The notes beneath the pieces were generated by a model. It made no database searches. It saw only the letters and a list, made by a program, of their open reading frames with translations, and was not told the origin of the DNA. From Desulfuromonas acetoxidans DSM 684 (GTDB lineage Bacteria > Desulfobacterota > Desulfuromonadia > Desulfuromonadales > Desulfuromonadaceae): a stretch of 64,000 bases of DNA. Position numbers and translations under genes: made by a program. The stretch's first letter is position 1, and the number at the start of each line of letters is the position of its first letter. Where the stretch lies: assembly GCF_000167355.1 (NCBI RefSeq), contig NZ_AAEW02000004.1, positions 124,001 through 188,000 of the forward strand, given 5' to 3'. This document shows, piece by piece, positions 1 to 64,000 of the stretch.

Positions 1-1270
1 CATGAAATTCAGGGATTTCTCTATAGCCCGGCGGTGCCGCCGGAACGAATTGTGGAAATGGTACGCCAAGGTGAAAACGGGACAGGATAACAATTCGGGA
101 CTGCTAAACGGGATGGCTTGGCTGCTGAATAACACACGACTGCAGGGCGGGCATCGTCCCGCCCGTTTGATCGGTGCCACACCAGAGATAGAGCGCGACT
201 GAAGATTGTTATCAACGTTTTACGCCAAAGATGATGCGTTGCACGATTCGTCGACCTAAAGGGCGACGAGCCGAACCTGTGACGCATAACGGAAACAGAC
301 GCATTGTCGGTTGATCTGAGGGCCAGGAGGTTTTCAGCCGGTTTTTGCATCCTTTTGAGCGGCCAGTCAAAAGTATGTCGCCTGCCGGGACGAAACCCGG
401 CGACCTTGACTTTGATCTTCAATGGTTCGTCACTCGGAACTGACCGCTCTGGCAAACTTCATCCGTTCGCAATGGTGGTACCCACATGACGTGGGCTTCC
501 GCGCCCACACCTCGGGCCACATTTTGCGTCGACAAAAGTGGCGCAAAATCGACTCCCAAGGGGTTGTCATCAATCAGCCTTCACGGAGTTGTTGCAGATC
601 TTTTTCACGTCAGCGGCGTTATCGGTCGTCGCCATAGAACGACTATAGCTCCTCCCTCTGCCTTGCTGACGCAAAAAATCTCACGCAACACCTCTCGTTC
701 CTCTGATCAATAACAACCCCATTGCGCCCTTACGGGTTCCCTCTCTGCGTTCACTAACACCGCGATGTCGGCAAAACTCGCCCAGTCGGCATCAGTCCTC
801 AAACAGGTTGCCGACAACCATCGCGCTGACCGTTCTCTTCGTTCGGCGCTGCTGAACGGGAGGGCTTGGGTGCTAAATGACACTCTGCCGCAAGGGTGGG
901 CACCGTCCCACCCGCTTGAGCGGGGCAACACCAGAGATAGAGCGCGACTTAAGATTGTTATCACGGTTTTACGCCAAAGCTGACGAAGAGCACGATTCGC
1001 CGACCTAAAGGGCGGCGAGCCGAAGCTGTGAAACATCACGGAAACAAACTCAGTGTCGGTGGATTCAGGTTCAGGAGAAGTTCAGCTGGTTTTTGCGTAC
1101 TTTTGAGCGGCTAGTCAAAAGTATGTCGGCCGCCGGGACGAAACCCGGCGACCTTGACTTTGATCTTCAGTGGTTCGCAATTCAGAACGAATCGCGCGGA
1201 TGTTCATTGCATTCGGTGCTGCTGAACGGAAGAGCGTGGCTGCTATCCCCGAAGGACAGCGTTCAACAAA
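1..1270. repeat. Left block of degenerate long intergenic repeats
   Basis: No convincing gene lies here; short open frames in several phases are by-products of the repeat. Two or three diverged copies of one unit occur in tandem. Recognisable landmarks are a GC hairpin at 145-164 and again at 894-913, the inverted repeat CCGGGACGAAACCCGG at 385-400 and 1133-1148, and a segment with GGGCTTCCGCGCCC near 490-510. The same landmarks recur in the same order and orientation at 60081-61015. The block starts before the window and runs to the stop codon of the leftward cvfB gene. Confidence 0.8.
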
Positions 1271-2092
1271 TCAACGCAGGCGAATCTCCCGCTCATCAAG
1301 CTCAATCAGCTGCTCTTTGTACAACATGCCAACCGCCCGCTTGAACGCCTTCTTACTCAATCCCAACATCTGCTCAATTTCTTCGGGAGCGCTCTTGTCG
1401 GTCAGCGGCAAACGACCTTCTGCCTGCAAGGCCTGGAACACCACCTGACGCGCCTCATCCATACCGGCTTTACCTACCTTGCGCAGGGTAATGTCGATCA
1501 AATTATCATCACGCACCCGCATGACATAGGCCTTGCCCAGTTCTCCACGTTTGAGATCAGGAGGCAGCTCATCCTTGTAGATCAAACCGGCGTAGCGGTT
1601 ATTGACAATGACTTTGGCGCCCAGCTCGGTCAACTGCCAGATCAGCACGTCCACCTCTTCACCTGGGTTGAAAGGAATCTCGTCCACTTCAAGAAAGCGC
1701 TCGATGCGGGTACTGCCGATCAGCCGCCCACTGTTATCGATGCCGACATGGACAATATAATCGCGGCCAGCCTTCAACCGCTCCGGTTGCTCGGCAAACG
1801 GCACCAGCAACTCCTTGTCGAGGCCCCAATCAACGAATGCTCCGAACTTATTGGCCTGGCTGACACGCATCAGAGCAAACTGATTGGCCTCGGCCAAAGG
1901 CTTCTTAAAGGTTGCCACCAATTGATCCTGACGGCCGTTATAAACAAACACCGTCATCTCATCGCCCACCTGGGTGGCGATGGGGCACTCTTTTTTCGGC
2001 AGCAACACGGGCTGCTCTTCCAGGAGCAATGTTGCTCCACGATCATCACGCGACATCACCACCAGTGTATGCCAACAACCTATTTGAATCAT
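1271..2092 (-). CDS. cvfB: S1-like RNA-binding protein, CvfB family
   Basis: A 273-aa cytoplasmic protein with the layout of the CvfB/YitL family: three successive S1-type OB-fold segments (about residues 5-65, 70-140 and 150-215) followed by a winged-helix tail (220-273). The second segment has the typical S1 run with FGAFVDWG, and the third has LGAKVIVNN. Family members bind RNA and affect expression of other genes; the target here is unknown. The start is set by an AAAGG six bases upstream. Only 17 bases separate it from ppnP, so it is probably the last gene of a rhodanese-ppnP-cvfB transcript. Family assignment is firm, precise role is not. Confidence 0.85.
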   Translation of the reverse strand: MIQIGCWHTLVVMSRDDRGATLLLEEQPVLLPKKECPIATQVGDEMTVFVYNGRQDQLVATFKKPLAEANQFALMRVSQANKFGAFVDWGLDKELLVPFAEQPERLKAGRDYIVHVGIDNSGRLIGSTRIERFLEVDEIPFNPGEEVDVLIWQLTELGAKVIVNNRYAGLIYKDELPPDLKRGELGKAYVMRVRDDNLIDITLRKVGKAGMDEARQVVFQALQAEGRLPLTDKSAPEEIEQMLGLSKKAFKRAVGMLYKEQLIELDEREIRLR

Positions 2093-2109
2093 GACAGCCT
2101 TTCCGAAGA

Positions 2110-2442
2110 CTACGCAATATAAGAACAGACGTATTCCACAGAACCGTCCATCACTTCGATTTCAAAATATGACTTGGCCGGCACATCAAACCACGTTCCG
2201 GCTTCAAAACCGATCCAGCCATCCTGATCGGCAACTTTCACTTTGCACTGACCGGCAATAATTTCCATTTTTTCCGCAGCATTGGTTTCAAAACGGTAGA
2301 GGCCTGGAAACACCACACCAAGGGTCTTTTTTTCGCCATTGACCAACGTCAGACTGTGGCTGACCACTTGACCGTCAAAGTAGAGATTTGCTTTACAAGC
2401 CACTGTGGCTGCTGAAAATTCTTGCGGGGATTGGTACGTCAT
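2110..2442 (-). CDS. ppnP: Pyrimidine/purine nucleoside phosphorylase PpnP
   Basis: A 110-aa single-domain cupin of the PpnP (formerly YaiE/UPF0345) family. It shows the typical run KANLYFDGQVVSHSL, the GEKKTLGV strand and the final VEYVCSYI. Family members cleave nucleosides with phosphate to give the free base and ribose-1-phosphate. A TTG start four codons upstream is possible, but the ATG at 2442 has a GGAG at proper spacing and matches the usual family N-terminus (MTYQSP). It lies 21 bases after the rhodanese gene and 17 bases before cvfB, so co-transcription is likely. Confidence 0.88.
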   Translation of the reverse strand: MTYQSPQEFSAATVACKANLYFDGQVVSHSLTLVNGEKKTLGVVFPGLYRFETNAAEKMEIIAGQCKVKVADQDGWIGFEAGTWFDVPAKSYFEIEVMDGSVEYVCSYIA

Positions 2443-2463
2443 CTCATTCTCCAAACAATCAGA

Positions 2464-2853
2464 TTATTTTTCCATGGGTAAGCGCGCCTGACGCCAGGCG
2501 GCCATGTGTCCCTTGACAAAGGCAACGGGTCGCACGCCGATCAGCAAAAATAAGCCTCGCGCCAACACCGCCCGCGGACCGTGCTCGCAATAGATTACGA
2601 TACCATCCAACTCCTTTGGCAGCTTTGAGCGACTGAACGGCACCGACCAGAGCGGAATATGGATGGCTCCGGGAACATGCCCGGACTGGTATTCAAACGA
2701 ACTGCGCACATCCACAACCACGGGACGGTTCTTTTTCTTCAATTGCTGATTGAGCGATTTCGGCGCCACATTCTCGCCACAGGCGGCTATCGCCAACAGT
2801 AAAATTGCCGCCCCACCAAACAGGGGCCGGCGCCAGTTCATCGACAATTCCAT
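2464..2853 (-). CDS. Rhodanese-domain lipoprotein
   Basis: A 129-aa exported protein. The N-terminus is a short positive stretch, a hydrophobic segment and a lipobox-like LAIAAC, so it is probably a lipid-anchored periplasmic protein. The rest is one rhodanese domain with VVVDVRSSFEY, the GHVPGAIHIP loop and an active-site loop CEHGPRA carrying the catalytic cysteine. The domain suggests sulfane-sulfur transfer or detoxification in the envelope. The start at 2853 is chosen because GGAGAG lies just upstream; a longer in-frame extension has no such signal and would bury the signal peptide. First gene of the leftward ppnP-cvfB group. Confidence 0.8.
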   Translation of the reverse strand: MELSMNWRRPLFGGAAILLLAIAACGENVAPKSLNQQLKKKNRPVVVDVRSSFEYQSGHVPGAIHIPLWSVPFSRSKLPKELDGIVIYCEHGPRAVLARGLFLLIGVRPVAFVKGHMAAWRQARLPMEK

Positions 2854-2989
2854 ACTCTCTCCTTGTCTGTAAAACATGCCGCGCAGCATAGCACGGCACA
2901 CGACAAAACAATAGAGGGCAACAGCATTGCAAAATGGCCGTTCGTGCGGCAAGCTGGGGATAGGGTTATTTTATAAACAGGAGGGAAAA

Positions 2990-3277
2990 ATGGAACTGTT
3001 TGAACAACTGGCCGCAGCTATTCGGCATGAAAACGAACAGGGCGAACTGCCCGACTATCTGGTTGCCCCCTTGCAACAGGTGGCTAACCAGGCGGAACGC
3101 TATCAAGAGCAAACGGACCTCGTGCGCCGCCTTATTGAGCAATTAAACGACCTTGATCCTTACAGCGACTGCGGTTGTTTTGGAGAAGGCTATACCGTCT
3201 CCGACCTGATCACAACGCTGGACAAACTCGGCATTACGGTTGAAGGGGGTTCGCCGTCCAGTTGTTCAGTGTCTTAA
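2990..3277 (+). CDS. Small acidic protein of unknown function
   Basis: A 95-aa acidic, largely helical protein that I do not recognise. The start at 2990 follows a strong GGAGGG. The first 70 residues look like a helical hairpin rich in Glu, Gln and Leu. A short cysteine motif DCGCFGE follows at about residues 60-66, and the tail ends GGSPSSCSVS. The two closely spaced cysteines plus a third near the C-terminus could bind a metal or take part in thiol chemistry, but this is a guess. It is transcribed divergently from the rhodanese gene and convergently with the LysR gene. Confidence 0.65.
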   Translation: MELFEQLAAAIRHENEQGELPDYLVAPLQQVANQAERYQEQTDLVRRLIEQLNDLDPYSDCGCFGEGYTVSDLITTLDKLGITVEGGSPSSCSVS

Positions 3278-3300
3278 CACGAATTTCTCACTGACGCTGA

Positions 3301-4215
3301 TCACAACCAGTAAGGCGTCTCGCTCTCTTCCACGGACTGCTCAGTCTGCCAGACATCCTGGATAACACTGACCATGGAACGGATGCGATCCTGGCCGGAA
3401 TTTTTACTCAGCCACGCCAACCCCAACGGCAGGGTCAACCAACCCGGTTCCCAGATTTTCACCCGACCGCGCTGCACCAGCGGCATGGCCTCATCTTCAC
3501 GCATCATGGCCACGCCCTGACCATCGGCCACCAGTTCGCGCACGATCTGCTCATCCACCGTGGTCACCACCTGGCGCGGCAATAGCTGTCGCTCAATACG
3601 CTCCATCAGCATGGTGTAAAATGGACAATCGTTACCGACCCAGATCCACGGCAATGCTGCCACCTGCGTCCAATCCAGACTGTCGACATCCTCGGTCAGA
3701 CGCGTCGGAATCACCACGCACACCCGCACTTCGGCCAGCACTTGATGAACAATATCGCGCTCCCGCATGCGGCCGTAATGAAAACCGACATCGATCTGTC
3801 CTTCGCGCAACATGCGCGCCGTGTTTACGGTTTGACTGGTCTGGAACACCGGCCGCACCTCGCCGTGCAACTGGCTAAGTCGCCGGGAAATCGAGGCAAT
3901 GCGTAAAAAGGATGGACTGGCATTCAATCCCAGCGTCACCACTTCACCGCCGCCCTGATGCAAAGCATGGGCCTGTTCGCGTAACTGACGCACCGAACTA
4001 AGCACCTGGTTGGCCTCATCGAGCAACTGCTCCCCCTGCAAGGTCAGGCGCATACCACGCGCCCCCCGCTTGAACAGGACAACGCCGAGATCTTCCTCCA
4101 GACCTTTGAGCTGGCTGGACAATGCCGACTGGCTGAGGTTGAGGGTTTCTGCTGCGCGGGTCAGATTCTTGGTCTGGGCAATCACGGCAAACGACTGTAA
4201 CTGATAAAGTTCCAT
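3301..4215 (-). CDS. LysR-family transcriptional regulator
   Basis: A 304-aa LysR-type regulator: N-terminal winged helix-turn-helix (residues 1-60, with TRAAETLNLSQSALSSQ), a linker helix, and a periplasmic-binding-protein-like effector domain (about 90-290). The ATG at 4215 gives the classic MELYQLQSF start; a GTG four codons upstream is an alternative. The gene is divergent from the accessory-protein/symporter pair, and a 25-bp palindrome lies directly upstream of its start. It therefore probably controls the symporter and itself. The co-inducer is unknown. Confidence 0.88.
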   Translation of the reverse strand: MELYQLQSFAVIAQTKNLTRAAETLNLSQSALSSQLKGLEEDLGVVLFKRGARGMRLTLQGEQLLDEANQVLSSVRQLREQAHALHQGGGEVVTLGLNASPSFLRIASISRRLSQLHGEVRPVFQTSQTVNTARMLREGQIDVGFHYGRMRERDIVHQVLAEVRVCVVIPTRLTEDVDSLDWTQVAALPWIWVGNDCPFYTMLMERIERQLLPRQVVTTVDEQIVRELVADGQGVAMMREDEAMPLVQRGRVKIWEPGWLTLPLGLAWLSKNSGQDRIRSMVSVIQDVWQTEQSVEESETPYWL

Positions 4216-4230
4216 CCTGCTATCCACCTC

Positions 4231-4255
4231 AAGCGTTCGATTTTATCGAACGCTT
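4231..4255. promoter_or_regulatory. Perfect inverted repeat, candidate LysR operator
   Basis: Two 11-base arms (AAGCGTTCGAT and its exact reverse complement) separated by TTT, 16 bases upstream of the LysR start and about 125 bases upstream of the accessory-protein gene. There is no U-tract, so a terminator is unlikely. The central part has the T-N11-A form typical of LysR sites. Confidence 0.6.
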
Positions 4256-4378
4256 CCTGCTAAACAATCAATTTGTTGAAATAGAAATAAATCTGTAGAA
4301 ATAACCAGTTACGGAAAAACCACACATTTCTAAACATATGGAAAGTTCGATTAACCTAATCACAAAGGAGTATTTGCC

Positions 4379-4555
4379 ATGCTAGGACTCGAAGGGACAC
4401 TTGTTCCCTTGGGCATGATCCTCACCCTGCTCAGCACGGTACTGTGCATTATTTACGGCCTGCTCAACTGGAACAAAGGCTATATAACCGACGAAGAGCT
4501 CTCCCAGGAACAACAGTGGAACGAGGAAGAAAAACACGTCGAGGAACAACTTTAA
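4379..4555 (+). CDS. Small symporter accessory membrane protein
   Basis: A 58-aa protein preceded by AAAGGAG. It has one hydrophobic helix (about residues 8-31) followed by a very acidic, Gln/Glu-rich cytoplasmic tail. It ends 27 bases before the sodium:solute symporter gene. Tiny one-helix proteins encoded directly before SSS-family symporters are known in several delta-proteobacterial lineages, and this one fits that pattern in size, topology and position. It probably helps assemble or stabilise the carrier. The role is inferred from position; no enzymatic motif is visible. Confidence 0.72.
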   Translation: MLGLEGTLVPLGMILTLLSTVLCIIYGLLNWNKGYITDEELSQEQQWNEEEKHVEEQL

Positions 4556-4582
4556 CTCACTGCAATAACAGGAACATCCTAC

Positions 4583-6199
4583 ATGAGCATCCCATTACTG
4601 ACCACCGTTGTCGTCGTTTATCTGACCATTATTGCCATTTTATCGCTTCAGGCGTGGAAGAAAACCAATAACACCGCCGACTATCTGGTCGCCGGTCGTC
4701 AGATCCACCCCTTTGTCATGGCGTTATCCTACGGTGCAACCTTCGTCAGCACCTCGGCCATCATCGGCTTTGGCGGCGCAGCAGCCGTTTTCGGCATGAG
4801 CCTGCAGTGGCTGACCTTTCTTACCGTGTTTGTCGGCGTCTTTATCGCCTTTGTTTTTTTCGGTCGTCGCACCCGGGTGATGGGGTTGAATCTCAACGCC
4901 CACACCTTCCCGGAATTTCTTGGCCGCCGTTTTGAGTCAACCCGCCTGCAGGGTGCGACCGGCCTGTTGATTTTCATGGCCATGCCGCTTTACGCCAGCG
5001 TGGTTCTCATGGGCGGCGCCAAGTTCATCGCCCAGATTCTGGCCATCAATTACAACGTGGCTCTGTTCTTCCTGACCATCTTCGTCGCCGTCTATGTCAT
5101 CATGGGCGGGCTCAAGGCGGTCATGTACTCCGATGCTTTTCAGGGCAGCATGATGTTTATCGGCATGGTGTCACTGCTTGTCGCCACCTATCACAAACTC
5201 GGTGGCTTCATCACCGCCCACCAGCGCCTGACCAACATGCAGGAGATCGCCATCAAGATCTTCGGCGCCAAGGGCCACACCGGCTGGACCAGCTTTCCCG
5301 AATTCGGCAGCGAATACTGGTTGATTGTCGTCACCACCATTGTTCTCGGCGTCGGCATCGGCGTCCTTGCCCAGCCTCAGTTGATCGTGCGGTTCATGAC
5401 GGTGAAAAGCAATCGTGAACTCAACCGCGCCGTGCTGATTGGCGGCATCTTTGTCCTCATTGTCGTTGGCGTCTCTTTTGCCATCGGCGCACTGGCCAAC
5501 GTGTTTTTCTTCTACGAAAACCCGGACACCGCCGGGCAGATTGCCCTGATCGCCGCGGGCAAGAATGTTGCCGAGATCATCCCGTTGTACATCAGTGCAT
5601 CCATGCCGCAATGGTTCACCGCTGTGTTCATGATCACCCTGCTCTCTGCAGCCATGAGCACCCTGAGTTCCCAGTTTCACGCCATGGGCACAGCCCTTGG
5701 CCGAGATATTTACGAAAAAGCTCTGGGTCGCAGCGGTAATAGTGTCATCCTGACCAAGGTGGGCATTTTATTCGCCATCCTTATCAGCTACTTTCTCGCC
5801 TGGGCTCTGCCGACATTTTTTGAGGGGGGAACGGCCATCATTGCGCGGGGAACAGCGATCTTCTTCGGCATCTGCGCGGCGGCGTTTCTGCCGATGTATT
5901 TCGGGGCGCTTTATTTCCGCAACATGAGCCGCCTGAGCGCCTGGGCATGTTTTTTCACCGGCACAACCATCAGCCTGTTCTGGCTGTTTTTTGTCCACGC
6001 TAAAGAGTCCAAACCCCTGATGGTGTGCAACGCCCTGTTCGGCGTTGACTCTCTGGGAGCCGGGACCTTGTGGGCCGTTGTTGACCCACTGGTGATTGCC
6101 TTACCCGCTTCTGCCCTGGTGACAATCCTGTTCAACCTCAAACGAAACAAGAGCTATTCAAAACAGCATATTGAGCGCTGTTTCCACAACATGAAATAA
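4583..6199 (+). CDS. Sodium:solute symporter (SSS family)
   Basis: A 538-aa inner-membrane carrier with about 13 hydrophobic segments. Family features include the early ADYLVAGRQ stretch, the SYGATFVSTSAIIGFGG segment (SSS sodium-site region), and LLSAAMSTLSSQFHAMGTALGRDIY around residues 350-380. It probably couples sodium entry to uptake of an organic acid or amino acid; the substrate cannot be read from sequence. It is co-oriented with the 58-aa accessory gene and probably controlled by the divergent LysR protein. A GC hairpin follows the stop. Confidence 0.88.
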   Translation: MSIPLLTTVVVVYLTIIAILSLQAWKKTNNTADYLVAGRQIHPFVMALSYGATFVSTSAIIGFGGAAAVFGMSLQWLTFLTVFVGVFIAFVFFGRRTRVMGLNLNAHTFPEFLGRRFESTRLQGATGLLIFMAMPLYASVVLMGGAKFIAQILAINYNVALFFLTIFVAVYVIMGGLKAVMYSDAFQGSMMFIGMVSLLVATYHKLGGFITAHQRLTNMQEIAIKIFGAKGHTGWTSFPEFGSEYWLIVVTTIVLGVGIGVLAQPQLIVRFMTVKSNRELNRAVLIGGIFVLIVVGVSFAIGALANVFFFYENPDTAGQIALIAAGKNVAEIIPLYISASMPQWFTAVFMITLLSAAMSTLSSQFHAMGTALGRDIYEKALGRSGNSVILTKVGILFAILISYFLAWALPTFFEGGTAIIARGTAIFFGICAAAFLPMYFGALYFRNMSRLSAWACFFTGTTISLFWLFFVHAKESKPLMVCNALFGVDSLGAGTLWAVVDPLVIALPASALVTILFNLKRNKSYSKQHIERCFHNMK

Positions 6200-6202
6200 G
6201 CA

Positions 6203-6220
6203 AAGCCCCATCCGGGGCTT
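6203..6220 (+). terminator. Hairpin after the symporter gene
   Basis: A 7-bp perfect stem (AAGCCCC/GGGGCTT) with an ATCC loop, four bases after the symporter stop codon. No long U-tract follows, so it may act with the next hairpin. Confidence 0.5.
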
Positions 6221-6240
6221 CGCATCGATCTGACGACGGT

Positions 6241-6273
6241 CCAACCACAGAGGGCTCATCTCTCTGTGGTTGG
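6241..6273. terminator. Likely bidirectional terminator
   Basis: A 12-bp perfect inverted repeat (CCAACCACAGAG and its complement, 9-base loop) between the convergent symporter and DUF2284 genes. Position and symmetry suit termination from both sides. Confidence 0.6.
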
Positions 6274-6298
6274 TGCACTCTTCCCACTATTGAACAGA

Positions 6299-6886
6299 TT
6301 ATTTGCGTCCCACCAGCAGGATACCAACCAGCACGCCCATGGCATCGGACGGATGACTGCTGTCACGGGTGATCTTTTCAATCGGCCAGCCAATTTTGTC
6401 GCACAACGCAAACACATTGACGCCCAGAGCCGACAACGACAACCGCGACCATTGGGGAAAGCGGCACACGCCACCCGGCTCCAACGCCTGACAACTGTCA
6501 CTGTTGGCGCAAAACAACCGCTTGCATGAGCCTGCGGCGAGTCCGGCCGCTTTAAAACCACGCATGCGCGCCCACTTTTCCAGTTGTGCTGCCACGACGT
6601 GGATCTGTCGCGCCACTTCATGGTATTCCTGACTTTGTAAATCCACCACCGGCAGGTCGCGCTTGAACACCACGGCCCACTCATAACCGGCCAGCAATTT
6701 CGGCACATCATCAATGGCACCACGATGCGGTGGACACAGGGCGGATTCGCCATAGGCACCGCATTCCAGACAATAATCCGTCAGTGTCGGATCAATGGGT
6801 AATTCCATCACACCAACACAACGGGCATCATCCATTCCCAACGCACGGGCCTTATCGGTGAATTGTCGTAGCTGACTCTCTTCCAT
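6299..6886 (-). CDS. DUF2284 cysteine-rich metal-binding protein
   Basis: A 195-aa cytoplasmic protein of the DUF2284 family, which is thought to bind metal. Cysteines are grouped as CLECGAYGESALCPPH in the N-terminal third and CKRLFC with a later CQALEPGGVC in the middle, consistent with an iron-sulfur or zinc site. The start at 6886 has an AGGAGA signal; an in-frame extension of 57 codons overlaps the next LysR gene and lacks a signal. Function is unknown, though homologues are common in anaerobes. It runs in the same direction as the upstream LysR gene with a gap of 100 bases. Confidence 0.8.
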   Translation of the reverse strand: MEESQLRQFTDKARALGMDDARCVGVMELPIDPTLTDYCLECGAYGESALCPPHRGAIDDVPKLLAGYEWAVVFKRDLPVVDLQSQEYHEVARQIHVVAAQLEKWARMRGFKAAGLAAGSCKRLFCANSDSCQALEPGGVCRFPQWSRLSLSALGVNVFALCDKIGWPIEKITRDSSHPSDAMGVLVGILLVGRK

Positions 6887-6986
6887 GACGGTCTCCTGTT
6901 TTCTTCTTACCCGGTCCGATATCCTGCAACGGGTCAATCTTACTCCAAACATCCTGTATTCGCGATCAAAAACCACCCCATCCTTC

Positions 6987-7838
6987 TCATGGAGCCGGCA
7001 ATAATTCACGGAACACCTGCAGGGCCGTACTCGGTTTTTCATGGCGCCGCCAGACAAAACGGGTCGTCATTCTACGAACCGGCTCCGGCAGCTCATGCAG
7101 GGCACAGTTCTGCATCAGGTGGGGACGCTCAACCACGGACCGGGGCAGAATGCTGATCCCCATCCCGGCCGCCACGCAGGCAAGAATCCCTTCGATGGAG
7201 CCCAGTTCAACGCTGTGGTACCCCAAACGGCCGTTCTGCCGCAACCAGTTTTCCAGCCGCGCCCGGTAAGAACATCCGGGACGAAACACCAGGATCTTCA
7301 GACTCTCCATAGTGAGGGGATCAATATCCAACGGCGCCACCAGCACCAGCTCCTCTTCAAAGACTTCGCACGATTCGATGGCCTGCGGGTCAACTTCACC
7401 GGCGATAAATGCGCCGTCCACCTGATAATCAAGCAGCTTTTTCAACGATTCCGCCGAAGGCGCCGAGACCAGATTGAGGGCAACCTGAGGATAACGGCGA
7501 TGATAATCGGCCAGCAAGCTCGGTAGACGCACTGCTGCCGTCGTTTCCATGGAGCTGATGGCCAATGGCCCTTGCGGCACGGCGTTCTCGCTCAGGGCAT
7601 CGTGTGCTTCGCCGGTCAATTGAATGATCCGCTGCGCATAATCGCACAATATCAGCCCCGAAGCGGTGAGACACACCCCTTTGCTTTTGCGATGAAACAG
7701 AGGACGACCGAATCGCTCTTCGAGTTGTTTAATCCGTGTCGTCACATTGGACTGCACGTAGTTCAACTCTTCGGCAGCACGGGAGATACTCCCCTGTCGA
7801 GCCACGGCCAAAAAGATTTTCAGTTCGTTGATCTCCAT
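6987..7838 (-). CDS. LysR-family transcriptional regulator
   Basis: A 283-aa LysR regulator with an N-terminal winged helix (QGSISRAAEELNYVQSNVTTR, residues 15-35) and a C-terminal effector domain. It is transcribed divergently from the MFS transporter/tautomerase pair across only 69 bases, the usual arrangement for LysR control of a neighbouring operon. A 10-bp perfect palindrome touches its start codon. The effector is unknown, but the tautomerase suggests an aromatic or ketonic compound. Confidence 0.88.
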   Translation of the reverse strand: MEINELKIFLAVARQGSISRAAEELNYVQSNVTTRIKQLEERFGRPLFHRKSKGVCLTASGLILCDYAQRIIQLTGEAHDALSENAVPQGPLAISSMETTAAVRLPSLLADYHRRYPQVALNLVSAPSAESLKKLLDYQVDGAFIAGEVDPQAIESCEVFEEELVLVAPLDIDPLTMESLKILVFRPGCSYRARLENWLRQNGRLGYHSVELGSIEGILACVAAGMGISILPRSVVERPHLMQNCALHELPEPVRRMTTRFVWRRHEKPSTALQVFRELLPAP

Positions 7839-7848
7839 GTGATATCAC
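7839..7848. promoter_or_regulatory. Palindrome in LysR/MFS divergent region
   Basis: GTGATATCAC, a perfect 10-bp palindrome immediately upstream of the LysR start. The rest of the 69-base gap is AT-rich with further GATAT repeats. It is a candidate regulator binding site, without direct proof. Confidence 0.4.
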
Positions 7849-7907
7849 TTTTTATAATGGTTTTTATCTTTATCTTTCATTTGATATGATATTTTTAACG
7901 CCGTAGA

Positions 7908-9095
7908 ATGTCAAATATGCAGACACAGCACAACAACCAGACGGCTTTAACGGTGTTGATCGGCGGCATGCTCGGCATGGTGGTGGCCATGGGTATTGCC
8001 CGCTTTGCCTACACCCCGATTCTGCCCTTGATGCAACGTGACCTCGGCATCAGCAACAGTCTGGCCGGCGGTCTGGCAGCCATCAATTACGCGGGCTATC
8101 TCGTTGGCGCAGTGCTGTGCATGCTGGCACCAAAGCTATTGCACAATCGGGTCCTTACGGCCACAGCTCTTTTCATCAGCATTGCCACCACCCTGACCAT
8201 GGGCCTGACCACGTCGGAAATCGCCTGGAGTGCCATGCGGTTTGCCAGCGGACTAACCAGCGCCATCCTGTTTATCGTTATTACTGCGGAAGTTGCCGAA
8301 ACCCTGATCCGTTGTGGGCACAGCCAATGGCTCGGTGCGCTTTACAGCGGTATCGGCGCAGGCATAGCCCTGAGCGGACTGCTGGTGCCGTGGCTTGACC
8401 GGATTAACGGCTGGTCCGGCACCTGGCTCGGCATGGGCGGACTTGCCCTGGGCATGGCCCTGCTGGGTCTGGCAGTGGGTCGCAGACATATTGAGGTCCG
8501 TCCATCGACACAACCCGTCGCAGCCCCCCAAAAACATAAACACTCGCTGTGGCGATTAGCCGTTGCCTATTTTCTTGAAGGGTTTGGCTACATTGTTACG
8601 GCCACCTTTATCGTCGCCATTATCACCGACACACCGGGCCTGGCTGGATTTGCTCCGTATAGCTGGGTTGCCGTGGGAGTGGCTGCGATCCCATCGACCC
8701 TGATCTGGCCGCTCCTGGCGCGGCGCATCGGCTACCAAAAAGCCCTGCTGTCAGCCTACGCTTTGCAAGCCGTGGGCATTGTGTTCAGCATCAACGCCAC
8801 TACGATTGGCGAGGTGTTATTCGCAGCGGTCAGCTTCGGTGCCACCTTTCTCGGCATCGTCGCCTTGACTCTGGCCGAAGGCAATCGCCGCAGGCCGACG
8901 GATACACGGCGCGCCGCCGCCATTCTGACCACGGCGTTCAGCCTCGGCCAGATGTTCGGTCCAGCCGTTGCCGGAGTGATTGCCGACACCCATGCCGGCT
9001 TTTTTCTGCCGCTGGGTATTGCTGCAGGCTGTATTGTCTGTGGTGGCGTCATCATTATTTTTGACCACTTCTCGCCAGCACCTATTCTTAATTGA
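7908..9095 (+). CDS. YbfB/YjiJ-family MFS transporter
   Basis: A 395-aa protein with 12 predicted membrane helices. The opening matches the YbfB/YjiJ type of major facilitator (GMVVAMGIARFAYTPILP and LAGGLAAINYAGYLVG). The central loop (about residues 195-210) separates two six-helix halves. It probably exports or imports a small organic molecule. No clear ribosome-binding site precedes the ATG, so expression may be weak or the start slightly different. The tautomerase gene follows after 16 bases, which suggests an operon under the divergent LysR gene. Confidence 0.82.
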   Translation: MSNMQTQHNNQTALTVLIGGMLGMVVAMGIARFAYTPILPLMQRDLGISNSLAGGLAAINYAGYLVGAVLCMLAPKLLHNRVLTATALFISIATTLTMGLTTSEIAWSAMRFASGLTSAILFIVITAEVAETLIRCGHSQWLGALYSGIGAGIALSGLLVPWLDRINGWSGTWLGMGGLALGMALLGLAVGRRHIEVRPSTQPVAAPQKHKHSLWRLAVAYFLEGFGYIVTATFIVAIITDTPGLAGFAPYSWVAVGVAAIPSTLIWPLLARRIGYQKALLSAYALQAVGIVFSINATTIGEVLFAAVSFGATFLGIVALTLAEGNRRRPTDTRRAAAILTTAFSLGQMFGPAVAGVIADTHAGFFLPLGIAAGCIVCGGVIIIFDHFSPAPILN

Positions 9096-9111
9096 GTCAA
9101 GGAGAACACAC

Positions 9112-9312
9112 ATGCCTTACGTCCATTTTCGTATCACCAACGAAGGAGCCACCAAAGAACAGAAAGCCGCGCTGATCAAAGGAGCCACCCAACTACTGGT
9201 TGATGTGCTCGGCAAAAATCCGGCCACCACGGTTGTCACCATTGAAGAAGTGGATACCGACAACTGGGGTATCGGCGGCGAAACGGTCACAGTGCTGCGC
9301 CAGGGGAAATAG
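9112..9312 (+). CDS. 4-oxalocrotonate tautomerase-like protein
   Basis: A 66-aa enzyme of the 4-oxalocrotonate tautomerase family. The start at 9112 follows AAGGAGA and puts proline directly after the initiator methionine (MPYVHFRIT), the catalytic Pro-1 of this family. The length and the central VTIEEV strand fit. Family members move protons between keto and enol forms, often in aromatic breakdown. The physiological substrate is unknown. It lies 16 bases after the MFS gene, so transporter and enzyme probably act on the same compound. Confidence 0.85.
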   Translation: MPYVHFRITNEGATKEQKAALIKGATQLLVDVLGKNPATTVVTIEEVDTDNWGIGGETVTVLRQGK

Positions 9313-9412
9313 CCTCCGTTGCAACACGGCGAGCGCGATAAGACCAAGATAAAGAGCGCTTTTAGCCACGGACAAAACAAACACAGGCCGACAAAGCACA
9401 AATCAAAAGGTG

Positions 9413-9450
9413 CTCTGGCTTTCTCCGTGTCTCAGTATCTCCGTGGTTAA
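9413..9450. repeat. Dispersed-type repeat fragment
   Basis: On the minus strand this reads AACCACGGAG...GACACGGAG, a phrase that I recall as a widespread intergenic repeat in delta-proteobacterial genomes. Only one copy is seen here. It lies in the 257-base gap between the tautomerase and mscS genes, where nothing else stands out. Confidence 0.3.
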
Positions 9451-9569
9451 CTTCAGGCTGTTGAATGTCAAGAGATCACGGACACGCAACAAATCGTTCG
9501 AAATAGTTGCCGCTGGCGGGTGGCTTCCTTATACTGTCCTCATTTGCCACCCCGACCGGAGGATCGCCC

Positions 9570-10700
9570 ATGGAGCAACTCCATACCTGGCTGCAACAGG
9601 AGTATTTTGATATTTCTCTGCAACGCTACGCTCTGGCTATGGGCATTGTGTTGCTGTGCCTGATTTTCAAGCGTTTGTTCAGTCGCCTTTTAACCCGCGT
9701 CATTTCACCACTGGTGGATCGCACCGAGAACACCTTTGATGATCTGCTGCTGCAGAGTTTGCGACGTCCTCTGGAATTTCTCGTTTTCATCGCCGGGCTG
9801 TTTATCGCCCTGCAGGTGTTGCAACTGCCCAGCGAACCAACCGATTTAAAGCAGTTCGGCCACGCTTTGATCAAGACGCTATTCACGTTCAATATCGGCT
9901 GGATTCTGTTCAATGCCGTCGACATTCTCGAATGCACCATTGCCAAGTGGGCGCATCATACCGGCTCACCGCTCGACGACCACCTGCTGCCATTTATCCG
10001 CAAATCGGCGCGGCTGTTTATTTTCGTGCTGGCAGGCGTGTTGATTATCCAGAACCTCGGTTATTCCATCTCCGGGTTGCTTGCGTCACTCGGCCTCGGT
10101 GGTCTCGCCGTCGCTCTGGCGGCCAAAGACACCCTGTCGAACATTTTCGGCTCAATCATGATTTTGCTCGACCGCCCGTTCCGGGTTGGCGACTGGATTC
10201 AGACCGATAACCTTGAAGGCGTGGTGGAAGAGATCGGCTTCCGTTCCACCAAAATCCGCACCTTTGCCAAGACCCTGATCACGGTACCCAACAACATCAT
10301 CGCCAACACCTCGCTCAACAACTACAGCCGCATGCCCAAGCGCCGGATCAAGATGAGTGTCGGCGTCACCTACGACAGCACACCGCAACAGATGCGCGAC
10401 GCCGTGGCCGCTATCCGCACCATGCTGAAAAACCACCCGGCCATCCAGCAGGACTTCATGCTGGTCAACTTTACCGATTTTGGTGCGTCGTCTCTGGATA
10501 TCCTGATCTACTGCTTCACCACGACCACGGTGTGGGGCGATTACCTTGAAGCCCGCGAAGATGTGTGTCTGAAAATTATGGAGATCCTTGACGGTCTCCA
10601 CATGGAGATCGCCTTTCCCAGCCGCAGCATTTACATCCACGACAACAGCGACAGCCTGATCGATCCCGATCGGTTGGCGTCCACCGAGGAGAGCGCCTGA
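9570..10700 (+). CDS. MscS-family mechanosensitive ion channel
   Basis: A 376-aa inner-membrane channel. Several membrane helices precede the pore-lining helix with its small-residue pattern (LASLGLGGLAVALAAKDTLSN, about residues 180-200). The beta domain (FRVGDWIQ, GVVEEIGFRSTKIR, TVPNN) and a cytoplasmic alpha/beta domain follow. Such channels open when membrane tension rises and protect against osmotic down-shock. The start at 9570 has GGAGG upstream; longer in-frame extensions have no signal. The HD gene begins one base after its stop, so the two are translationally linked. Confidence 0.9.
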   Translation: MEQLHTWLQQEYFDISLQRYALAMGIVLLCLIFKRLFSRLLTRVISPLVDRTENTFDDLLLQSLRRPLEFLVFIAGLFIALQVLQLPSEPTDLKQFGHALIKTLFTFNIGWILFNAVDILECTIAKWAHHTGSPLDDHLLPFIRKSARLFIFVLAGVLIIQNLGYSISGLLASLGLGGLAVALAAKDTLSNIFGSIMILLDRPFRVGDWIQTDNLEGVVEEIGFRSTKIRTFAKTLITVPNNIIANTSLNNYSRMPKRRIKMSVGVTYDSTPQQMRDAVAAIRTMLKNHPAIQQDFMLVNFTDFGASSLDILIYCFTTTTVWGDYLEAREDVCLKIMEILDGLHMEIAFPSRSIYIHDNSDSLIDPDRLASTEESA

Positions 10701-10701
10701 C

Positions 10702-11112
10702 ATGAAACACGAACAGCTCAAAGGGCAACTGATCAAGACGCTGGTTGATTTCTTCGACACCGATTACCGCCGCATCACCCACGCCATTGAAGTGCTTAAA
10801 CAGGCCGAACTGCTGGTCGGCCACTATGACCATGTCGACGAAGAACTGCTGCTGGCCAGTGCCGTGCTCCACGATGTCGGCATCAAACCCTCCGAGGCTC
10901 AACTCGGCTACAACGACGGCAAAACCCAAGAGCAATACGGTCCGGCCGTGGCCACGGAGCTGCTAGAGAAAATCGGCTTTGATCCAGACAAAACGAAAAA
11001 AGTCGCCGAGATCGTCGGCAACCACCATTCCAAATCACGCTACGACTATGTTGAGCTGGAAATCCTCAAGCTCGCCGACCAGATCGTCAACAAGATCGAC
11101 AACATCAACTAG
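10702..11112 (+). CDS. HD-domain phosphohydrolase
   Basis: A 136-aa single HD-domain protein. The metal ligands are visible as an early His in RRITHAIEVL, the HD pair in AVLHDVGIK, and NHHSK further on, with a late Asp in LKLADQIV. HD proteins hydrolyse phosphate esters, often nucleotides; the substrate here is unknown. It starts one base after the mscS stop codon and is followed 20 bases later by a cysteine-cluster protein, so the three probably form an operon. Confidence 0.82.
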   Translation: MKHEQLKGQLIKTLVDFFDTDYRRITHAIEVLKQAELLVGHYDHVDEELLLASAVLHDVGIKPSEAQLGYNDGKTQEQYGPAVATELLEKIGFDPDKTKKVAEIVGNHHSKSRYDYVELEILKLADQIVNKIDNIN

Positions 11113-11132
11113 ACCGTTAGGATTACGACACC

Positions 11133-11837
11133 GTGTGGACCGCCCTTATTGAACACGCTCAGCAAAAGCACCGCTTCCTCGACCAGCTCTGTACCCTGTG
11201 CAGCGGTGAATTCGTCGGCAAAGGTGGCACCATCCACTGCAAACGCGGCTGTTCGGGTTGCTGCTCGCTTAATGTGCGCTGTACCCTCACCGAAGCCGTG
11301 GCCCTGGCTCCACACCTGAATGACAACCAGATTGAAGCGATCCACCTTCACGCCGAAAAGCTCAAACAGATTGACCGCGACAACAATGATCTGAAAAATT
11401 TCCTCAAAGCCAGCCGCGAGCAAGTCGGCCCCTGCCCACTGCTCGATGCGGACGGTGCCTGCTCCGTCTATGCATACCGCCCCCTGGCCTGCCGCGCGCT
11501 ACTCTCCACCATGGATCCCCACTATTGCACACTGGATTTCTCCACACTCAGCAGCGAAGAAAAACAAGCCTTCATGGCCCAGCTTGATCAGGAGTCCGTC
11601 AACTTCCCCACCCACTATCTCGCCATGCCGCAACAGATCGCCCAGGCGGCGGAGATGGAATGTCTGGAAAAGATGAAAGAGGTGTTTGGTGTGGCCGTGA
11701 CTGGGAATCTGCCTTATTTGTTGGAGTTGGAAGTGACGTTAAAGGTGAGTGAAAAGCTGGCTGAAAACCGACGAATTCAAGAATTGACCGGCAACACTAA
11801 GAGCGAATCTTTTCTGATTGAGGCTATCACTTGCTAA
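11133..11837 (+). CDS. YkgJ-type cysteine cluster protein
   Basis: A 234-aa protein with a GTG start and an AGGA about 11 bases upstream. The cysteine pattern (CKRGCSGCCS at residues 37-46, then CPLLDADGACSVYAYRPLACR around 101-121) is that of the YkgJ/UPF0153 family, expected to bind zinc or an iron-sulfur cluster. The C-terminal half is helical and lacks recognisable motifs. The biochemical role is unknown. A second, shorter member of the family occurs at 36432. Confidence 0.78.
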   Translation: MWTALIEHAQQKHRFLDQLCTLCSGEFVGKGGTIHCKRGCSGCCSLNVRCTLTEAVALAPHLNDNQIEAIHLHAEKLKQIDRDNNDLKNFLKASREQVGPCPLLDADGACSVYAYRPLACRALLSTMDPHYCTLDFSTLSSEEKQAFMAQLDQESVNFPTHYLAMPQQIAQAAEMECLEKMKEVFGVAVTGNLPYLLELEVTLKVSEKLAENRRIQELTGNTKSESFLIEAITC

Positions 11838-12043
11838 AGTCAGAGCATCAACCCTTCTAACCTTTTCCATCCTGACACCTCATACTAATCATTTCTTTTC
11901 TGCCAACCGCCCTTTTCATTCAAAAAATTAAAACAAATCGCCACACAATCATTAAAGACCGTTGCCGAAATTAATACAGACTGCTACATTTGGATACGTT
12001 TTTTAACCTGTTTAAACAATCATTGGATGGGGGGAGGGGCCCG

Positions 12044-13393
12044 ATGAAAAAAATTCTTTTTATTCTCGTGTGTTTTACATTTCTAATTCTCAATGGTGGA
12101 TGCAGTAGCGACAATGACCACCATGCATCAACCAACCATGTTCCGGTAGCCGATGCTGGCCCAGATCAAAATGTCACTCTCGGCACCGTCGTTCAACTCG
12201 ATGGCAGCAACAGCACCGATCAAGATGGTGACACCCTCACCTATTCCTGGATATTCTCATCCCTGCCTGCCGGCAGCAGTGCAACCCTTTCAGACGATAC
12301 CGCAGCTCGACCTACGTTTACTGCGGATGTTGAAGGGAACTACGAACTGAACCTGATTGTTAGTGACGACGTTTCGGACAGCCTTGATGAGACGGTTTTG
12401 ATTACTGCATCCGCAGCGAACTCCGCACCTGTAGCTGATGCGGGAACCGATCAGAATGTCCTGGTTGATGACACGGTCAATCTGGACGGAAGCGGCAGCA
12501 GTGATACTGATGGTGATCCGTTGACCTACACTTGGCGTTTCATCAGCGTTCCAGGCGGCAGCACGGCAACACTTTCCGACACATCTGCACAATCGCCTTC
12601 GTTTACTGCAGATACTGAGGGCAGTTACCAGGTTGGCTTAGTGGTCAATGATGGCAGCGTCGACAGTGCCGAATCAAGCACAACAATCACCGCAACTCTT
12701 GGCAATGCGACACCTGTGGCCGATGCCGGGGAAGATCAAAATGTCTCCGTCGGCGATACTGTCAACCTTGATGGCAGTAGCAGCAGTGATGCAGACGGTG
12801 ATCCATTAACTTATTCCTGGTCGATCACCAGTGCCCCGGCAACCAGCACTGCAACATTGTCAGATGTGACGTCAGCAACACCGACATTCACTGTCGATGT
12901 GTACGGCGATTATGTTTTCAGCTTAACCGTCAATGACGGTGAAGATGACAGCGCAATAGACACGATCACGATCTCCACACAATTTGCTCAACCGGCAAAC
13001 CATGTTGCGGTAAACTTCACTATTGACGATTCAGCAAGTGCCACTTATGACAACACCAGTGGACTAGCCTGGAAAGGATCATTCAGCTACAACGCTGACA
13101 CCCGTATCCTGACATATAACGGAGCCTGGCCCGGTCCTTACGTACTTGTTTATGATGATGGCCCTTGGACCACCGGCGGTCATGAACCTTCCACGGCCAC
13201 AGCGAACGACCATATCTGGGGTGTCACGGTATGGATTTCCAACAGTACAGGCGTCACCCTTGAATACGGCGCGATTTCTGGATCGGTAGACGGTTCTGAC
13301 GGCGTCTGGATCTGGACTGGCTCGAATGGCAACATTACGATTCCGGCGGGAACGACAACACCAATAAACGCACCTGGGCTGGTTCTTCCATAA
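12044..13393 (+). CDS. Lipoprotein with three PKD-like repeats
   Basis: A 449-aa surface or periplasmic lipoprotein. The start at 12044 has a purine-rich GGGGAGG upstream and gives a clean signal peptide with an LNGGC lipobox (residues 15-19). Three tandem repeats of about 93 residues follow (about 30-125, 125-220, 220-315), each opening with P-V-A-D-A-G-x-D-Q-N-V and carrying LDGSxSxDxDGDxLTYxW, typical of PKD/cadherin-like folds with acidic calcium-type loops. The last 130 residues form a separate Trp/Gly-rich domain (VTVWIS, WIWTGSNG) that I do not recognise and that might bind carbohydrate. The gene stands alone and ends in a strong hairpin. Confidence 0.75.
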   Translation: MKKILFILVCFTFLILNGGCSSDNDHHASTNHVPVADAGPDQNVTLGTVVQLDGSNSTDQDGDTLTYSWIFSSLPAGSSATLSDDTAARPTFTADVEGNYELNLIVSDDVSDSLDETVLITASAANSAPVADAGTDQNVLVDDTVNLDGSGSSDTDGDPLTYTWRFISVPGGSTATLSDTSAQSPSFTADTEGSYQVGLVVNDGSVDSAESSTTITATLGNATPVADAGEDQNVSVGDTVNLDGSSSSDADGDPLTYSWSITSAPATSTATLSDVTSATPTFTVDVYGDYVFSLTVNDGEDDSAIDTITISTQFAQPANHVAVNFTIDDSASATYDNTSGLAWKGSFSYNADTRILTYNGAWPGPYVLVYDDGPWTTGGHEPSTATANDHIWGVTVWISNSTGVTLEYGAISGSVDGSDGVWIWTGSNGNITIPAGTTTPINAPGLVLP

Positions 13394-13406
13394 CTGACCA
13401 ATCCAA

Positions 13407-13440
13407 ATGACCCGGAACTGCACCAGCAGTTCCGGGTCAT
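13407..13440 (+). terminator. Terminator after the PKD lipoprotein gene
   Basis: A perfect 14-bp stem (ATGACCCGGAACTG and complement) with a CACCAG loop, 13 bases after the stop. The downstream tract is A-rich, then mixed. Confidence 0.65.
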
Positions 13441-13751
13441 AAAAATGAATTATTCTGTCTTTTGTCTTTTATATCTCCCTTATCCCTGCCACCATTCTTC
13501 CAGCGATTTAAAACGCCACATCTTTTTTACATAGAAATAGGAAGTAACAGAAAACGGATCTGACAACCATTCGCACCATTCCCTTTGTCACAACATCATG
13601 TACCCTATATATGAGTCAGTACTGAATAACGTTATTGTCGGCATAGTCAATTTTGTTGTCCCTCCCGAGAAACAAATCCCTTTGTTAAAACGACGCCTTG
13701 CCGAATCAGCTTGGCGACCGAAGCGTTCCTTCCAGAAAAAGGAGTTCATCA
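13441..13751. other. Intergenic stretch with no recognised feature
   Basis: AT-rich DNA of 311 bases between the PKD lipoprotein terminator and the HAD phosphatase gene. Apart from the AAAAAGGAG ribosome-binding site of the latter gene I see no open frame, repeat or clear promoter. Confidence 0.6.
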
Positions 13752-14543
13752 ATGTCGTTACCAACAACGATTTATGGCCTTCTTATCGACCTCGACGGCG
13801 TCCTTTATGTTGGTGAAACACCGGTGCCCGGCGCTCAGCAGGTGTTGAAGCGATTGGATGATGAGAACATTCCTCGGCGCTACCTGACCAATACGACAAC
13901 GCGCACTGCCGCGTCCGTTGTTCAAAAACTAAGGCGCTTGGGATTTAGCGTCCATGAAGAGGAAGTTTTCAGCCCGATTTCGGCCACAGTGCAGTTCCTC
14001 AACGGATTGGGCCGTCCAACAATCAACCCAGTGGTTCGTGACAGTGTCCTACCGGCATTTGCCGACTTTCCCAGAAACAATGAGCGGCCGGATTACGTGA
14101 TTATCGGCGACATTGGCGCTGCGTGGAGTTACCCTCTCATCAACACCATCTTTTCACAGCTCCATGCCGGAGCCGAGCTGATCGCCATGCACAAAAACAA
14201 GTTTTTCCAGGGTGAAGAAGGGCTTCAGGTCGACATCGGTGCGTTTGTAGCCGGGTTGGAATACGTTAGTGGTAAACAGGCAAAGGTGATTGGTAAACCA
14301 AGTCGCGACTTTTTTGAACTGGCCCTGCAATCTCTGCAGTTATCCGCATCGAATGTTGCCATGATTGGTGACGACATCGAAACCGATATCGGCGGAGGAA
14401 AAGCCATCGGACTGCATGGCATTTTGGTAAAAACCGGCAAATATCGTCAAGGTTGCGAGGAAGGGGCCGCCTTTTCCCCCGACGCCGTCATGGACTCGTT
14501 TAGCGACCTGTTCGAGTGCGTTGCACCACGAGATAAGATCTAA
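13752..14543 (+). CDS. HAD-superfamily (class IIA) phosphatase
   Basis: A 263-aa HAD hydrolase of the type with a large C2 cap, near the LHPP/HDHD2-like group. Motif I is LLIDLDGVLYVGE (residues 8-20), motif II is the Thr in YLTNTTTR, motif III is the Lys in VIGKPS, and motif IV is IGDDIETDIGGG (about 216-227). All catalytic residues are present. The substrate is not predictable; members cleave phosphate from small molecules or phospho-lysine/histidine. The start at 13752 is chosen for its AAAAAGGAG signal. It stands alone between intergenic stretches. Confidence 0.83.
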   Translation: MSLPTTIYGLLIDLDGVLYVGETPVPGAQQVLKRLDDENIPRRYLTNTTTRTAASVVQKLRRLGFSVHEEEVFSPISATVQFLNGLGRPTINPVVRDSVLPAFADFPRNNERPDYVIIGDIGAAWSYPLINTIFSQLHAGAELIAMHKNKFFQGEEGLQVDIGAFVAGLEYVSGKQAKVIGKPSRDFFELALQSLQLSASNVAMIGDDIETDIGGGKAIGLHGILVKTGKYRQGCEEGAAFSPDAVMDSFSDLFECVAPRDKI

Positions 14544-14576
14544 CCGCCCACTGAAAGCATACAGAGATGAGAATGA

Positions 14577-14708
14577 TCATCACTGGCAACAGCGGTAGCG
14601 GAAGAATGGCTGGTCGCAAACTTTATGGAACGTTTTACCAGCAAAAAAATCCATCTCAAATCAGGAGCAGATCCCGTCAAAATGGTTGAGAAATTCCTTC
14701 ATGGTTAG
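14577..14708 (+). pseudogene. Probable 3' remnant of a lost gene
   Basis: An open frame of 43 codons plus stop, without its own plausible start. Its composition looks like a true protein C-terminus: amphipathic AVAEEWLVANFMERFTSKKI, then HLKSGADPVKMVEKFL. I cannot name the parent gene. It sits in a 648-base gap that also holds another start-less frame and a repeat element. Confidence 0.35.
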
Positions 14709-14733
14709 ATCAAAGCCATGGCCACCGTTTTAA

Positions 14734-14916
14734 CGTGCGCTTAACTGGGCCTGGCACGATCCTTATACGATCTGTCCCCAGCTCCCTTCATCACTGCAAC
14801 CCTTTCAACAGCTATCCACGGCTGGCGAGAGTTCCCTTGCCACACATCTTTTTGAAAATGAAATTCTCAACCGGCGCGTGACACCCATCACAGACAGCCT
14901 TGCTGACCTCACTTAG
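14734..14916 (+). pseudogene. Start-less open frame, possible gene remnant
   Basis: Sixty codons without an ATG or GTG, bounded by TAA and TAG. The translation (LNWAWHDPYTICPQLP..., then TAGESSLATHLFENEIL) has protein-like character. It vaguely recalls the N-terminus of chorismate-lyase-like proteins, but the match is too weak to name. It may be the trace of a deleted gene. Confidence 0.25.
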
Positions 14917-14950
14917 TGTTTGCCTGAATAAATATCAGCGCGCTTAAGCA

Positions 14951-15108
14951 CTGGGAGGCTATTGAAAAAGTCCCATCCGCGGCCTTTTCAATGACGCACG
15001 CCAAAAATGCGATTTCCGTCTTGCTTACAAAATTAAGCACTTGAAAATCCTTTCTTGATTTTGGCCGACCATCTTGGCTCCGCAGGGTGTTTTTCAATAC
15101 CCTGCTAA
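14951..15108 (+). repeat. Four-hairpin repeat element, copy 1
   Basis: First hairpin ATTGAAAA/TTTTCAAT (14961-14992) with a CATCC-containing loop. The second hairpin region carries AATGCGATTTCCGTC. The third pairs AAAATTAAG (15029-15037) with CTTGATTTT (15054-15062). A degenerate fourth region (CGACCATCTTGGCTC) and a terminal stem GCAGGGT/ACCCTGC follow. It ends 83 bases before the TonB-receptor start. It is about 75% alike to copy 25043-25202 by eye. Confidence 0.75.
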
Positions 15109-15191
15109 ACCTTGTTTTTTTGCGTGAATTCTTTGGGTTGCCGCATTCGGCGTGCAGTCCTTTTGTATTTCTGCACTGAGGGGAAAAAGAA

Positions 15192-17084
15192 ATGGAAAAG
15201 AAAATTGCCCTGCTATTGGTGGCCTGTCTGGCCTGGCCATTGTCGACTCTGGCGGCACCGGCTTCGGATGACGCCCTGACAGGGGACATTGTCGTGACCG
15301 CGACCCTGTCCGAAAAGACAGTTGAGGACGCTCCCGGCACGATTGAGGTGGTGAGTGCCGAGGAGATTGCTGAGCTGGGCGCGGTGACCGTGAGCGAAGC
15401 GCTGCAGTGGAGCACCGGGCTGGTGGTTTCAAATGAAACCGGTCGCGCTCAGGTGCCGGGAATTCGCGGCACCGGCAGCAAACATACGCTGGTGTTGATC
15501 GATGGTCGCCGCTGGAGTGCCGGGTACAAAGATTTTATCGATATCAACCAACTGCCGGTGACACTCATTGAACGGATTGAGATCGTCCGCGGGCCGGGAT
15601 CGGCTCTGTACGGCAGCGACGCTCTGGGCGGCGTGATCAATATCATCACCCGCAATCCTACGGAGTCTGCGTTGCTCGAAGTGGACGCCCGCTACGGAAA
15701 CGACACCTACGGGCAATCCGATCGCTATCGTGGCGCAGCGGTTGTCGGCGGCGGGATTGGCAAAATCCGCACGATTTTTTCGGCGCAGGTTGAAAACAAA
15801 AACCCTTTTGAAATCGATGGCGAACTGCCCGAGGACGGCGACGATATCCAACTGGCGTCAGGTGCCGGACGCGTCGCCTATGACCTGGCTCCCGGTCATG
15901 AACTGATCGCTGGGTTTGAGTGCATCCACATGGACCAGGAAGGGGATCGTTTTTACCGTAAAGCCGCGCGCGTGAGGGAAAGCGAAGAGGAACGCCTGAA
16001 TACCTTCCTTACCTACCAGGGGGATTTCGACAATGGAAGTCGTTTGCGGGTGGAGGCCTACCGCTCCGACCATGACAACGACATTGTCATGAAAAACCCG
16101 GATGCGCCAGTCAGCGACGAAGAAGATGCGGAACATTGCCTGCAGCAGGTTGAAGCCCACTATTCTCTGGCGGTAGCGTCCCATTATCTGACCATGGGAG
16201 CGGAATATCGCCAAGAAGAGCGCGAGGATGCGTCCGGCAGTGATGAAGATTTACACAACACCAGTGTGTTTTTGCAGGATGAACTGCAGATCGCCCGACC
16301 GCTGTATCTGGTAGTGGGAGCACGCTTTGACGAACACTCCGAGTTTGGCTCTCAAATCAGCCCGCGCCTGTCTCTGGTCTACCACCTCAATCCGAGTTGG
16401 CAGATCAAGGCATCGTACAGTCAAGGTTTTCGCGCGCCCTCGCTGTCGGAGTTATTTGTCACGTCCTATCGCCAACAGGGCAAGCAGGTCTATCAACCCA
16501 ATGCTGATCTCGATGCGGAAAGCTCCGAGAGCTATGAGCTGGGCCTGCAGGGAAGCTATGGACGCTTCAGGGGCGGCGTCACTGCGTTTTACAACGAAAT
16601 TGACGATCTGATCGAAGCGGTGTTCAGTCATTCAACCGGCAGCGGCCCAAGCAAAGTCGCCTATTACACCCACCAGAATATCACCGAAGCGCGCATGCAG
16701 GGAATCGAAGTCGAAGGCCATCTTCAACTGCCTTACGCGCTGAGCCTCAGTGCTCATGTGACCTATCTCGATACGGAGAACAAAGAGACCAAGGACGATC
16801 TCGAAGGACAGCCCGACTACCAGGGTATGGCGAAGCTGGCCTGGCATCCGCAAGACAGCGGTTTCACCGCCAACATTCGTATGCGCTATATCGGCGATAA
16901 GGAATTTGCCGATGATGACAGCGATGCTGTGACTCTGTGGTACCTCTACGCCGGACAGAAGCTTACGGAGCAATTGGAGCTGTATGTGGGCGTTGATAAT
17001 CTCTTTAATCGCTTGAGCGATTCAGACAGCCTCAACCTGATTGATCCGGCTTTTTATTACGGTGGATTACGCTGGACGTTTTAG
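15192..17084 (+). CDS. TonB-dependent outer-membrane receptor
   Basis: A 630-aa receptor. It opens with a signal peptide (cleavage likely after TLAAPA near residue 24), then a TonB-box-like DIVVTAT (33-39), a plug domain (about 45-155, with GSGLYGSDALGG-type text GPGSALYGSDALGGVINIITR), and a 22-strand barrel ending in aromatic F (LRWTF). Such receptors take up iron chelates, cobalamin or other scarce compounds using TonB energy. The size and plug resemble the colicin I/cobalamin receptor group. No Fur box or cobalamin riboswitch was seen upstream; a four-hairpin repeat occupies that place. It is convergent with a polyferredoxin gene. Confidence 0.9.
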   Translation: MEKKIALLLVACLAWPLSTLAAPASDDALTGDIVVTATLSEKTVEDAPGTIEVVSAEEIAELGAVTVSEALQWSTGLVVSNETGRAQVPGIRGTGSKHTLVLIDGRRWSAGYKDFIDINQLPVTLIERIEIVRGPGSALYGSDALGGVINIITRNPTESALLEVDARYGNDTYGQSDRYRGAAVVGGGIGKIRTIFSAQVENKNPFEIDGELPEDGDDIQLASGAGRVAYDLAPGHELIAGFECIHMDQEGDRFYRKAARVRESEEERLNTFLTYQGDFDNGSRLRVEAYRSDHDNDIVMKNPDAPVSDEEDAEHCLQQVEAHYSLAVASHYLTMGAEYRQEEREDASGSDEDLHNTSVFLQDELQIARPLYLVVGARFDEHSEFGSQISPRLSLVYHLNPSWQIKASYSQGFRAPSLSELFVTSYRQQGKQVYQPNADLDAESSESYELGLQGSYGRFRGGVTAFYNEIDDLIEAVFSHSTGSGPSKVAYYTHQNITEARMQGIEVEGHLQLPYALSLSAHVTYLDTENKETKDDLEGQPDYQGMAKLAWHPQDSGFTANIRMRYIGDKEFADDDSDAVTLWYLYAGQKLTEQLELYVGVDNLFNRLSDSDSLNLIDPAFYYGGLRWTF

Positions 17085-17096
17085 GATCTGACCTGA

Positions 17097-17137
17097 ACTC
17101 GGGACCGTCCCCGGACACCGTGGAGACGGTCCCGAGT
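17097..17137. terminator. Terminator between receptor and polyferredoxin genes
   Basis: Perfect 13-bp arms (ACTCGGGACCGTC and complement) around a 15-base loop, located between two convergent genes, so it probably works in both directions. Confidence 0.65.
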
Positions 17138-17165
17138 CTGTCACCATTCCTGCTTTACCACACAT

Positions 17166-18320
17166 CTACGCCGCTCCTCCATCAACGGGCGGCTTCTGCC
17201 GTCGGCCTCGGGAGAAAGACACCGCATCGGTGGGACAGGATTCCAGGCAGTTGCCACAGGAAAAGCAATCGGGAATGACCCGTTTATCCTGATCAAGAAT
17301 AGCCTTCATAACCGTGCTCGGGCAGGCTTTTTCACAAGACCGGCAGTCGATGCACTTGTCATAGTCTACCTTGATCTTGAACACACTGAGCTTTTCAAAC
17401 AGCCAGCCGGTCAGGCCAAACGGACAGAACAGATGACACCACGGCCGGTAGACAAACAGGCTGCCCAGCAGAATCCCGCCAACAAAACCCCATCCCCACA
17501 ACGACAATTTCAGCGGTTTGAAGATCTTGAACGGATCAATCTCATGGCTGATATCGTAGGCCCAAACAAAAGCCACCCAGGTCAGGGCAACCAGGAACAG
17601 AATGCGAACGGTGTTGCTGACGACAAAGGGGATCTTAAATTGCGGCAGCCGCCCTGGCCCCGAATCGTTGCCGTTGCGATTGAGACGAAAGATAAAATCC
17701 TGCAAGGTGCCGAGCTGGCAGCCCCACGAGCAGATGAACTTGTTGGCCAGCACCACGGTTAAGGTAAAAACACCAAACGCCACCAGCCGTGGCTTGAACA
17801 CCACGCCTTTGGTGCCATAAAGAACAATGGCATCTTTGACGGTCCCCATGGGGCTGGGATCGGCTCCGAGCACCACACCAAAAAGAATAAAACTGCAGGC
17901 GTAAAGGATGACGCGGGTTTTGCGGGTGATCTTCTTTCGCCGCAACAAGACAAAGCTCATCAGCAAAAAAATAAACCACAGGGCAAATTTCAGTGGGATT
18001 TTAAACCAGTTTTTGCTCGCGTGCTCTTCGCTCAGTGCCCGCTTTTGATTGACCTGTGTGATGATCTGGTCCAACGACAACCCGAAGTCACGAATAGGTT
18101 GTTCAAGCTGCTCTTTGGAGGCCAGGGAGAAAATGTCCTTCAATAATGGCCGTGGTAAATGATTGATCTCGGCAAATTGGCCAACGGTCATTTGGGCCGT
18201 GATCGTCAGGGGAACATCTTGGCTCATCCCTTCCTCTTTTTCCCCCCAGAGCTGTACGGACAGAATTGAGAAGACCGCGACAAGCGCGAGCGTTACGACA
18301 CCGGCAATCAAGGTTTTCAT
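17166..18320 (-). CDS. NapH/NosR-like membrane polyferredoxin
   Basis: A 384-aa membrane protein. An N-terminal anchor (residues 1-20) is followed by a soluble helical part (about 30-110) and then several membrane helices. The motifs CSWGCQLG and CHLFCPFG are typical of NapH/NosR-type proteins. Two [4Fe-4S] ferredoxin sites lie near the C-terminus (CIDCRSCEKACP and CFSCGNCLESCP). It should carry electrons between the quinone pool and a periplasmic or cytoplasmic partner; no partner is encoded beside it. The start at 18320 is chosen for the signal-anchor; the nearest GGAG lies rather far upstream, and an in-frame ATG at 18377 is an alternative. Confidence 0.8.
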   Translation of the reverse strand: MKTLIAGVVTLALVAVFSILSVQLWGEKEEGMSQDVPLTITAQMTVGQFAEINHLPRPLLKDIFSLASKEQLEQPIRDFGLSLDQIITQVNQKRALSEEHASKNWFKIPLKFALWFIFLLMSFVLLRRKKITRKTRVILYACSFILFGVVLGADPSPMGTVKDAIVLYGTKGVVFKPRLVAFGVFTLTVVLANKFICSWGCQLGTLQDFIFRLNRNGNDSGPGRLPQFKIPFVVSNTVRILFLVALTWVAFVWAYDISHEIDPFKIFKPLKLSLWGWGFVGGILLGSLFVYRPWCHLFCPFGLTGWLFEKLSVFKIKVDYDKCIDCRSCEKACPSTVMKAILDQDKRVIPDCFSCGNCLESCPTDAVSFSRGRRQKPPVDGGAA

Positions 18321-18520
18321 AAATTCGCCCAACTCCAAGAGGGTTTTCTGAAACAAAGGACTCAAGAGGCATGGCAAGTCCGTTCAAAGAGGAACTCATC
18401 TTACCTCGTTCAGTGGAGAAGTTCCAGCTTACACCATGGAGTTTGAAGTCGTTGGTCTTCGACGTTCATCATACCGTTTGGGGCTTTGCCCTCAAAATCC
18501 GGTAACTGGGATATTTCGCT

Positions 18521-20089
18521 TCAAAAATTAGCAATTTGCTCAACAACGTCCTTCAGGTCAGATGCCGCCGAGATTGAAATACAACGCGGCCTCTCTGCAG
18601 CGTCTAACGGTTCAGCCGCATCAATCTGAACATTCAGCACATCTTCACCGGCTTCGGAAACGGCTGTGCCCTGCTTGGTGCGTTGGCGGATACGACGGCG
18701 CAGCTCAGCCTCGGGCACTCTGAAATCAAGCACTGTCCACAAAGCCCGGTGACGCTTTGCCAGTTGACAAAATCGTTCGCGATCCTGCTGTTTGAGAAAG
18801 GTGGCATCGACAATGGTTGTCAGCCCCGCGCTCAGCAGCGTGTCAGCCAACTCAAACAAGTGGGTGTAGGTCTTGCGGCTGGCGTCTGCAGAATAGATAC
18901 CGCCACGAATCGGCGAGCGGCTCTGTTCATCCATGGCCAGACCAAACAACCGTTTGCGCTCATGATCTGAATGCAGGCAAAGCGCGCCAAGTTGCGGAGC
19001 CAGCTCATTGACAAAGGTGCTTTTACCCGAGCCTGACAGGCCGTGGGTGATGATCAGTTGTGCTTGCCGTGGTTGGGTATAGCCTTCGGCAAGGTTGAGA
19101 TAACTACGCACCAGCGCCATGTCAGCCGCACGTTCCACGTCGGTCAACCCCGACTGGGCCAGACGCAGGCACGCCACTTTGGCGCGCACCAACGCTCGGT
19201 AGACTTTATAAAAAGTAAGCACGACTCCCCCGGCATAATCACCGGTATTTTCCAGATAGCGATTCAAACAGCGCCAACCGAGATCCTGACGTCCGCGGTC
19301 ATCCAGGTCCATGACAAGGAAAGCAACCTCGTTCATCACATCGATCCAGCGCAGATCAGCATTAAATTCTATGCAGTCAAAAAACACCGGTGCATCGTGG
19401 TACCAGGCCATGTTGGCAAGATGGGCATCACCGTGGCACTCGCGGATAAACCCTTGCGCCTTGCGCTGCGTCAACATACTTTGCAGTCGCTCATAAGCCG
19501 TGCGACTCCACACCTCCAAGCGAGTGACCTGTTCTTCCAGCTCGCCATCAGGAAGATGGCTGCGGATTTGATAGAAATTCTGCGCTACCGGCGCATACAC
19601 CACCGCAGCAGTGCCGAAGTGACTGGAGGGATCCGCAACCAAGGCCCGGTCATGAAACGCGGCCATAGCTTCTGCAAAACAATCCATTTTTTCGGCGCTG
19701 AGCTGCCCGGCACGCAGCATCTCGTCGAGCTGCTGCGGTTGATCGAAACGACGCATTTTTACAGCGTACTCACGTGTTGGCCGCCCATTAAGGCAAAGGC
19801 CGTTGTCATCTCCGCCAATGGCCACCACATCGAGGTAAATCTCTGGCGCCAGCCGCCGGTTAAGGCGCACCTCTTCCTCGCAGCAGAACTTGCGTTTTGC
19901 CAACGTTGAAAAATCAAGAAAACCGAAATCTAGCGGTTTCTTGACTTTATAGGCAAAATCGCCGGCCAGAAACACCCATGAAATATGGGTTTCGATCAAC
20001 GTCACATCGGAAACCGGATGATCGTAAAATGCTCCATTGAGCATGGCGTCGATCAAACAGCGATAAAAATCATCTTCCGGCGTGTGCAT
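18521..20089 (-). CDS. APH-like kinase fused to P-loop ATPase
   Basis: A 522-aa two-domain protein. Residues about 1-335 resemble aminoglycoside phosphotransferase/choline kinase-like enzymes (FAYKVKKPLDFGFLDFS, and the catalytic-loop text ECHGDAHLANMAW with Asp and Asn). The C-terminal part, from about 340, is a zeta-toxin/AAA-like kinase with a Walker A LSGSGKST. This fusion is a known family of unknown substrate; real aminoglycoside resistance should not be assumed. The ATG at 20089 has an AAGGAGA signal. It is monocistronic and divergent from the isochorismatase-like gene. Confidence 0.8.
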   Translation of the reverse strand: MHTPEDDFYRCLIDAMLNGAFYDHPVSDVTLIETHISWVFLAGDFAYKVKKPLDFGFLDFSTLAKRKFCCEEEVRLNRRLAPEIYLDVVAIGGDDNGLCLNGRPTREYAVKMRRFDQPQQLDEMLRAGQLSAEKMDCFAEAMAAFHDRALVADPSSHFGTAAVVYAPVAQNFYQIRSHLPDGELEEQVTRLEVWSRTAYERLQSMLTQRKAQGFIRECHGDAHLANMAWYHDAPVFFDCIEFNADLRWIDVMNEVAFLVMDLDDRGRQDLGWRCLNRYLENTGDYAGGVVLTFYKVYRALVRAKVACLRLAQSGLTDVERAADMALVRSYLNLAEGYTQPRQAQLIITHGLSGSGKSTFVNELAPQLGALCLHSDHERKRLFGLAMDEQSRSPIRGGIYSADASRKTYTHLFELADTLLSAGLTTIVDATFLKQQDRERFCQLAKRHRALWTVLDFRVPEAELRRRIRQRTKQGTAVSEAGEDVLNVQIDAAEPLDAAERPRCISISAASDLKDVVEQIANF

Positions 20090-20192
20090 GACGGTCTCCT
20101 TTGAAGTAAAAAATTCATTTGCGCAACGGTCTCTTCAGTGTACTGCATCACCCAGCAAACGAAACCTTTCCAGCGCTGCCGACAACACACTA

Positions 20193-20221
20193 TTGACAAA
20201 ACAGTGTTTGTTTCACATGCT
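20193..20221 (+). promoter_or_regulatory. Candidate sigma-70 promoter
   Basis: A perfect TTGACA at 20193-20198, then 17 bases and CATGCT as a weak -10. It lies 41 bases before the start of the isochorismatase-like gene. Confidence 0.4.
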
Positions 20222-20262
20222 AGACCAATATTTGTCATGCTATCAAAACAAGGAGAGTCCTA

Positions 20263-20820
20263 ATGGAACAGCATCCAACATTGTTACACAAAGACAACGC
20301 ACTGCTGCTGGTTATTGATGTTCAAGAACGGCTGGTGACAGCGATGAGTCATCGCGATTCTGTCGAACAGGCCATTACCCGACTGCAAACCGGGATGAAA
20401 ATCCTTGATGTTCCGGTCCTGGCGACAGAACAGTACCCCAGAGGCCTGGGGCCAACGGTTGAAGCCATCCGCAGCACAACACAAGAAATGACCTGTGTTG
20501 AAAAGACAACCTTCAGCTGTTGCGGCGAAGGTTGTTTTAAGCCGGAGCTGGCCAAACAAGGACGTCGGCAGATTATTGTCACTGGCATGGAGACCCATGT
20601 CTGCGTGTTACAAACGGTTCTTGATCTGATGGCATCAGGCTATCAGGTGCATGTACCGATCACAGCGACCTGCTCACGCTCTGACGTCAACCGCGACAAC
20701 GCGTTGAGCCGGATGCAACAAGCCGGTGCGATTCTGACCAATGTGGAATCGGTGCTGTTTGAACTGGTGCGCGATGCCAGCGCTCCGGAATTCAAGGCGA
20801 TCTCCAAACTCGTCGTCTGA
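20263..20820 (+). CDS. Isochorismatase-like cysteine hydrolase
   Basis: A 185-aa enzyme of the isochorismatase/nicotinamidase superfamily, close to YcaC-type hydrolases. The catalytic triad is visible: Asp in LLVIDVQERL (about residue 15), Lys in VEKTTFSC (about 85) and the nucleophilic Cys in METHVCVLQT (about 116). Substrates in this group are amides or enol ethers and cannot be told apart by sequence alone. The start has an AAGGAGAG signal. The gene appears to stand alone, facing the START-domain gene across a hairpin. Confidence 0.85.
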   Translation: MEQHPTLLHKDNALLLVIDVQERLVTAMSHRDSVEQAITRLQTGMKILDVPVLATEQYPRGLGPTVEAIRSTTQEMTCVEKTTFSCCGEGCFKPELAKQGRRQIIVTGMETHVCVLQTVLDLMASGYQVHVPITATCSRSDVNRDNALSRMQQAGAILTNVESVLFELVRDASAPEFKAISKLVV

Positions 20821-20836
20821 GAACACATGATGTCGG

Positions 20837-20857
20837 CAGGGTCATTTATCGACCCTG
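20837..20857. terminator. Hairpin between convergent genes
   Basis: CAGGGTC/GACCCTG stem with a seven-base AT loop, 17 bases after the hydrolase stop. A second stem, GTTGCCCT/AGGGCAAC (20875-20898), overlaps the stop codon of the opposing START gene. Confidence 0.5.
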
Positions 20858-20880
20858 TCGGCCCACTTCTTCATGTTGCC

Positions 20881-21591
20881 CTAGTCGACCAGGGCAACGC
20901 TTTCTCTCTGGTCGTAAGCCAATACTTTTTCCAATAATCGATAGCGCTCGCTTTCATCTAACGTGTTGTTGCGCAGATAGCCTTGCAACGCCTGGATAAA
21001 ACGGACCGGCCAACGCTTCTGAATAATCTCCTGAACAAAGTCGGGAATCCAACCACCCAGATCACCGGAGAAGGTAAACTCCACCCGAGTCCGGTTGGTC
21101 GCTAAGGGGATCACGGCAAAGGTCAACTCATGAATATTGGCCTGCACATGGCGATCATCACGAAAATGGCGGTCCGGTGCATCAACAGCGGAAAAGACAA
21201 TAGTCTCTCCTTGACGGGCAATCGTACCGAGAAGAAGAAACTCCCGGTCCTTGAACGGCCACGGCGTTGTGTAATATTCGCTGTACTGAAAGCAGTTGGC
21301 CGCCAACGTGGCATGCACGGTTGTTCCCTTGAGCTTTGGCGCCCATAACGGTTTTTGTTCGGCTTCGAGCAACGCCAGAACAATCTGCTCACTGGCGATA
21401 TTGAGTTCAGCAACAGCTTTAAATGGCAGCAACCCTTCCGCCGCATCCTGCTGATGATACAGGGCCACCCCGGCATCGGTACTTTCGTAAATCCACAACG
21501 GCTGCGGTTCGCCTGCGGCCAGGCAGACAGTCGGCATCAACACCAGCAGCACAAATGCTCCGAACAGAAATTTTGACGACTCCTTGACCAT
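20881..21591 (-). CDS. START-domain exported protein
   Basis: A 236-aa protein with a signal peptide (cleavage probably after CLAAG near residue 27) and a START lipid-transfer-type domain over the rest (features such as YYTTPWPFKDRE and ..DLGGWIPDFVQEIIQKRWP). Bacterial START proteins of this sort are presumed to bind lipids or other hydrophobic ligands in the periplasm, but the ligand is unknown. The start follows GGGGGAGAG. It is divergent from the marR gene with 164 bases between them. Confidence 0.82.
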   Translation of the reverse strand: MVKESSKFLFGAFVLLVLMPTVCLAAGEPQPLWIYESTDAGVALYHQQDAAEGLLPFKAVAELNIASEQIVLALLEAEQKPLWAPKLKGTTVHATLAANCFQYSEYYTTPWPFKDREFLLLGTIARQGETIVFSAVDAPDRHFRDDRHVQANIHELTFAVIPLATNRTRVEFTFSGDLGGWIPDFVQEIIQKRWPVRFIQALQGYLRNNTLDESERYRLLEKVLAYDQRESVALVD

Positions 21592-21755
21592 CTCTCCCCC
21601 TCCACACCTTCAACGGTTGCCTCGGCGAACACCACCGTACACGCAAACAGCGCGAAGATTCAACTGCATGTTGCCGCCTTACAGCTTGACTTTTACCGAC
21701 AAACTACTTAGCTTACTTAATATCTGCAACATAAACATATAGTGGAGACCTGTGT

Positions 21756-22259
21756 ATGCTGGATATTGTTGACCTGCCCGATGCCGAAACCCTCGCCACC
21801 CTGGCCAAACGTTACCCGCAACTTGAACCGCCGCTACTCCAGGCATGGTTGGATCTGATGCGCACCTCTACGGATTGCCAACACAACCTTGATCGTTTTC
21901 TTGCAGAATACAACCTGTCACAACGTAAATTTTTTGTCTTGATTCTGCTGTTACGCAATCCTGACGGCCTGTTGATCTCGCAACTCGCCAAAGGCACCGG
22001 AGTCAGCTGCGCGACCATGACGGGGGTTATCGATGGGCTGGTTAAATCCCGCTTTGTTACTCGTGAACCCCATGCTCAAGACCGACGCGCCCTTGTGGTG
22101 ATCATAACTGCGGCAGGTCTTGAACTTCTGGACAACGTCCTGCCACAGCACTATCAGCGGGTCAACCGGATCATGTCTTGTCTTGATGCCACGGAACGGG
22201 AACAACTTCAATCCCTGCTGGAAAAAATAAGCCGCCGCCTAACAGGCGACTCAGTTTGA
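21756..22259 (+). CDS. MarR-family transcriptional regulator
   Basis: A 167-aa MarR-type winged-helix protein. The DNA-recognition helix region reads ISQLAKGTGVSCATMTGVIDGLVKSRF (about residues 68-95) and the wing has the family signature D.R (EPHAQDRRALVV). It probably represses nearby genes such as the following MDR oxidoreductase or the divergent START gene. The start has GGAG upstream. The last codons (RRLTGDSV) and the stop fall inside a repeat junction: an 18-base sequence at 22234-22251 recurs with one mismatch at 22404-22421, so the native C-terminus may have been altered by an insertion. Confidence 0.85.
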   Translation: MLDIVDLPDAETLATLAKRYPQLEPPLLQAWLDLMRTSTDCQHNLDRFLAEYNLSQRKFFVLILLLRNPDGLLISQLAKGTGVSCATMTGVIDGLVKSRFVTREPHAQDRRALVVIITAAGLELLDNVLPQHYQRVNRIMSCLDATEREQLQSLLEKISRRLTGDSV

Positions 22260-22421
22260 TGACAAAGTCCATCCAGGGACTTTGTCATGGCCGTTTCGCA
22301 AAAACGCGGTTTTGCTTCACTTACAAAAACAAGGAGTTAAACCTCTCCTTGTTTTTGGCTCGCCCGTCCTTGGGCTCGGGGAGCCTGTTTGTCAACAGCC
22401 TGCGCCGCCTAACAGGCGGCT
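22252..22421 (+). repeat. Four-hairpin repeat element, copy 2
   Basis: First hairpin: perfect 12-bp stem ATGACAAAGTCC (22259-22270) with 22277-22288, loop starting ATCC, directly at the marR stop codon. Second: GCAAAA/TTTTGC around 22299-22316. Third: perfect 12-bp AAAAACAAGGAG (22325-22336) with 22345-22356. Fourth: CGCCCGTCCTTGGGC. It is bounded by an 18-base direct repeat and abuts copy 3 head to head. Confidence 0.75.
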
Positions 22422-22557
22422 AGAAAGCCCATGGACGAGTGACCAAAATCAAAGACTGTTTTTCAGATCATTGATTTTGTCCGTAAGACGGAAATCGCAT
22501 TTTCGGTTCACGCTGTTGAAAAATCCCCGAACGAAACGTTTTTCAACATCCTGCTAA
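22422..22557 (-). repeat. Four-hairpin repeat element, copy 3 (reversed)
   Basis: Read on the minus strand it opens with TTAGCAGGATGTTGAAAAA, identical to the opening of copy 25043-25202. Stems: GTTGAAAAA (22515-22523) with 22539-22547, and AAAATCAA (22445-22452) with TTGATTTT (22471-22478). The conserved GTCCATGGGCT block is also present. It ends 12 bases before the MDR oxidoreductase start. Confidence 0.75.
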
Positions 22558-22569
22558 AAAAAGGACGCT

Positions 22570-23541
22570 ATGATGAAAGCCATTGTTTTTGAGCACCCCG
22601 GTCACGCCGAAGAGGTTCTAGAATTGCGTGACATGGATTCGCCGACTCCAGAAGCGCACCAGCTTCTGATTCGGGTCAGCAAGAGACCGATCCATCCCGC
22701 GGACCTTATGTTTATTGCCGGACGCTACCGGGTCACCCCGCAGTTTCCTCAGGTCGCCGGATTTGACGGCGTCGGCACGATTGCCGCAATCGGTTCCGAT
22801 GTAACAGGATTCAACATCGCAGATCGGGTGGCGTTTCGCAGTCCGGGCTCATGGGCAGAGTATGCTGTTGCCCCAGCCACCAAGGTCTACCCGGTTCCCG
22901 ACACCATTACGGATGAAATCGCTTGCCAGTTTCCACTGAACCCACTGACCGCCTGGGGATTGCTCGATTCCTGCGCCCTGCGTCCCGGCGACCGACTTCT
23001 GATAACCGCCGGCAACTCCGGGGTAGCTCGGCTGTTGACGGCAATTGCCTTGAGTCAGGGATTCGAACCTTTTTTACTTATCCGGGAAAATAACGGCAGC
23101 CATGTGGTCAAAAACTCCGACCAACGCATCCTTGCCACAGGAGCATCGGTACAACAGGCATTGCAGGTGCTTTCAAGCGATCTGAAGTTTCAAGGCATTG
23201 TTGACGCTGTCGGTGGCCCTTCAACCCTGGCCCTGATCGAAGTGATCGCCCCCGGTGGTCATTTGATCACTTATGGCCTTCTCGACGATGCCCCTATCAC
23301 GTTAAAAAGTTCCATCGTATTGTTTAAAAATTTACGCTGGTACGGCTTTGGTGTTGATGACTGGCTCAATCGCATGTCTTCGGAACAACTCGATCAAGCC
23401 AAACAGGCACTCTGGTCATTGCTGGGCAACACTCCTGAATTGCTCCCTGTGATCGGCAGCTTTCGTCTCGACCAGTGGCCTACCGCCATAGAAGCCTGGG
23501 AACAAAATACACAGCCGGGTAAAATTCTACTGTGCAGTTAA
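22570..23541 (+). CDS. MDR-family oxidoreductase (quinone/enoyl reductase type)
   Basis: A 323-aa medium-chain dehydrogenase/reductase without the zinc-binding cysteines, so of the quinone oxidoreductase or enoyl-thioester reductase type. The N-terminal GroES-like fold contains KRPIHPADLMFIAGRY and PQVAGFDGVGTIAAIG. The NAD(P)H Rossmann segment (about 140-180) has LLITAGNSGVARLLTAIA in place of the usual GxxGxxG text. It reduces a carbonyl or double bond with NADPH; the substrate is unknown. Two adjacent ATG codons (22570, 22573) can serve as start. The gene may be under the MarR protein. Confidence 0.78.
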   Translation: MMKAIVFEHPGHAEEVLELRDMDSPTPEAHQLLIRVSKRPIHPADLMFIAGRYRVTPQFPQVAGFDGVGTIAAIGSDVTGFNIADRVAFRSPGSWAEYAVAPATKVYPVPDTITDEIACQFPLNPLTAWGLLDSCALRPGDRLLITAGNSGVARLLTAIALSQGFEPFLLIRENNGSHVVKNSDQRILATGASVQQALQVLSSDLKFQGIVDAVGGPSTLALIEVIAPGGHLITYGLLDDAPITLKSSIVLFKNLRWYGFGVDDWLNRMSSEQLDQAKQALWSLLGNTPELLPVIGSFRLDQWPTAIEAWEQNTQPGKILLCS

Positions 23542-23571
23542 AAAAACGACACTCAACCGGCTCTTTCGACC

Positions 23572-23629
23572 ATTACGCCGCAGCATACAATGTTCGTTTT
23601 TACTCGAAGCGTGAGGCGTAATTTTTTTT
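23572..23629 (+). terminator. Possible terminator after the MDR gene
   Basis: ATTACGCC pairs with GGCGTAAT (23615-23622) and is followed by a run of eight T. The loop is long (35 bases), which lowers confidence. Confidence 0.45.
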
Positions 23630-23713
23630 GCACTGGAACACGGCTTGGCGATTAAGTCGTTGTCGATTCAATGAGGCATTTGCTTTTTTAGACAAAATAT
23701 TCTAAACATTAGA

Positions 23714-23725
23714 GAGCACGTGCTC
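23714..23725. promoter_or_regulatory. Palindrome upstream of chemoreceptor gene
   Basis: GAGCACGTGCTC, a perfect 12-bp palindrome 35 bases before the chemoreceptor start. It may be a regulator site; no regulator is implicated. Confidence 0.35.
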
Positions 23726-23760
23726 ACGGCATCACCAGGCTGCCAATCAAGGAGAAACCT

Positions 23761-24894
23761 ATGCGCGCACTGCTCCAAATTTACTTGAACCTCAGCATCC
23801 GCATTAAAGTGACACTATTGGCGACCTGCTACAGTCTGGGGCTGATCGGCATCGGCACCATCGGTTACTATCTGCCGGATGCCAAGCTCCTCATCATCTG
23901 TACCGCGGTTTATACCGCGGCAGGTGCGTTCTTTTCCTACCTGATCATGACAAGCATTGTTGGTCCGTTAAAAAAAGTATCTGCGGCAGCCGAAGCAATT
24001 GCCCACGGAGATTTAAGTCAGACAACCACCTCCCAAAATCGCGACGAGGCCGGGGCGCTGATGAACACCATTCATGCCATGGCCGGTGAAATCCAAACCA
24101 TTATCGGTGACGTGCAGCTGGCTGCCAGCCATGTGGCCAGCGGCAGTCACCAGATGGCGGTCAGTTCGGAACAACTGGCCTCGGGTGCATCTGAGCAGGC
24201 CGATCTGGCCAGCAACATCACGCTGTCGATGAATGAGATCACCAGCCATATCCAACAAACCGCCCAGCGCGCCGAGGTAACCAAAAACAATGCCATGCAA
24301 GCCAGCGTCGACGTGGCAACAGCCAACGCAGCAGTTGACCAGACTTCACTGGCCATGCGCAGCATCGTCGATCATATTTCAATGATTGACGAGATCTCTC
24401 GCCAGACCAATCTGCTGGCACTCAATGCCGCCATTGAAGCGGCACGGGCTGCTGAACACGGCAGAGGCTTTGCTATTGTTGCCGGTGAAGTGCGCAAGCT
24501 GGCGGACCGAAGTCAACAGATGGCCGCAGAGATCACAGCCATCGCCAAGAGCAGTCTCAAAGTCAGCCAGGAGGCGCAACATCTCTTAAGTAAAATCACC
24601 CCGGAGATCCAGGAAACCTCTGAACAAATTGTTGAAATCTCCAACGCCTGCACACAGCAACAGCACCAGGCCGCCAACGTCAATCAAGCGAGCAGTAAGC
24701 TCAACTCACTGACACAGGTTAACGCCGCGGCAGCAACACAAATCGGATCAACGGCTGAAGAATTTACTGCAACCTCGGCCGATTTAGAGCGCAGTGCCGC
24801 CTTCTTTTGTGCAACAAGTGTCAAAACAGCAGCTTTGACGGCCGACAGTACCCCCCCAGACGCCCCTGGCGTTCCTCAGCCACATTTGAGTTAA
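23761..24894 (+). CDS. Short methyl-accepting chemotaxis protein
   Basis: A 377-aa chemoreceptor. Two adjacent membrane helices (about residues 17-36 and 43-64) leave almost no periplasmic sensor domain. A HAMP-like stretch (66-115) is followed by the cytoplasmic signalling hairpin, whose tip reads [19 protein letters not shown] with [19 protein letters not shown]. It probably senses a membrane or internal signal, or acts with other receptors, and controls CheA. The start has AAGGAGA upstream. The C-terminal tail is short and carries no CheR-docking pentapeptide. Confidence 0.88.
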
Positions 24895-25042
24895 CCGTTT
24901 TGTCCCCTGTGCATTTCCCACACTCTTAATCCCTTCATCAGTGTACTGCAAGCGAAGAACCTGAACGGAATCATGCCCCTTTGGGCCGGCAACACGACGC
25001 TGGCGACTTGACGAACCCCCAAAGCCCTTTAAAGTTTGATTA

Positions 25043-25202
25043 TTAGCAGGATGTTGAAAAAGTCCCATCCGGGGATTTTTCAACGACGCAAGCCGAAAAT
25101 GCGATTTCCGTCTTGCTCACAAAATCAAGGGCTTGAAAACCTGTCCTTGATTTTGATCGCCCGTCCATGGGCTCCACAGTCTGTTTTTCAACAGCCTGTT
25201 AG
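25043..25202 (+). repeat. Four-hairpin repeat element, copy 4
   Basis: The best preserved copy, 160 bp. Its ends TTAGCAGGATGTTGAAAAA and TTTTTCAACAGCCTGTTAG form imperfect terminal inverted repeats. Stem 1: 25053-25066 with 25071-25084, loop ATCC. Stem 2: GCAAG..GAAA with TTTC..CTTGC (25087-25115). Stem 3: perfect 10-bp AAAATCAAGG (25121-25130) with 25145-25154. Stem 4: GCCC/GGGC around GTCCAT. It ends 67 bases before the next gene; the rest of the 375-base gap (24895-25269) is otherwise featureless. Confidence 0.8.
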
Positions 25203-25269
25203 GTCTCGCTCTGAGAGTCAAAGCTCGAGGATCTGCGCTTTTTTCAATGTCTTACAACAGGAGGGTGTC

Positions 25270-25647
25270 ATGAAACGTTTGTTTTTCCTATTAACGCTGG
25301 CAACAGCCTTACTGCTTTATGCTGGGGCTGCCTTTGCTGCAGAACAGGTTACTGCACAGGATGCCGCTCAAACACAGATGCAGCAGCAACAGAAGATTTA
25401 CGGCAGTCAACTGATGACTCAGCAGGAGCGCATGGAGTTCCGTGCCAGAATGAGAAATGCCAAAACCGCTGAGCAGCGTCAGAAAATTCGTCAAGAGCAT
25501 CACGCCACGATGCAGGAGCGCGCAAAACAACGCGGCGTCAGTCTGCCCGAGGAACCTCCTGCACAGGGAATGATGCGCGGTTCGGCCATGGGCAGAGGAG
25601 CGGGTATGGGCATGGGGATGGGCAAGGGACAAGGCTCAGGAAAATAG
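25270..25647 (+). CDS. Small exported Met/Gly-rich protein
   Basis: A 125-aa protein with a clear signal peptide (cleavage likely after AAFAA, near residue 22). The mature part is a Gln/Arg/Glu-rich helix containing LMTQQERMEFRARMRNAKT, similar in feel to Spy/CpxP-type periplasmic helical proteins. It ends in a glycine- and methionine-rich tail (GRGAGMGMGMGKGQG). Methionine clusters can bind copper(I) or silver, so a metal or envelope-stress role is possible but unproven. The start at 25270 follows GGAGGG. The gene stands alone. Confidence 0.7.
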   Translation: MKRLFFLLTLATALLLYAGAAFAAEQVTAQDAAQTQMQQQQKIYGSQLMTQQERMEFRARMRNAKTAEQRQKIRQEHHATMQERAKQRGVSLPEEPPAQGMMRGSAMGRGAGMGMGMGKGQGSGK

Positions 25648-25914
25648 TTCTTTGCCGTCGCCTTTTTGCCTTTGGTTTTGGTTCTCGTTGCAGGCCGGTT
25701 GTGGAGCGCTTCCTCAACCGGCCTCATCAAACAACACCCATCCCTCTTTCGCATTTTCTTCGCTCAATGAGACAGCTGTTATTTTTACTGGTCCTGGTAT
25801 AAAAATCAATGTAATGTGGTTAGAAAGAACATGGAAGCTACTGTTCTTATGAGGTTATTTTCACCCTAACAAACAATCATTACGTCAGCAGAGTGTATCG
25901 TGTGAGGTTATCTC

Positions 25915-28215
25915 GTGTCCTATCGTCCATCTAAAAAATCCACTTTTTTGTCAACGGCATCGGGCATTGCTCTGACGTATGCACTGATTTCATTGTTGTG
26001 GATCTACCTCTCAGACAGTTTGTTGCTGGCGCTGGGCATTGACCTGCTGTCATTATCCAAACTACAGACATGGAAAGGCAGCGTCTTTGTGTTTTGCACG
26101 GCAATGGTGTTATTTTTTCTGTTACGTAATGCCATCAAGCGTGCACTCTACGGCGAAGCCCTGTTTCGCAAAGTTGTTGAGACCATCCCCACAGGAATCT
26201 GGGTTGTTGATCGTGAAGGAAATGTGGTGGATTGTAACTTCGCTGCCCATGGTCTGCTGCAGGAATTCGGCATTCAGGCCTATAACGACATTCAGGGGTA
26301 TGCTGAGATTCAGGGATGGTGGAGCGACAACGGCCAACCTGTACACCCTGACGAATGGGGGATCTCACGTTCCCTGAGCAGGGGCGAGACCTGCCTGCGG
26401 GAAAAAATTGACATTGCCTGCACTGATGGCGTGCGACGCACGGTTCTCTATACTTCCCTGCCGCTTAAGTCGGAAAACGGCGCGATTACCGGGGCCATGG
26501 CTCTGGTACAGGACATCACTGAAAAAAGAAAAACCGATGAAGTGTTGCGTCGTTTCCGCTTTTCTATTGAGCAAGCCTCTGAAGCGATTTTCTGGATCAA
26601 CGATGAGGGCCGTTTTCTGTTTGTCAACGATCAGGCCTGCCACTCTCTGGGCTACTCGGCCTCGGAGCTGGAGTCACTGCACCTGTGGGATATCGATCCT
26701 GACTTTCCTGCTGAGCGCTGGGCTGAGCAATGGGAAAGAATGAAGTCAGACCCGAAACAGGTATTCGAAACCCGCCACCAGCGCAAAGACGGGCGCATTT
26801 TCCCTGTCGAAGTATCGGCAAGCCAATGCCTGTTCAACAATGAGGAAAACCATGTCGCCTTTGTTCGCGATATCACTATTCGCAAAAAGTATGAAAAAGA
26901 GCTTGAACACCAATCCAACCATGATGCCCTGACCGGCCTGGCAAATCGTGTCCTGCTGGATGACCGCATTCAGCAGGCGATTGTTCATGCTGAGCGTGCT
27001 CAACGCAATACAGCCGTCTTCCTGCTTGATCTCGATCGTTTCAAAGTCATTAATGACAGCCTTGGCCACAGCCAGGGCGACGCTGTTCTGTTGGCGGTCG
27101 CAGAGCGTTTGTCGGCCTGCATCAGCCCCGGAGACACCTTGTCGCGACTGGGAGGAGATGAGTTCGCTATTGTCATGACGCATGTTAATCACCCCGCAGA
27201 CGCGCGCATCATGGCCCAGAAAATTTTAAATGCTTTTGAGCAACCGTTTCCACTCGGCAATCGTGAGCTGAGGATCACCACCAGTATTGGCGCCAGCCTT
27301 TATCCACGCGATGGTGAACAATCGGAAGACCTCCTGCGTCACGCGGACGCCGCCATGTATCAGGCCAAAAAACAGGGGGGCAACGGATTTCAGTTTTGCT
27401 CCGAAGAGATGGACACCCGCGCCCATAAAGCATTGGAACTGGAGGGTGACCTGCGTCAGGCACTGCAATTGGGCTCATTTGTTCTCCACTACCAGCCTAA
27501 AGTCAAAATTGCATCCGGAAAAATAGACGGCTGCGAAGCCCTGGTACGTTGGAACCACCCGGATAAGGGGATGATCTCACCCGACGATTTTATCCCTTTG
27601 GCGGAAGAGACGGGTCTGATCATCGCCTTGGGCGAATGGGTCCTTCGTGAAGCCTGCCGTCAATTTAAAGCCTGGCAAGCGCAAGGATTGCCACCAATCA
27701 AAATTGCCGTTAACCTGTCTGCGCGGCAATTTCTTCAAAGTGACTTTGTGGAGAGCATCCAGACGATTCTCCATGAATTCGATATCGACCCGCACTGGCT
27801 TGATCTGGAACTGACAGAAAGCATGGTCATGGAGGACCCGGACAGGATTGCCAAACTCCTGGCCGAGCTCAAACAAATCGGCTTTGCCCTGAGCCTCGAC
27901 GATTTCGGCACCGGCTATTCGAGCCTCAACTATCTGCGCCGTTTTCCGATTGATTGCCTTAAAATTGATCGCTCTTTTATCCTCGATGTGGCGTCGGATG
28001 CCACGGCCGCCTCAGTGGCCAACAGCGTTATCGGCATTGCTCACAGCCTCGGGATTCATGCCATTGCCGAAGGCGTTGAGACCCGCGAGCAGTACGCGTT
28101 TCTGGCCATGTGCGAGTGCGATTCGATCCAGGGCTATCTGTTCAGCAAACCTTTGCCGGCCAACGACCTTGCCGCCCTCCTCGCCAATCCGACCCCGTTC
28201 AAACCGACCACATAA
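25915..28215 (+). CDS. PAS-PAS-GGDEF-EAL c-di-GMP protein
   Basis: A 766-aa membrane-anchored protein. Two hydrophobic helices (about 12-35 and 50-68) are followed by two PAS domains (about 80-200 and 210-330), a GGDEF domain with intact GGDEF at residues 413-417, and an EAL domain with intact EAL at 541-543, ELTES, DDFGTGYSSL and AEGVE. Both halves look catalytically competent, so it may make or degrade c-di-GMP depending on PAS input. The inhibitory RxxD before GGDEF is absent (SPGD instead). The start is GTG with GAGG upstream. It is monocistronic and convergent with the 470-aa unknown gene. Confidence 0.9.
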   Translation: MSYRPSKKSTFLSTASGIALTYALISLLWIYLSDSLLLALGIDLLSLSKLQTWKGSVFVFCTAMVLFFLLRNAIKRALYGEALFRKVVETIPTGIWVVDREGNVVDCNFAAHGLLQEFGIQAYNDIQGYAEIQGWWSDNGQPVHPDEWGISRSLSRGETCLREKIDIACTDGVRRTVLYTSLPLKSENGAITGAMALVQDITEKRKTDEVLRRFRFSIEQASEAIFWINDEGRFLFVNDQACHSLGYSASELESLHLWDIDPDFPAERWAEQWERMKSDPKQVFETRHQRKDGRIFPVEVSASQCLFNNEENHVAFVRDITIRKKYEKELEHQSNHDALTGLANRVLLDDRIQQAIVHAERAQRNTAVFLLDLDRFKVINDSLGHSQGDAVLLAVAERLSACISPGDTLSRLGGDEFAIVMTHVNHPADARIMAQKILNAFEQPFPLGNRELRITTSIGASLYPRDGEQSEDLLRHADAAMYQAKKQGGNGFQFCSEEMDTRAHKALELEGDLRQALQLGSFVLHYQPKVKIASGKIDGCEALVRWNHPDKGMISPDDFIPLAEETGLIIALGEWVLREACRQFKAWQAQGLPPIKIAVNLSARQFLQSDFVESIQTILHEFDIDPHWLDLELTESMVMEDPDRIAKLLAELKQIGFALSLDDFGTGYSSLNYLRRFPIDCLKIDRSFILDVASDATAASVANSVIGIAHSLGIHAIAEGVETREQYAFLAMCECDSIQGYLFSKPLPANDLAALLANPTPFKPTT

Positions 28216-28230
28216 TCTTTCGTGCAGGCA

Positions 28231-28267
28231 AAGTGGCGACCGAGGCACGCGTCCCCGACCGCCACTT
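28231..28267. terminator. Hairpin between convergent genes
   Basis: AAGTGGC pairs with GCCACTT around a GC-rich loop that can pair further. It is located in the 80-base gap between the EAL gene and the 470-aa gene, but there is no clean U-tract. Confidence 0.45.
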
Positions 28268-28295
28268 AAAAAATATTGTGTGTGCGATAGGCGGA

Positions 28296-29708
28296 TCAGA
28301 GACCATTCTGCCAGACGGCCAGACGTTTGCGCTGAACCACGGCAAAGCGCGTGATAATCCGTTCTGAACTGTAATTGCGGCTGATCCCGAGAAGATCATA
28401 AATACCGCCATAGCGCACATCCCCACCGGCCAGAGCACGACGACGCCCAGCCTCCATCACCATGTAACCATCAAAGTGGGTCCAGATTTTTTGCTGGCCC
28501 CAACCTCTGTCCTGACCGATACGCAGATGCAGATCCGCCGGAATGCACACCAGCTTGAACTGGCGCGGGTCAAGACCCAGTTCCTGTTCGACAAACGTGT
28601 TGCCATGGGCAAGCAGAGCCGCTTCAATGGTTTGGCGATCAAGCAAGCTGCGCTGATTCAATCCCAAAAACTTCAGCAAACCACCATCCGGAAACACGCC
28701 ACCAGCTTCCGGCTCGGGAAAATCTTCGACAAGGAGATCTTCCGCCACCATGTGCGGCAGAAAACGCACCCCCGAGGAGTTGATAAAGGGATGAACGGCA
28801 AACATCTGAATCCGCGCCTTGAGCGCTTCCGGAGTGTTGTCGTCAAAAGGAATATCAGGAACCTGCAACACATGGGGTTCACGATCTTCAACATCGGTAA
28901 ACGTTGGATGCCAGGCAAAGCGGGACAACGGCGCATACTCCTGACTGTTTTCAGCAACCTGATAATGGCTCAAACCAAATTGAGCCGCACGTTCGATCAC
29001 TGCAGGTGAAAACTGATAGAGAAAATCATCGGGATGCTGGTGTTTATCGGCAAGAAGTTGCTCGGAGGTAGGTTGACCATCATCGTTTTTGCCCTCAAGG
29101 ATTTTTTCCGCCAGTTGTTCAAGGCGGGCCATATTGCCGGACTCCAGAGCTTCCTCGGCTTCCTCTTCCAGCACCACTTCCGGAACAAACTGCTCCTCAT
29201 CATCGATGCTCGCGTCACTGATCGACAGCGTGTTAAATACCTCAAGACGTTGCTGGTAAAACCCACGCCAGTCGTTGTCTTTTTCGCTGAGTTTCTGCAG
29301 CGAAACAACAGTTTTCCGGTGCAACTCTTTCAACCGGCCCATGGTTAAACCGACCAGTGTGTGCATTCCGGGAGAAAACGGATCAATGGCCACGTCAACC
29401 GGTTCATAGATCTTTTCTGCAAACACCACCGATTCAGCGCGCCGCTGCAACTCGCTGCGCATCTTTTTATCCTGCTCAGTCAGCTCTTTGACCGTCTGCC
29501 AGTCTTTCTGCAAAATGGCATTACGGATCTGGTTGGGCAAAGCGCCTTTTTGAATCTTCATCTTTTTGTACGCATGATAAGCATCTTGCGACAGTTCCTG
29601 TTGCAGATAGAATGACGCACGTTGCCGGTAAAGATCGTGATAATAGGTGTCAGCGCTTGCCAGATCAATCAGTCGAGTCAGAATGTCATGTCTGTCTTGT
29701 ATCGTCAT
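28296..29708 (-). CDS. Unrecognised 470-aa cytoplasmic protein
   Basis: A soluble protein that I cannot assign. The first 190 residues are helical and charged, with TPR-like text (ASFYLQQELSQDAYHAYKKMKI). A highly acidic linker follows (about 165-215, EEEAEEALESGN). The C-terminal 230 residues look like a compact globular domain with conserved-looking motifs such as FAVHPFINSSGVRFLPH, FLGLNQRSLLD and GWGQQKIWTHFDGYMVM. There is no signal peptide and no membrane helix. The start has GGGGGAA upstream. It has its own promoter region and sits between two c-di-GMP genes, but nothing ties it to that pathway. Confidence 0.7.
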   Translation of the reverse strand: MTIQDRHDILTRLIDLASADTYYHDLYRQRASFYLQQELSQDAYHAYKKMKIQKGALPNQIRNAILQKDWQTVKELTEQDKKMRSELQRRAESVVFAEKIYEPVDVAIDPFSPGMHTLVGLTMGRLKELHRKTVVSLQKLSEKDNDWRGFYQQRLEVFNTLSISDASIDDEEQFVPEVVLEEEAEEALESGNMARLEQLAEKILEGKNDDGQPTSEQLLADKHQHPDDFLYQFSPAVIERAAQFGLSHYQVAENSQEYAPLSRFAWHPTFTDVEDREPHVLQVPDIPFDDNTPEALKARIQMFAVHPFINSSGVRFLPHMVAEDLLVEDFPEPEAGGVFPDGGLLKFLGLNQRSLLDRQTIEAALLAHGNTFVEQELGLDPRQFKLVCIPADLHLRIGQDRGWGQQKIWTHFDGYMVMEAGRRRALAGGDVRYGGIYDLLGISRNYSSERIITRFAVVQRKRLAVWQNGL

Positions 29709-30063
29709 AAAGCGTTCCCCCTTAAAGAATCACGTCGTCAGGTGCCACCCGACGACATTCAGAATCCTGTTTTGAATTGTCTGAGTCGACACGCTTCGGC
29801 TCAGACAGCAACAGAGCATTACTTCTCCTTCAGCATACCCCTTACAATCAAATCATCAAAGCGAATGAGGTCTATTCCACCCTACTGCCCCCCTTTATCA
29901 TGCCACCACAACATTAGAGTACTCTCTAACACAGCCAATTTTTCCGACAAAACAGAAAACTCATAAATGCTTGCTGTATGGGCAAAAAAACCTTATATGG
30001 AACTAGTTGAGCATTCTCTCTCACATGGTACGATTAGAAAAGGCCAAAAAAAGGAGAGCCTCC
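29709..30063. other. Intergenic region between divergent genes
   Basis: A 355-base gap that must hold the promoters of the 470-aa gene (leftward) and of the solute-binding/GGDEF gene (rightward). A weak TTGCTG-16-TTATAT pair (29971-29998) could serve the latter. A small stem GTCTGAG/CTCAGAC lies at 29779-29806. No open frame is convincing. Confidence 0.4.
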
Positions 30064-32541
30064 ATGATTGCAAAATACCTGTGCGTTGTTTTTATTTTTA
30101 TCCTGTCCATGGTGTCTCCCGTTTGCGCTAAGACTGAGCAAGTCTCCGTGCAACTGCAATGGCTCAACCAGTTCCAATTCGCCGGAATTTATGTTGCCAA
30201 AGATTTGGGCTTCTACCGCGATGCGGGTCTCGATGTCACGATCAAATCCTACACGCCCGGACTTGATATTGTTGAAGAGGTTGTGCAGCACCGCGCTGAA
30301 TTTGCCACGGGAAAATCATCGTTGATCCTGGACCGGCTACAGGGGCATCCAATCATTATTCTCGGCGCTATCTTTCAGGAGTCGCCGGAAATTCTCATTG
30401 CCACTCAACCCGACATAAAGACCCCGGCTGACCTCGCCGGAAAAAACATCATGATCACTCACGACCAGGCCAATGCCACCAGCCTGCTGTCCATGCTGAT
30501 ATCGCAAGGGGTAAATCTTGGAAAATTGCACCTTCAACCCCATTCGTCCCGACTGGAAGATCTGATTCGCGGCAAAACTGATGCCATGGCCTGCTATCTT
30601 TCCAACGAGCCCTATCAGCTTGATCAGGCGAGAATCCCCTATCGGGTGTTCAATCCGACGGATTACGGTTTCTCCTCTTATGGCGACCTACTCTTTACCA
30701 GCGAAGAACAGATCACCCTCCATCCACAACAAACCCGAGCGTTCTATTTGGCAACGATCAAAGGCTGGCAGTGGGCTTTTGACCACATTGAAGAAGCCGC
30801 CCAGCTCATCTATGCTCGCTACAACACGCAGGACAAAACCCTCGACAGCCTCATTTTTGAAGGCATGGTTCTCAAGCAACTGGCCATGGGGCCGGATCAA
30901 AAGATTGGCCCGATTGATCGTGACAAGATCAACCGTATCCTGGAGCTGTACCGCCTCACAGGGCAGGCAAATGGGGACACCAACGGTTTAGAGCAGGCCA
31001 TTGACCCTCTCGGCTTCAACAAATCTGAACTGAAAATCGGCATCCTTGCCCACCGCGGTAACCGTAAAGCCCTGGAGCGTTGGACCCCGCTTCTCACCTA
31101 TTTAAACGATTCGCTGGAGGATCTGCACGCCTCCCTTGTACCGATCGCATTCGAGGACATTGCCCACAGTGTCCGCAGTCAGGCGATTGACTTTCTCATC
31201 GTAAACCCGGTGCTGTATGTCGAACTTGAAAACAAATACGGCTTATCGCGCATCGCCTCCCTACTCAATCGCCAGTCCAACGAAGGTTCTTCAACGGACC
31301 AATACGGCAGCGTTATCTTTACCCGGGCCCGAACCCCTTTAAATCTGGCGCCAGACATGTTCGACAGCAAAACACTGGCTGCCGTTGCTCCCAACTCTCT
31401 GGGCGGCTGGTTGATGGCTGTGGAAACGTTTCAGGAAAACAATGTCTCTGTTGAAGGGATTGACCTGGAATTTTTATCTCGGCACGATGCGGTTGTCTCG
31501 GCTGTGATCAACGGCTCTGCTGACGTTGGTATCGTCCGTACCGGAATCCTCGAAAGAATGGCACACGAAGGTCTGATCGACCTGGATGCACTGTTTATCA
31601 TCCACGAAAAAAGCTATATCGGCTTTCCATTTCGCGTCAGTACAAAACTGTACCCGGAATGGTCGATCGCCAAATTGCGCCATGTTCCCATTGAAACCGC
31701 TAATCAATTGGCATCGGCACTGCTGGGTCTGTCACACGCATCGCATAAAACCAAGGAAGCGATCCACGAAGCGTGGACCGTTCCCAGCGATTACTCCTCG
31801 GTGCATTCACTGTTAAAGAAGCTCCGACTCCCCCCCTACGATGAGACAAATCTCGACGTCAGGCAGTTCATTGAGCACTATGCTCTGTGGTTTTACGCCA
31901 TTGTGGCCTGTTTGTCGGTTCTGGTGCTCCATGGCATCTACAGCAACCGTCACAACAAACATCTTGAGCGCGAAGTGCGCCGTCGCACACGGGCGTTACG
32001 CAAGGCCAACAGCAATCTGTCCCGACTGGCCCGCACTGATCCCTTAACTGGATTGCATAACCGCCGCTATTTTATGGAGTTTGCCCAGCAATACATCTCA
32101 CTGGCCCACAGAAACGAAACAGAGATGCAGTTTCTGTCTTTGGACCTTGATCATTTCAAACAGGTTAATGATCGCTACGGCCATCAGGTCGGTGATGACA
32201 TCCTCAAGTTGTTTGCAACCACGCTGGTACCGCTGTTACGTTCCACAGATTTGCTGGCCCGAACCGGCGGTGAAGAATTTATCATCTGCCTGCAAAACAC
32301 GACACAAGAGGGCGCAAACGTGTTTGCCAGAAAAATCATTGAGACCATCCGTGATCTTCGCTACCGGACAGCCGAAGACGAAACCGTGACATTTACCGTC
32401 AGTATTGGTATCGCATCGTTGTTCAGGGGCGAAAACCTTGAGGATGTGCTGTGCCGGTCCGACCATGCGCTGTATCGCGCCAAAAAAAACGGTCGCGATC
32501 GTTTTACCCTTGCAGACCCACCTGAAGTACTTCCCGACTGA
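30064..32541 (+). CDS. Diguanylate cyclase with two solute-binding domains
   Basis: An 825-aa protein. After a signal peptide (cleavage near VCAKT, about residue 22), residues 25-300 form an NMT1/THI5-like solute-binding domain (LQWLNQFQFAGIYVAKDLGFY). Residues about 315-600 form a second, PhnD-like binding domain (LKIGILAHRG, SLGGWLM, AVINGSADVGIVRTG). A membrane helix (about 613-635) and a coiled linker follow, then a GGDEF domain with GGEEF at 735-739 and an inhibitory RSTD site. It should sense small periplasmic ligands and make c-di-GMP. The start at 30064 is favoured by AAAGGAGAG. Confidence 0.88.
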   Translation: MIAKYLCVVFIFILSMVSPVCAKTEQVSVQLQWLNQFQFAGIYVAKDLGFYRDAGLDVTIKSYTPGLDIVEEVVQHRAEFATGKSSLILDRLQGHPIIILGAIFQESPEILIATQPDIKTPADLAGKNIMITHDQANATSLLSMLISQGVNLGKLHLQPHSSRLEDLIRGKTDAMACYLSNEPYQLDQARIPYRVFNPTDYGFSSYGDLLFTSEEQITLHPQQTRAFYLATIKGWQWAFDHIEEAAQLIYARYNTQDKTLDSLIFEGMVLKQLAMGPDQKIGPIDRDKINRILELYRLTGQANGDTNGLEQAIDPLGFNKSELKIGILAHRGNRKALERWTPLLTYLNDSLEDLHASLVPIAFEDIAHSVRSQAIDFLIVNPVLYVELENKYGLSRIASLLNRQSNEGSSTDQYGSVIFTRARTPLNLAPDMFDSKTLAAVAPNSLGGWLMAVETFQENNVSVEGIDLEFLSRHDAVVSAVINGSADVGIVRTGILERMAHEGLIDLDALFIIHEKSYIGFPFRVSTKLYPEWSIAKLRHVPIETANQLASALLGLSHASHKTKEAIHEAWTVPSDYSSVHSLLKKLRLPPYDETNLDVRQFIEHYALWFYAIVACLSVLVLHGIYSNRHNKHLEREVRRRTRALRKANSNLSRLARTDPLTGLHNRRYFMEFAQQYISLAHRNETEMQFLSLDLDHFKQVNDRYGHQVGDDILKLFATTLVPLLRSTDLLARTGGEEFIICLQNTTQEGANVFARKIIETIRDLRYRTAEDETVTFTVSIGIASLFRGENLEDVLCRSDHALYRAKKNGRDRFTLADPPEVLPD

Positions 32542-32598
32542 GCCGGTGCCCCACGGTAGAAAGTCACAACCGGCTCTACCCCGTTTGGTAAATTATTC

Positions 32599-32627
32599 TT
32601 GACATTCCTGCAGCAACCAAATATAAC
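32599..32627 (+). promoter_or_regulatory. Strong sigma-70 promoter upstream of the decarboxylase gene
   Basis: TTGACA (32599-32604), a 17-base spacer and TATAAC (32622-32627), one base off consensus overall. Transcription would start near 32634, leaving a leader of about 160 bases before the coding start. A second TATAAT (32703-32708) without a good -35 lies in the leader. Confidence 0.65.
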
Positions 32628-32796
32628 CGCATAGGTCATATTTGGTTTGTAAACAGAATTTCGGTTGCACTCTGGCGGGTTTTTTCTTTAGTATGGGGAG
32701 TTTATAATAGCCCGAACACGATTTTTCTTCGGCTAAAAAGGCCGGGAGTAAGATCTGTTGATTTACATTTGATGACTTACCAAGGAGATACGCGCC

Positions 32797-34062
32797 ATGC
32801 CCATGTCCGACGCTTTCAAACAGCGCCTGTTCAAAGCTTTGCCCGAAATTGCCGAACACTACGGCACCCCGTTCCATATTTATGATGAAGCGGGTATCCG
32901 CGAAACAGGTGAACACCTCAAGCAGGTGTTTTCCGGCATCGACGGTTTTCGTGAATATTTTGCCGTCAAAGCTCTGCCCAACAAGCAGATTCTCAAGCTG
33001 ATGAAGGAGATGAACTTCGGCTACGACTGCAGCTCGATTCCCGAACTGATCATGAGCCGCGAGTTGGGTGCCGACACCGAAGACATCATGTTCACCTCCA
33101 ACAACACCAGCCCGGAGGAGTTTGCCTTTGCTGAGCAGGACGGTGGCTGTATCCTCAACCTGGACGACATCTCCCTCATTGACAAGGTACCCAACTTCCC
33201 CGAACTGATCTGCTTCCGCTACAATCCAGGGCCGCGCCGCACCGGCAATATCATCATCGGCAACCCGGTGGAAGCCAAATACGGCATCACCCATGAGCAG
33301 GTGGTCGACGCTTACCGCAAAGCCAAAGAGCGCGGCGCCACCCGCTTCGGTCTGCATACCATGGTCGCCTCCAACGAACTGGACTATACCTACATGGTGG
33401 AAACAGCACGCATGGTGCTGTCGCTGGCCGAGCTGGTTAAAGCGGAACTGGACATCGAGTTTGAATTCGTCAATATTGGCGGCGGTTTCGGCATCCCTTA
33501 CAATCCGGACCAGGCACCACTTGACATTGACACCATGGCCAAAGAAGTCACCGAACTGTTCGATGCGTTCAAGACCAAGAACGGCTTTGTGCCGCGCATG
33601 TACATGGAAAGCGGTCGTTTCATGACCGGTCCCCACGGCTGCCTGGTCACCCGCGCCATCAACCATAAGGACACCTATCGCAACTACATCGGTGTCGATT
33701 CCTGCATGTCGGCGCTGATGCGTCCGGCCCTGTATGAGGCCTACCACCACATTGATGTGGTCGGCAAAGACAATGCCCCCAAAGAGATGACCTACGATGT
33801 GGTTGGCTCTCTGTGTGAAAACAACGATAAATTTGCCGTGCAGCGCGAGCTGCCCAAGATTGATGAGGGCGATCTGCTGGTGATTCACGACTCGGGCGCT
33901 CATGGTCATGCCATGGGCTTCCAGTACAACGGCCGTCTGCGGCCCCAGGAACTGCTGCTACGCTGCGATGGCAGTGTTGAGCTGATCCGTCGCGCAGAAA
34001 CCGTGGATGATTATTTTGCCACCCAGAACTACACACCGGACAGCTTCACCCCCGGTGCTTAA
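32797..34062 (+). CDS. lysA: PLP decarboxylase, diaminopimelate decarboxylase-like
   Basis: A 421-aa fold-type III PLP enzyme of the alanine-racemase/LysA class. The PLP lysine is K58 in YFAVKALPN. The glycine loop for the phosphate is NIGGGFGIP, and ESGRFMTGPHG and the cysteine motif CENND (residue 340 onwards) follow. Typical LysA enzymes have CESGD at that place, so the substrate (meso-diaminopimelate or another basic amino acid) is not certain; lysine synthesis is the likeliest role. No dapA/dapB lie beside it. The start has AAGGAGA. A hairpin follows the stop. Confidence 0.7.
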   Translation: MPMSDAFKQRLFKALPEIAEHYGTPFHIYDEAGIRETGEHLKQVFSGIDGFREYFAVKALPNKQILKLMKEMNFGYDCSSIPELIMSRELGADTEDIMFTSNNTSPEEFAFAEQDGGCILNLDDISLIDKVPNFPELICFRYNPGPRRTGNIIIGNPVEAKYGITHEQVVDAYRKAKERGATRFGLHTMVASNELDYTYMVETARMVLSLAELVKAELDIEFEFVNIGGGFGIPYNPDQAPLDIDTMAKEVTELFDAFKTKNGFVPRMYMESGRFMTGPHGCLVTRAINHKDTYRNYIGVDSCMSALMRPALYEAYHHIDVVGKDNAPKEMTYDVVGSLCENNDKFAVQRELPKIDEGDLLVIHDSGAHGHAMGFQYNGRLRPQELLLRCDGSVELIRRAETVDDYFATQNYTPDSFTPGA

Positions 34063-34070
34063 TTGTTCGC

Positions 34071-34099
34071 AAGCGGATGCCGGTACACGGCATCCGCTT
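34071..34099 (+). terminator. Terminator after the decarboxylase gene
   Basis: Perfect 12-bp stem (AAGCGGATGCCG and complement, loop GTACA) followed by a pyrimidine-rich stretch. It starts nine bases after the stop codon. Confidence 0.65.
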
Positions 34100-34126
34100 C
34101 TTCTTTCCTGGCAGGAGACCCATCCC

Positions 34127-34282
34127 ATGACAACCTATGAAGTCCATTATCAGAAAGGTGAGGAGTTCGGCGAAGCCCTGGTGGACGCCGAATACCCGCA
34201 ACAGGCGCAGCAGAAATTTCTTGAGCAGCAACAGGATCCGGACATGATCGTGCTGTGCGTGATACGACACGATATCGAATAG
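34127..34282 (+). CDS. 51-aa protein of unknown function
   Basis: A small acidic protein with a GGAG signal seven bases upstream of its ATG. The sequence has a beta-alpha-beta feel (TYEVHYQKGEEF, then a Gln-rich helix, then MIVLCVIRHDIE). I do not recognise it. It is followed 30 bases later by the membrane-protein gene and lies beyond the hairpin that closes the decarboxylase gene, so it may lead the operon that continues to trpB. Confidence 0.6.
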   Translation: MTTYEVHYQKGEEFGEALVDAEYPQQAQQKFLEQQQDPDMIVLCVIRHDIE

Positions 34283-34312
34283 ACGACGGGCCCTCCCGTC
34301 GGAGGAGATCTT

Positions 34313-35233
34313 ATGGTAATCAACCCGGTTTACCGCACCATCAACAAAACCTTTGACAAGGTGGAACATGCCTTTGAAGGTGCCAGCGGCCAACGCCGTA
34401 TCGGCACTCTGATGGTGCTGGTGTTTGTTTTCGGCATCACTGGCATTCAACTCAACCGCTTCGGCCTGCTGCCCCCTCAGATTGCCGCCATCACTCCGAC
34501 CAACCATCTTGAGGCCATTGAGCTGGTCTTCACCCTGCTTCTGGTGTTTGAGGTGTTGAGCCTACTGTTCAGTCTGGTCTATTCCGTATCCATTTCGGTG
34601 GGCAAGCAGGTGGAGATCCTCTCCCTGGTGCTGTTACGGGATATTTTCAAGGAGATCTCCAACCTTCACGAACCGATCATCTGGGAAGAGGTGTCCGGCC
34701 TGGTGCTCGACATCTCTGCCCTGGCGTTTGGCGCCCTGATCATTTTTGTCATCCTCAACTACTATTACCGCCAAATTCACCAGGAACCGCTGTCTCCCGA
34801 CGACAAGGAGACCGCGTCATTTATCATCGTCAAAAAGCTGATCGCTCTGCTGATGATGGTGGGCTTTCTGATCATTGTTGGCTACAACTGGTGGTTCAGC
34901 CTGTTTTACGGCGAAGAGAATCAAACCTTTGAATCGTTCTACACACTGCTGGTGTTCAGCGATATTCTGATCATGCTGTTCTCCATGCGCTACGGTTCCA
35001 GCTACCGAGTGGCGTTTCGCAACAGCGGTTTTGCCGTGTCCACCTTGCTGATCCGTGTTGCCTTGATCACGCCACCGTTGTACAGTGCCATGCTCGGCGT
35101 GGGGTGTGCCCTGCTGGTGCTGGGCATCCGCGTTGCCTACAACTACTACATGCCGTCAAGCTACCAGAAAAAACGGGAGGAGAATCGCCGCAAAAAAGCG
35201 AGCAACGAACCGATGGTGTGCTTTACCAAGTAA
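34313..35233 (+). CDS. Multi-spanning membrane protein of unknown function
   Basis: A 306-aa protein with about six hydrophobic segments (roughly residues 31-50, 67-92, 128-152, 172-196, 207-226 and 240-275) and a basic C-terminal tail (KKREENRRKKAS). No transporter signature is recognised. The short soluble loops include SISVGKQVEILSLVLLRDIF. The start follows GGAGGAG. The gene ends 15 bases before trpB, so the two are probably co-transcribed, but no functional link with tryptophan is evident. Confidence 0.72.
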   Translation: MVINPVYRTINKTFDKVEHAFEGASGQRRIGTLMVLVFVFGITGIQLNRFGLLPPQIAAITPTNHLEAIELVFTLLLVFEVLSLLFSLVYSVSISVGKQVEILSLVLLRDIFKEISNLHEPIIWEEVSGLVLDISALAFGALIIFVILNYYYRQIHQEPLSPDDKETASFIIVKKLIALLMMVGFLIIVGYNWWFSLFYGEENQTFESFYTLLVFSDILIMLFSMRYGSSYRVAFRNSGFAVSTLLIRVALITPPLYSAMLGVGCALLVLGIRVAYNYYMPSSYQKKREENRRKKASNEPMVCFTK

Positions 35234-35248
35234 CAAAGGAGTTATTTG

Positions 35249-36430
35249 ATGACCCAGCCCGACAGCAACGGCCAATTTGGCGCCTACGGTGGTCAGTACC
35301 TGCCGCCGGAACTCAAGCAGGTGATGGATGACATTGCCGCTGCGTATGAAGAGATTCGCAACGATCCGGCTTTTCAACAGGAACTGGCGGACCTGCAGCG
35401 CCATTATGTCGGTCGCCCCAGTCCATTGTATTTCTGCCGCCGCCTCACCGAACAACTCGGCGGTGCAGAGATCTACCTGAAACGGGAAGACCTCAACCAC
35501 ACCGGGGCCCACAAAATCAACCATTGTCTCGGTGAAGCGTTGCTGGCCAAGAAGATGGGCAAGACCAAGATTCTCGCTGAGACCGGTGCCGGGCAACACG
35601 GCGTGGCCTTGTCCGCGGCCTGTGCTCTGGTCGGTATTGACTGTGAAATCCACATGGGCAGCATTGACATTGCCAAGCAGGCCCCCAACGTCACCCGCAT
35701 GAAGGTGATGGGCGCACGCCTCGTCTCCGTTGAGCGCGGCACAAAAACATTGAAGGATGCCGTGGACAGCGCTTTTGAAGAATACCTGCGCGATCCGCAG
35801 AACTTTTTCTATGCCATCGGCTCAGTGGTCGGACCCCATCCGTTCCCGCAGATGGTACGAGACTTCCAGCAAGTGGTGGGCGAAGAAGCACGCGAACAGT
35901 TTCTGACGCAATATGAGTGCCTGCCCGACACCCTGATCGCCTGTGTCGGTGGCGGTAGCAACGCCATGGGCCTCTTCACTGCTTTTCTTGATGATACATC
36001 TGTCGAGATTATCGGCGTCGAACCGTCAGGACATGGCCTCGACACCCCGAACCATGCCGCCAGCCTGACCAAAGGCCAGCCGGGTGTCCTCCACGGCATG
36101 CGCTGCTATCTGCTTCAGGACGACGAGGGGGAACCGTTGCCGGTTTACTCCATCGCCTCGGGTCTCGACTATCCGGGGGTCGGTCCGCAACACAGCCACC
36201 TCAAGGATATCGGCCGGGTCCAGTACGAAACGGCCAGTGATGACGACTGTCTCAATGCCTTTGTCACCCTGTCGCGCTGTGAGGGCATTATTCCGGCGCT
36301 GGAGAGTGCCCACGCTCTGGCTTATGCCATGCGCATTGCTCCGCAGCGCCCCGGCAAAAAGCTGCTGATCAACCTGAGCGGTCGTGGCGACAAGGATATC
36401 GACTTCGTCGCGGAACGGTTGCAGCTTTAA
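35249..36430 (+). CDS. trpB: Tryptophan synthase beta chain
   Basis: A 393-aa PLP enzyme that joins indole and serine to make tryptophan. The PLP lysine is K89 in HTGAHKINH, the catalytic Glu is E111 in ETGAGQHG, and the phosphate loop is GGGSNAMG (about 231-238). It looks fully active and belongs to the usual TrpB1 type that pairs with TrpA. The ATG at 35249 has AAAGGAG at proper spacing; a TTG one codon earlier is unlikely. No trpA or other trp gene is in the window, so trpB is separated from its usual partners here. Confidence 0.93.
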
Positions 36431-36431
36431 C

Positions 36432-36860
36432 ATGATCTCCATCGCCGGCTGGTGGCGTCATCTGCGCCTGCGCCTGACAGGAAAAGAGCTGATCCTCACT
36501 GGCAAGTGCCGTCAATGCGGGGCGTGTTGCCGTCGTCTGCAACTCGAACAATCGCGCCGCTGGCTCCGCTCACACCGAGCATTCAAACGGTTAGTCAAGG
36601 ATCATCCCGAGTTTAACCGCTTTGAGATCTGCGGTCGCGACCGTCAAGGGCTGCTGGTATTCAACTGCACCAAACTCGGCGCGGACAACCGCTGTCACGA
36701 TTATGACCAGCGACCGCAACTGTGCCGTGATTTCCCCCATAAAGGGATCTTCTTCTGTGGAGGTGCACTGCCACCGGGATGTGGCTACAAGATAACAGAA
36801 GGCGTTCCCTTTGAGACGCATCTGCGCAAAGCGCGTAACAAAAGCGGCTCCCATTCCTGA
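36432..36860 (+). CDS. YkgJ-type cysteine cluster protein
   Basis: A 142-aa protein beginning one base after the trpB stop, so it is probably translated by coupling. The cysteine pattern (CRQCGACCRRL at about 26-36, CTKLGADNRCHDYDQRPQLCRDFP at about 79-102, and a last CGGALPPGC) marks the YkgJ/UPF0153 family, likely zinc or iron-sulfur binding. Its job is unknown. The terminator hairpin starts within the last seven codons. Confidence 0.8.
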   Translation: MISIAGWWRHLRLRLTGKELILTGKCRQCGACCRRLQLEQSRRWLRSHRAFKRLVKDHPEFNRFEICGRDRQGLLVFNCTKLGADNRCHDYDQRPQLCRDFPHKGIFFCGGALPPGCGYKITEGVPFETHLRKARNKSGSHS

Positions 36861-36878
36861 CGGATGGGAGCCGCTTTT
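36840..36878 (+). terminator. Rho-independent terminator ending the trpB operon
   Basis: Perfect 15-bp stem (36840-36854 with 36864-36878) ending in TTTT and a further T-rich run. Its left arm lies inside the coding end of the cysteine-cluster gene. Confidence 0.8.
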
Positions 36879-37036
36879 CATTCAATTTGAGCCTAAGGAG
36901 CACCACCAATCGATGCGTCGGCAACCAAGGCCGGATGAAACAAGGCCGAACAAACCTACCTTTAAAATTTAAGGTTATTTCAAACAAAAGTCTTGAACAC
37001 GCGCAGTGAACACGATCATATAATGTACGCCATTCG

Positions 37037-38833
37037 CTAATATCCGCTGATTTCCTTGTCGTTTGGACTGATGTGCAGGGACATTGTGGCCACCGATCCT
37101 CGATCAGATCGTTTGCTCATGGCCGCTGTTGTTTGCACGGCAGGCGCACCACGCAATGTTGCTCTGGTGTTTTCCTTCAGTTTAAATCGGGCCACCATCT
37201 GACGTAACTGCTCAGCTTGACTGGACAACTCTTCACTGGCCGCTGCCCCCTGTTCGGCACTGGCGGTATTCTGCTGGGTCACCTGGTCGATCTGTCCCAA
37301 CCCCTGATTTACTTGAGCAATGCCTTGGGCCTGCTCAGTACTGGCGACACTGATCTCGCCAATCAGATCGGACACCTTGATGACGCCTTGCACAATGGCA
37401 TCCAGCTTAGCTGAAGTCACATCGGCAATCTCAACACCGTTGGTTGCTTTCTTCACCGAGCTTTCGATCAGTTCAGAGGTTTCATTTGCCGCTTTGGCAC
37501 TGCGTGCCGCCAGGTTGCGCACCTCTTCGGCGACCACGGCAAATCCTTTACCATGCTGTCCGGCACGGGCCGCCTCGACGGCGGCATTCAACGCCAGCAG
37601 ATTGGTCTGAAAGGCAATTTCGTCAATAACCTTAATGATCCGCGAGATACTTTGCCCCGAATCATTAATATCCGCCATGGCCGCAACCATCTGTGCCATC
37701 TGTTCACTACCCTGCTGTGCGGCTTGATGCGCGTCGATCGACAGCGTGTTGGCTTGCCCGGCATTTTCGGCATTGTGCTTTGTTTGTGATGCCATTTCGT
37801 TCATGGATGCCGAAATCTCTTCGACTGAACTGGCCGACTCCGTTGCCCCCTGTGACAACGCCTGACTCGAATCCGACACCTCACCAGCACCGGTGGCGAT
37901 CTGCTCACATGCCTGCTGAATCTGTTCAAGGAGACGTTGTAGGTCTTCGGCTACTTTTTTGACCGAACCTCGCAAGGCATCGTGGCTGTCTCGCGGAACC
38001 ACCTCGAAACGCAAATCGCCCTGAGCCAGGAGATTAAGACTGGCAACCACATCCTGCTGCAAACTGTCGGCAAAGGCATCCATGGCCCGCGCCATATCGC
38101 CGAGTTCATCACGGCTGTTCACATTGAGCCGCCGCTCCAGGTGCCCGGCTTCCAGTTCCGCCAACATTGAAACACTCTGTCCCAGAGGCCGGATAATACT
38201 TCGCGCAAACAAAAAACCTGCCGGAGCAAGAATTATCAGAATCACTGCCGCAACACAAAACAACAAAACGTTGGCTGAATCAAGACGTCCATGTAAGGCA
38301 ACGGTTGCCTCTGCCGATTCTTCTTTAACGGCGGCTATCAATTGGCCAAGATCTGTGGAAACACTGCCCAGTCCCGCATCGATCTGATCGTCAAGCCGAG
38401 CAAACACCGTGTCATCGGCGCCCGCAGCGATCGCTTGAACCAGCTGCTCAGCGACTAAGGGTGTCAATGCCGAAATATCCCGTTGAATCTGCTTCACCAG
38501 CGGCTGTTCATCCGGATGATCCGCGATCGCCAGCAACTCATTGAGATGCCCCTGTAAAAATGTGCTGGAGGTGTTGATCTCTCCAAGCACATCAGATGCA
38601 ACCCGCCGATCCGCTTTATCAACGATTGCATCCATCGCGGCAAGGTTAAGAATCAACAATTGCTCGTTAAAATCATTGAGCAGCTCAAGCTGCTCCGTAC
38701 GCACTTCAAGCTGATCAGCTGAAACTGCAGAAAAAACGTTCGTTCTATAGCTCATGGTCGCCATAAACAGCAGCCCAAAGAAAACCAAGATTCCCATAGC
38801 AGTCATTTTGTTTTTTACCGTCCAGCGCATCAT
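37037..38833 (-). CDS. Methyl-accepting chemotaxis protein
   Basis: A 598-aa chemoreceptor. Membrane helices lie at about 10-30 and 190-212, with a four-helix-bundle-type periplasmic sensor between them. HAMP follows (213-265), then a second HAMP-like segment, then the long signalling hairpin with tip [19 protein letters not shown] and [15 protein letters not shown] (about 405-450). The glutamine/glutamate methylation helices look normal. The C-terminal tail is about 40 residues long without a recognised CheR tether. The start has AGGAGG just upstream; the second of two adjacent ATGs (38830) is better spaced. It is monocistronic and divergent from cysK. Confidence 0.9.
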
Positions 38834-39080
38834 ATCCTCCTGAACTCATGTGGTAATTGCGGCTCTAATGTTGCTGTTATTTTTTATTACTGTAGTTAGG
38901 AATGGATGAGTGCGCAACCAGGATCGAATTAATTTTCTTTCTGTAAATCAGCCACATAAGACAATTTTTTCACCAGGCAGCTCATTCTTGATCTTTTTAC
39001 TCAGAAAAGCATTTTTTCCATACACAGAGGCCGTATCGCTTGGTATGCTCAAGAAAAGTCATAAAAACAGGAGTTCATTT

Positions 39081-39989
39081 ATGAAAACCGACCTACTGCA
39101 ACTGATCGGCAACACGCCGCTGATTCGACTCCCTTTTCTGGAGGCACCTCAAGGTGCAGAACTGTGGGGAAAACTGGAAAGCGCCAATCCGGGCGGCAGT
39201 GTCAAGGACCGCATTGCCCTTGGCATGATCGAACAGGCCGAGCAGGACGGTCTGCTCAAGCCAGGTGCCCACCTGGTTGAACCAACCAGTGGCAATACAG
39301 GAATTGGTCTGGCTCTGGTGTGTGCCAGCAAAGGTTATCAATTGACGCTGACCATGCCTGACAGCATGAGCCTGGAACGACGTCGTCTGCTCAAAGCTTA
39401 TGGCGCAGATCTGGTGCTGACACCGGGCGCCAAGGGGATGCGTGGCGCCATTGACCAGGCAGAAGCCTTGAGCGATGAAAACGGCTGGTTCATGGTGCAA
39501 CAGTTTACCAACCCGGCAAATCCGGCAACTCATGAACGGACCACCGGGCCGGAGATCTATCGGGACCTCGACGGTGCACTTGACGCGTTTGTCACCGGCG
39601 TCGGCACCGGTGGCACCCTCACCGGCGTTGGCCGTTATCTGAAAGCCCAAAATACCGACATCGCTCTCATTGCCGTCGAACCTGAGGACTCTGCGGTCTT
39701 GTCCGGGAAGGCTCCCGGCCCTCACGGCATTCAGGGCATTGGTGCCGGGTTTATCCCCGAGGTCCTTGACCAACACCTTATCGACCGCGTCATAACAGTG
39801 GCAACGGACCAGGCCCGCGAATGTGCCCGCCAGTTGGCACAGCATGGGGTACTGGTCGGTATTTCCAGCGGAGCTAATGTGTTTGCCGCCCAACAGGTCG
39901 CGGCACAACTCAAGTCTGGGCAACGCGTGGTCACAACATTGTGCGATACGGGTGAGCGCTATCTGTCGATGGATATTTTTGACGCATGA
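39081..39989 (+). CDS. cysK: Cysteine synthase (O-acetylserine sulfhydrylase)
   Basis: A 302-aa PLP enzyme that makes cysteine from O-acetylserine and sulfide. K42 in GSVKDRIALG is the PLP lysine, TSGNTG (69-74) is the substrate loop, and GTGGTLTGVGRYL is the phosphate-binding loop. The final residues (YLSMDIFDA) fit CysK. The start at 39081 is supported by AGGAG; in-frame extension upstream has no signal. Its stop overlaps the start of the nuclease gene by four bases (ATGA), so the two are translationally coupled, an unusual pairing. Confidence 0.9.
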   Translation: MKTDLLQLIGNTPLIRLPFLEAPQGAELWGKLESANPGGSVKDRIALGMIEQAEQDGLLKPGAHLVEPTSGNTGIGLALVCASKGYQLTLTMPDSMSLERRRLLKAYGADLVLTPGAKGMRGAIDQAEALSDENGWFMVQQFTNPANPATHERTTGPEIYRDLDGALDAFVTGVGTGGTLTGVGRYLKAQNTDIALIAVEPEDSAVLSGKAPGPHGIQGIGAGFIPEVLDQHLIDRVITVATDQARECARQLAQHGVLVGISSGANVFAAQQVAAQLKSGQRVVTTLCDTGERYLSMDIFDA

Positions 39990-40510
39990 GATACCGCAGA
40001 CTATCTGTTCAGCTAACGATTGCGTTGCTGCTGATTCTGGTCGGTGGTGTCCTCTCGCAGGCTGCCGCCGAACACTACGGCAAGGTTAGCTGGATCGGCG
40101 ATGGCGATACTATCACCGTTGATGGCGTGGGCGTTGTCCGACTGATCGGCATCGACTGCCCGGAAAAAGAGGAGTCGGATCGGGATTGGAAATTTTTGCG
40201 CCTCGGCAGTTGCGACTGGCAGGCATTGCGCCATGTGGCTCAGTCGGCACGCCAGCGCACTAAAGAGTTATGCCTGCATCAGGTGGTACAATTACAGACC
40301 GGCGAAGAAAGGTTTGACCGCTATGGTCGCTTGCTGGCCTATGTGTGGCTACCGGATGGCCGTATGCTCAATCAGTTGTTGCTTGAAGAGGGGCAGGCTA
40401 TTGTCTACCGCCGCTTTGATTTTTCTGAAAAAGAAAACTTTCTCACCCTGGAAAAGAAAGCCCGCACTCAACAGCGCGGGCTATGGCGCGTCACCAAGCA
40501 CCGGTCGTAA
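39986..40510 (+). CDS. Exported thermonuclease-like (SNase) protein
   Basis: A 174-aa staphylococcal-nuclease-fold protein with a signal peptide (hydrophobic residues 8-25, cleavage likely after SQAAA). Active-site text is present: GDGDTITVDGVGVVRLIGIDCPE (about 35-57) with the first catalytic Arg, and DRYGRLLAYVW (about 110-120) with the second. It probably degrades nucleic acids in the periplasm or outside the cell. It overlaps cysK by four bases, and its last 20 bases overlap the end of the opposing hsp20 gene. Confidence 0.85.
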   Translation: MRYRRLSVQLTIALLLILVGGVLSQAAAEHYGKVSWIGDGDTITVDGVGVVRLIGIDCPEKEESDRDWKFLRLGSCDWQALRHVAQSARQRTKELCLHQVVQLQTGEERFDRYGRLLAYVWLPDGRMLNQLLLEEGQAIVYRRFDFSEKENFLTLEKKARTQQRGLWRVTKHRS

Positions 40511-40940
40511 CTCGTTGCTCGTCGTCGACACGCACCTGATCTTCCGCTGTTAACCCGCGAATTTCTATGCGCAGCACCCCCTGTTCGCAACGGGCGCTGA
40601 GATGCTCGGAACGCACGCCCGGCGGCAGATATAAACTGCGTGAAAAACGACCATCCGGACACTCCTGCCGCTGCAGACGCAGGTGTTCTGAGGCGGGCTG
40701 ACGCTGCCCTTCGACAATCAGACAGTCGTCGTTGAGACGAATGCCAATCTGCTCTTGGGAAACCCCGGGCAGATCCATCAAGATCACCAGATGATCACCG
40801 TCAACACCGACATCCACCGCCGGTTCCCACATCCCAGTCGTGTTGACCGGGTCAATTATGCCGCGATCGACCTGATTAAGCGTCTCCTCCATCTTACCCT
40901 GTTGCTGTTGCAGGGTCGTCAACAGGCTGTTTTCGTTCAT
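40491..40940 (-). CDS. Hsp20/alpha-crystallin small heat-shock protein
   Basis: A 149-aa small heat-shock protein. After a Gln/Glu-rich N-terminal helix (residues 5-35), the alpha-crystallin domain runs from about 40 to 130 with the typical strand text DLPGVSQEQIGIRL, the FSRSLYLPPGV stretch and the final GVLRIEI. Such proteins hold unfolding proteins in an ATP-independent way. The start at 40940 has GAGG nine bases upstream. It follows nudC by ten bases, so the two are probably co-transcribed. Its 3' end overlaps the nuclease gene on the other strand. Confidence 0.85.
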   Translation of the reverse strand: MNENSLLTTLQQQQGKMEETLNQVDRGIIDPVNTTGMWEPAVDVGVDGDHLVILMDLPGVSQEQIGIRLNDDCLIVEGQRQPASEHLRLQRQECPDGRFSRSLYLPPGVRSEHLSARCEQGVLRIEIRGLTAEDQVRVDDEQRVTTGAW

Positions 40941-40950
40941 AGCACCATCC

Positions 40951-41808
40951 TCAACCGTTTTTATTTGCAGTTCCATAGGTATCAATTAAATAGCGCGCGA
41001 TGCTGCGCCGCGATGGCAAACGCGGCAGCCGATCCATCGGGAACCACCCTCCGTCTTCCAGTTCGGAGAGCTGAATCTTCACCTCGCCACCGACATAGTC
41101 GGCGACAAAGCCGGCCATGATCTGGCTGGGAAAGGGCCACCCCTGACTGCCGACATAACGGATATTGTCCACCTCAACCCCGGTTTCCTCTCGCACCTCA
41201 CGGCGCACGGCATCTTCCAGACATTCGCCGCTGTCAACAAACCCGGCTACCAGGCTGTAACGCCCTGGCACCCAATTGGCCTTACGCACCAGCAGTAACT
41301 CGTTATCACGACGAATCAGGACAATGACACAGGGGTGAATATGCGGAAAGTGATGCCGCTGACAAGCGCTGCACTGCCGTCCCCACCCATCACCATTCCA
41401 GTCGCAAGCACCGCCGCAGTTGGCGCAATAGGCACTGTTTTTCTGCCAGCGCATCAACTGCTGAGCCAAAACCCCCAGTGAGAGGAGTGCCAGAGGCAGA
41501 TCCGGGTCATCGGCTTGCAGGTCGTAAGCCACCAAACCCGCCACCGGCTCCTGACCGGCGGGAAGGCGGACAACGCGACACGGTTTGCCGTGCCACTGGC
41601 CGATATAAAGAGGCGATGGCTCCAGATCAACAGGGAGCTGCTGCGGCAATTGCGTGTCGGCAGTCAATAATAACGTCGAGCCAACCAGCAAAACAAACAC
41701 GCCTGCGCCACCCGGATCCTGAAGTGGTCCGTGAAGTTCAAAACCACCGGCCAGGCTGTTCCAGTTAAAAGGCAAATCCACTGGGGATAGAAAAGGTTGT
41801 GAAAACAT
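40951..41808 (-). CDS. nudC: NADH pyrophosphatase NudC
   Basis: A 285-aa Nudix enzyme of the NudC type. A zinc ribbon is formed by C128, C131, C146 and C149. The Nudix box runs from G189 to about residue 211 with REVREETG. The signature SQGWPFP at 221-227 corresponds to the SQPWPFP marker of NADH pyrophosphatases, with Gly for the first Pro. It cleaves NADH (and possibly NAD caps on RNA) to NMNH and AMP. It lies between the U32 peptidase gene (12 bases upstream) and hsp20, all leftward. Confidence 0.88.
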   Translation of the reverse strand: MFSQPFLSPVDLPFNWNSLAGGFELHGPLQDPGGAGVFVLLVGSTLLLTADTQLPQQLPVDLEPSPLYIGQWHGKPCRVVRLPAGQEPVAGLVAYDLQADDPDLPLALLSLGVLAQQLMRWQKNSAYCANCGGACDWNGDGWGRQCSACQRHHFPHIHPCVIVLIRRDNELLLVRKANWVPGRYSLVAGFVDSGECLEDAVRREVREETGVEVDNIRYVGSQGWPFPSQIMAGFVADYVGGEVKIQLSELEDGGWFPMDRLPRLPSRRSIARYLIDTYGTANKNG

Positions 41809-41820
41809 GAGAGTCCTTCT

Positions 41821-43083
41821 TTATATCGGTTTTTTTTCTAACGGATCTGACGTTGATCCAGCGACGGTCCAGCCGGGCTGACTTTTTTCGCGGCGCAGCA
41901 AATCTCCAACAGCAACCGTACCGGGAATCGTCATCCACACCCGGGCATTGGGCTGGATCACCGCCACGGGCTCACCCTGCTCATCCTGACACGGTGGCAC
42001 GGTAAACGTCACCTGGCGCATCTGTGGCCCGATCAACTCAATCGTGTCACCAATACTGAAACGGTTGCGCCCTTCGAGTAAAACGCGATCACCGGCAACC
42101 TCACGGACTACGCCGATAAAATCATGGGTGCGCCGATAGCGGGAATCTTCCGTATGGACCGCAGCGTCATCCGCAGGCAGATAATCAGTCGTGTAGGGGC
42201 GATGACTGACCTTATCCAACTCTTCGATCCACAACGGGTCACACTGGTAATTGGCCGGATCGGCCAGATAGCGATCAATGGCTGCCCGGTAAATCCGTGT
42301 CACCGCTGCTACATAATAGAGGGTTTTCATACGGCCCTCGATTTTCAGACTGTCGACCCCGGCCTCGATCAGATCCGGTACATGATCAAGCAGACATAGA
42401 TCACGGCTGTTCATAATATAGGTTCCGCGACCATCTTCCTCGATGGGGAAATACTGACCGGGACGGGTTTCCTCCACCAAGGCATAATTCCAGCGGCACG
42501 GCTGGGCACAAGCACCTTCATTGGCACTACGCCCGGTCAGCGCCGTTGACAGCAGACAGCGACCCGAATAAGCAACACACATGGCCCCGTGAACAAACAC
42601 TTCCAATCCAATATCGCTGCCTCGTCGAATCTGGCGAATTTCATCAATATTGAGTTCCCGAGCCAGATTGACCCGCTCCACCCCCTGGCGCTGCCAAAAC
42701 CGGCAACTTTCGGCATTGGTGGTATTGGCCTGGGTAGACAGATGGATCTCACGTTGAGGATCGATGTGTTTAACCCGCATCAGCACACCGGGGTCAGAGA
42801 CAATGTAGCCGTCAGTCGCCAACGGTCGCAGCGCTTCAAGATAGCCATCGACGCCTGCCAGATCTTCCGGTCGCAGATAGGCATTGAGGGTCAGATAAAT
42901 GCGCTTGCCCTGCTGGTGGGTCAGGTCAATGGCCTTGCGCAATTGATCAAGATCAAAATTGCCGGCTGCCGCCCGCAGGCCGAATTGGCGCCCCCCCACA
43001 TACACGGCATCCGCCCCGAAGCGCAGGGCTATTTTCAATTTATCCATATCGCCAGCCGGGACCAGCAATTCAACCTTATTCAT
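41821..43083 (-). CDS. U32-family peptidase / RlhA-like protein
   Basis: A 420-aa member of the U32 family. The N-terminal barrel has ELLVPAGDMDKLKIALRFGADAVYVGG. The signature with grouped cysteines reads VFVHGAMCVAYSGRCLLS, then GACAQPCRW, and IEGRMKTLYYVA follows. Current knowledge places many U32 proteins in RNA or ubiquinone hydroxylation rather than proteolysis, with the cysteines holding an iron-sulfur cluster. The start is uncertain: ATG 43083 gives the usual MNKVELL opening, while ATG 43095 adds four residues; neither has a strong ribosome site. It leads the U32-nudC-hsp20 group. Confidence 0.82.
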   Translation of the reverse strand: MNKVELLVPAGDMDKLKIALRFGADAVYVGGRQFGLRAAAGNFDLDQLRKAIDLTHQQGKRIYLTLNAYLRPEDLAGVDGYLEALRPLATDGYIVSDPGVLMRVKHIDPQREIHLSTQANTTNAESCRFWQRQGVERVNLARELNIDEIRQIRRGSDIGLEVFVHGAMCVAYSGRCLLSTALTGRSANEGACAQPCRWNYALVEETRPGQYFPIEEDGRGTYIMNSRDLCLLDHVPDLIEAGVDSLKIEGRMKTLYYVAAVTRIYRAAIDRYLADPANYQCDPLWIEELDKVSHRPYTTDYLPADDAAVHTEDSRYRRTHDFIGVVREVAGDRVLLEGRNRFSIGDTIELIGPQMRQVTFTVPPCQDEQGEPVAVIQPNARVWMTIPGTVAVGDLLRREKSQPGWTVAGSTSDPLEKKPI

Positions 43084-43321
43084 TGCATTTTCCATGTGAT
43101 TTATTCGGGTCGACAAAATTTTTTCTGCCGGGACAGACAAAACTCGCCTCCCGGACAGACCATGTCCTTTATTCGGATCGTCAGCATACGTGATTTTCAG
43201 AATAAAATCACCCGCATGCCAAAGGGTTTCCTCCTTGACAAGAGGACAAAAAGCCTATAAATATTAGAATATTTTGCATTATTTTGCTTTTCTATTTCTC
43301 TCGATGTGAAGGACCGTTGAC

Positions 43322-43999
43322 ATGCGTCGTTCTCTTGCCACAATTGCCCTATGCTCCCTTTGGCTGAGTTATGGATGTGCTCCGGCGTCTTCTCCTCAGA
43401 GCAGTTCCTTCACCCGCCCTCTGGAGCGTCAGGTCCAGGCCCAGCAACAACAAATCGACAGCCTTACTGGGCTGGTCACTCGCCTGGAAAGCCAAATCGA
43501 TGCCAACCAGACTCTGCTCAATACCATCCAACAGGATATTGAGCAACTGAAATCCCGATCGCAACCGGCAGGAACTGAGGCTGAAACCGCTTCGACCCCG
43601 GCAGGCACAACCACGGCACAACCTTCGGCCACGGAAATTTATCGCCAAGCCTTTGCCGATTATACCCAGGAACGTTACGCAGATGCGGAACACGGCTTCA
43701 GCGAATTTTTACGCCTCTATCCGGAAAACCCGTTTGCAGCAACAGCGTGCTTTCGACTGGCACAGTCACAGCAGGCTCAGGGAAAAACCCAGCAGGCGTT
43801 GAGCCATTTTGCGGAGGTGGTCAGTCATTACTCGGATGACCACAAAGCTTCTGAGGCATTATATAGTATGGCGGTGCTTCTAAAAAAAACCAACCAACCT
43901 CAGCACGCCCAGGCTGCGCTCAACCGTCTGATCGAAAATTACCCGGACAGTGCTGCAGCCAAGAAAGCTAATGCCGGACTGGCCAGCTTGGAAGAATAG
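43322..43999 (+). CDS. YbgF/CpoB-like TPR lipoprotein
   Basis: A 225-aa envelope protein. The signal sequence ends in LSYGC, a lipobox-like site, so it is probably lipid-anchored. A coiled coil (about 33-78, repeated QQQ/LxxLxxR pattern) is followed by a Pro/Thr linker and three TPR-like repeats (about 105-220, each with AxxxFxxFLxxYPxxPxAxxA character). This is the form of CpoB/YbgF, which helps coordinate Tol-Pal with cell-wall synthesis. No tol or pal genes are nearby, so it may be a stand-alone member. AAGGA precedes the start. The LysM gene follows 106 bases later. Confidence 0.78.
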   Translation: MRRSLATIALCSLWLSYGCAPASSPQSSSFTRPLERQVQAQQQQIDSLTGLVTRLESQIDANQTLLNTIQQDIEQLKSRSQPAGTEAETASTPAGTTTAQPSATEIYRQAFADYTQERYADAEHGFSEFLRLYPENPFAATACFRLAQSQQAQGKTQQALSHFAEVVSHYSDDHKASEALYSMAVLLKKTNQPQHAQAALNRLIENYPDSAAAKKANAGLASLEE

Positions 44000-44105
44000 T
44001 GTATCTTTTAAGTCAGTAGGTTGACACACCCCTGCCGACCGGACATAACAAATAATTGTGCCCCGACGACAACCGTTCGATGCGATGTCACAAGAGGAGA
44101 TCACC

Positions 44106-45101
44106 ATGAGGATGAACAAACTGATAATTCTGGCCTGCCTGCTTTTGCTTCCGGCAGTTGCCATTGCTCAGGACAATCCCCGTATTTATACCATTCAGAA
44201 AGGGGACACCCTGTGGGGAATTTCTAAACGGTTCATCACTGACCCCTGGTACTGGCCGAACTTGTGGGCCAACAACCCGTTCATCCGCAATCCCCACCTG
44301 ATCTATCCCGGGCAGAAACTGGCCATTTACGACGGACGGATTGAATTGCTGCCCGAATATCCTCAAGATGAACCCGTTGTTGAAGAGCCGACCGCTGAAC
44401 CGTTGCCGGAGCCGGTGGAAGAGATCACCTTTACCACCGCCGGTGACTTGAACAGCTTCATCAGCAATGACCGCCTGGAAAATGTCGGTCGATTGGTGGA
44501 CACCGTGGATAACCGCATCATGATGACCCAAGGGGACACCGTCTTTCTGCAAATGAGTGACGAGCAAGCGGCCATCGGCAACAAATACCAAATTTTTAAA
44601 CTGGCCGATCCGGTGATCCACCCCCAGACCGGTGCCAACCTCGGCTTTCAAATTATTTACCGCGGTGCGCTGCAGCTGACTGCAGCCCATGAGCAGGTCT
44701 ACTCGGGAACGATTTCCAAAGCGGTCAACGAAATTGAGCGCGGCGACATTCTGTTGCCCGTAACTGAACACTCATCTACCATTGTTCTCAAACGTGCGGA
44801 AACCCCTCTGGAGGGCTGTATTATTGCCGCCAACCCAGAAAAAATGGCCTTGGGTCAACGCGATATTTTCTACATCGACCTCGGCACTACTGACGGCCTT
44901 GAGGTCGGCAACATGATGACCATTGTCCGCCCCCGCCAGGCCACAGAGCTGGCCCTGCAGGATCGCAACATTGTTCTCCCCGACACCCTGCTTGGTCGCG
45001 CCCTGGTGGTGAAGACCGATGCTGAATCATCTGCAGCAGTGATTCTCAAGTCCGCTGAACCGATCTATCGCGGTGACTTGGTTTACACTGAGATGGAATA
45101 G
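44106..45101 (+). CDS. LysM peptidoglycan-binding exported protein
   Basis: A 331-aa protein with a signal peptide (cleavage after AIAQ, about residue 20) and a LysM domain at about 25-75 (IYTIQKGDTLWGISKRF, then NPHLIYPGQKLAIY). The rest is mostly beta-rich with no catalytic motif. LysM binds peptidoglycan; proteins with this layout, including an acidic Pro/Glu linker (about 83-105), are common in the Geobacter group. GAGGAGA supports the start. A terminator follows, separating it from dprA. Confidence 0.82.
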   Translation: MRMNKLIILACLLLLPAVAIAQDNPRIYTIQKGDTLWGISKRFITDPWYWPNLWANNPFIRNPHLIYPGQKLAIYDGRIELLPEYPQDEPVVEEPTAEPLPEPVEEITFTTAGDLNSFISNDRLENVGRLVDTVDNRIMMTQGDTVFLQMSDEQAAIGNKYQIFKLADPVIHPQTGANLGFQIIYRGALQLTAAHEQVYSGTISKAVNEIERGDILLPVTEHSSTIVLKRAETPLEGCIIAANPEKMALGQRDIFYIDLGTTDGLEVGNMMTIVRPRQATELALQDRNIVLPDTLLGRALVVKTDAESSAAVILKSAEPIYRGDLVYTEME

Positions 45102-45125
45102 AGACCTCAGAGCAAAAAAACTGAG

Positions 45126-45155
45126 AAAAGGATTGGCGTTATTGCCAATCCTTTT
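45126..45155 (+). terminator. Rho-independent terminator after LysM gene
   Basis: Perfect 12-bp stem (AAAAGGATTGGC and complement, loop GTTATT) ending in CTTTTCTTTT. Confidence 0.85.
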
Positions 45156-45188
45156 CTTTTGTCCTCAACATTAGAAAAGACCCACACG

Positions 45189-46280
45189 ATGACTCCGCAA
45201 GAGATTTTTTGGTTACGTCTCCACCTGACTGCCGGACTGGGCCGACAACGCCTGATTCAACTGATCCATCATTACGGCAGCGCCGAAGCGGCTCTAGCCG
45301 TATCTCCGCAGCATTGGGCAGAGCATGCCCAAGTCAAAAGCAAGTCCCTCGGCACACCACCCGAGGCACAGGATCCAACCTTTCAAAAAGCGGTTACCCG
45401 CTTGGATCAATTGAATGTGCGGCTGACCAGCCTATGGGATGACGACTATCCTCAGGCATTACGTCATATCAGTGATCCACCTGCCCTGCTCTACCTGCGT
45501 GGGCAGTGGCCGGAAAAACGCACTCTGGCACTGGTCGGCTCGCGACGCTGCAGCCCAGCCGGTCAACGCTGGACGGAAAAACTTGCCCACACCCTTTCGC
45601 AACACAACCTGACTATTGTCAGCGGTCTGGCCCGCGGCATTGACAGTGCCGCCCACCGTGGCGCTTTAAAAGGGCCAGGCTCCACCATTGCCGTGCTCGG
45701 CTGCGGCATCGACCTGATTTACCCCAAAGAAAACCGCCATCTGTTTGAGCAGATCGGTGAAAAAGGTATCATTGTCTCCGAATACCCACCCGGCACCGCG
45801 CCAAAGCCCGGCAACTTTCCCGGTCGTAATCGCATCATCAGCGGCCTCAGCGAGGGAGTGGTGATTATCGAAGCCGCCTTGCAAAGTGGTTCGCTGATAA
45901 CTGCGGACTTTGCCCTCGAGCAGGGGCGCGACGTGTTTGCCGTACCCGGCCCACCTTACGATTCCCAGGTTGCCGGGTGCCTGAAACTGATCCATGACGG
46001 CGCAACACTCGTCTGCCAACCACAGGATATCCTTGACCACTTTGGTCTTACAGAGCACAACATCGCCGTGGAGGAAAATGAACCTACCGTACCCCCATTG
46101 AGTAACAGCCAGGATATGGTGTTAAGAAAACTGGGTAAAACCCCGCGACATCTCGACAAATTGGCCACGGAAAGTGGCTTGACACCTATGGAGGTTTCGG
46201 CTATCGTGCTGCACTTGGAGCTTCTGGGCCTCGCTCAATCGCTGCCCGGAGGGCACTATATTCGGGCATTTCCATCCTGA
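45189..46280 (+). CDS. dprA: DNA-processing protein DprA
   Basis: A 363-aa protein that loads RecA on incoming single-stranded DNA during transformation. It has an N-terminal SAM-like region, then the Rossmann-type core with LALVGSRRCSPAG, SGLARGIDSAAHRGAL, IAVLGCGIDLIYPKEN, GRNRIISGLS and QGRDVFAVPG, and a C-terminal winged helix (about 300-363). The ATG at 45189 is preferred over a TTG ten codons earlier, although the ribosome site is weak. It begins a long same-strand gene series. Confidence 0.9.
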   Translation: MTPQEIFWLRLHLTAGLGRQRLIQLIHHYGSAEAALAVSPQHWAEHAQVKSKSLGTPPEAQDPTFQKAVTRLDQLNVRLTSLWDDDYPQALRHISDPPALLYLRGQWPEKRTLALVGSRRCSPAGQRWTEKLAHTLSQHNLTIVSGLARGIDSAAHRGALKGPGSTIAVLGCGIDLIYPKENRHLFEQIGEKGIIVSEYPPGTAPKPGNFPGRNRIISGLSEGVVIIEAALQSGSLITADFALEQGRDVFAVPGPPYDSQVAGCLKLIHDGATLVCQPQDILDHFGLTEHNIAVEENEPTVPPLSNSQDMVLRKLGKTPRHLDKLATESGLTPMEVSAIVLHLELLGLAQSLPGGHYIRAFPS

Positions 46281-46305
46281 AACCACGACCTCGACAGGTG
46301 TTTTT

Positions 46306-46776
46306 TTGAACGAACGTGTGCTGATCATTGTGGGTATTATTGCCCAGTATTTTATGAACGAACACGATTTTTCCAGCGAGCGTGAAATTGTCGAGGAACT
46401 GCTGTCAGCAGGGTTCAAAGAGGAAGAGATCAACGCCGCTTTTTCGTGGATGGAAAAAGTCACCCTGCAGCAACCGCCCGAAACGGACCAGATGCTCCTG
46501 TCACCACCACTGATCCGCGTGTACGCCCCACAGGAAAGGCAATGCCTGACCCGTGAAGCACGAGGGTTCCTGGTCAAGTTACGCACCGCGGGAATCCTGA
46601 CATCGGAGCTCGAAGAGGAGATCATCCTCAAAGCCTGCCAGAATGACGGGGAAGTAAGCACCCTGGACGATGTAAAATCGATCACCATTCTGGCCATGTT
46701 TGCCAGCCTTCAATATGATGGGTCCAGAGAGATCGACTGTATCCTTGAAGATGACTGGAACAGGCTTTATCACTGA
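46306..46776 (+). CDS. smg: Smg family protein (DUF494)
   Basis: A 156-aa acidic protein of the Smg/DUF494 family, with the usual ERVLIIVGIIAQYFM opening, an early helical half, and the closing ILAMFASLQYDGSREIDCILEDDWNRLYH type of text (only part quoted as motif: EIDCILEDDW). Its place between dprA and topA is the classic one. Molecular function is unknown. The start is a TTG with AGGTG shortly upstream; no ATG or GTG would keep the family N-terminus. Confidence 0.85.
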   Translation: MNERVLIIVGIIAQYFMNEHDFSSEREIVEELLSAGFKEEEINAAFSWMEKVTLQQPPETDQMLLSPPLIRVYAPQERQCLTREARGFLVKLRTAGILTSELEEEIILKACQNDGEVSTLDDVKSITILAMFASLQYDGSREIDCILEDDWNRLYH

Positions 46777-46876
46777 AACAACAACGGGCTGCGGGTGAAC
46801 CACCGGCAGCTTTTTTATTTGTACCGGCGCCAATGAAGGCCAGCCGGAAAATTACAGACCGCTTCAAGGACATTTC

Positions 46877-49309
46877 ATGGCACGTTCACTGGTTATCGTC
46901 GAATCACCCGCAAAATCAAAAACCATCGAGAAATTCCTCGGCAAGGATTACAAAGTACTGGCGTCCTACGGCCACATCCGCGCTCTGCCCAGCAAACAGG
47001 GATCCGTCGATGTCGAGGGCGGCTTCGTGCCCAAATACCATATCCTGCCCGAGAGTCAGAAACACATCGAACTGCTGACCAAAGAAGTGGCCAAATGTGA
47101 AGAACTGCTCCTCGCCACTGACCTCGACCGTGAGGGAGAAGCCATCGCCTGGCATCTGCTTGAGGCGTTGGGGATTGACGAAAACAGCGACAAACCCAAA
47201 GTGAAGCGAGTAACGTTCCACGAAATCACCAAGCCAGCCATTCTTAAGGCCGTGGCCGAGCCACATCACATCTCTCGTGATCTGGTCAATGCCCAACAGG
47301 CGCGGGTGATCCTCGACTATCTGGTCGGCTTTACTTTGTCACCGTTTTTATGGAAAAAAATCCGCTACGGCCTGTCCGCCGGTCGCGTCCAGTCGGTGGC
47401 TCTGCGCCTGGTCTGCGAGCGGGAAAAAGAGATTCAGGCGTTTGAATCGCGTGAATACTGGAGTATCGAAGCACAGCTTGCCAACAATAGTGGAGCATCC
47501 TTCGAAGCAAAACTCAATGCCATCGACGGCAAAAGACTCGACAAATTTCATATTGAAAATCAGCAAGCGGCTGAACAACTTGTCAAAGAGATCAGTGCTC
47601 TGCCGCTGCAGGTCGCCAAAGTCACCAGCAAGGAAAAAAAACGCTCTCCGGCCGCTCCTTTCACCACCAGTACCCTGCAGCAGGAAGCCAGCCGCAAGCT
47701 GGGCTTTTCGGCGCGCAAGACCATGACCGTCGCCCAGAAACTGTATGAAGGGATTGATATCGGGCAGGGTGCCGTTGGTCTGATCACCTACATGCGTACC
47801 GACTCCGTGGCCCTGTCGGAACAGGCCACAAGCGAAGCGCGTGACGTGATCACCTCGATCTATGGCGAGCAATATGCCCTGACCAAGCCACGTGTGTACA
47901 AAAGCCGCGCTAAAAATGCCCAGGAAGCCCATGAGGCTATCCGTCCAACATCGATCGCCAACCATCCGGAAAAAATCAAGGCAGCCCTCAACTCGGATCA
48001 GTACAAGCTCTACCGTCTGATCTGGATGCGCACCGTCGCTTCGCAGATGGCTCAGGCCATTCTCGACGCCACCACTGTAGACATCACCACCCAAGGCGGT
48101 GCCGTACAGCATAACTTCCGCGCCAATGGCCAGGTGATCCGCTTCCCCGGCTTTATGAAGCTGTATATCGAAGGCACCGATGAAGGCAATGAGCCGGAAG
48201 AGCAGGACGGTATGCTGCCCCCCCTGCAGGAGCAGGAGAGTGTCGCGAGCAAAGAGATCACGCCCAACCAGCACTTCACCCAGCCACCGCCACGCTACAC
48301 CGAGGCGAGTCTGGTCAAAATTCTCGAAGAATACGGCATTGGCCGTCCGTCCACCTACGCGTCGATCATGAACACCTTGGTCACACGCAAATACGTCCGC
48401 CTGGAAAAACGCGCCTTCCACGCGGAAGATGTCGGCATGGTGGTCAATGATCTGCTGTCCAACCATTTCACCAAATACGTTGATTACGATTTTACCGCTA
48501 ATTTCGAGGAAGAACTCGATGCGGTATCCCGTGGTGAAAAGCAGTGGAAACCACTGCTGAAAGAGTACTGGGAACCGTTTGTTACCTTGCTCAAACAAAA
48601 AGAGCAGGAAATTTCCAAAGCCGACCTAACCACCGAGAAGACCGATAAGATCTGCCCGGAGTGCGGCAAAGAACTGGTGATCAAACTGGGACGCTCCGGC
48701 AAATTTCTCGCCTGTAGCGGCTTCCCGGACTGCCGCCATACCGAACCTCTGGAAGGTGGCGATCAGGAGGAACCGGAAGTTTCCGAGGAGAAATGCGATA
48801 AATGCGGTGCGCCGATGCTGATCAAAATGGGCCGTTACGGCAAATTCCTCGCCTGCAGCGCCTACCCTGACTGCAAGAACATTCAGCCGCTGGTCAAACC
48901 CAAGGCACTGGGCATCACTTGCCCGCAATGCAAAGAGGGTGAGCTGATGGAGAAGAAGAGCCGCTACGGCAAAATCTTCTACTCCTGCAACCGTTATCCA
49001 AAATGCAAATATGCCTTGTGGGATCAGCCCATGGAAAAGCCCTGTCCCAAATGCGGCTTTGAGCTAACCGTGGAGAAAACCACCAAACGTTACGGCACGG
49101 TACACAAATGCCCGCAGGAAAATTGTGACTGGGAAGTGACGGTCATCCCGCCAGAGAAAAAACCAACCAAAGCGGCGGCAAAAAAGAAAACAACCGCCAA
49201 AAAGGCGCCCGCTAAAAAGGCACCGGCCAAAAAAACGACCGCTAAAAAAACCACGACAACCGCCAAAAAGAAGGCTCCGGCGAAAAAGACGACTAAAAAA
49301 GACACTTAA
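46877..49309 (+). CDS. topA: DNA topoisomerase I
   Basis: An 810-aa type IA topoisomerase that relaxes negative supercoils. The Toprim domain opens with VESPAKSKTIEKFLG and contains the acidic DLDREGE. The active-site tyrosine is Y305 in LITYMRTDS. After the core, four C-terminal zinc-ribbon repeats occur (about residues 594-760; CPECG, CDKCG, CPQCK and CPKCG each with a matching second pair). The last 50 residues are a low-complexity Lys/Ala/Thr tail (KKAPAKK-type repeats) that probably grips DNA. AAGGA precedes the ATG. Confidence 0.95.
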   Translation: MARSLVIVESPAKSKTIEKFLGKDYKVLASYGHIRALPSKQGSVDVEGGFVPKYHILPESQKHIELLTKEVAKCEELLLATDLDREGEAIAWHLLEALGIDENSDKPKVKRVTFHEITKPAILKAVAEPHHISRDLVNAQQARVILDYLVGFTLSPFLWKKIRYGLSAGRVQSVALRLVCEREKEIQAFESREYWSIEAQLANNSGASFEAKLNAIDGKRLDKFHIENQQAAEQLVKEISALPLQVAKVTSKEKKRSPAAPFTTSTLQQEASRKLGFSARKTMTVAQKLYEGIDIGQGAVGLITYMRTDSVALSEQATSEARDVITSIYGEQYALTKPRVYKSRAKNAQEAHEAIRPTSIANHPEKIKAALNSDQYKLYRLIWMRTVASQMAQAILDATTVDITTQGGAVQHNFRANGQVIRFPGFMKLYIEGTDEGNEPEEQDGMLPPLQEQESVASKEITPNQHFTQPPPRYTEASLVKILEEYGIGRPSTYASIMNTLVTRKYVRLEKRAFHAEDVGMVVNDLLSNHFTKYVDYDFTANFEEELDAVSRGEKQWKPLLKEYWEPFVTLLKQKEQEISKADLTTEKTDKICPECGKELVIKLGRSGKFLACSGFPDCRHTEPLEGGDQEEPEVSEEKCDKCGAPMLIKMGRYGKFLACSAYPDCKNIQPLVKPKALGITCPQCKEGELMEKKSRYGKIFYSCNRYPKCKYALWDQPMEKPCPKCGFELTVEKTTKRYGTVHKCPQENCDWEVTVIPPEKKPTKAAAKKKTTAKKAPAKKAPAKKTTAKKTTTTAKKKAPAKKTTKKDT

Positions 49310-49420
49310 TTCTTTTCCGCATCCCTGTTCAAACGATTCAACGTGTGCCGCTGACCGTCGCCAAGACCTGATGCGGCACACGTTTTTTTGTCAGCCTGCG
49401 GCAATAAAGGACAACCCATC

Positions 49421-50773
49421 ATGCCTCTCATGACCAAATCCGTCCAAACTCCACAACTTACCATCATCGGCGGCGGTCTGGCTGGCTGCGAAGCCGCCTG
49501 GCAAGCTGCAGAACTCGGCATCGACGTGTGTCTGCTTGAGATGAAACCCATCCAGTTCTCCCCAGCACACCACAGTGAAGGGCTGGCCGAGCTGGTCTGC
49601 TCCAACAGCCTGCGCGGCACCGGTATGAACAATGCCGTCGGCTGCTTGAAAGAGGAACTGCGCCGCGCCAACTGCCTGTTCATGCAAGCGGCTGACGCCA
49701 CTGCTGTCCCGGCCGGTGGTGCGCTGGCCGTGGATCGTGAAGCCTTCAGCGACTGGGTTGGTAACAAAATCGCCGCCCACTCGCACATCACTCTTATGCG
49801 CGAAGAGGTGACCACGCTCCCTGAGCAGGGTCCGGTTATCATTGCCAGCGGGCCGCTGACGTCACCCACCCTTGCCACACAAATTGCCCAAATCACCGGC
49901 GAAGAGAGCCTTTATTTCTACGATGCCATCGCCCCCATTATCACTGCGGATTCCATTGATTTTTCCGTGGCCTGGCGTGCGTCACGCTACGACAAGGGCG
50001 ATGCCGACTACGTGAACTGCCCGATGAACAAGGAACAGTATCAGGCGTTTGTCGCCGAACTGATTGCGGCCGACAAGGTTCCGGCCCACAACTTCGAAAA
50101 GATGATCCACTTCGAAGGCTGCATGCCCATCGAGGAGATGGCCGAGCGCGGCGAACAGACCTTGGCCTTCGGACCGATGAAGCCGGTGGGCCTGCCCGAT
50201 CCGCGCACCGGCAAGGAGCCCTATGCGGTGATCCAGCTGCGCCAAGACAACCGCCATGCCACCAGTTACAACATCGTCGGTTTCCAGACTAAACTCACTT
50301 ACCCAGAGCAGCGACGTATCTTCCGGACCATTCCGGGCCTGGAAAAGGCCGAATTCGAACGCCTCGGCAGTGTCCACCGTAATACCTTTATCAATGCGCC
50401 ACGTTGCCTCAACGGTCGCCTGCAACTGACCAGCGATCCCCGCCTCTATTTTGCCGGACAAATCACCGGCGTTGAAGGCTATGTCGAATCCGCAGCCTGC
50501 GGCTATCTCGCTGGACTGATTGCCGCCAGCGACCTGCTTGGCAAAACTCTGCCGCTACCAGCAGCAGTAACAGCCTGCGGCGCGCTGCTGGGACACTTGC
50601 GCGACAGCGATCCGGACCATTTTCAACCACAGAACGTTAACTACGGGTTGTTCCCGCCATTAGAGGGACGCAAGATGAAACGGGCTCTGCGTCGTCTGGC
50701 TATGGCCGACCGCGCTCTGGAGGCCTGGGAACAGTGGCTTCAACAGCTCAAAGGAGTGTTCCATGACGCCTGA
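49421..50773 (+). CDS. trmFO: tRNA (uracil-54-C5)-methyltransferase TrmFO
   Basis: A 450-aa folate- and FAD-dependent enzyme that makes ribothymidine at position 54 of tRNA. The FAD site is [14 protein letters not shown] near the N-terminus. Typical family text includes [24 protein letters not shown] and [14 protein letters not shown]. The start at 49421 has AGGA upstream; an in-frame extension of 11 codons is possible but unneeded. It overlaps maf by 11 bases. Confidence 0.93.
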
Positions 50774-51377
50774 CACGTCCAATATCGTATTGGCCTCTGC
50801 TTCACCACGCCGCCGGGAACTGCTCGCCGGTCTTGGCATCGATTTTCAGGTGGTGCCGAGCCAGATTGACGAGGACCGTCTTGAAGGCGAATCCGCCGAA
50901 GAGTTTGTCCGCCGCCTCAGCCGCGACAAAGCCCTCGACGTCGCCAACCGCAGCGACATTGACGGCCGCTGGTTTATCGGCAGTGATACCATTGTCGTCT
51001 GTGATCAACAGATCCTCGGTAAACCCACCGACCATGACGACGCCCGGCGCATGTTACAGATGCTGTCGGGACGCAGCCACCAGGTGATGTCGGCGTATAC
51101 CATTCACGACCGTGAAACCGAGGAAGACATTGTACGCTGCGAGATCACCGAGGTCTGGTTCCGGCCATTGACAGGCCGGGAGATTGAGGGGTACATTGCC
51201 AGTGGTGAACCGGCAGACAAAGCCGGTTCCTATGCCATTCAGGGGCTGGGTGCCTTTATGGTCACTGCTATCCACGGCAGTTATACCAGTGTCGTCGGTT
51301 TGCCCCTGTCTCAAATTATCAGCGATCTGATTCAACTTGGTGCCGTGGCGCTGTTTGCCGACGACACCTCAGCCTGA
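50763..51377 (+). CDS. maf: Maf-family nucleotide pyrophosphatase
   Basis: A 204-aa Maf protein. The N-terminal signature [12 protein letters not shown] and the catalytic Asp/Lys region ([18 protein letters not shown], about 76-93) are intact. Maf enzymes hydrolyse dTTP, UTP or modified nucleotides and are linked to septum formation. It starts inside the 3' end of trmFO with a good AAAGGAG, so translation is coupled. yggS follows after 11 bases. Confidence 0.92.
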
Positions 51378-51388
51378 CGGGAAGATCC

Positions 51389-52081
51389 ATGTCTGTTGAA
51401 ATTGCCCATAATCTTGAAACGATTCAGCAGCGCATCACGGCAGCCTGCCTCCGCTGCGGCCGTGATCCACAGGATATTCAGCTGATTGCCGTATCGAAGA
51501 AAAAACCAGTCGAACTGATTGAAGCGGCTCTGAGCGCCGGGCAGACGCTGTTTGGCGAAAGCTATGTTCAGGAATTTATCGACAAACACCAGGTGGTCAC
51601 TGGCCCGGTGCGCTGGCATTTCATTGGTGCGCTACAGAGCAACAAAGTGAAGTATCTGGCCGGAAAAACCGAATTGATCCATTCGGTAGACCGTTTGTCA
51701 CTGGCCAAAGAGATCAACAAACAATGGGGCAAAGCCGATGATGTCGCCCGCATTCTGGTTCAGGTCAATGTCGGCGATGAAGCGAGCAAAGCCGGCGTCC
51801 CTGTCGATAAGGCCGAGGAACTGGTGCGGCAACTGTCTGAGCTGCCCCATCTGCATGTGGAAGGACTGATGGCTCTGCCGCCGTATGCCGACAACCTGGA
51901 ACAGGTACGCCCCTGGTTCCGCTTGCTGCGGGAGTTGGCTGAAAAGATTGACACACTCAACCTGCCGAATGTCAGCATGGCCACGCTGTCCATGGGCATG
52001 AGTCACGACTTTGAAATTGCCATTGAAGAAGGCGCCACTCTAATCCGGGTCGGCACCGCCATCTTTGGCGCGAGGGAGTAG
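51389..52081 (+). CDS. yggS: YggS-family PLP homeostasis protein
   Basis: A 230-aa PLP-binding protein (PLPBP/YggS). The PLP lysine lies in LIAVSKKKPVELI (about residue 37), and the C-terminal phosphate site is in SMGMSHDFEIAIEEGATLIRVGTAIFG. It has no known catalytic reaction and buffers pyridoxal phosphate. It is in the maf-yggS-transporter series with small gaps. The neighbouring sodium-dependent transporter starts four bases after its stop. Confidence 0.93.
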   Translation: MSVEIAHNLETIQQRITAACLRCGRDPQDIQLIAVSKKKPVELIEAALSAGQTLFGESYVQEFIDKHQVVTGPVRWHFIGALQSNKVKYLAGKTELIHSVDRLSLAKEINKQWGKADDVARILVQVNVGDEASKAGVPVDKAEELVRQLSELPHLHVEGLMALPPYADNLEQVRPWFRLLRELAEKIDTLNLPNVSMATLSMGMSHDFEIAIEEGATLIRVGTAIFGARE

Positions 52082-52085
52082 GAAC

Positions 52086-53474
52086 ATGGCTTCAACACCG
52101 GCCCAGCGTCCCCAATGGGGCACCCGCATCGGTTTTGTCCTCGCCGCCGCCGGCAGCGCGGTCGGTCTCGGCAACATCTGGAAATTTCCCTACATCGCCG
52201 GACAAAATGGCGGTGGCGCATTTGTCCTGGTCTATCTGGTGTGCATCGTGCTGGTGGGATTGCCGATCATGTTGGCCGAGCTAATGGTGGGACGTCACAC
52301 CAAAAAAGACGCCATCGGCGCGTTTATCGCCCTGGAGCACAAGCGCTCCTGGTGGCAGACACCGGGCTGGATCAGTGTCAGTGCCGCATTTATCATCAGC
52401 TCCTACTACTCGGTGGTGGCCGGTTGGACCCTCGACTACGTTTACCGTGCCCTGATGGGTCGCTTTGCCGGAACAGACCCAGCCGTGGTTGAAGGGATGT
52501 TCGGCACCCTGATCGCCGACGGCAGTCGCCAGATGGTGTGGCATTTTGTGTTCATGGCGCTGTGTCTGGCCATCGTCATCAGCGGCGTCCAGAAAGGGAT
52601 TGAGCGCTGGAGCAAGATACTCATGCCGATCCTGTTCCTGCTGCTAACCCTGCTGTTCGTCAACGGTATGATCAGTCCCGGTGCCCGTCAGGGTCTCGAA
52701 TTCATGTTCAGCCCGGACTTCAACAAGCTTACCCCCGGCTCAGTGCTCGAAGCCCTCGGCCATTCATTCTTCACTTTGTCACTGGGTATGGCGGCCATGA
52801 TCACCTACGGCTCCTACCTGAAACGGGAGGAGGACCTGTTTGCTGCTGGACTGCGTGTGGTGATTCTCGATACAGTGATTGCCCTGATGGCCGGGCTAGC
52901 CATCTTTCCCATCGTCTTTGCCGTGGGCATGGCCCCGGCGGCCGGACCGGGTCTGATCTTCAAAACCATTCCGGTGGTGTTTTCACAAATCCCCGGCGGC
53001 GCGATCCTCGCGGTGTTTTTCTTTCTTCTGTTATCTTTTGCCGCTTTGACCAGCAACATCTCATTGCTCGAAGCCCAGGTCGCCTACCTGATTGACGAGC
53101 GCGGCTGGGGCCGTAAAACCGCCACCTGCACCATTGCCGCCCTTGCATTCACCGTCGGCATCCCCACAGCCCTGTCGTATAATGTCATGGCTGACTGGAC
53201 CTTTATCGGAAACCGCTCGTTTTTTGATTCCGCCGACCTGATCGCCTCTAATTACCTGCTGCCGATTGCCGGCCTTCTGATCGCCATCTACGTCGGCTGG
53301 TTCTGGGGTGGTGATGAGGAAAAAGAGGAACTGATGGCTGGTGGCGCCGGTTGGGTGTATCCGGTGTGGCACGTGCTGATCCGCTTTGTATCACCCCTGG
53401 CCGTGGCCATTGTCCTCTACTACAAAATCGACGAAGCCGGTCTGTGGGCCTGGTTGCACGGTCTGTTGCAGTGA
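52086..53474 (+). CDS. Sodium-dependent transporter (NSS/SNF family)
   Basis: A 462-aa carrier with about 12 membrane helices. The family signature GSAVGLGNIWKFPYIAGQNGGGAF (partly: LGNIWKFPYIAGQNGG) is in helix 1, giving the sodium and substrate site. Helix 6 has HSFFTLSLGMAAMITYGSY. Bacterial members move amino acids such as leucine, tyrosine or tryptophan with sodium; the substrate here is not known. The start has a GGAG-like AGGA five bases upstream. Its stop overlaps the start of the next gene (TGATG). Confidence 0.9.
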   Translation: MASTPAQRPQWGTRIGFVLAAAGSAVGLGNIWKFPYIAGQNGGGAFVLVYLVCIVLVGLPIMLAELMVGRHTKKDAIGAFIALEHKRSWWQTPGWISVSAAFIISSYYSVVAGWTLDYVYRALMGRFAGTDPAVVEGMFGTLIADGSRQMVWHFVFMALCLAIVISGVQKGIERWSKILMPILFLLLTLLFVNGMISPGARQGLEFMFSPDFNKLTPGSVLEALGHSFFTLSLGMAAMITYGSYLKREEDLFAAGLRVVILDTVIALMAGLAIFPIVFAVGMAPAAGPGLIFKTIPVVFSQIPGGAILAVFFFLLLSFAALTSNISLLEAQVAYLIDERGWGRKTATCTIAALAFTVGIPTALSYNVMADWTFIGNRSFFDSADLIASNYLLPIAGLLIAIYVGWFWGGDEEKEELMAGGAGWVYPVWHVLIRFVSPLAVAIVLYYKIDEAGLWAWLHGLLQ

Positions 53475-54103
53475 TGAAGGAGATCGACGGATTTTTCTTC
53501 GACCTGGACGGCACTCTGGTTGATTCAGCGCGCGATCTGGCGGCGGCGGTCAATCGGTTACGCGTCCATCTGGATCTAGAACCAATCGCTGAACAGCTCG
53601 CCCTGAGTTATGTCGGTGACGGCGCCACCCGTCTGGTGCAGCGTGCCCTGCCCGAGGGCATGTACCAGCACGAACATCGCGCCACATTTTTACAACTCTA
53701 CGCCGAACATCTGCTCGATCACAGCTGCATCTATCCAGGCATTGAAGAATTTCTCGCTCGTCACCAGGATAAAGTGCTGGCCGTCGTCTCCAACAAACCC
53801 TACACGCTGGCCGTGGATCTGCTGCGCGGTTTGGGCCTGCTGGAGCCATTTGCCCTGGTACTCGGCGGCGACAGCCTCGCTGAAAAAAAGCCCCATCCGT
53901 TGCCACTGGCCCATGCCATGGCAACTCTGGATGTCTCCCCCTCCAGAGCCGTGATGATCGGCGACCATCACACCGACCTCTATTGCGCCCAAGCTGCCGG
54001 AGTGGCAAGCTGCTTCTGTCAATATGGTTTCGGCATCGCCGCTGAAGCGCCCTACACCTGGAGTGTCCAGCAGCCACACGATCTGCTGACGCTGTTCCTA
54101 TGA
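53474..54103 (+). CDS. gph: HAD phosphatase, phosphoglycolate phosphatase type
   Basis: A 209-aa HAD subfamily IA enzyme. Motif I is FFDLDGTLVDSARDL (8-22), the helical cap follows, motif II is VVSNKP, motif III is the Lys in EKKPHPLPL, and motif IV is MIGDHHTDLYCAQAAG. It resembles phosphoglycolate phosphatase, but close relatives act on other phosphates. It overlaps the transporter upstream by one base and the MOP-type gene downstream by four bases, so all three are translationally coupled. Confidence 0.8.
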   Translation: MKEIDGFFFDLDGTLVDSARDLAAAVNRLRVHLDLEPIAEQLALSYVGDGATRLVQRALPEGMYQHEHRATFLQLYAEHLLDHSCIYPGIEEFLARHQDKVLAVVSNKPYTLAVDLLRGLGLLEPFALVLGGDSLAEKKPHPLPLAHAMATLDVSPSRAVMIGDHHTDLYCAQAAGVASCFCQYGFGIAAEAPYTWSVQQPHDLLTLFL

Positions 54104-55377
54104 TGACAACCGATTCACAACGCCCGATCCTGACCATGAAGGAGATCAGCTGGTTTTTCTTTCCACTGGTGCTCAATGTTCAGTTGATGAGTGTTTCCCA
54201 CTCCATCATCAACGCAGCTCTGGCACGAGTTGATGATTATGTCATCGCCCTGGCTTCCTTTTCCGTGGCCATGGTAGTCCATTTGCTGTTTGCTTCACCA
54301 TCGTACCAAAACCACACCATCACCATCGCCATCGTGCGCGGAAAGAGCTCCTTTCGCAGTATGATGCTGTGCGTGATTCTTATTGCCATCTATGTGTCGA
54401 CCATGCTCAACCTCATCGCCCATACGTTTTTGGGTGACATCCTGCTGCAAACCATCCTCGGCGTTTCACCGTCCGTTGCCGATGGCGCCAAGCGGGTTTT
54501 GGCACTGATGGCACTGCTCCCCTTTTTCACCGGTTTTCGTGGCTTTTTTCAGGGCATGGTGATCCGCGCCCGCCACACGAACCTGGTGTCTCTCGCCACC
54601 GGCATCCGCATCGGCGCCCTACTCTTCTGGCTGTACATCGGCCAACAATGGTTTAACGGTCCGGAACTGGGCGCATTCGGCCTACTGATGTGCATTGTCG
54701 TCGAAACCACTATGATGGGGCTGTTTGCTTGGCGGTGCCATGTCCCGTTCGACAATCGCAATGAAAAATCAACCGGTGAAATTCTCCGTTTTGCCCTGCC
54801 GGTAGCATTTTCTTCCGGGTTGCAACAAACTATTCCAGTGGTCATCAATGCCATTATCAGCCGTCTGCCCGATGCCAACCTGGCTCTGGCATCGTTCGGT
54901 GTCATACGCGCCCTGCTGTTCATGCTCGCCGGTCCCATGCGCAACCTGCAACAGGTCTATTTGACCCTGATCGAAAAACCGCAGGACTATGCCGTTTTAT
55001 TGCGGTTCTTCTGGTGGACCAGTCTCGGCATGGGCCTGTTGACTCTCGGCATTGCCGGCCCGGCTAATCAGCTCATTTTTGACAATATTTTCGGCCTTGC
55101 TGAACCACTGCGCCAGTACATTATCCTGCCGTTGAGCCTGTGCGCCATCTTCCCTCTGGCCTATGGTGGCACCAACCTGCTGCGTGCCTACTTTACCGCC
55201 ACCCACCACACCGTCATCCTCGGTCAGGCCACTCTGATCAAATTTGCCTATTTGCTCATTTGCTGGCTGGTCAGCCTGTTCATCCCCCTGCAGATCCCCG
55301 GTATTCTGCTGGCCATTTTCCTGCTGATCAGCAGCGAATTGGCTGAAGCCTGGTTTCTGCGCCTGCGTCGTGTCTGA
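54100..55377 (+). CDS. MOP-superfamily (MATE/flippase-like) membrane protein
   Basis: A 425-aa protein with about 12 membrane helices in the pattern of MATE/MVF-type carriers or flippases. The opening ISWFFFPLVLNVQLMSVSHSIINAALAR and the mid-protein repeat EILRFALPVAFSSGLQQTIPVVINAIISR are equivalent positions of two six-helix halves. Some features recall the ANKH-like branch, but I cannot name a substrate. It begins with ATGATG overlapping the gph stop and is the last gene of the series that began at dprA. Confidence 0.72.
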   Translation: MMTTDSQRPILTMKEISWFFFPLVLNVQLMSVSHSIINAALARVDDYVIALASFSVAMVVHLLFASPSYQNHTITIAIVRGKSSFRSMMLCVILIAIYVSTMLNLIAHTFLGDILLQTILGVSPSVADGAKRVLALMALLPFFTGFRGFFQGMVIRARHTNLVSLATGIRIGALLFWLYIGQQWFNGPELGAFGLLMCIVVETTMMGLFAWRCHVPFDNRNEKSTGEILRFALPVAFSSGLQQTIPVVINAIISRLPDANLALASFGVIRALLFMLAGPMRNLQQVYLTLIEKPQDYAVLLRFFWWTSLGMGLLTLGIAGPANQLIFDNIFGLAEPLRQYIILPLSLCAIFPLAYGGTNLLRAYFTATHHTVILGQATLIKFAYLLICWLVSLFIPLQIPGILLAIFLLISSELAEAWFLRLRRV

Positions 55378-55413
55378 AACTTATCGTGATCACTTGAATT
55401 ATCGCCCTTTTCT

Positions 55414-55432
55414 AGGTAGGATTATCCTACCT
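55414..55432. promoter_or_regulatory. Palindrome in the gap before the GGDEF-EAL gene
   Basis: AGGTAGGAT and its exact complement flank a single T. The loop is too tight for a good RNA hairpin, so a protein-binding site is possible. The following AT-rich stretch (55433-55480) could hold a promoter. Confidence 0.4.
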
Positions 55433-55573
55433 GTCGATAAATATTATTTTTTAATTTATGAGTCTCTTACAAAAGACCTATAGAGTCCAGAGATGGGCAA
55501 CAAGAATGGATCGACAGCTTGGCAGCGAAGCCTGAACGGCTTTTTGCACAAACCTATTTTATGAAAGCTGCTC

Positions 55574-58336
55574 ATGGCCTCACCAGCAGACCATCACGAT
55601 ACGGCGCATCACCAACAAAGCAATGGAAAACTCATTCTGCTGCTGGTGTTCTTTTGCCTGACAATGCTGGTCTGTCTTTCTGCCGCAATTTTCTACGATT
55701 ACCAAAAGAAAACCATCTCGGAAGCGGCCCAAGTCAACCTGACCATGTTGACCAACCTCAAAGCCCGTCAGGTGGGACATTGGCGCCATGAACGGATCAT
55801 CCATGCCCAACTGCTCACCGCCAACCGTGACCTGCTCGACAGCATTGCATTATTTATCGACCAGCGCACACCGGATCGGGCCAACCACATTATCCAGTCT
55901 CTCACCCCGGCACTCAGTGACAGTGAAGACCACGCTATCGTCCTCACAGATGCTTCAGGGCTTCCGATTCTCAGCGTCGGTGACAACATCAACCTGAAAG
56001 CTCATATTGATCCTGAACCGCTGGTCACAGCTCTTGATCGTCATGAGGTGATGTTCAGCAAGCTGTTCCACGTTCACAGCAACGCGACAATTCATCATCA
56101 TGGGCACAGCCATGCTGACGTGCGCACCACCCATGTTCACATGAATCTGATTGCCCCACTGTATCGCCACGGTGATCCCGCCCAAGAAATTCTCGGAGCC
56201 TTGATCTTTATTATCAATCCCGAGCACTTTCTCGTCCCACTGATGTCATCGTGGCCGGTCCCCAGCCCCAGCGCCGAATCGGTTCTGGTGCGAAAAGTTG
56301 ATAACAAGGTGCTCCGCCTGACCCCGACCCGCCATGCGGTTAGCCATGAGATGCTGGTGTCCGTTAAGCCACCCGAAGGTTATGAAACCCCAGGCAGCCG
56401 GATTACTGAAGAAAAGGAAGGCGTATTCCTCGGTTATGACTACCGTCGGGTCCCGGTTCTGGCCTCGATTAAAAAAGTGGAGAACAGCCCCTGGTATCTG
56501 GTGGCAAAAATCGACAAAAAAGAGGTGATGGCACCCTTGTTTCGCATTGCCACCATTGAAGCTGTCACTGCAATTATGTTCCTCGCAGCAGCGAGTATCA
56601 TGATGATGTTATGGTGGCGCCGCCAACAGGCTCTCTACCAGGCCAGCTACTACCAACAACAACTTCAACACCAGATGCTCAGCCAGCGCTTTGACAACCT
56701 AACCCGCTTTGCCAACGATCTCGTTCTACTGGTTGATGCACAGGGACAGATTATTGATGCCAATGAACGGGCTCTTGATACCTATGGTTATCCGGAAGAT
56801 GAACTAAAAACCTTTAAACTTAAAGATCTGTGTGATTTGAGCCAACAGGAGTGTGATCTGTTCTGGGAGCAGCTTAAAGTCGAGCAGGGCGTTCGCTTTG
56901 AGACCATGCAATTTCGTCAGGACGGCAGCACGTTTCCCGTTGAGATCAATGCCCGGTGGATTGATCTTGACCGCGGCCATCTGGTTCAAGCGATCATTCG
57001 CGATATCTCCGAACGCAAGGCTGCAGAAGACCAACTGGTTCATCAGGCTTATCACGATCCTTTAACCGGGCTGCCCAACCGGCTGCTGATCAGTGACCGC
57101 CTCAAACTGGCCATTGCAAAAGCCCGCCGTCATAAAACACAGGCCGTTTTGCTGCTGCTGGATCTGGATCGATTTAAAAACATCAACGACACATTGGGCC
57201 ATGCCGTCGGCGACCGTATCCTTACAACTCTGGCGCAACGGATGCAGGAAACGTTGCGCGATACCGATACCGTAGCCCGTTTCGGCGGCGATGAGTTTCT
57301 GGTGCTGCTCGAAGATATCCGCGAGCTGTCGGATGTGGTCTCTCTGGCTCAAAAGCTTTCTGATCTCGTCAGTCAGCCGGTACTTATCGACGGTGAAGAG
57401 ATGTGCCTGACCACCAGTGTCGGCATCAGTGTCGCCCCGGAAGACAGCATTGAAGTTGACCAACTGATCCGCTTTGCCGATACCGCCATGTATCGGGCCA
57501 AAGAAAAAGGACGCAACAATTTTCAGTTTTATACTCCGGATATGAACGCCCATGCCGGTCGCCGCCTGCAACTGGAAAACAATCTGCGCAAAGCCCTGCA
57601 ACGCCAGGAGATGGTGGTCTACTACCAACCTCAGGTTGAGATGGACAGTGGCCGGATTATCGGCAGCGAGGCCTTGTTGCGTTGGATGCACCCCGAACAC
57701 GGACTAATCTCCCCCAACGACTTCATTCCTCTGGCTGAAGAAACCGGTGTCATTGAAGAGATTGGTGCCTGGGCATTGGAGCAGGCTTGTCAACAAACCG
57801 TGGCATGGCAGAAAAATCATCCGGAATTAAAAATCGCCGTCAATCTGTCGGCGCGCCAGTTCCGCAATGAGAATCTGGTTGACGATATCGAGCAAATTCT
57901 TAACAAAACCGGATTAGCGGCTAGGCATCTGGAGATGGAACTGACGGAAAGCCTGCTAATGGAGGATGTTGATGTCGCCATCGACCTGATGAATCGTCTG
58001 ACCAAACTGGGAATCACTCTGGCCATCGACGACTTTGGTACCGGTTACTCGTCGTTAAGCCATTTAAACCGCTTTCCCATTGATAAATTAAAAATCGACC
58101 GTTCTTTTGTCAACAGCATGTCGCTTGATAACAATGGCATCGCCCGCACCATTATCACCCTGGGACGCACTCTCGGTTTATCTATTATCGCCGAAGGTGT
58201 TGAAAACAACGAACAACGTCAACTACTGCTGCAGCTCGGCTGCCCCCAAGCCCAAGGCTACTATTTCAGTCGGCCGGTTCATGACAACGCCTTCAGCGAA
58301 ATGTTGGAAAAACCAACAATTCTTCCAAATTCTTAA
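55574..58336 (+). CDS. His-rich sensor PAS-GGDEF-EAL protein
   Basis: A 920-aa inner-membrane protein. Helix 1 (about 20-40) and helix 2 (about 325-345) bracket a large periplasmic domain. Residues 166-189 of that domain hold nine histidines (HVHS..., HHHGHSH, THVH). A PAS domain (about 375-490) is followed by GGDEF intact at 571-575 with the inhibitory RDTD site just before it, and by EAL intact at 699-701 with ELTES, DDFGTGYSSL and AEGVE. It should control c-di-GMP in response to a periplasmic signal, perhaps a metal. No clear ribosome site precedes ATG 55574. fapA-like gene follows after 81 bases. Confidence 0.88.
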   Translation: MASPADHHDTAHHQQSNGKLILLLVFFCLTMLVCLSAAIFYDYQKKTISEAAQVNLTMLTNLKARQVGHWRHERIIHAQLLTANRDLLDSIALFIDQRTPDRANHIIQSLTPALSDSEDHAIVLTDASGLPILSVGDNINLKAHIDPEPLVTALDRHEVMFSKLFHVHSNATIHHHGHSHADVRTTHVHMNLIAPLYRHGDPAQEILGALIFIINPEHFLVPLMSSWPVPSPSAESVLVRKVDNKVLRLTPTRHAVSHEMLVSVKPPEGYETPGSRITEEKEGVFLGYDYRRVPVLASIKKVENSPWYLVAKIDKKEVMAPLFRIATIEAVTAIMFLAAASIMMMLWWRRQQALYQASYYQQQLQHQMLSQRFDNLTRFANDLVLLVDAQGQIIDANERALDTYGYPEDELKTFKLKDLCDLSQQECDLFWEQLKVEQGVRFETMQFRQDGSTFPVEINARWIDLDRGHLVQAIIRDISERKAAEDQLVHQAYHDPLTGLPNRLLISDRLKLAIAKARRHKTQAVLLLLDLDRFKNINDTLGHAVGDRILTTLAQRMQETLRDTDTVARFGGDEFLVLLEDIRELSDVVSLAQKLSDLVSQPVLIDGEEMCLTTSVGISVAPEDSIEVDQLIRFADTAMYRAKEKGRNNFQFYTPDMNAHAGRRLQLENNLRKALQRQEMVVYYQPQVEMDSGRIIGSEALLRWMHPEHGLISPNDFIPLAEETGVIEEIGAWALEQACQQTVAWQKNHPELKIAVNLSARQFRNENLVDDIEQILNKTGLAARHLEMELTESLLMEDVDVAIDLMNRLTKLGITLAIDDFGTGYSSLSHLNRFPIDKLKIDRSFVNSMSLDNNGIARTIITLGRTLGLSIIAEGVENNEQRQLLLQLGCPQAQGYYFSRPVHDNAFSEMLEKPTILPNS

Positions 58337-58417
58337 CATTATTACTAAACTCTCGGCGAACGCAGACCGACAAGGGTAGATAAGCATAGGTTATTGCCCA
58401 GCTGCGGATGAGACAGG

Positions 58418-59968
58418 ATGTCTGAAACCACCGAAAATGAAACCAGCCCGTTTGGCGAAGCTCCCGGCAATGTTGTTCACGAAGAACATACCGAGGAGTT
58501 CAGTCTGCAGATTATTGTTGCCGATGATGAAATGTCGGCCATGGTCAGTCTGATCCCTGTCGCCGATAAGGACGTTGAAATCCCCCCCCAACAGCTGCTC
58601 AGTGCGCTTTCCCAGGCCGGCATTGAAGACGGTGTCGACCTGCCTGCGGTCGAAGCGGTGTGCAACTTTGCCTCAAAAGGCAAAGAGCAACGCCACGTGA
58701 CCATCGCGTCTACAGAGCTTCCAGAGCCCGGTGCGGATGCCTGGCTGGAAGTGCTGATCCGAACCGGCGCAGACCAAAACATTCAACTCGAAGAAGATGA
58801 AGAGGGCAAACTCGACCTCTACACCCTCAATCTGTTTACCAGCGTCGAACCTGACCAGGAGATCGCCATTCTTCACCCGGCGGAATACGGCAAAGGCTCT
58901 TCGACAGTCACCGGAAAAGTCCTCGCCCCGGAACAGGGCAAAGAGCTCGACGTCAGACTCGGTGGCGGCGTGCGCGTCGAAGATGGCGGTCAACGGTTTA
59001 TCGCCGAATTGTGTGGTCGCGTTGATTACTCTGAAAATACCTTATCGGTCTCAGAAGATTACATCATCCACGGTGATGTCGATCTGGAAGTGGGTAACAT
59101 CAACTTCCCCGGCTATACCCGCGTGCGTGGCGATGTGCTCGACAGTTTCGATATTCGTTCCATCAAAGGGATTGAAATTGGCGGCGCGGTCGGCAACTCC
59201 TATCTGATTACTGATGGCGATGTCACCATCGGTAGTATGTCGGGACGCGATGAAGGGTTAATCCGCTGTGGTGGCACCCTGAAAGCTAACTACCTCAACG
59301 GCGTCACAGTGGAATGCATGGGCGATGTGGTGATCGCCAACGAGATCCGCAACTGCGTGATCAAATCAGCCGGAGCCATTCTCATCAAAAACGGCGTGAT
59401 CAGTGGTGGTGAATGTCTTGCACTCAATGGCGTTGAGGCCAAGGATATCGGCGCGACAGCCGGTGTCACCACCCGCCTAACCTCAGGGGTTTACTTCCCT
59501 GAAACCGACCGTCTGCAAATGCTCAAAGCCAAGCAGAAGAGTCTCACCATCCAAAACGAATTCATCAACCACTGCCTTGGCCCGCTGAAAAAAAAGGCGG
59601 CTAAAGATAAAAGCGATGATTCCGCCACCAAGAAACGCCTGGCCATCCTTCTTGAACGCCTTGAACTGGTAAAAAAAATGCAGGTGGAGGTGAAACAGGA
59701 ACTCAACGGTTTCGTCTTTGAAGACCATGACGGTAATGCCAAAATCAATGTACAGCGGCGCGTGCGGGAAAAAGTGGTAATCTCATTGGATACTGTCACC
59801 GAAGAGGTCCGTTTTGAACAATACGGCCCGTTGTCCATTGTCGCCGACACCCTCAACAGTCGCCTCTACTTCGGCGAATACAGTCCTCTCACGGTTCATG
59901 CCGATGACATGGTCATTGAAGAGCCGGAAGAGGAAGAGGCTCCGCAAAATGAAGAGGAAGAAGTCTGA
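58418..59968 (+). CDS. FapA-family (DUF342) protein
   Basis: A 516-aa cytoplasmic protein of the FapA/DUF342 family. An acidic N-terminal part (about 1-190) leads to a parallel beta-helix-type core (about 190-350, repeats such as GDVDLEVGNINFPG, IRSIKGIEIGGAVG and GCTVECMGDVVI-like text). A coiled coil (about 355-430) and a short beta tail with an acidic end (EEPEEEEAPQNEEEE) follow. Members are often polar or associated with flagellar or motility genes, but function is unsettled. GACAGG just before the ATG is a weak ribosome site. It lies 81 bases after the GGDEF-EAL gene, so the pair may be co-transcribed. Confidence 0.85.
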   Translation: MSETTENETSPFGEAPGNVVHEEHTEEFSLQIIVADDEMSAMVSLIPVADKDVEIPPQQLLSALSQAGIEDGVDLPAVEAVCNFASKGKEQRHVTIASTELPEPGADAWLEVLIRTGADQNIQLEEDEEGKLDLYTLNLFTSVEPDQEIAILHPAEYGKGSSTVTGKVLAPEQGKELDVRLGGGVRVEDGGQRFIAELCGRVDYSENTLSVSEDYIIHGDVDLEVGNINFPGYTRVRGDVLDSFDIRSIKGIEIGGAVGNSYLITDGDVTIGSMSGRDEGLIRCGGTLKANYLNGVTVECMGDVVIANEIRNCVIKSAGAILIKNGVISGGECLALNGVEAKDIGATAGVTTRLTSGVYFPETDRLQMLKAKQKSLTIQNEFINHCLGPLKKKAAKDKSDDSATKKRLAILLERLELVKKMQVEVKQELNGFVFEDHDGNAKINVQRRVREKVVISLDTVTEEVRFEQYGPLSIVADTLNSRLYFGEYSPLTVHADDMVIEEPEEEEAPQNEEEEV

Positions 59969-60080
59969 CAAAAGTGGTTGAGTCTTCACATATCCTCTAT
60001 TTCCAGTGGTCTAAATAACCCTACGAATTGCGTTAGCGAACCTCCTTTCATATAATTTGCTACCCACCTGACACGGACTG

Positions 60081-61015
60081 CCGGGACGAAACCCGGCGAC
60101 CTTGACCTTGATTTTGATCTTCAGTGGTTCGCAATTCTGGCACGCACGTGACGTGGGCTTCCGCGCCCACACCTCGGGCCACATTTTGCGTCGACAAAAG
60201 GGGCGCAAAATCGACTCCCGACCATTGCACCCTACGGGTTCCCTCTCTCCATTCTCTTACACCGCGATGTCGGCAAAACTCGCTAACGCTCAAACAAGTT
60301 GCCGACAACCATCGCGCTGACGTTCATTGCGTTCGGTGCTGCTGAACGGGAGAGCTTGGCTGCTAAATAACACACTTCTGTAGGGTGGGCACTGCCCACC
60401 CGTTTATTCGGTGCCACGGAAGAGATAGAGCGTTGCGTTAAACTGTTATCAACGTTTTACGCCAGAGATGATGAGTTGCACGATTCGTCGACCTAAAGGG
60501 CGGCGGGCCGAATCCGTTAAGCATAACGGAAACAGACACAGTGTAGGTGAATCCAGGTTCAGGAGGTGTTCAAGCTGGTTTTTGCATACTTTTGAGCGGC
60601 CAGTCAAAAGGATGTCGGCTGCCGGGACGAGACCCGGCGACCTTGACTTTGATCTTGATCTTCAGTGGTTCGCAATTCGGAACAAATCGCGCTGGCGAAC
60701 TTCATCCGTTCACAATGGTGGTACGCACATGACGCGGGCTTCCGCGCCCGCACGTCGGGCCCCTTTTGCGTCGACAAAAGAGGCGTAAAATCGACTCCCG
60801 TCATTGCACCCTGCGGGTTCCCTCTCTCCATTCTCTTACATCGCGATGTCGGCAAAATTCGCTAGCGCTCAAACAGGTTGCCGACGACCATCGCGCTGAC
60901 GTTCATTGCGTTCGGTGCTGCTGAACGGGAGAGCTTGGCTGCTAAATATCACTCTGAAGAAGGGTGGGCACTGCCCACCCGTTTATTCGGTGCCACGGAA
61001 GAAATAGAGGACGGC
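60081..61015. repeat. Right block of degenerate long intergenic repeats
   Basis: One full unit (60338-60914, 577 bp) plus parts of two others, in the same orientation as the left block. Landmarks: CCGGGACGAAACCCGG at 60081-60096 and its near copy at 60622-60637; GGGTGGGC/GCCCACCC stems at 60383-60401 and 60962-60980; a GTCGACAAAAG segment near 60190 and 60770. Open frames here are repeat by-products. The stretch 59969-60080 shows nothing else. Confidence 0.8.
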
Positions 61016-61028
61016 TTAACCAATGAAC

Positions 61029-61052
61029 TACCCCGCCGCAAGCAGCGGGGTA
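61029..61052. terminator. Hairpin downstream of proC, dispersed repeat type
   Basis: TACCCCGC pairs with GCGGGGTA around CGCAAGCA. It lies 71 bases beyond the proC stop (leftward gene). In one frame this sequence encodes LPRRKQRGI, a phrase I recall from many spurious proteins, so it is probably a widespread repeat rather than a dedicated terminator. Confidence 0.45.
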
Positions 61053-61122
61053 TCAACAGCCTGCAATCTTTGCTCAATCACGCAGTGAACTGCGGGGTAT
61101 TGAGCCCAAATTGCGAATAAAC

Positions 61123-61929
61123 CTAATCCGCTAACTCCCGCGACCGCTGGCTGGCCCGCGTAACAGCACCCATCAATGTAGCGCGCAATTTCCCCTTCTC
61201 CAGCGTATCCACAGCAGCAATGGTTGTCCCGCCCGGACTGCACACCCGATCACGCAGTACCGCCGGATGTTCGCCGGTATCCAGCACCATTTGCGCAGCC
61301 CCGGCAACGGTCTTGGCGGCCAGATTCAAAGCCACATCGCGTGGCAGACCTTCCAAGACACCGCCATCAGCCAACGCTTCGATAATGGTGTACACATAGG
61401 CCGGCCCGGAACCGGACAACCCGGTAACAGCATCAAGGAGTTTTTCAGCCACCACCTCAACAACACCGACCGAGGCAAACAACTGCCGAGCCAGTTCAAC
61501 ATCATCATTCTGAACATAACGGCCACCACTAAGCGCCGCCGCACCGGTACCGATCAGCGCCGGAGTATTGGGCATAACCCGAACAATCCGTGGTGAACCA
61601 CCCAGAATCGCCTCAATGCGTGACGTTTTAACCCCAGCCAGAATTGAGATCATGCAATGATCATCGCTGAATGCCTCACTGAGCGGCATCAGAGCAGCAT
61701 CCAGAGCCTGTGGTTTGACTGCCAGCAGAATGACTTTTTTCTCAGCCACAACCTGACTGCTGTCAGCTGTGGTTTCAATGCCATACGTCTGTTCAAGAAA
61801 CTGGCGGCGTTCCGGCATCAGCTCGGCAACAAGAATCGCTTTGCTGTCCATACCAGATGCAATCAATCCCTTGATCAACGCTTCAGCCATATTTCCACCA
61901 CCAATAAACCCCAGTGCTATCAAACCCAT
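61123..61929 (-). CDS. proC: Pyrroline-5-carboxylate reductase
   Basis: A 268-aa enzyme for the last step of proline synthesis, reducing pyrroline-5-carboxylate with NAD(P)H. The Rossmann motif GFIGGGNMAEALIKG is at 6-20. The C-terminal dimer domain carries the family signature SGSGPAYVYTIIEALADGGV (about 162-181) and SPGGTTIAAV. The ATG at 61929 has AAAGGA upstream; the 35-codon in-frame extension has none. It is divergent from the polyamine cluster. Confidence 0.93.
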   Translation of the reverse strand: MGLIALGFIGGGNMAEALIKGLIASGMDSKAILVAELMPERRQFLEQTYGIETTADSSQVVAEKKVILLAVKPQALDAALMPLSEAFSDDHCMISILAGVKTSRIEAILGGSPRIVRVMPNTPALIGTGAAALSGGRYVQNDDVELARQLFASVGVVEVVAEKLLDAVTGLSGSGPAYVYTIIEALADGGVLEGLPRDVALNLAAKTVAGAAQMVLDTGEHPAVLRDRVCSPGGTTIAAVDTLEKGKLRATLMGAVTRASQRSRELAD

Positions 61930-62167
61930 CGAGTCATCCTTTCCGTTGCTATAACCAAAAACCGGTTTACTCCTATGACAGAGCTTACCCATTTCATTGT
62001 TGTTGACGGCCTGAAAAAATGCCAAACAAACCAAAGCGTGGCAAGCACCTCATAGAGGTGTCCTAAGTAGATAAAAGGTTGTGATTTGCGCTATTTTACG
62101 GCATAAGTTGACATGAAGACAGTGTAGATTTTACCTGACGGCATTTTGCGGTAAAAAAGGAGAACCG

Positions 62168-62641
62168 ATGGCAAATAACACTGTGCCACAACATTACTTC
62201 ACCTGTGCCTGCGGGCAAGGCGAATCGCCTGTTTCGGCCCATTATCTGGCATTGGCCGAAGCCGGATTAGCCGATCGCATTCTTCTGGAAGCCAGAGGGT
62301 TTCTTCCGCCCGGCAGCGCGCTGCAGACACCGGAAAAGTGCACAACAAAGGCAGAACAACGCCTGTTCATGGCCCGGATCGAATCTGCCACTGTCGGGGA
62401 AGTGATCAGTGCGGCCATCGCTGTTGCCTACCCGGAAAATCCGCACCATGGTGCACCGGTGATTCCCGTTGCGTCCACCGGCCATAAAGAAGATATAGAA
62501 GCTATGGCACGCAGTCAGGCGCAGAGCGCCGTGGAGCAGCGTGGCGATACTGTAAAAGAAATTCAATCGTTGGCGGTACAGGTGAAAGTCTCTCAGCCTT
62601 CCTGTGCCCTGGCCTGCGTCGTTTTGACACCCTCTATTTAA
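62168..62641 (+). CDS. Pyruvoyl-dependent arginine decarboxylase homologue, degenerate
   Basis: A 157-aa protein with the length and pattern of PvlArgDC: N-terminal YFTCACGQGESPVSAHYLALAEAGL, the loop FLPPGS (45-50), the strand-helix MARIESATVGEVISAAIAVAYP (69-90), the helix HKEDIEAMARSQAQSAVEQRG, and the last strand. However, the self-cleavage Ser-Ser that should precede I/F-x-P-P is replaced by R43-G44, and the Glu expected after the Gly of ..HHGA.. is absent. It should therefore be unable to form the pyruvoyl group. It is 16 bases before speE and near speA (PLP type), so it may be a regulatory or retired subunit. AAAGGAGA supports the start. Confidence 0.6.
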   Translation: MANNTVPQHYFTCACGQGESPVSAHYLALAEAGLADRILLEARGFLPPGSALQTPEKCTTKAEQRLFMARIESATVGEVISAAIAVAYPENPHHGAPVIPVASTGHKEDIEAMARSQAQSAVEQRGDTVKEIQSLAVQVKVSQPSCALACVVLTPSI

Positions 62642-62657
62642 GGAACAGGAAGCCATT

Positions 62658-63500
62658 ATGGAGATGTGGTACACCGAGAAACACTCGGAAAATGTCGGGA
62701 TTACCATGAAAGTGACGGAGACATTGTTCTCCGGCAAGAGTGAATTTCAGCAACTGGACATTGTCCAGACACTTGAATACGGCAAAATGATGCTGCTTGA
62801 TGGTCTGGTCATGGTTACCGAGCGTGATGAGTTCGTTTACCACGACATGATTGCCCACCCGGCGCTGTTCACCCACCCCGCCCCGAAAAACGTACTGGTA
62901 ATCGGCGGCGGTGACGGCGGCAGCATCCGCGAGATCATGAAGCACCCCGGTGTTGAGCAAGCGACCCTGTGCGAAATTGACGGTCTGGTGATTGAGAAGT
63001 CCATCGAACTGCTGCCCTCCATGGCCTGTGAAATCGACGGCAGCAACTCACGCGTCAAACTGCATGTCGATGACGGCCTGGCCTATATTCGTGACCACCA
63101 GAACGAATTCGACGTCATCCTTGTCGACTCCACCGATCCCATCGGTCCGGCCGTCGGCCTGTTCGAAGAGGATTTTTACCGTCTGGTTCACGGTGCTCTG
63201 AAAGAGGACGGCATCATGGTCGCCCAGAGCGAATCGCCGTTTTACCATGCCGACATCCAGAAGGCCATGTACGGCAACCTGCGCAACGTGTTCCCGATTG
63301 TCGAGATGTATCAGGCGTTCATCCCCACCTACCCCAGCGGTCTGTGGAGTTTCGCCTTTGCCAGCAAGAAATATCATCCGGTCAATGATTTCGACCAGCA
63401 GCGCGCTGCCAACCGCGGCTTTCATACCCGCTACTACAACGAGCAACTGCACCTCGGCGCGTTCATGCTGCCGACGTTTGCCCGCGAAAACATTGCTTGA
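62658..63500 (+). CDS. speE: Spermidine synthase (putrescine aminopropyltransferase)
   Basis: A 280-aa enzyme that transfers aminopropyl from decarboxylated SAM to putrescine. Family signs: WYTEKHSENVGI opening, the substrate-binding Asp/Tyr region VTERDEFVYHDM, the SAM-site VIGGGDGGSIREI (about 76-88), and the catalytic VDSTDPIGPA (about 155-164). All key residues look present. It has AGGAACAGGA before the ATG. It lies between the degenerate decarboxylase and speA, which together define a polyamine cluster. No speD or speB is seen in the window. Confidence 0.93.
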   Translation: MEMWYTEKHSENVGITMKVTETLFSGKSEFQQLDIVQTLEYGKMMLLDGLVMVTERDEFVYHDMIAHPALFTHPAPKNVLVIGGGDGGSIREIMKHPGVEQATLCEIDGLVIEKSIELLPSMACEIDGSNSRVKLHVDDGLAYIRDHQNEFDVILVDSTDPIGPAVGLFEEDFYRLVHGALKEDGIMVAQSESPFYHADIQKAMYGNLRNVFPIVEMYQAFIPTYPSGLWSFAFASKKYHPVNDFDQQRAANRGFHTRYYNEQLHLGAFMLPTFARENIA

Positions 63501-63504
63501 TGAG

Positions 63505-63630
63505 GTTCTTGCAAAAAGCCATCCGTGCTTTTTGCCAACAAGCTTTTGAAAAATGTCATTTTCAAAAGCGTACAAAATCGCCGATTTGTAAACGAACCCG
63601 ACGATTTTGGTCGCCCATCCATGGGCTCCA
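63505..63630 (+). repeat. Four-hairpin element, copy 5, in speE-speA gap
   Basis: Stem 1: GCAAAAAGC (63511-63519) with 63527-63535, loop CATCCGT. Stem 2: perfect 11-bp GCTTTTGAAAA (63542-63552) with 63559-63569. Stem 3: AAAATCG (63574-63580) with CGATTTT (63602-63608). Stem 4: CGCCCATCCATGGGCTC. It fills most of the 166-base gap and lacks the terminal inverted repeats seen in other copies. Stem 1 alone could work as a speE terminator. Confidence 0.7.
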
Positions 63631-63666
63631 ATACATACCAATAACCACTGACGGGAGTCTGGTGAG

Positions 63667-64000
63667 ATGACGCAGGACCTGAGCAACTGGACCATTGACG
63701 ATTCGGCGCAACTGTACGGCATACCCGACTGGGGACGCGGTTTCTTCGGCGTCAACAGCGCCGGAGAGATGACGGTGGAGATCGACGGGACTAAGGGTCC
63801 GGTTCAGGTCTCGCTGATGGAGATCGTCGCCGGCCTGGAACAGCGCGGCTACGACATGCCGATTGTGCTGCGCATCGAAAACCTGCTGCAGTCACGCATT
63901 GTCTATCTCAACGAGACTTTTCGCGGCGCCATTGCCGCCGCCGGTTATCAGGGCCGTTACCGCGGTGTGTTTCCGGTCAAGGTCAATCAGCAGTGCCAGA
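63667..64000 (+). CDS. speA: Biosynthetic arginine decarboxylase (5' part)
   Basis: The first 111 codons of a PLP-dependent arginine decarboxylase; the gene continues past the window end. The N-terminus (NWTIDDSAQLYGIPDWGRGFFGVN) and the region VFPVKVNQQ, where the lysine binds PLP, match SpeA. It makes agmatine from arginine, the first step to putrescine and spermidine, which fits speE upstream. The ATG at 63667 is preceded by GGGAG at a somewhat long distance. The four-hairpin element lies directly upstream. Confidence 0.9.
   Translation, partial: MTQDLSNWTIDDSAQLYGIPDWGRGFFGVNSAGEMTVEIDGTKGPVQVSLMEIVAGLEQRGYDMPIVLRIENLLQSRIVYLNETFRGAIAAAGYQGRYRGVFPVKVNQQCQ

Follow-up and report, generated by a model that had tools for sequence, protein, structure and literature searches.

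The window is a stretch of 64,000 nucleotides from Desulfuromonas acetoxidans DSM 684. Close to its end a short gene, which we call pvl, lies between proC and the polyamine genes speE and speA. The features of this region, in window coordinates, are:

61123..62034, minus strand: proC, pyrroline-5-carboxylate reductase, divergent from pvl (TIGR00112 299.6 bits, cut-off 196.75)
62168..62641, plus strand: pvl, ATG start, 157 aa, protein of PvlArgDC fold that is predicted not to cleave itself
62294..62299, plus strand: codons of R43-G44, aligned to Ser52-Ser53, between which the active enzyme is cut
62465..62467, plus strand: codon of Pro100, aligned to Glu109
62658..63500, plus strand: speE, spermidine synthase / polyamine aminopropyltransferase, 280 aa, 16 nt after pvl (TIGR00417 348 bits, cut-off 249.55)
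63667..64000, plus strand: start of speA, PLP-type biosynthetic arginine decarboxylase, 632 aa, extending beyond the window end

The proC coordinates start from a TTG, and the homologous part begins near 61929. The full-length SpeA of this genome scores 664.4 bits against TIGR01273 (cut-off 624.1). The gene order first read from this DNA, pvl followed by speE and then a normal PLP-type speA, is correct. There is no Rfam match at gathering score in the region 59900-64000. Upstream of proC (60078-61009) a unit of several hundred bp is present in two copies about 540-580 bp apart. The copies match over 208 nt at 94%, 60 nt at 95%, 71 nt at 80% and 44 nt at 89%.

Family and fold

The pvl protein matches PF01862, the Pfam family of pyruvoyl-dependent arginine decarboxylases (PvlArgDC), at 2.8e-13 and 50.5 bits (cut-off 22.7) over profile positions 2-160 of 161. 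The original prediction hung on such a match. A phmmer search also finds the PvlArgDC of Methanocaldococcus jannaschii (1.9e-10). Against TIGR00286, the NCBIfam equivalog, it scores 57.2 bits, which is below the cut-off of 106.95. The protein therefore belongs to the PF01862 superfamily by profile score, and by fold as described below, but not at the level of the enzyme.

An AlphaFold model built on a 48-sequence alignment has a mean pLDDT of 92.8 and a pTM of 0.88. Its best PDB match is chain A of 1N2M, the uncleaved S53A proenzyme of M. jannaschii, with a TM of 0.93. The alignment itself included PvlArgDC sequences, which means that the model does not test family membership independently. 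A model from the five genus sequences alone (pLDDT 55.8) was set aside. The length and fold pattern of PvlArgDC are kept, as had been claimed. Since the top match is the S53A proenzyme, the uncleaved state is a known stable state of this fold. We predict that the pvl protein adopts the fold of the uncut proenzyme and remains a single chain.

Lost catalytic residues

Residue numbers were set by an intact relative from the class (L026) that aligns to 1N2M without gaps, with an offset of +9. This numbering bears out the replacement of the autocleavage Ser-Ser by R43-G44. The Asn47 position is Ile38 and the Asp35 position is Tyr26. Asp35 is presumably a residue that matters for substrate binding. 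A conserved Glu was also said to be missing after the His/Gly loop, and this is half right. The Glu109 position is indeed Pro100, but it lies just before GHKED rather than after it, and the Glu of GHKED (E108) is kept. Neither the cleavage-site Ser nor the Glu109 and Asn47 equivalents of the TIGR00286 enzyme are present.

In the available text of PMC2720952, Chlamydia pneumoniae AaxB self-cleaves at Ser53 and Glu109 has a role in the cleavage. PDB entry titles record solved structures of the S53A, N47A and E109Q mutants. Judged by its residues, the window protein cannot form the pyruvoyl cofactor by the known route. We infer that in the cell it is not cleaved and does not decarboxylate arginine.

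The polyamine pathway of the genome

It is worth considering whether pvl stands in for something the genome lacks. An AdoMet_dc match over the cut-off is found on contig C28, which rules out pvl as a replacement for an absent AdoMet decarboxylase. The agmatinase family (PF00491) has no match in the genome. The agmatine deiminase family (PF04371) does have one, so a stand-in for an absent agmatine route is not needed. From gene content, the pathway appears to have its main steps without the pvl protein: SpeA, a PF04371 family member, an AdoMet decarboxylase family match and SpeE. A prozyme works alongside an active homologue in its own cell. Here pvl is the sole PF01862 match in its own genome (assembly 96.46% complete), which rules it out as a prozyme for an intact PvlArgDC.

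Copies within the genus

A protein search of 58 genomes, the window's own included, gave 11 with a match. The gene is carried by half of the ten genus genomes (G000, G001, G002, G007 and G008), and the other four copies are 54-95% identical to the window protein. None of the five has serines at the cleavage site. The pairs are RG, RG, QG, TG and EG, so that the second residue is always G and the first varies. All five have Ile at the Asn47 position and Pro at the Glu109 position, and all five reading frames are unbroken. Orthologues with the serine pair would have pointed to a recent pseudogene, and no such orthologue was found in the genus. Loss shared by five genomes with intact frames rules out a recent single-strain pseudogene.

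Could these proteins be enzymes with another chemistry, or make a pyruvoyl group from another residue? In the G001 and G007 copies (L036, L037) a Gly-Ser pair sits one residue downstream of the former cleavage site. Gly-Ser is a cleavage site in some pyruvoyl enzymes. C13, C15, C146 and H9 are invariant across the five copies, and C15 is unique to them among the 13 rows of alignment A1; the three invariant cysteines would fit another chemistry. However, the pair is Gly-Phe in the window protein and in G008 and G002, so no Ser or Cys is common to the site, and the Pro and Ile described above are found in all five. We consider this very improbable.

Four congeners (G003, G004, G006 and G009) have proC adjoining speE with no gene between and no convincing pvl remnant. 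This implies that the gene is dispensable. SpeA is above the cut-off in G003 and G004 and is cut by a contig end in G006. In G009 there is no SpeA match, and its speE contig ends there. speE and speA lie side by side without pvl in G003 and G006. G005 (80% complete, no good speE match) was left out of this junction comparison.

The five gene-bearing genomes cluster in the proC tree (support 89/90) and in the speE tree (87/89). It should be noted that speE and speA of G001 (L017) and G002 (L015) are 99-100% identical in amino acids (speA up to the contig end only), while the adjacent pvl (55%) and proC (79%) are far diverged. This suggests that speE-speA of G001 was recombined or transferred and that the breakpoint lies close to where pvl ends.

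The class and relatives outside it

PF01862 matches occur in 17 of the 277 class genomes. The cleavage site is SS in G041, G043, G044, G057, G065 and G077 and GS in G039. Ser53 is lost in the other ten, namely the five genus copies, G026 (GF), G052 (DA), G078 (NA), G111 (CN) and G113 (CH). The Asn and Glu positions are kept in G026, G052, G111 and G113, and G078 has Asn and Asp. This pattern suggests that loss begins with the serine and reaches the other residues later. proC adjoins the copy in 16 of the 17; that of G041 is of another PvlArgDC type and lies outside the cluster.

Several of these copies deserve a comment. The copies of G113 and G111 (L034, L092, L093), with Cys-His or Cys-Asn at the site and the Asn47 and Glu109 positions kept, are a separate fast-evolving dead branch. 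The G052 copy (L030/L091) combines Asp-Ala at the site with an in-frame TAA, and the SpeA match of the same assembly has an in-frame TAG. These stops could be either decay or assembly error. In G043 a gene lies between pvl and speA, with a clustered homologue in G077. It was rejected as a pathway gene, since its product is an MscS-type channel.

An alignment-based scan with one genome per species found 52 loci, compared to none in an earlier scan with a single sequence. Eight are class members and 44 come from genomes outside the 277. Two conserved motifs were required, so the scan samples relatives near this type rather than all PvlArgDCs, and we make no claim about Archaea. Every one of the 44 non-class copies has SS together with the Asn and Glu. 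speE is downstream in 35 of these loci and speA in none, within flanks of up to 4 kb, some of them cut by contig ends. At one locus (L069) the next gene is an agmatinase.

Serine loss and SpeA

SpeA is found at E <= 1e-40 in 248 of the 277 class genomes. It is present in 15 of the 17 that have PF01862, above the cut-off in 12 and as pieces at contig ends in three (G001, G057 and G111). The two without it, G044 (98% complete) and G065 (94% complete), keep SS. All ten genomes that lost the serine carry PLP-type SpeA (eight above the cut-off, G001 and G111 partial at contig ends), though in G052 it is not linked to pvl. In the 44 non-class genomes, whose completeness is not given, the best TIGR01273 match is 77 bits against the cut-off of 624.1.

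We argue from this co-occurrence that SpeA probably took over and released PvlArgDC, since every serine-lost genome has SpeA and the SpeA-less genomes keep SS. SpeA would permit the loss rather than force it, because five SpeA-bearing class genomes retain Ser53 (G041, G043, G057 and G077 as SS, G039 as GS). The original prediction did not include this context, in which the loss recurs in the class and PLP-type SpeA accompanies each serine-lost copy found.

The 16 class copies in the tree form one clade (support 100/96), and the label needs a minimum of 2 changes on the tree. A single origin of the serine loss is not rejected (AU p 0.096). If regain is excluded, further losses are suggested by the topology and by the presence of SS copies within the genera of G078 and G052. 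An independent-pairs test of serine loss against SpeA has only 1-2 pairs, and SpeA does not differ within them. The link is strong in counts; the tree gives no independent support for it, and shared ancestry is thus uncorrected. The G041 copy is in no tree, G043 is absent from the first tree and nine near-duplicates were omitted from the 51-row tree. Alignment A3 omits near-duplicates and L060, the G052 copy with the stop.

Selection on the dead copies

The maximum likelihood omega of the five genus copies is 0.150 (0.145 without G001). Pairwise values among G000, G008 and G002, where dS is unsaturated, are 0.11-0.15. When omega is constrained to 1 (and kappa to 2) the log likelihood falls by 77 units, a 2x lnL difference of 154, so neutrality is rejected. 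Intact copies give 0.070 (five class copies) and 0.025, 0.040 and 0.108 (three non-class sets). The neighbours give 0.024 for speE, 0.025 for speA and 0.047 for proC. Invariant sites are dense in the strands, at 79-89 (10/11), 96-104 (7/9) and 145-154 (7/10), and few of them fall in what was the cleavage loop, 42-62 (4/21). Given this omega and the invariant strands, the protein is maintained mainly as a fold, and less tightly than the intact copies. The original prediction of a dead PvlArgDC that persists within a polyamine operon is supported by this and by all five gene-bearing genomes.

One can imagine that the reading frame is kept solely for translational coupling to speE, which begins 16 nt downstream, and not for the protein. 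Amino acids would not be preserved under such coupling, yet omega is 0.15. Furthermore, speE adjoins proC in the four congeners without pvl, a point that comes from genes alone and not expression. We give coupling hardly any credence.

Another scenario is slow decay, in which pvl is the relic of a displaced enzyme that no longer has a function and whose frame is intact only for now. It evolves faster than speE, with a dN ratio of 2.2-14.7 in six genus pairs without G001, compared to 0.8-1.9 in the three SS pairs that have both genes. Since speE-speA of G001 appears to be recombinant, pairs that include this genome (ratios 31.6-129) are not counted here. The four congeners without the gene, the TAA in the G052 copy and the Chlamydia precedent of parallel PvlArgDC inactivation, as described in the available text of PMC2720952, all fit decay. 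However, the shared G44, Ile38 and Pro100 suggest loss on the genus stem, and if there was one such loss the branches with omega 0.15 postdate it. The frame is also kept in all five genomes, and only 1.9% of 5000 neutral simulation runs stay stop-free over a lineage length of 0.37, which is half of the G000-G002 synonymous distance. Because selection is looser than on intact copies and neighbours, slow decay deserves a place among the explanations, but we consider it unlikely.

What the protein may do

We argue that pvl encodes a pseudoenzyme descended from PvlArgDC. It would retain a role other than catalysis, most likely the binding of a ligand or of an operon partner. We put the probability of this at about 0.72. 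The missing residues, the predicted fold, the co-occurrence and omega are what we observe; the replacement by SpeA and the binding role are inferred from them.

The scenario would run as follows. The ancestral arrangement is taken to be an intact PvlArgDC followed by speE, as in most of the sampled relatives from other lineages. PLP-dependent SpeA would then have become the arginine decarboxylase in the class, in many genomes directly downstream of speE, and pyruvoyl catalysis would no longer have been needed. The serine pair would have been lost next, probably several times although one loss is possible, and in the genus the Asn and Glu positions would have changed too. Purifying selection would hold the strand core while the old cleavage loop drifts. 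With its fold kept under purifying selection, the protein is most likely a non-catalytic binding protein encoded with speE-speA. The candidate partner would be a polyamine-pathway ligand or an operon partner, bound by the uncut chain.

A narrower form of this explanation is a prozyme-like subunit that tunes decarboxylation by SpeA or aminopropyl transfer by SpeE. Such a subunit might sense arginine, agmatine or spermidine in what was the subunit-interface pocket. The gene lies directly upstream of speE and speA and is kept with them in all five gene-bearing genomes. In trypanosomes a dead paralogue of a pyruvoyl enzyme acts in this way, according to the available text of PMC5201418. However, the trypanosome partner is homologous and active, and here no other PF01862 copy was found in the genome. 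SpeA depends on PLP and folds differently; the available text of PMC8503589 treats PLP and pyruvoyl arginine decarboxylases as separate folds. The four congeners with proC and speE, two of them with speE and speA side by side, speak against an obligatory role. Since there are congeners that have speE-speA without the gene, tuning of SpeA or SpeE would be an optional refinement. We regard a tuning subunit as possible but doubtful. More specific still, a displaced and uncleaved PvlArgDC-fold protein that is now an arginine, agmatine or polyamine sensor regulating its successor SpeA (or SpeE) must be called speculative.

Relation to known systems

The closest known protein is the M. jannaschii PvlArgDC (PF01862, TIGR00286; 1MT1/1N13, S53A 1N2M), which shares the family profile, the length and the predicted fold (TM 0.93). 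The pairing of pvl with speE is that of the 35 intact relatives from other lineages. The window protein differs in having no Ser-Ser, Asn47 or Glu109, in falling below the TIGR00286 cut-off and in having a PLP-type SpeA adjacent.

Three other systems invite comparison, each as described in the available text of its source. PvlArgDC was independently inactivated in Chlamydia trachomatis AaxB too, including a copy that stays an uncleaved proenzyme, and AaxB inactivation occurred in parallel (PMC2720952). Substitution ratios gave no relaxed selection after that recent inactivation. However, the AaxB losses are recent and at the level of strains, whereas the loss in pvl is common to several species, purifying selection continues and the genomes have SpeA. 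The trypanosomatid AdoMetDC prozyme (PMC5201418) is likewise a catalytically dead relative of a pyruvoyl enzyme kept in polyamine synthesis. The prozyme activates an active paralogue, whereas no active PvlArgDC was found in the window genome. The SpeD-SpeDC fusion of Victivallis vadensis (PMC10407285) has a degraded SpeDC domain that lost critical residues and does not self-cleave, yet is kept. That domain is of the SpeD family and within a fusion, whereas pvl is a free-standing PF01862 protein.

Among the titles and abstract openings listed in searches of the open PMC library, none reports a serine-less PvlArgDC in the class. Compared to the known parallels, what differs is a free-standing dead PF01862 protein, found across species, in genomes with an unrelated PLP enzyme able to carry out the reaction.

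Implications

Annotation by PF01862 alone will label dead proteins as arginine decarboxylases in polyamine pathways. The locus is a natural case of an enzyme that was apparently replaced by an unrelated enzyme of the same reaction, with the old one surviving as a dead protein. The class holds intact, partly lost and fully lost copies, which makes the fate of a displaced enzyme directly testable.
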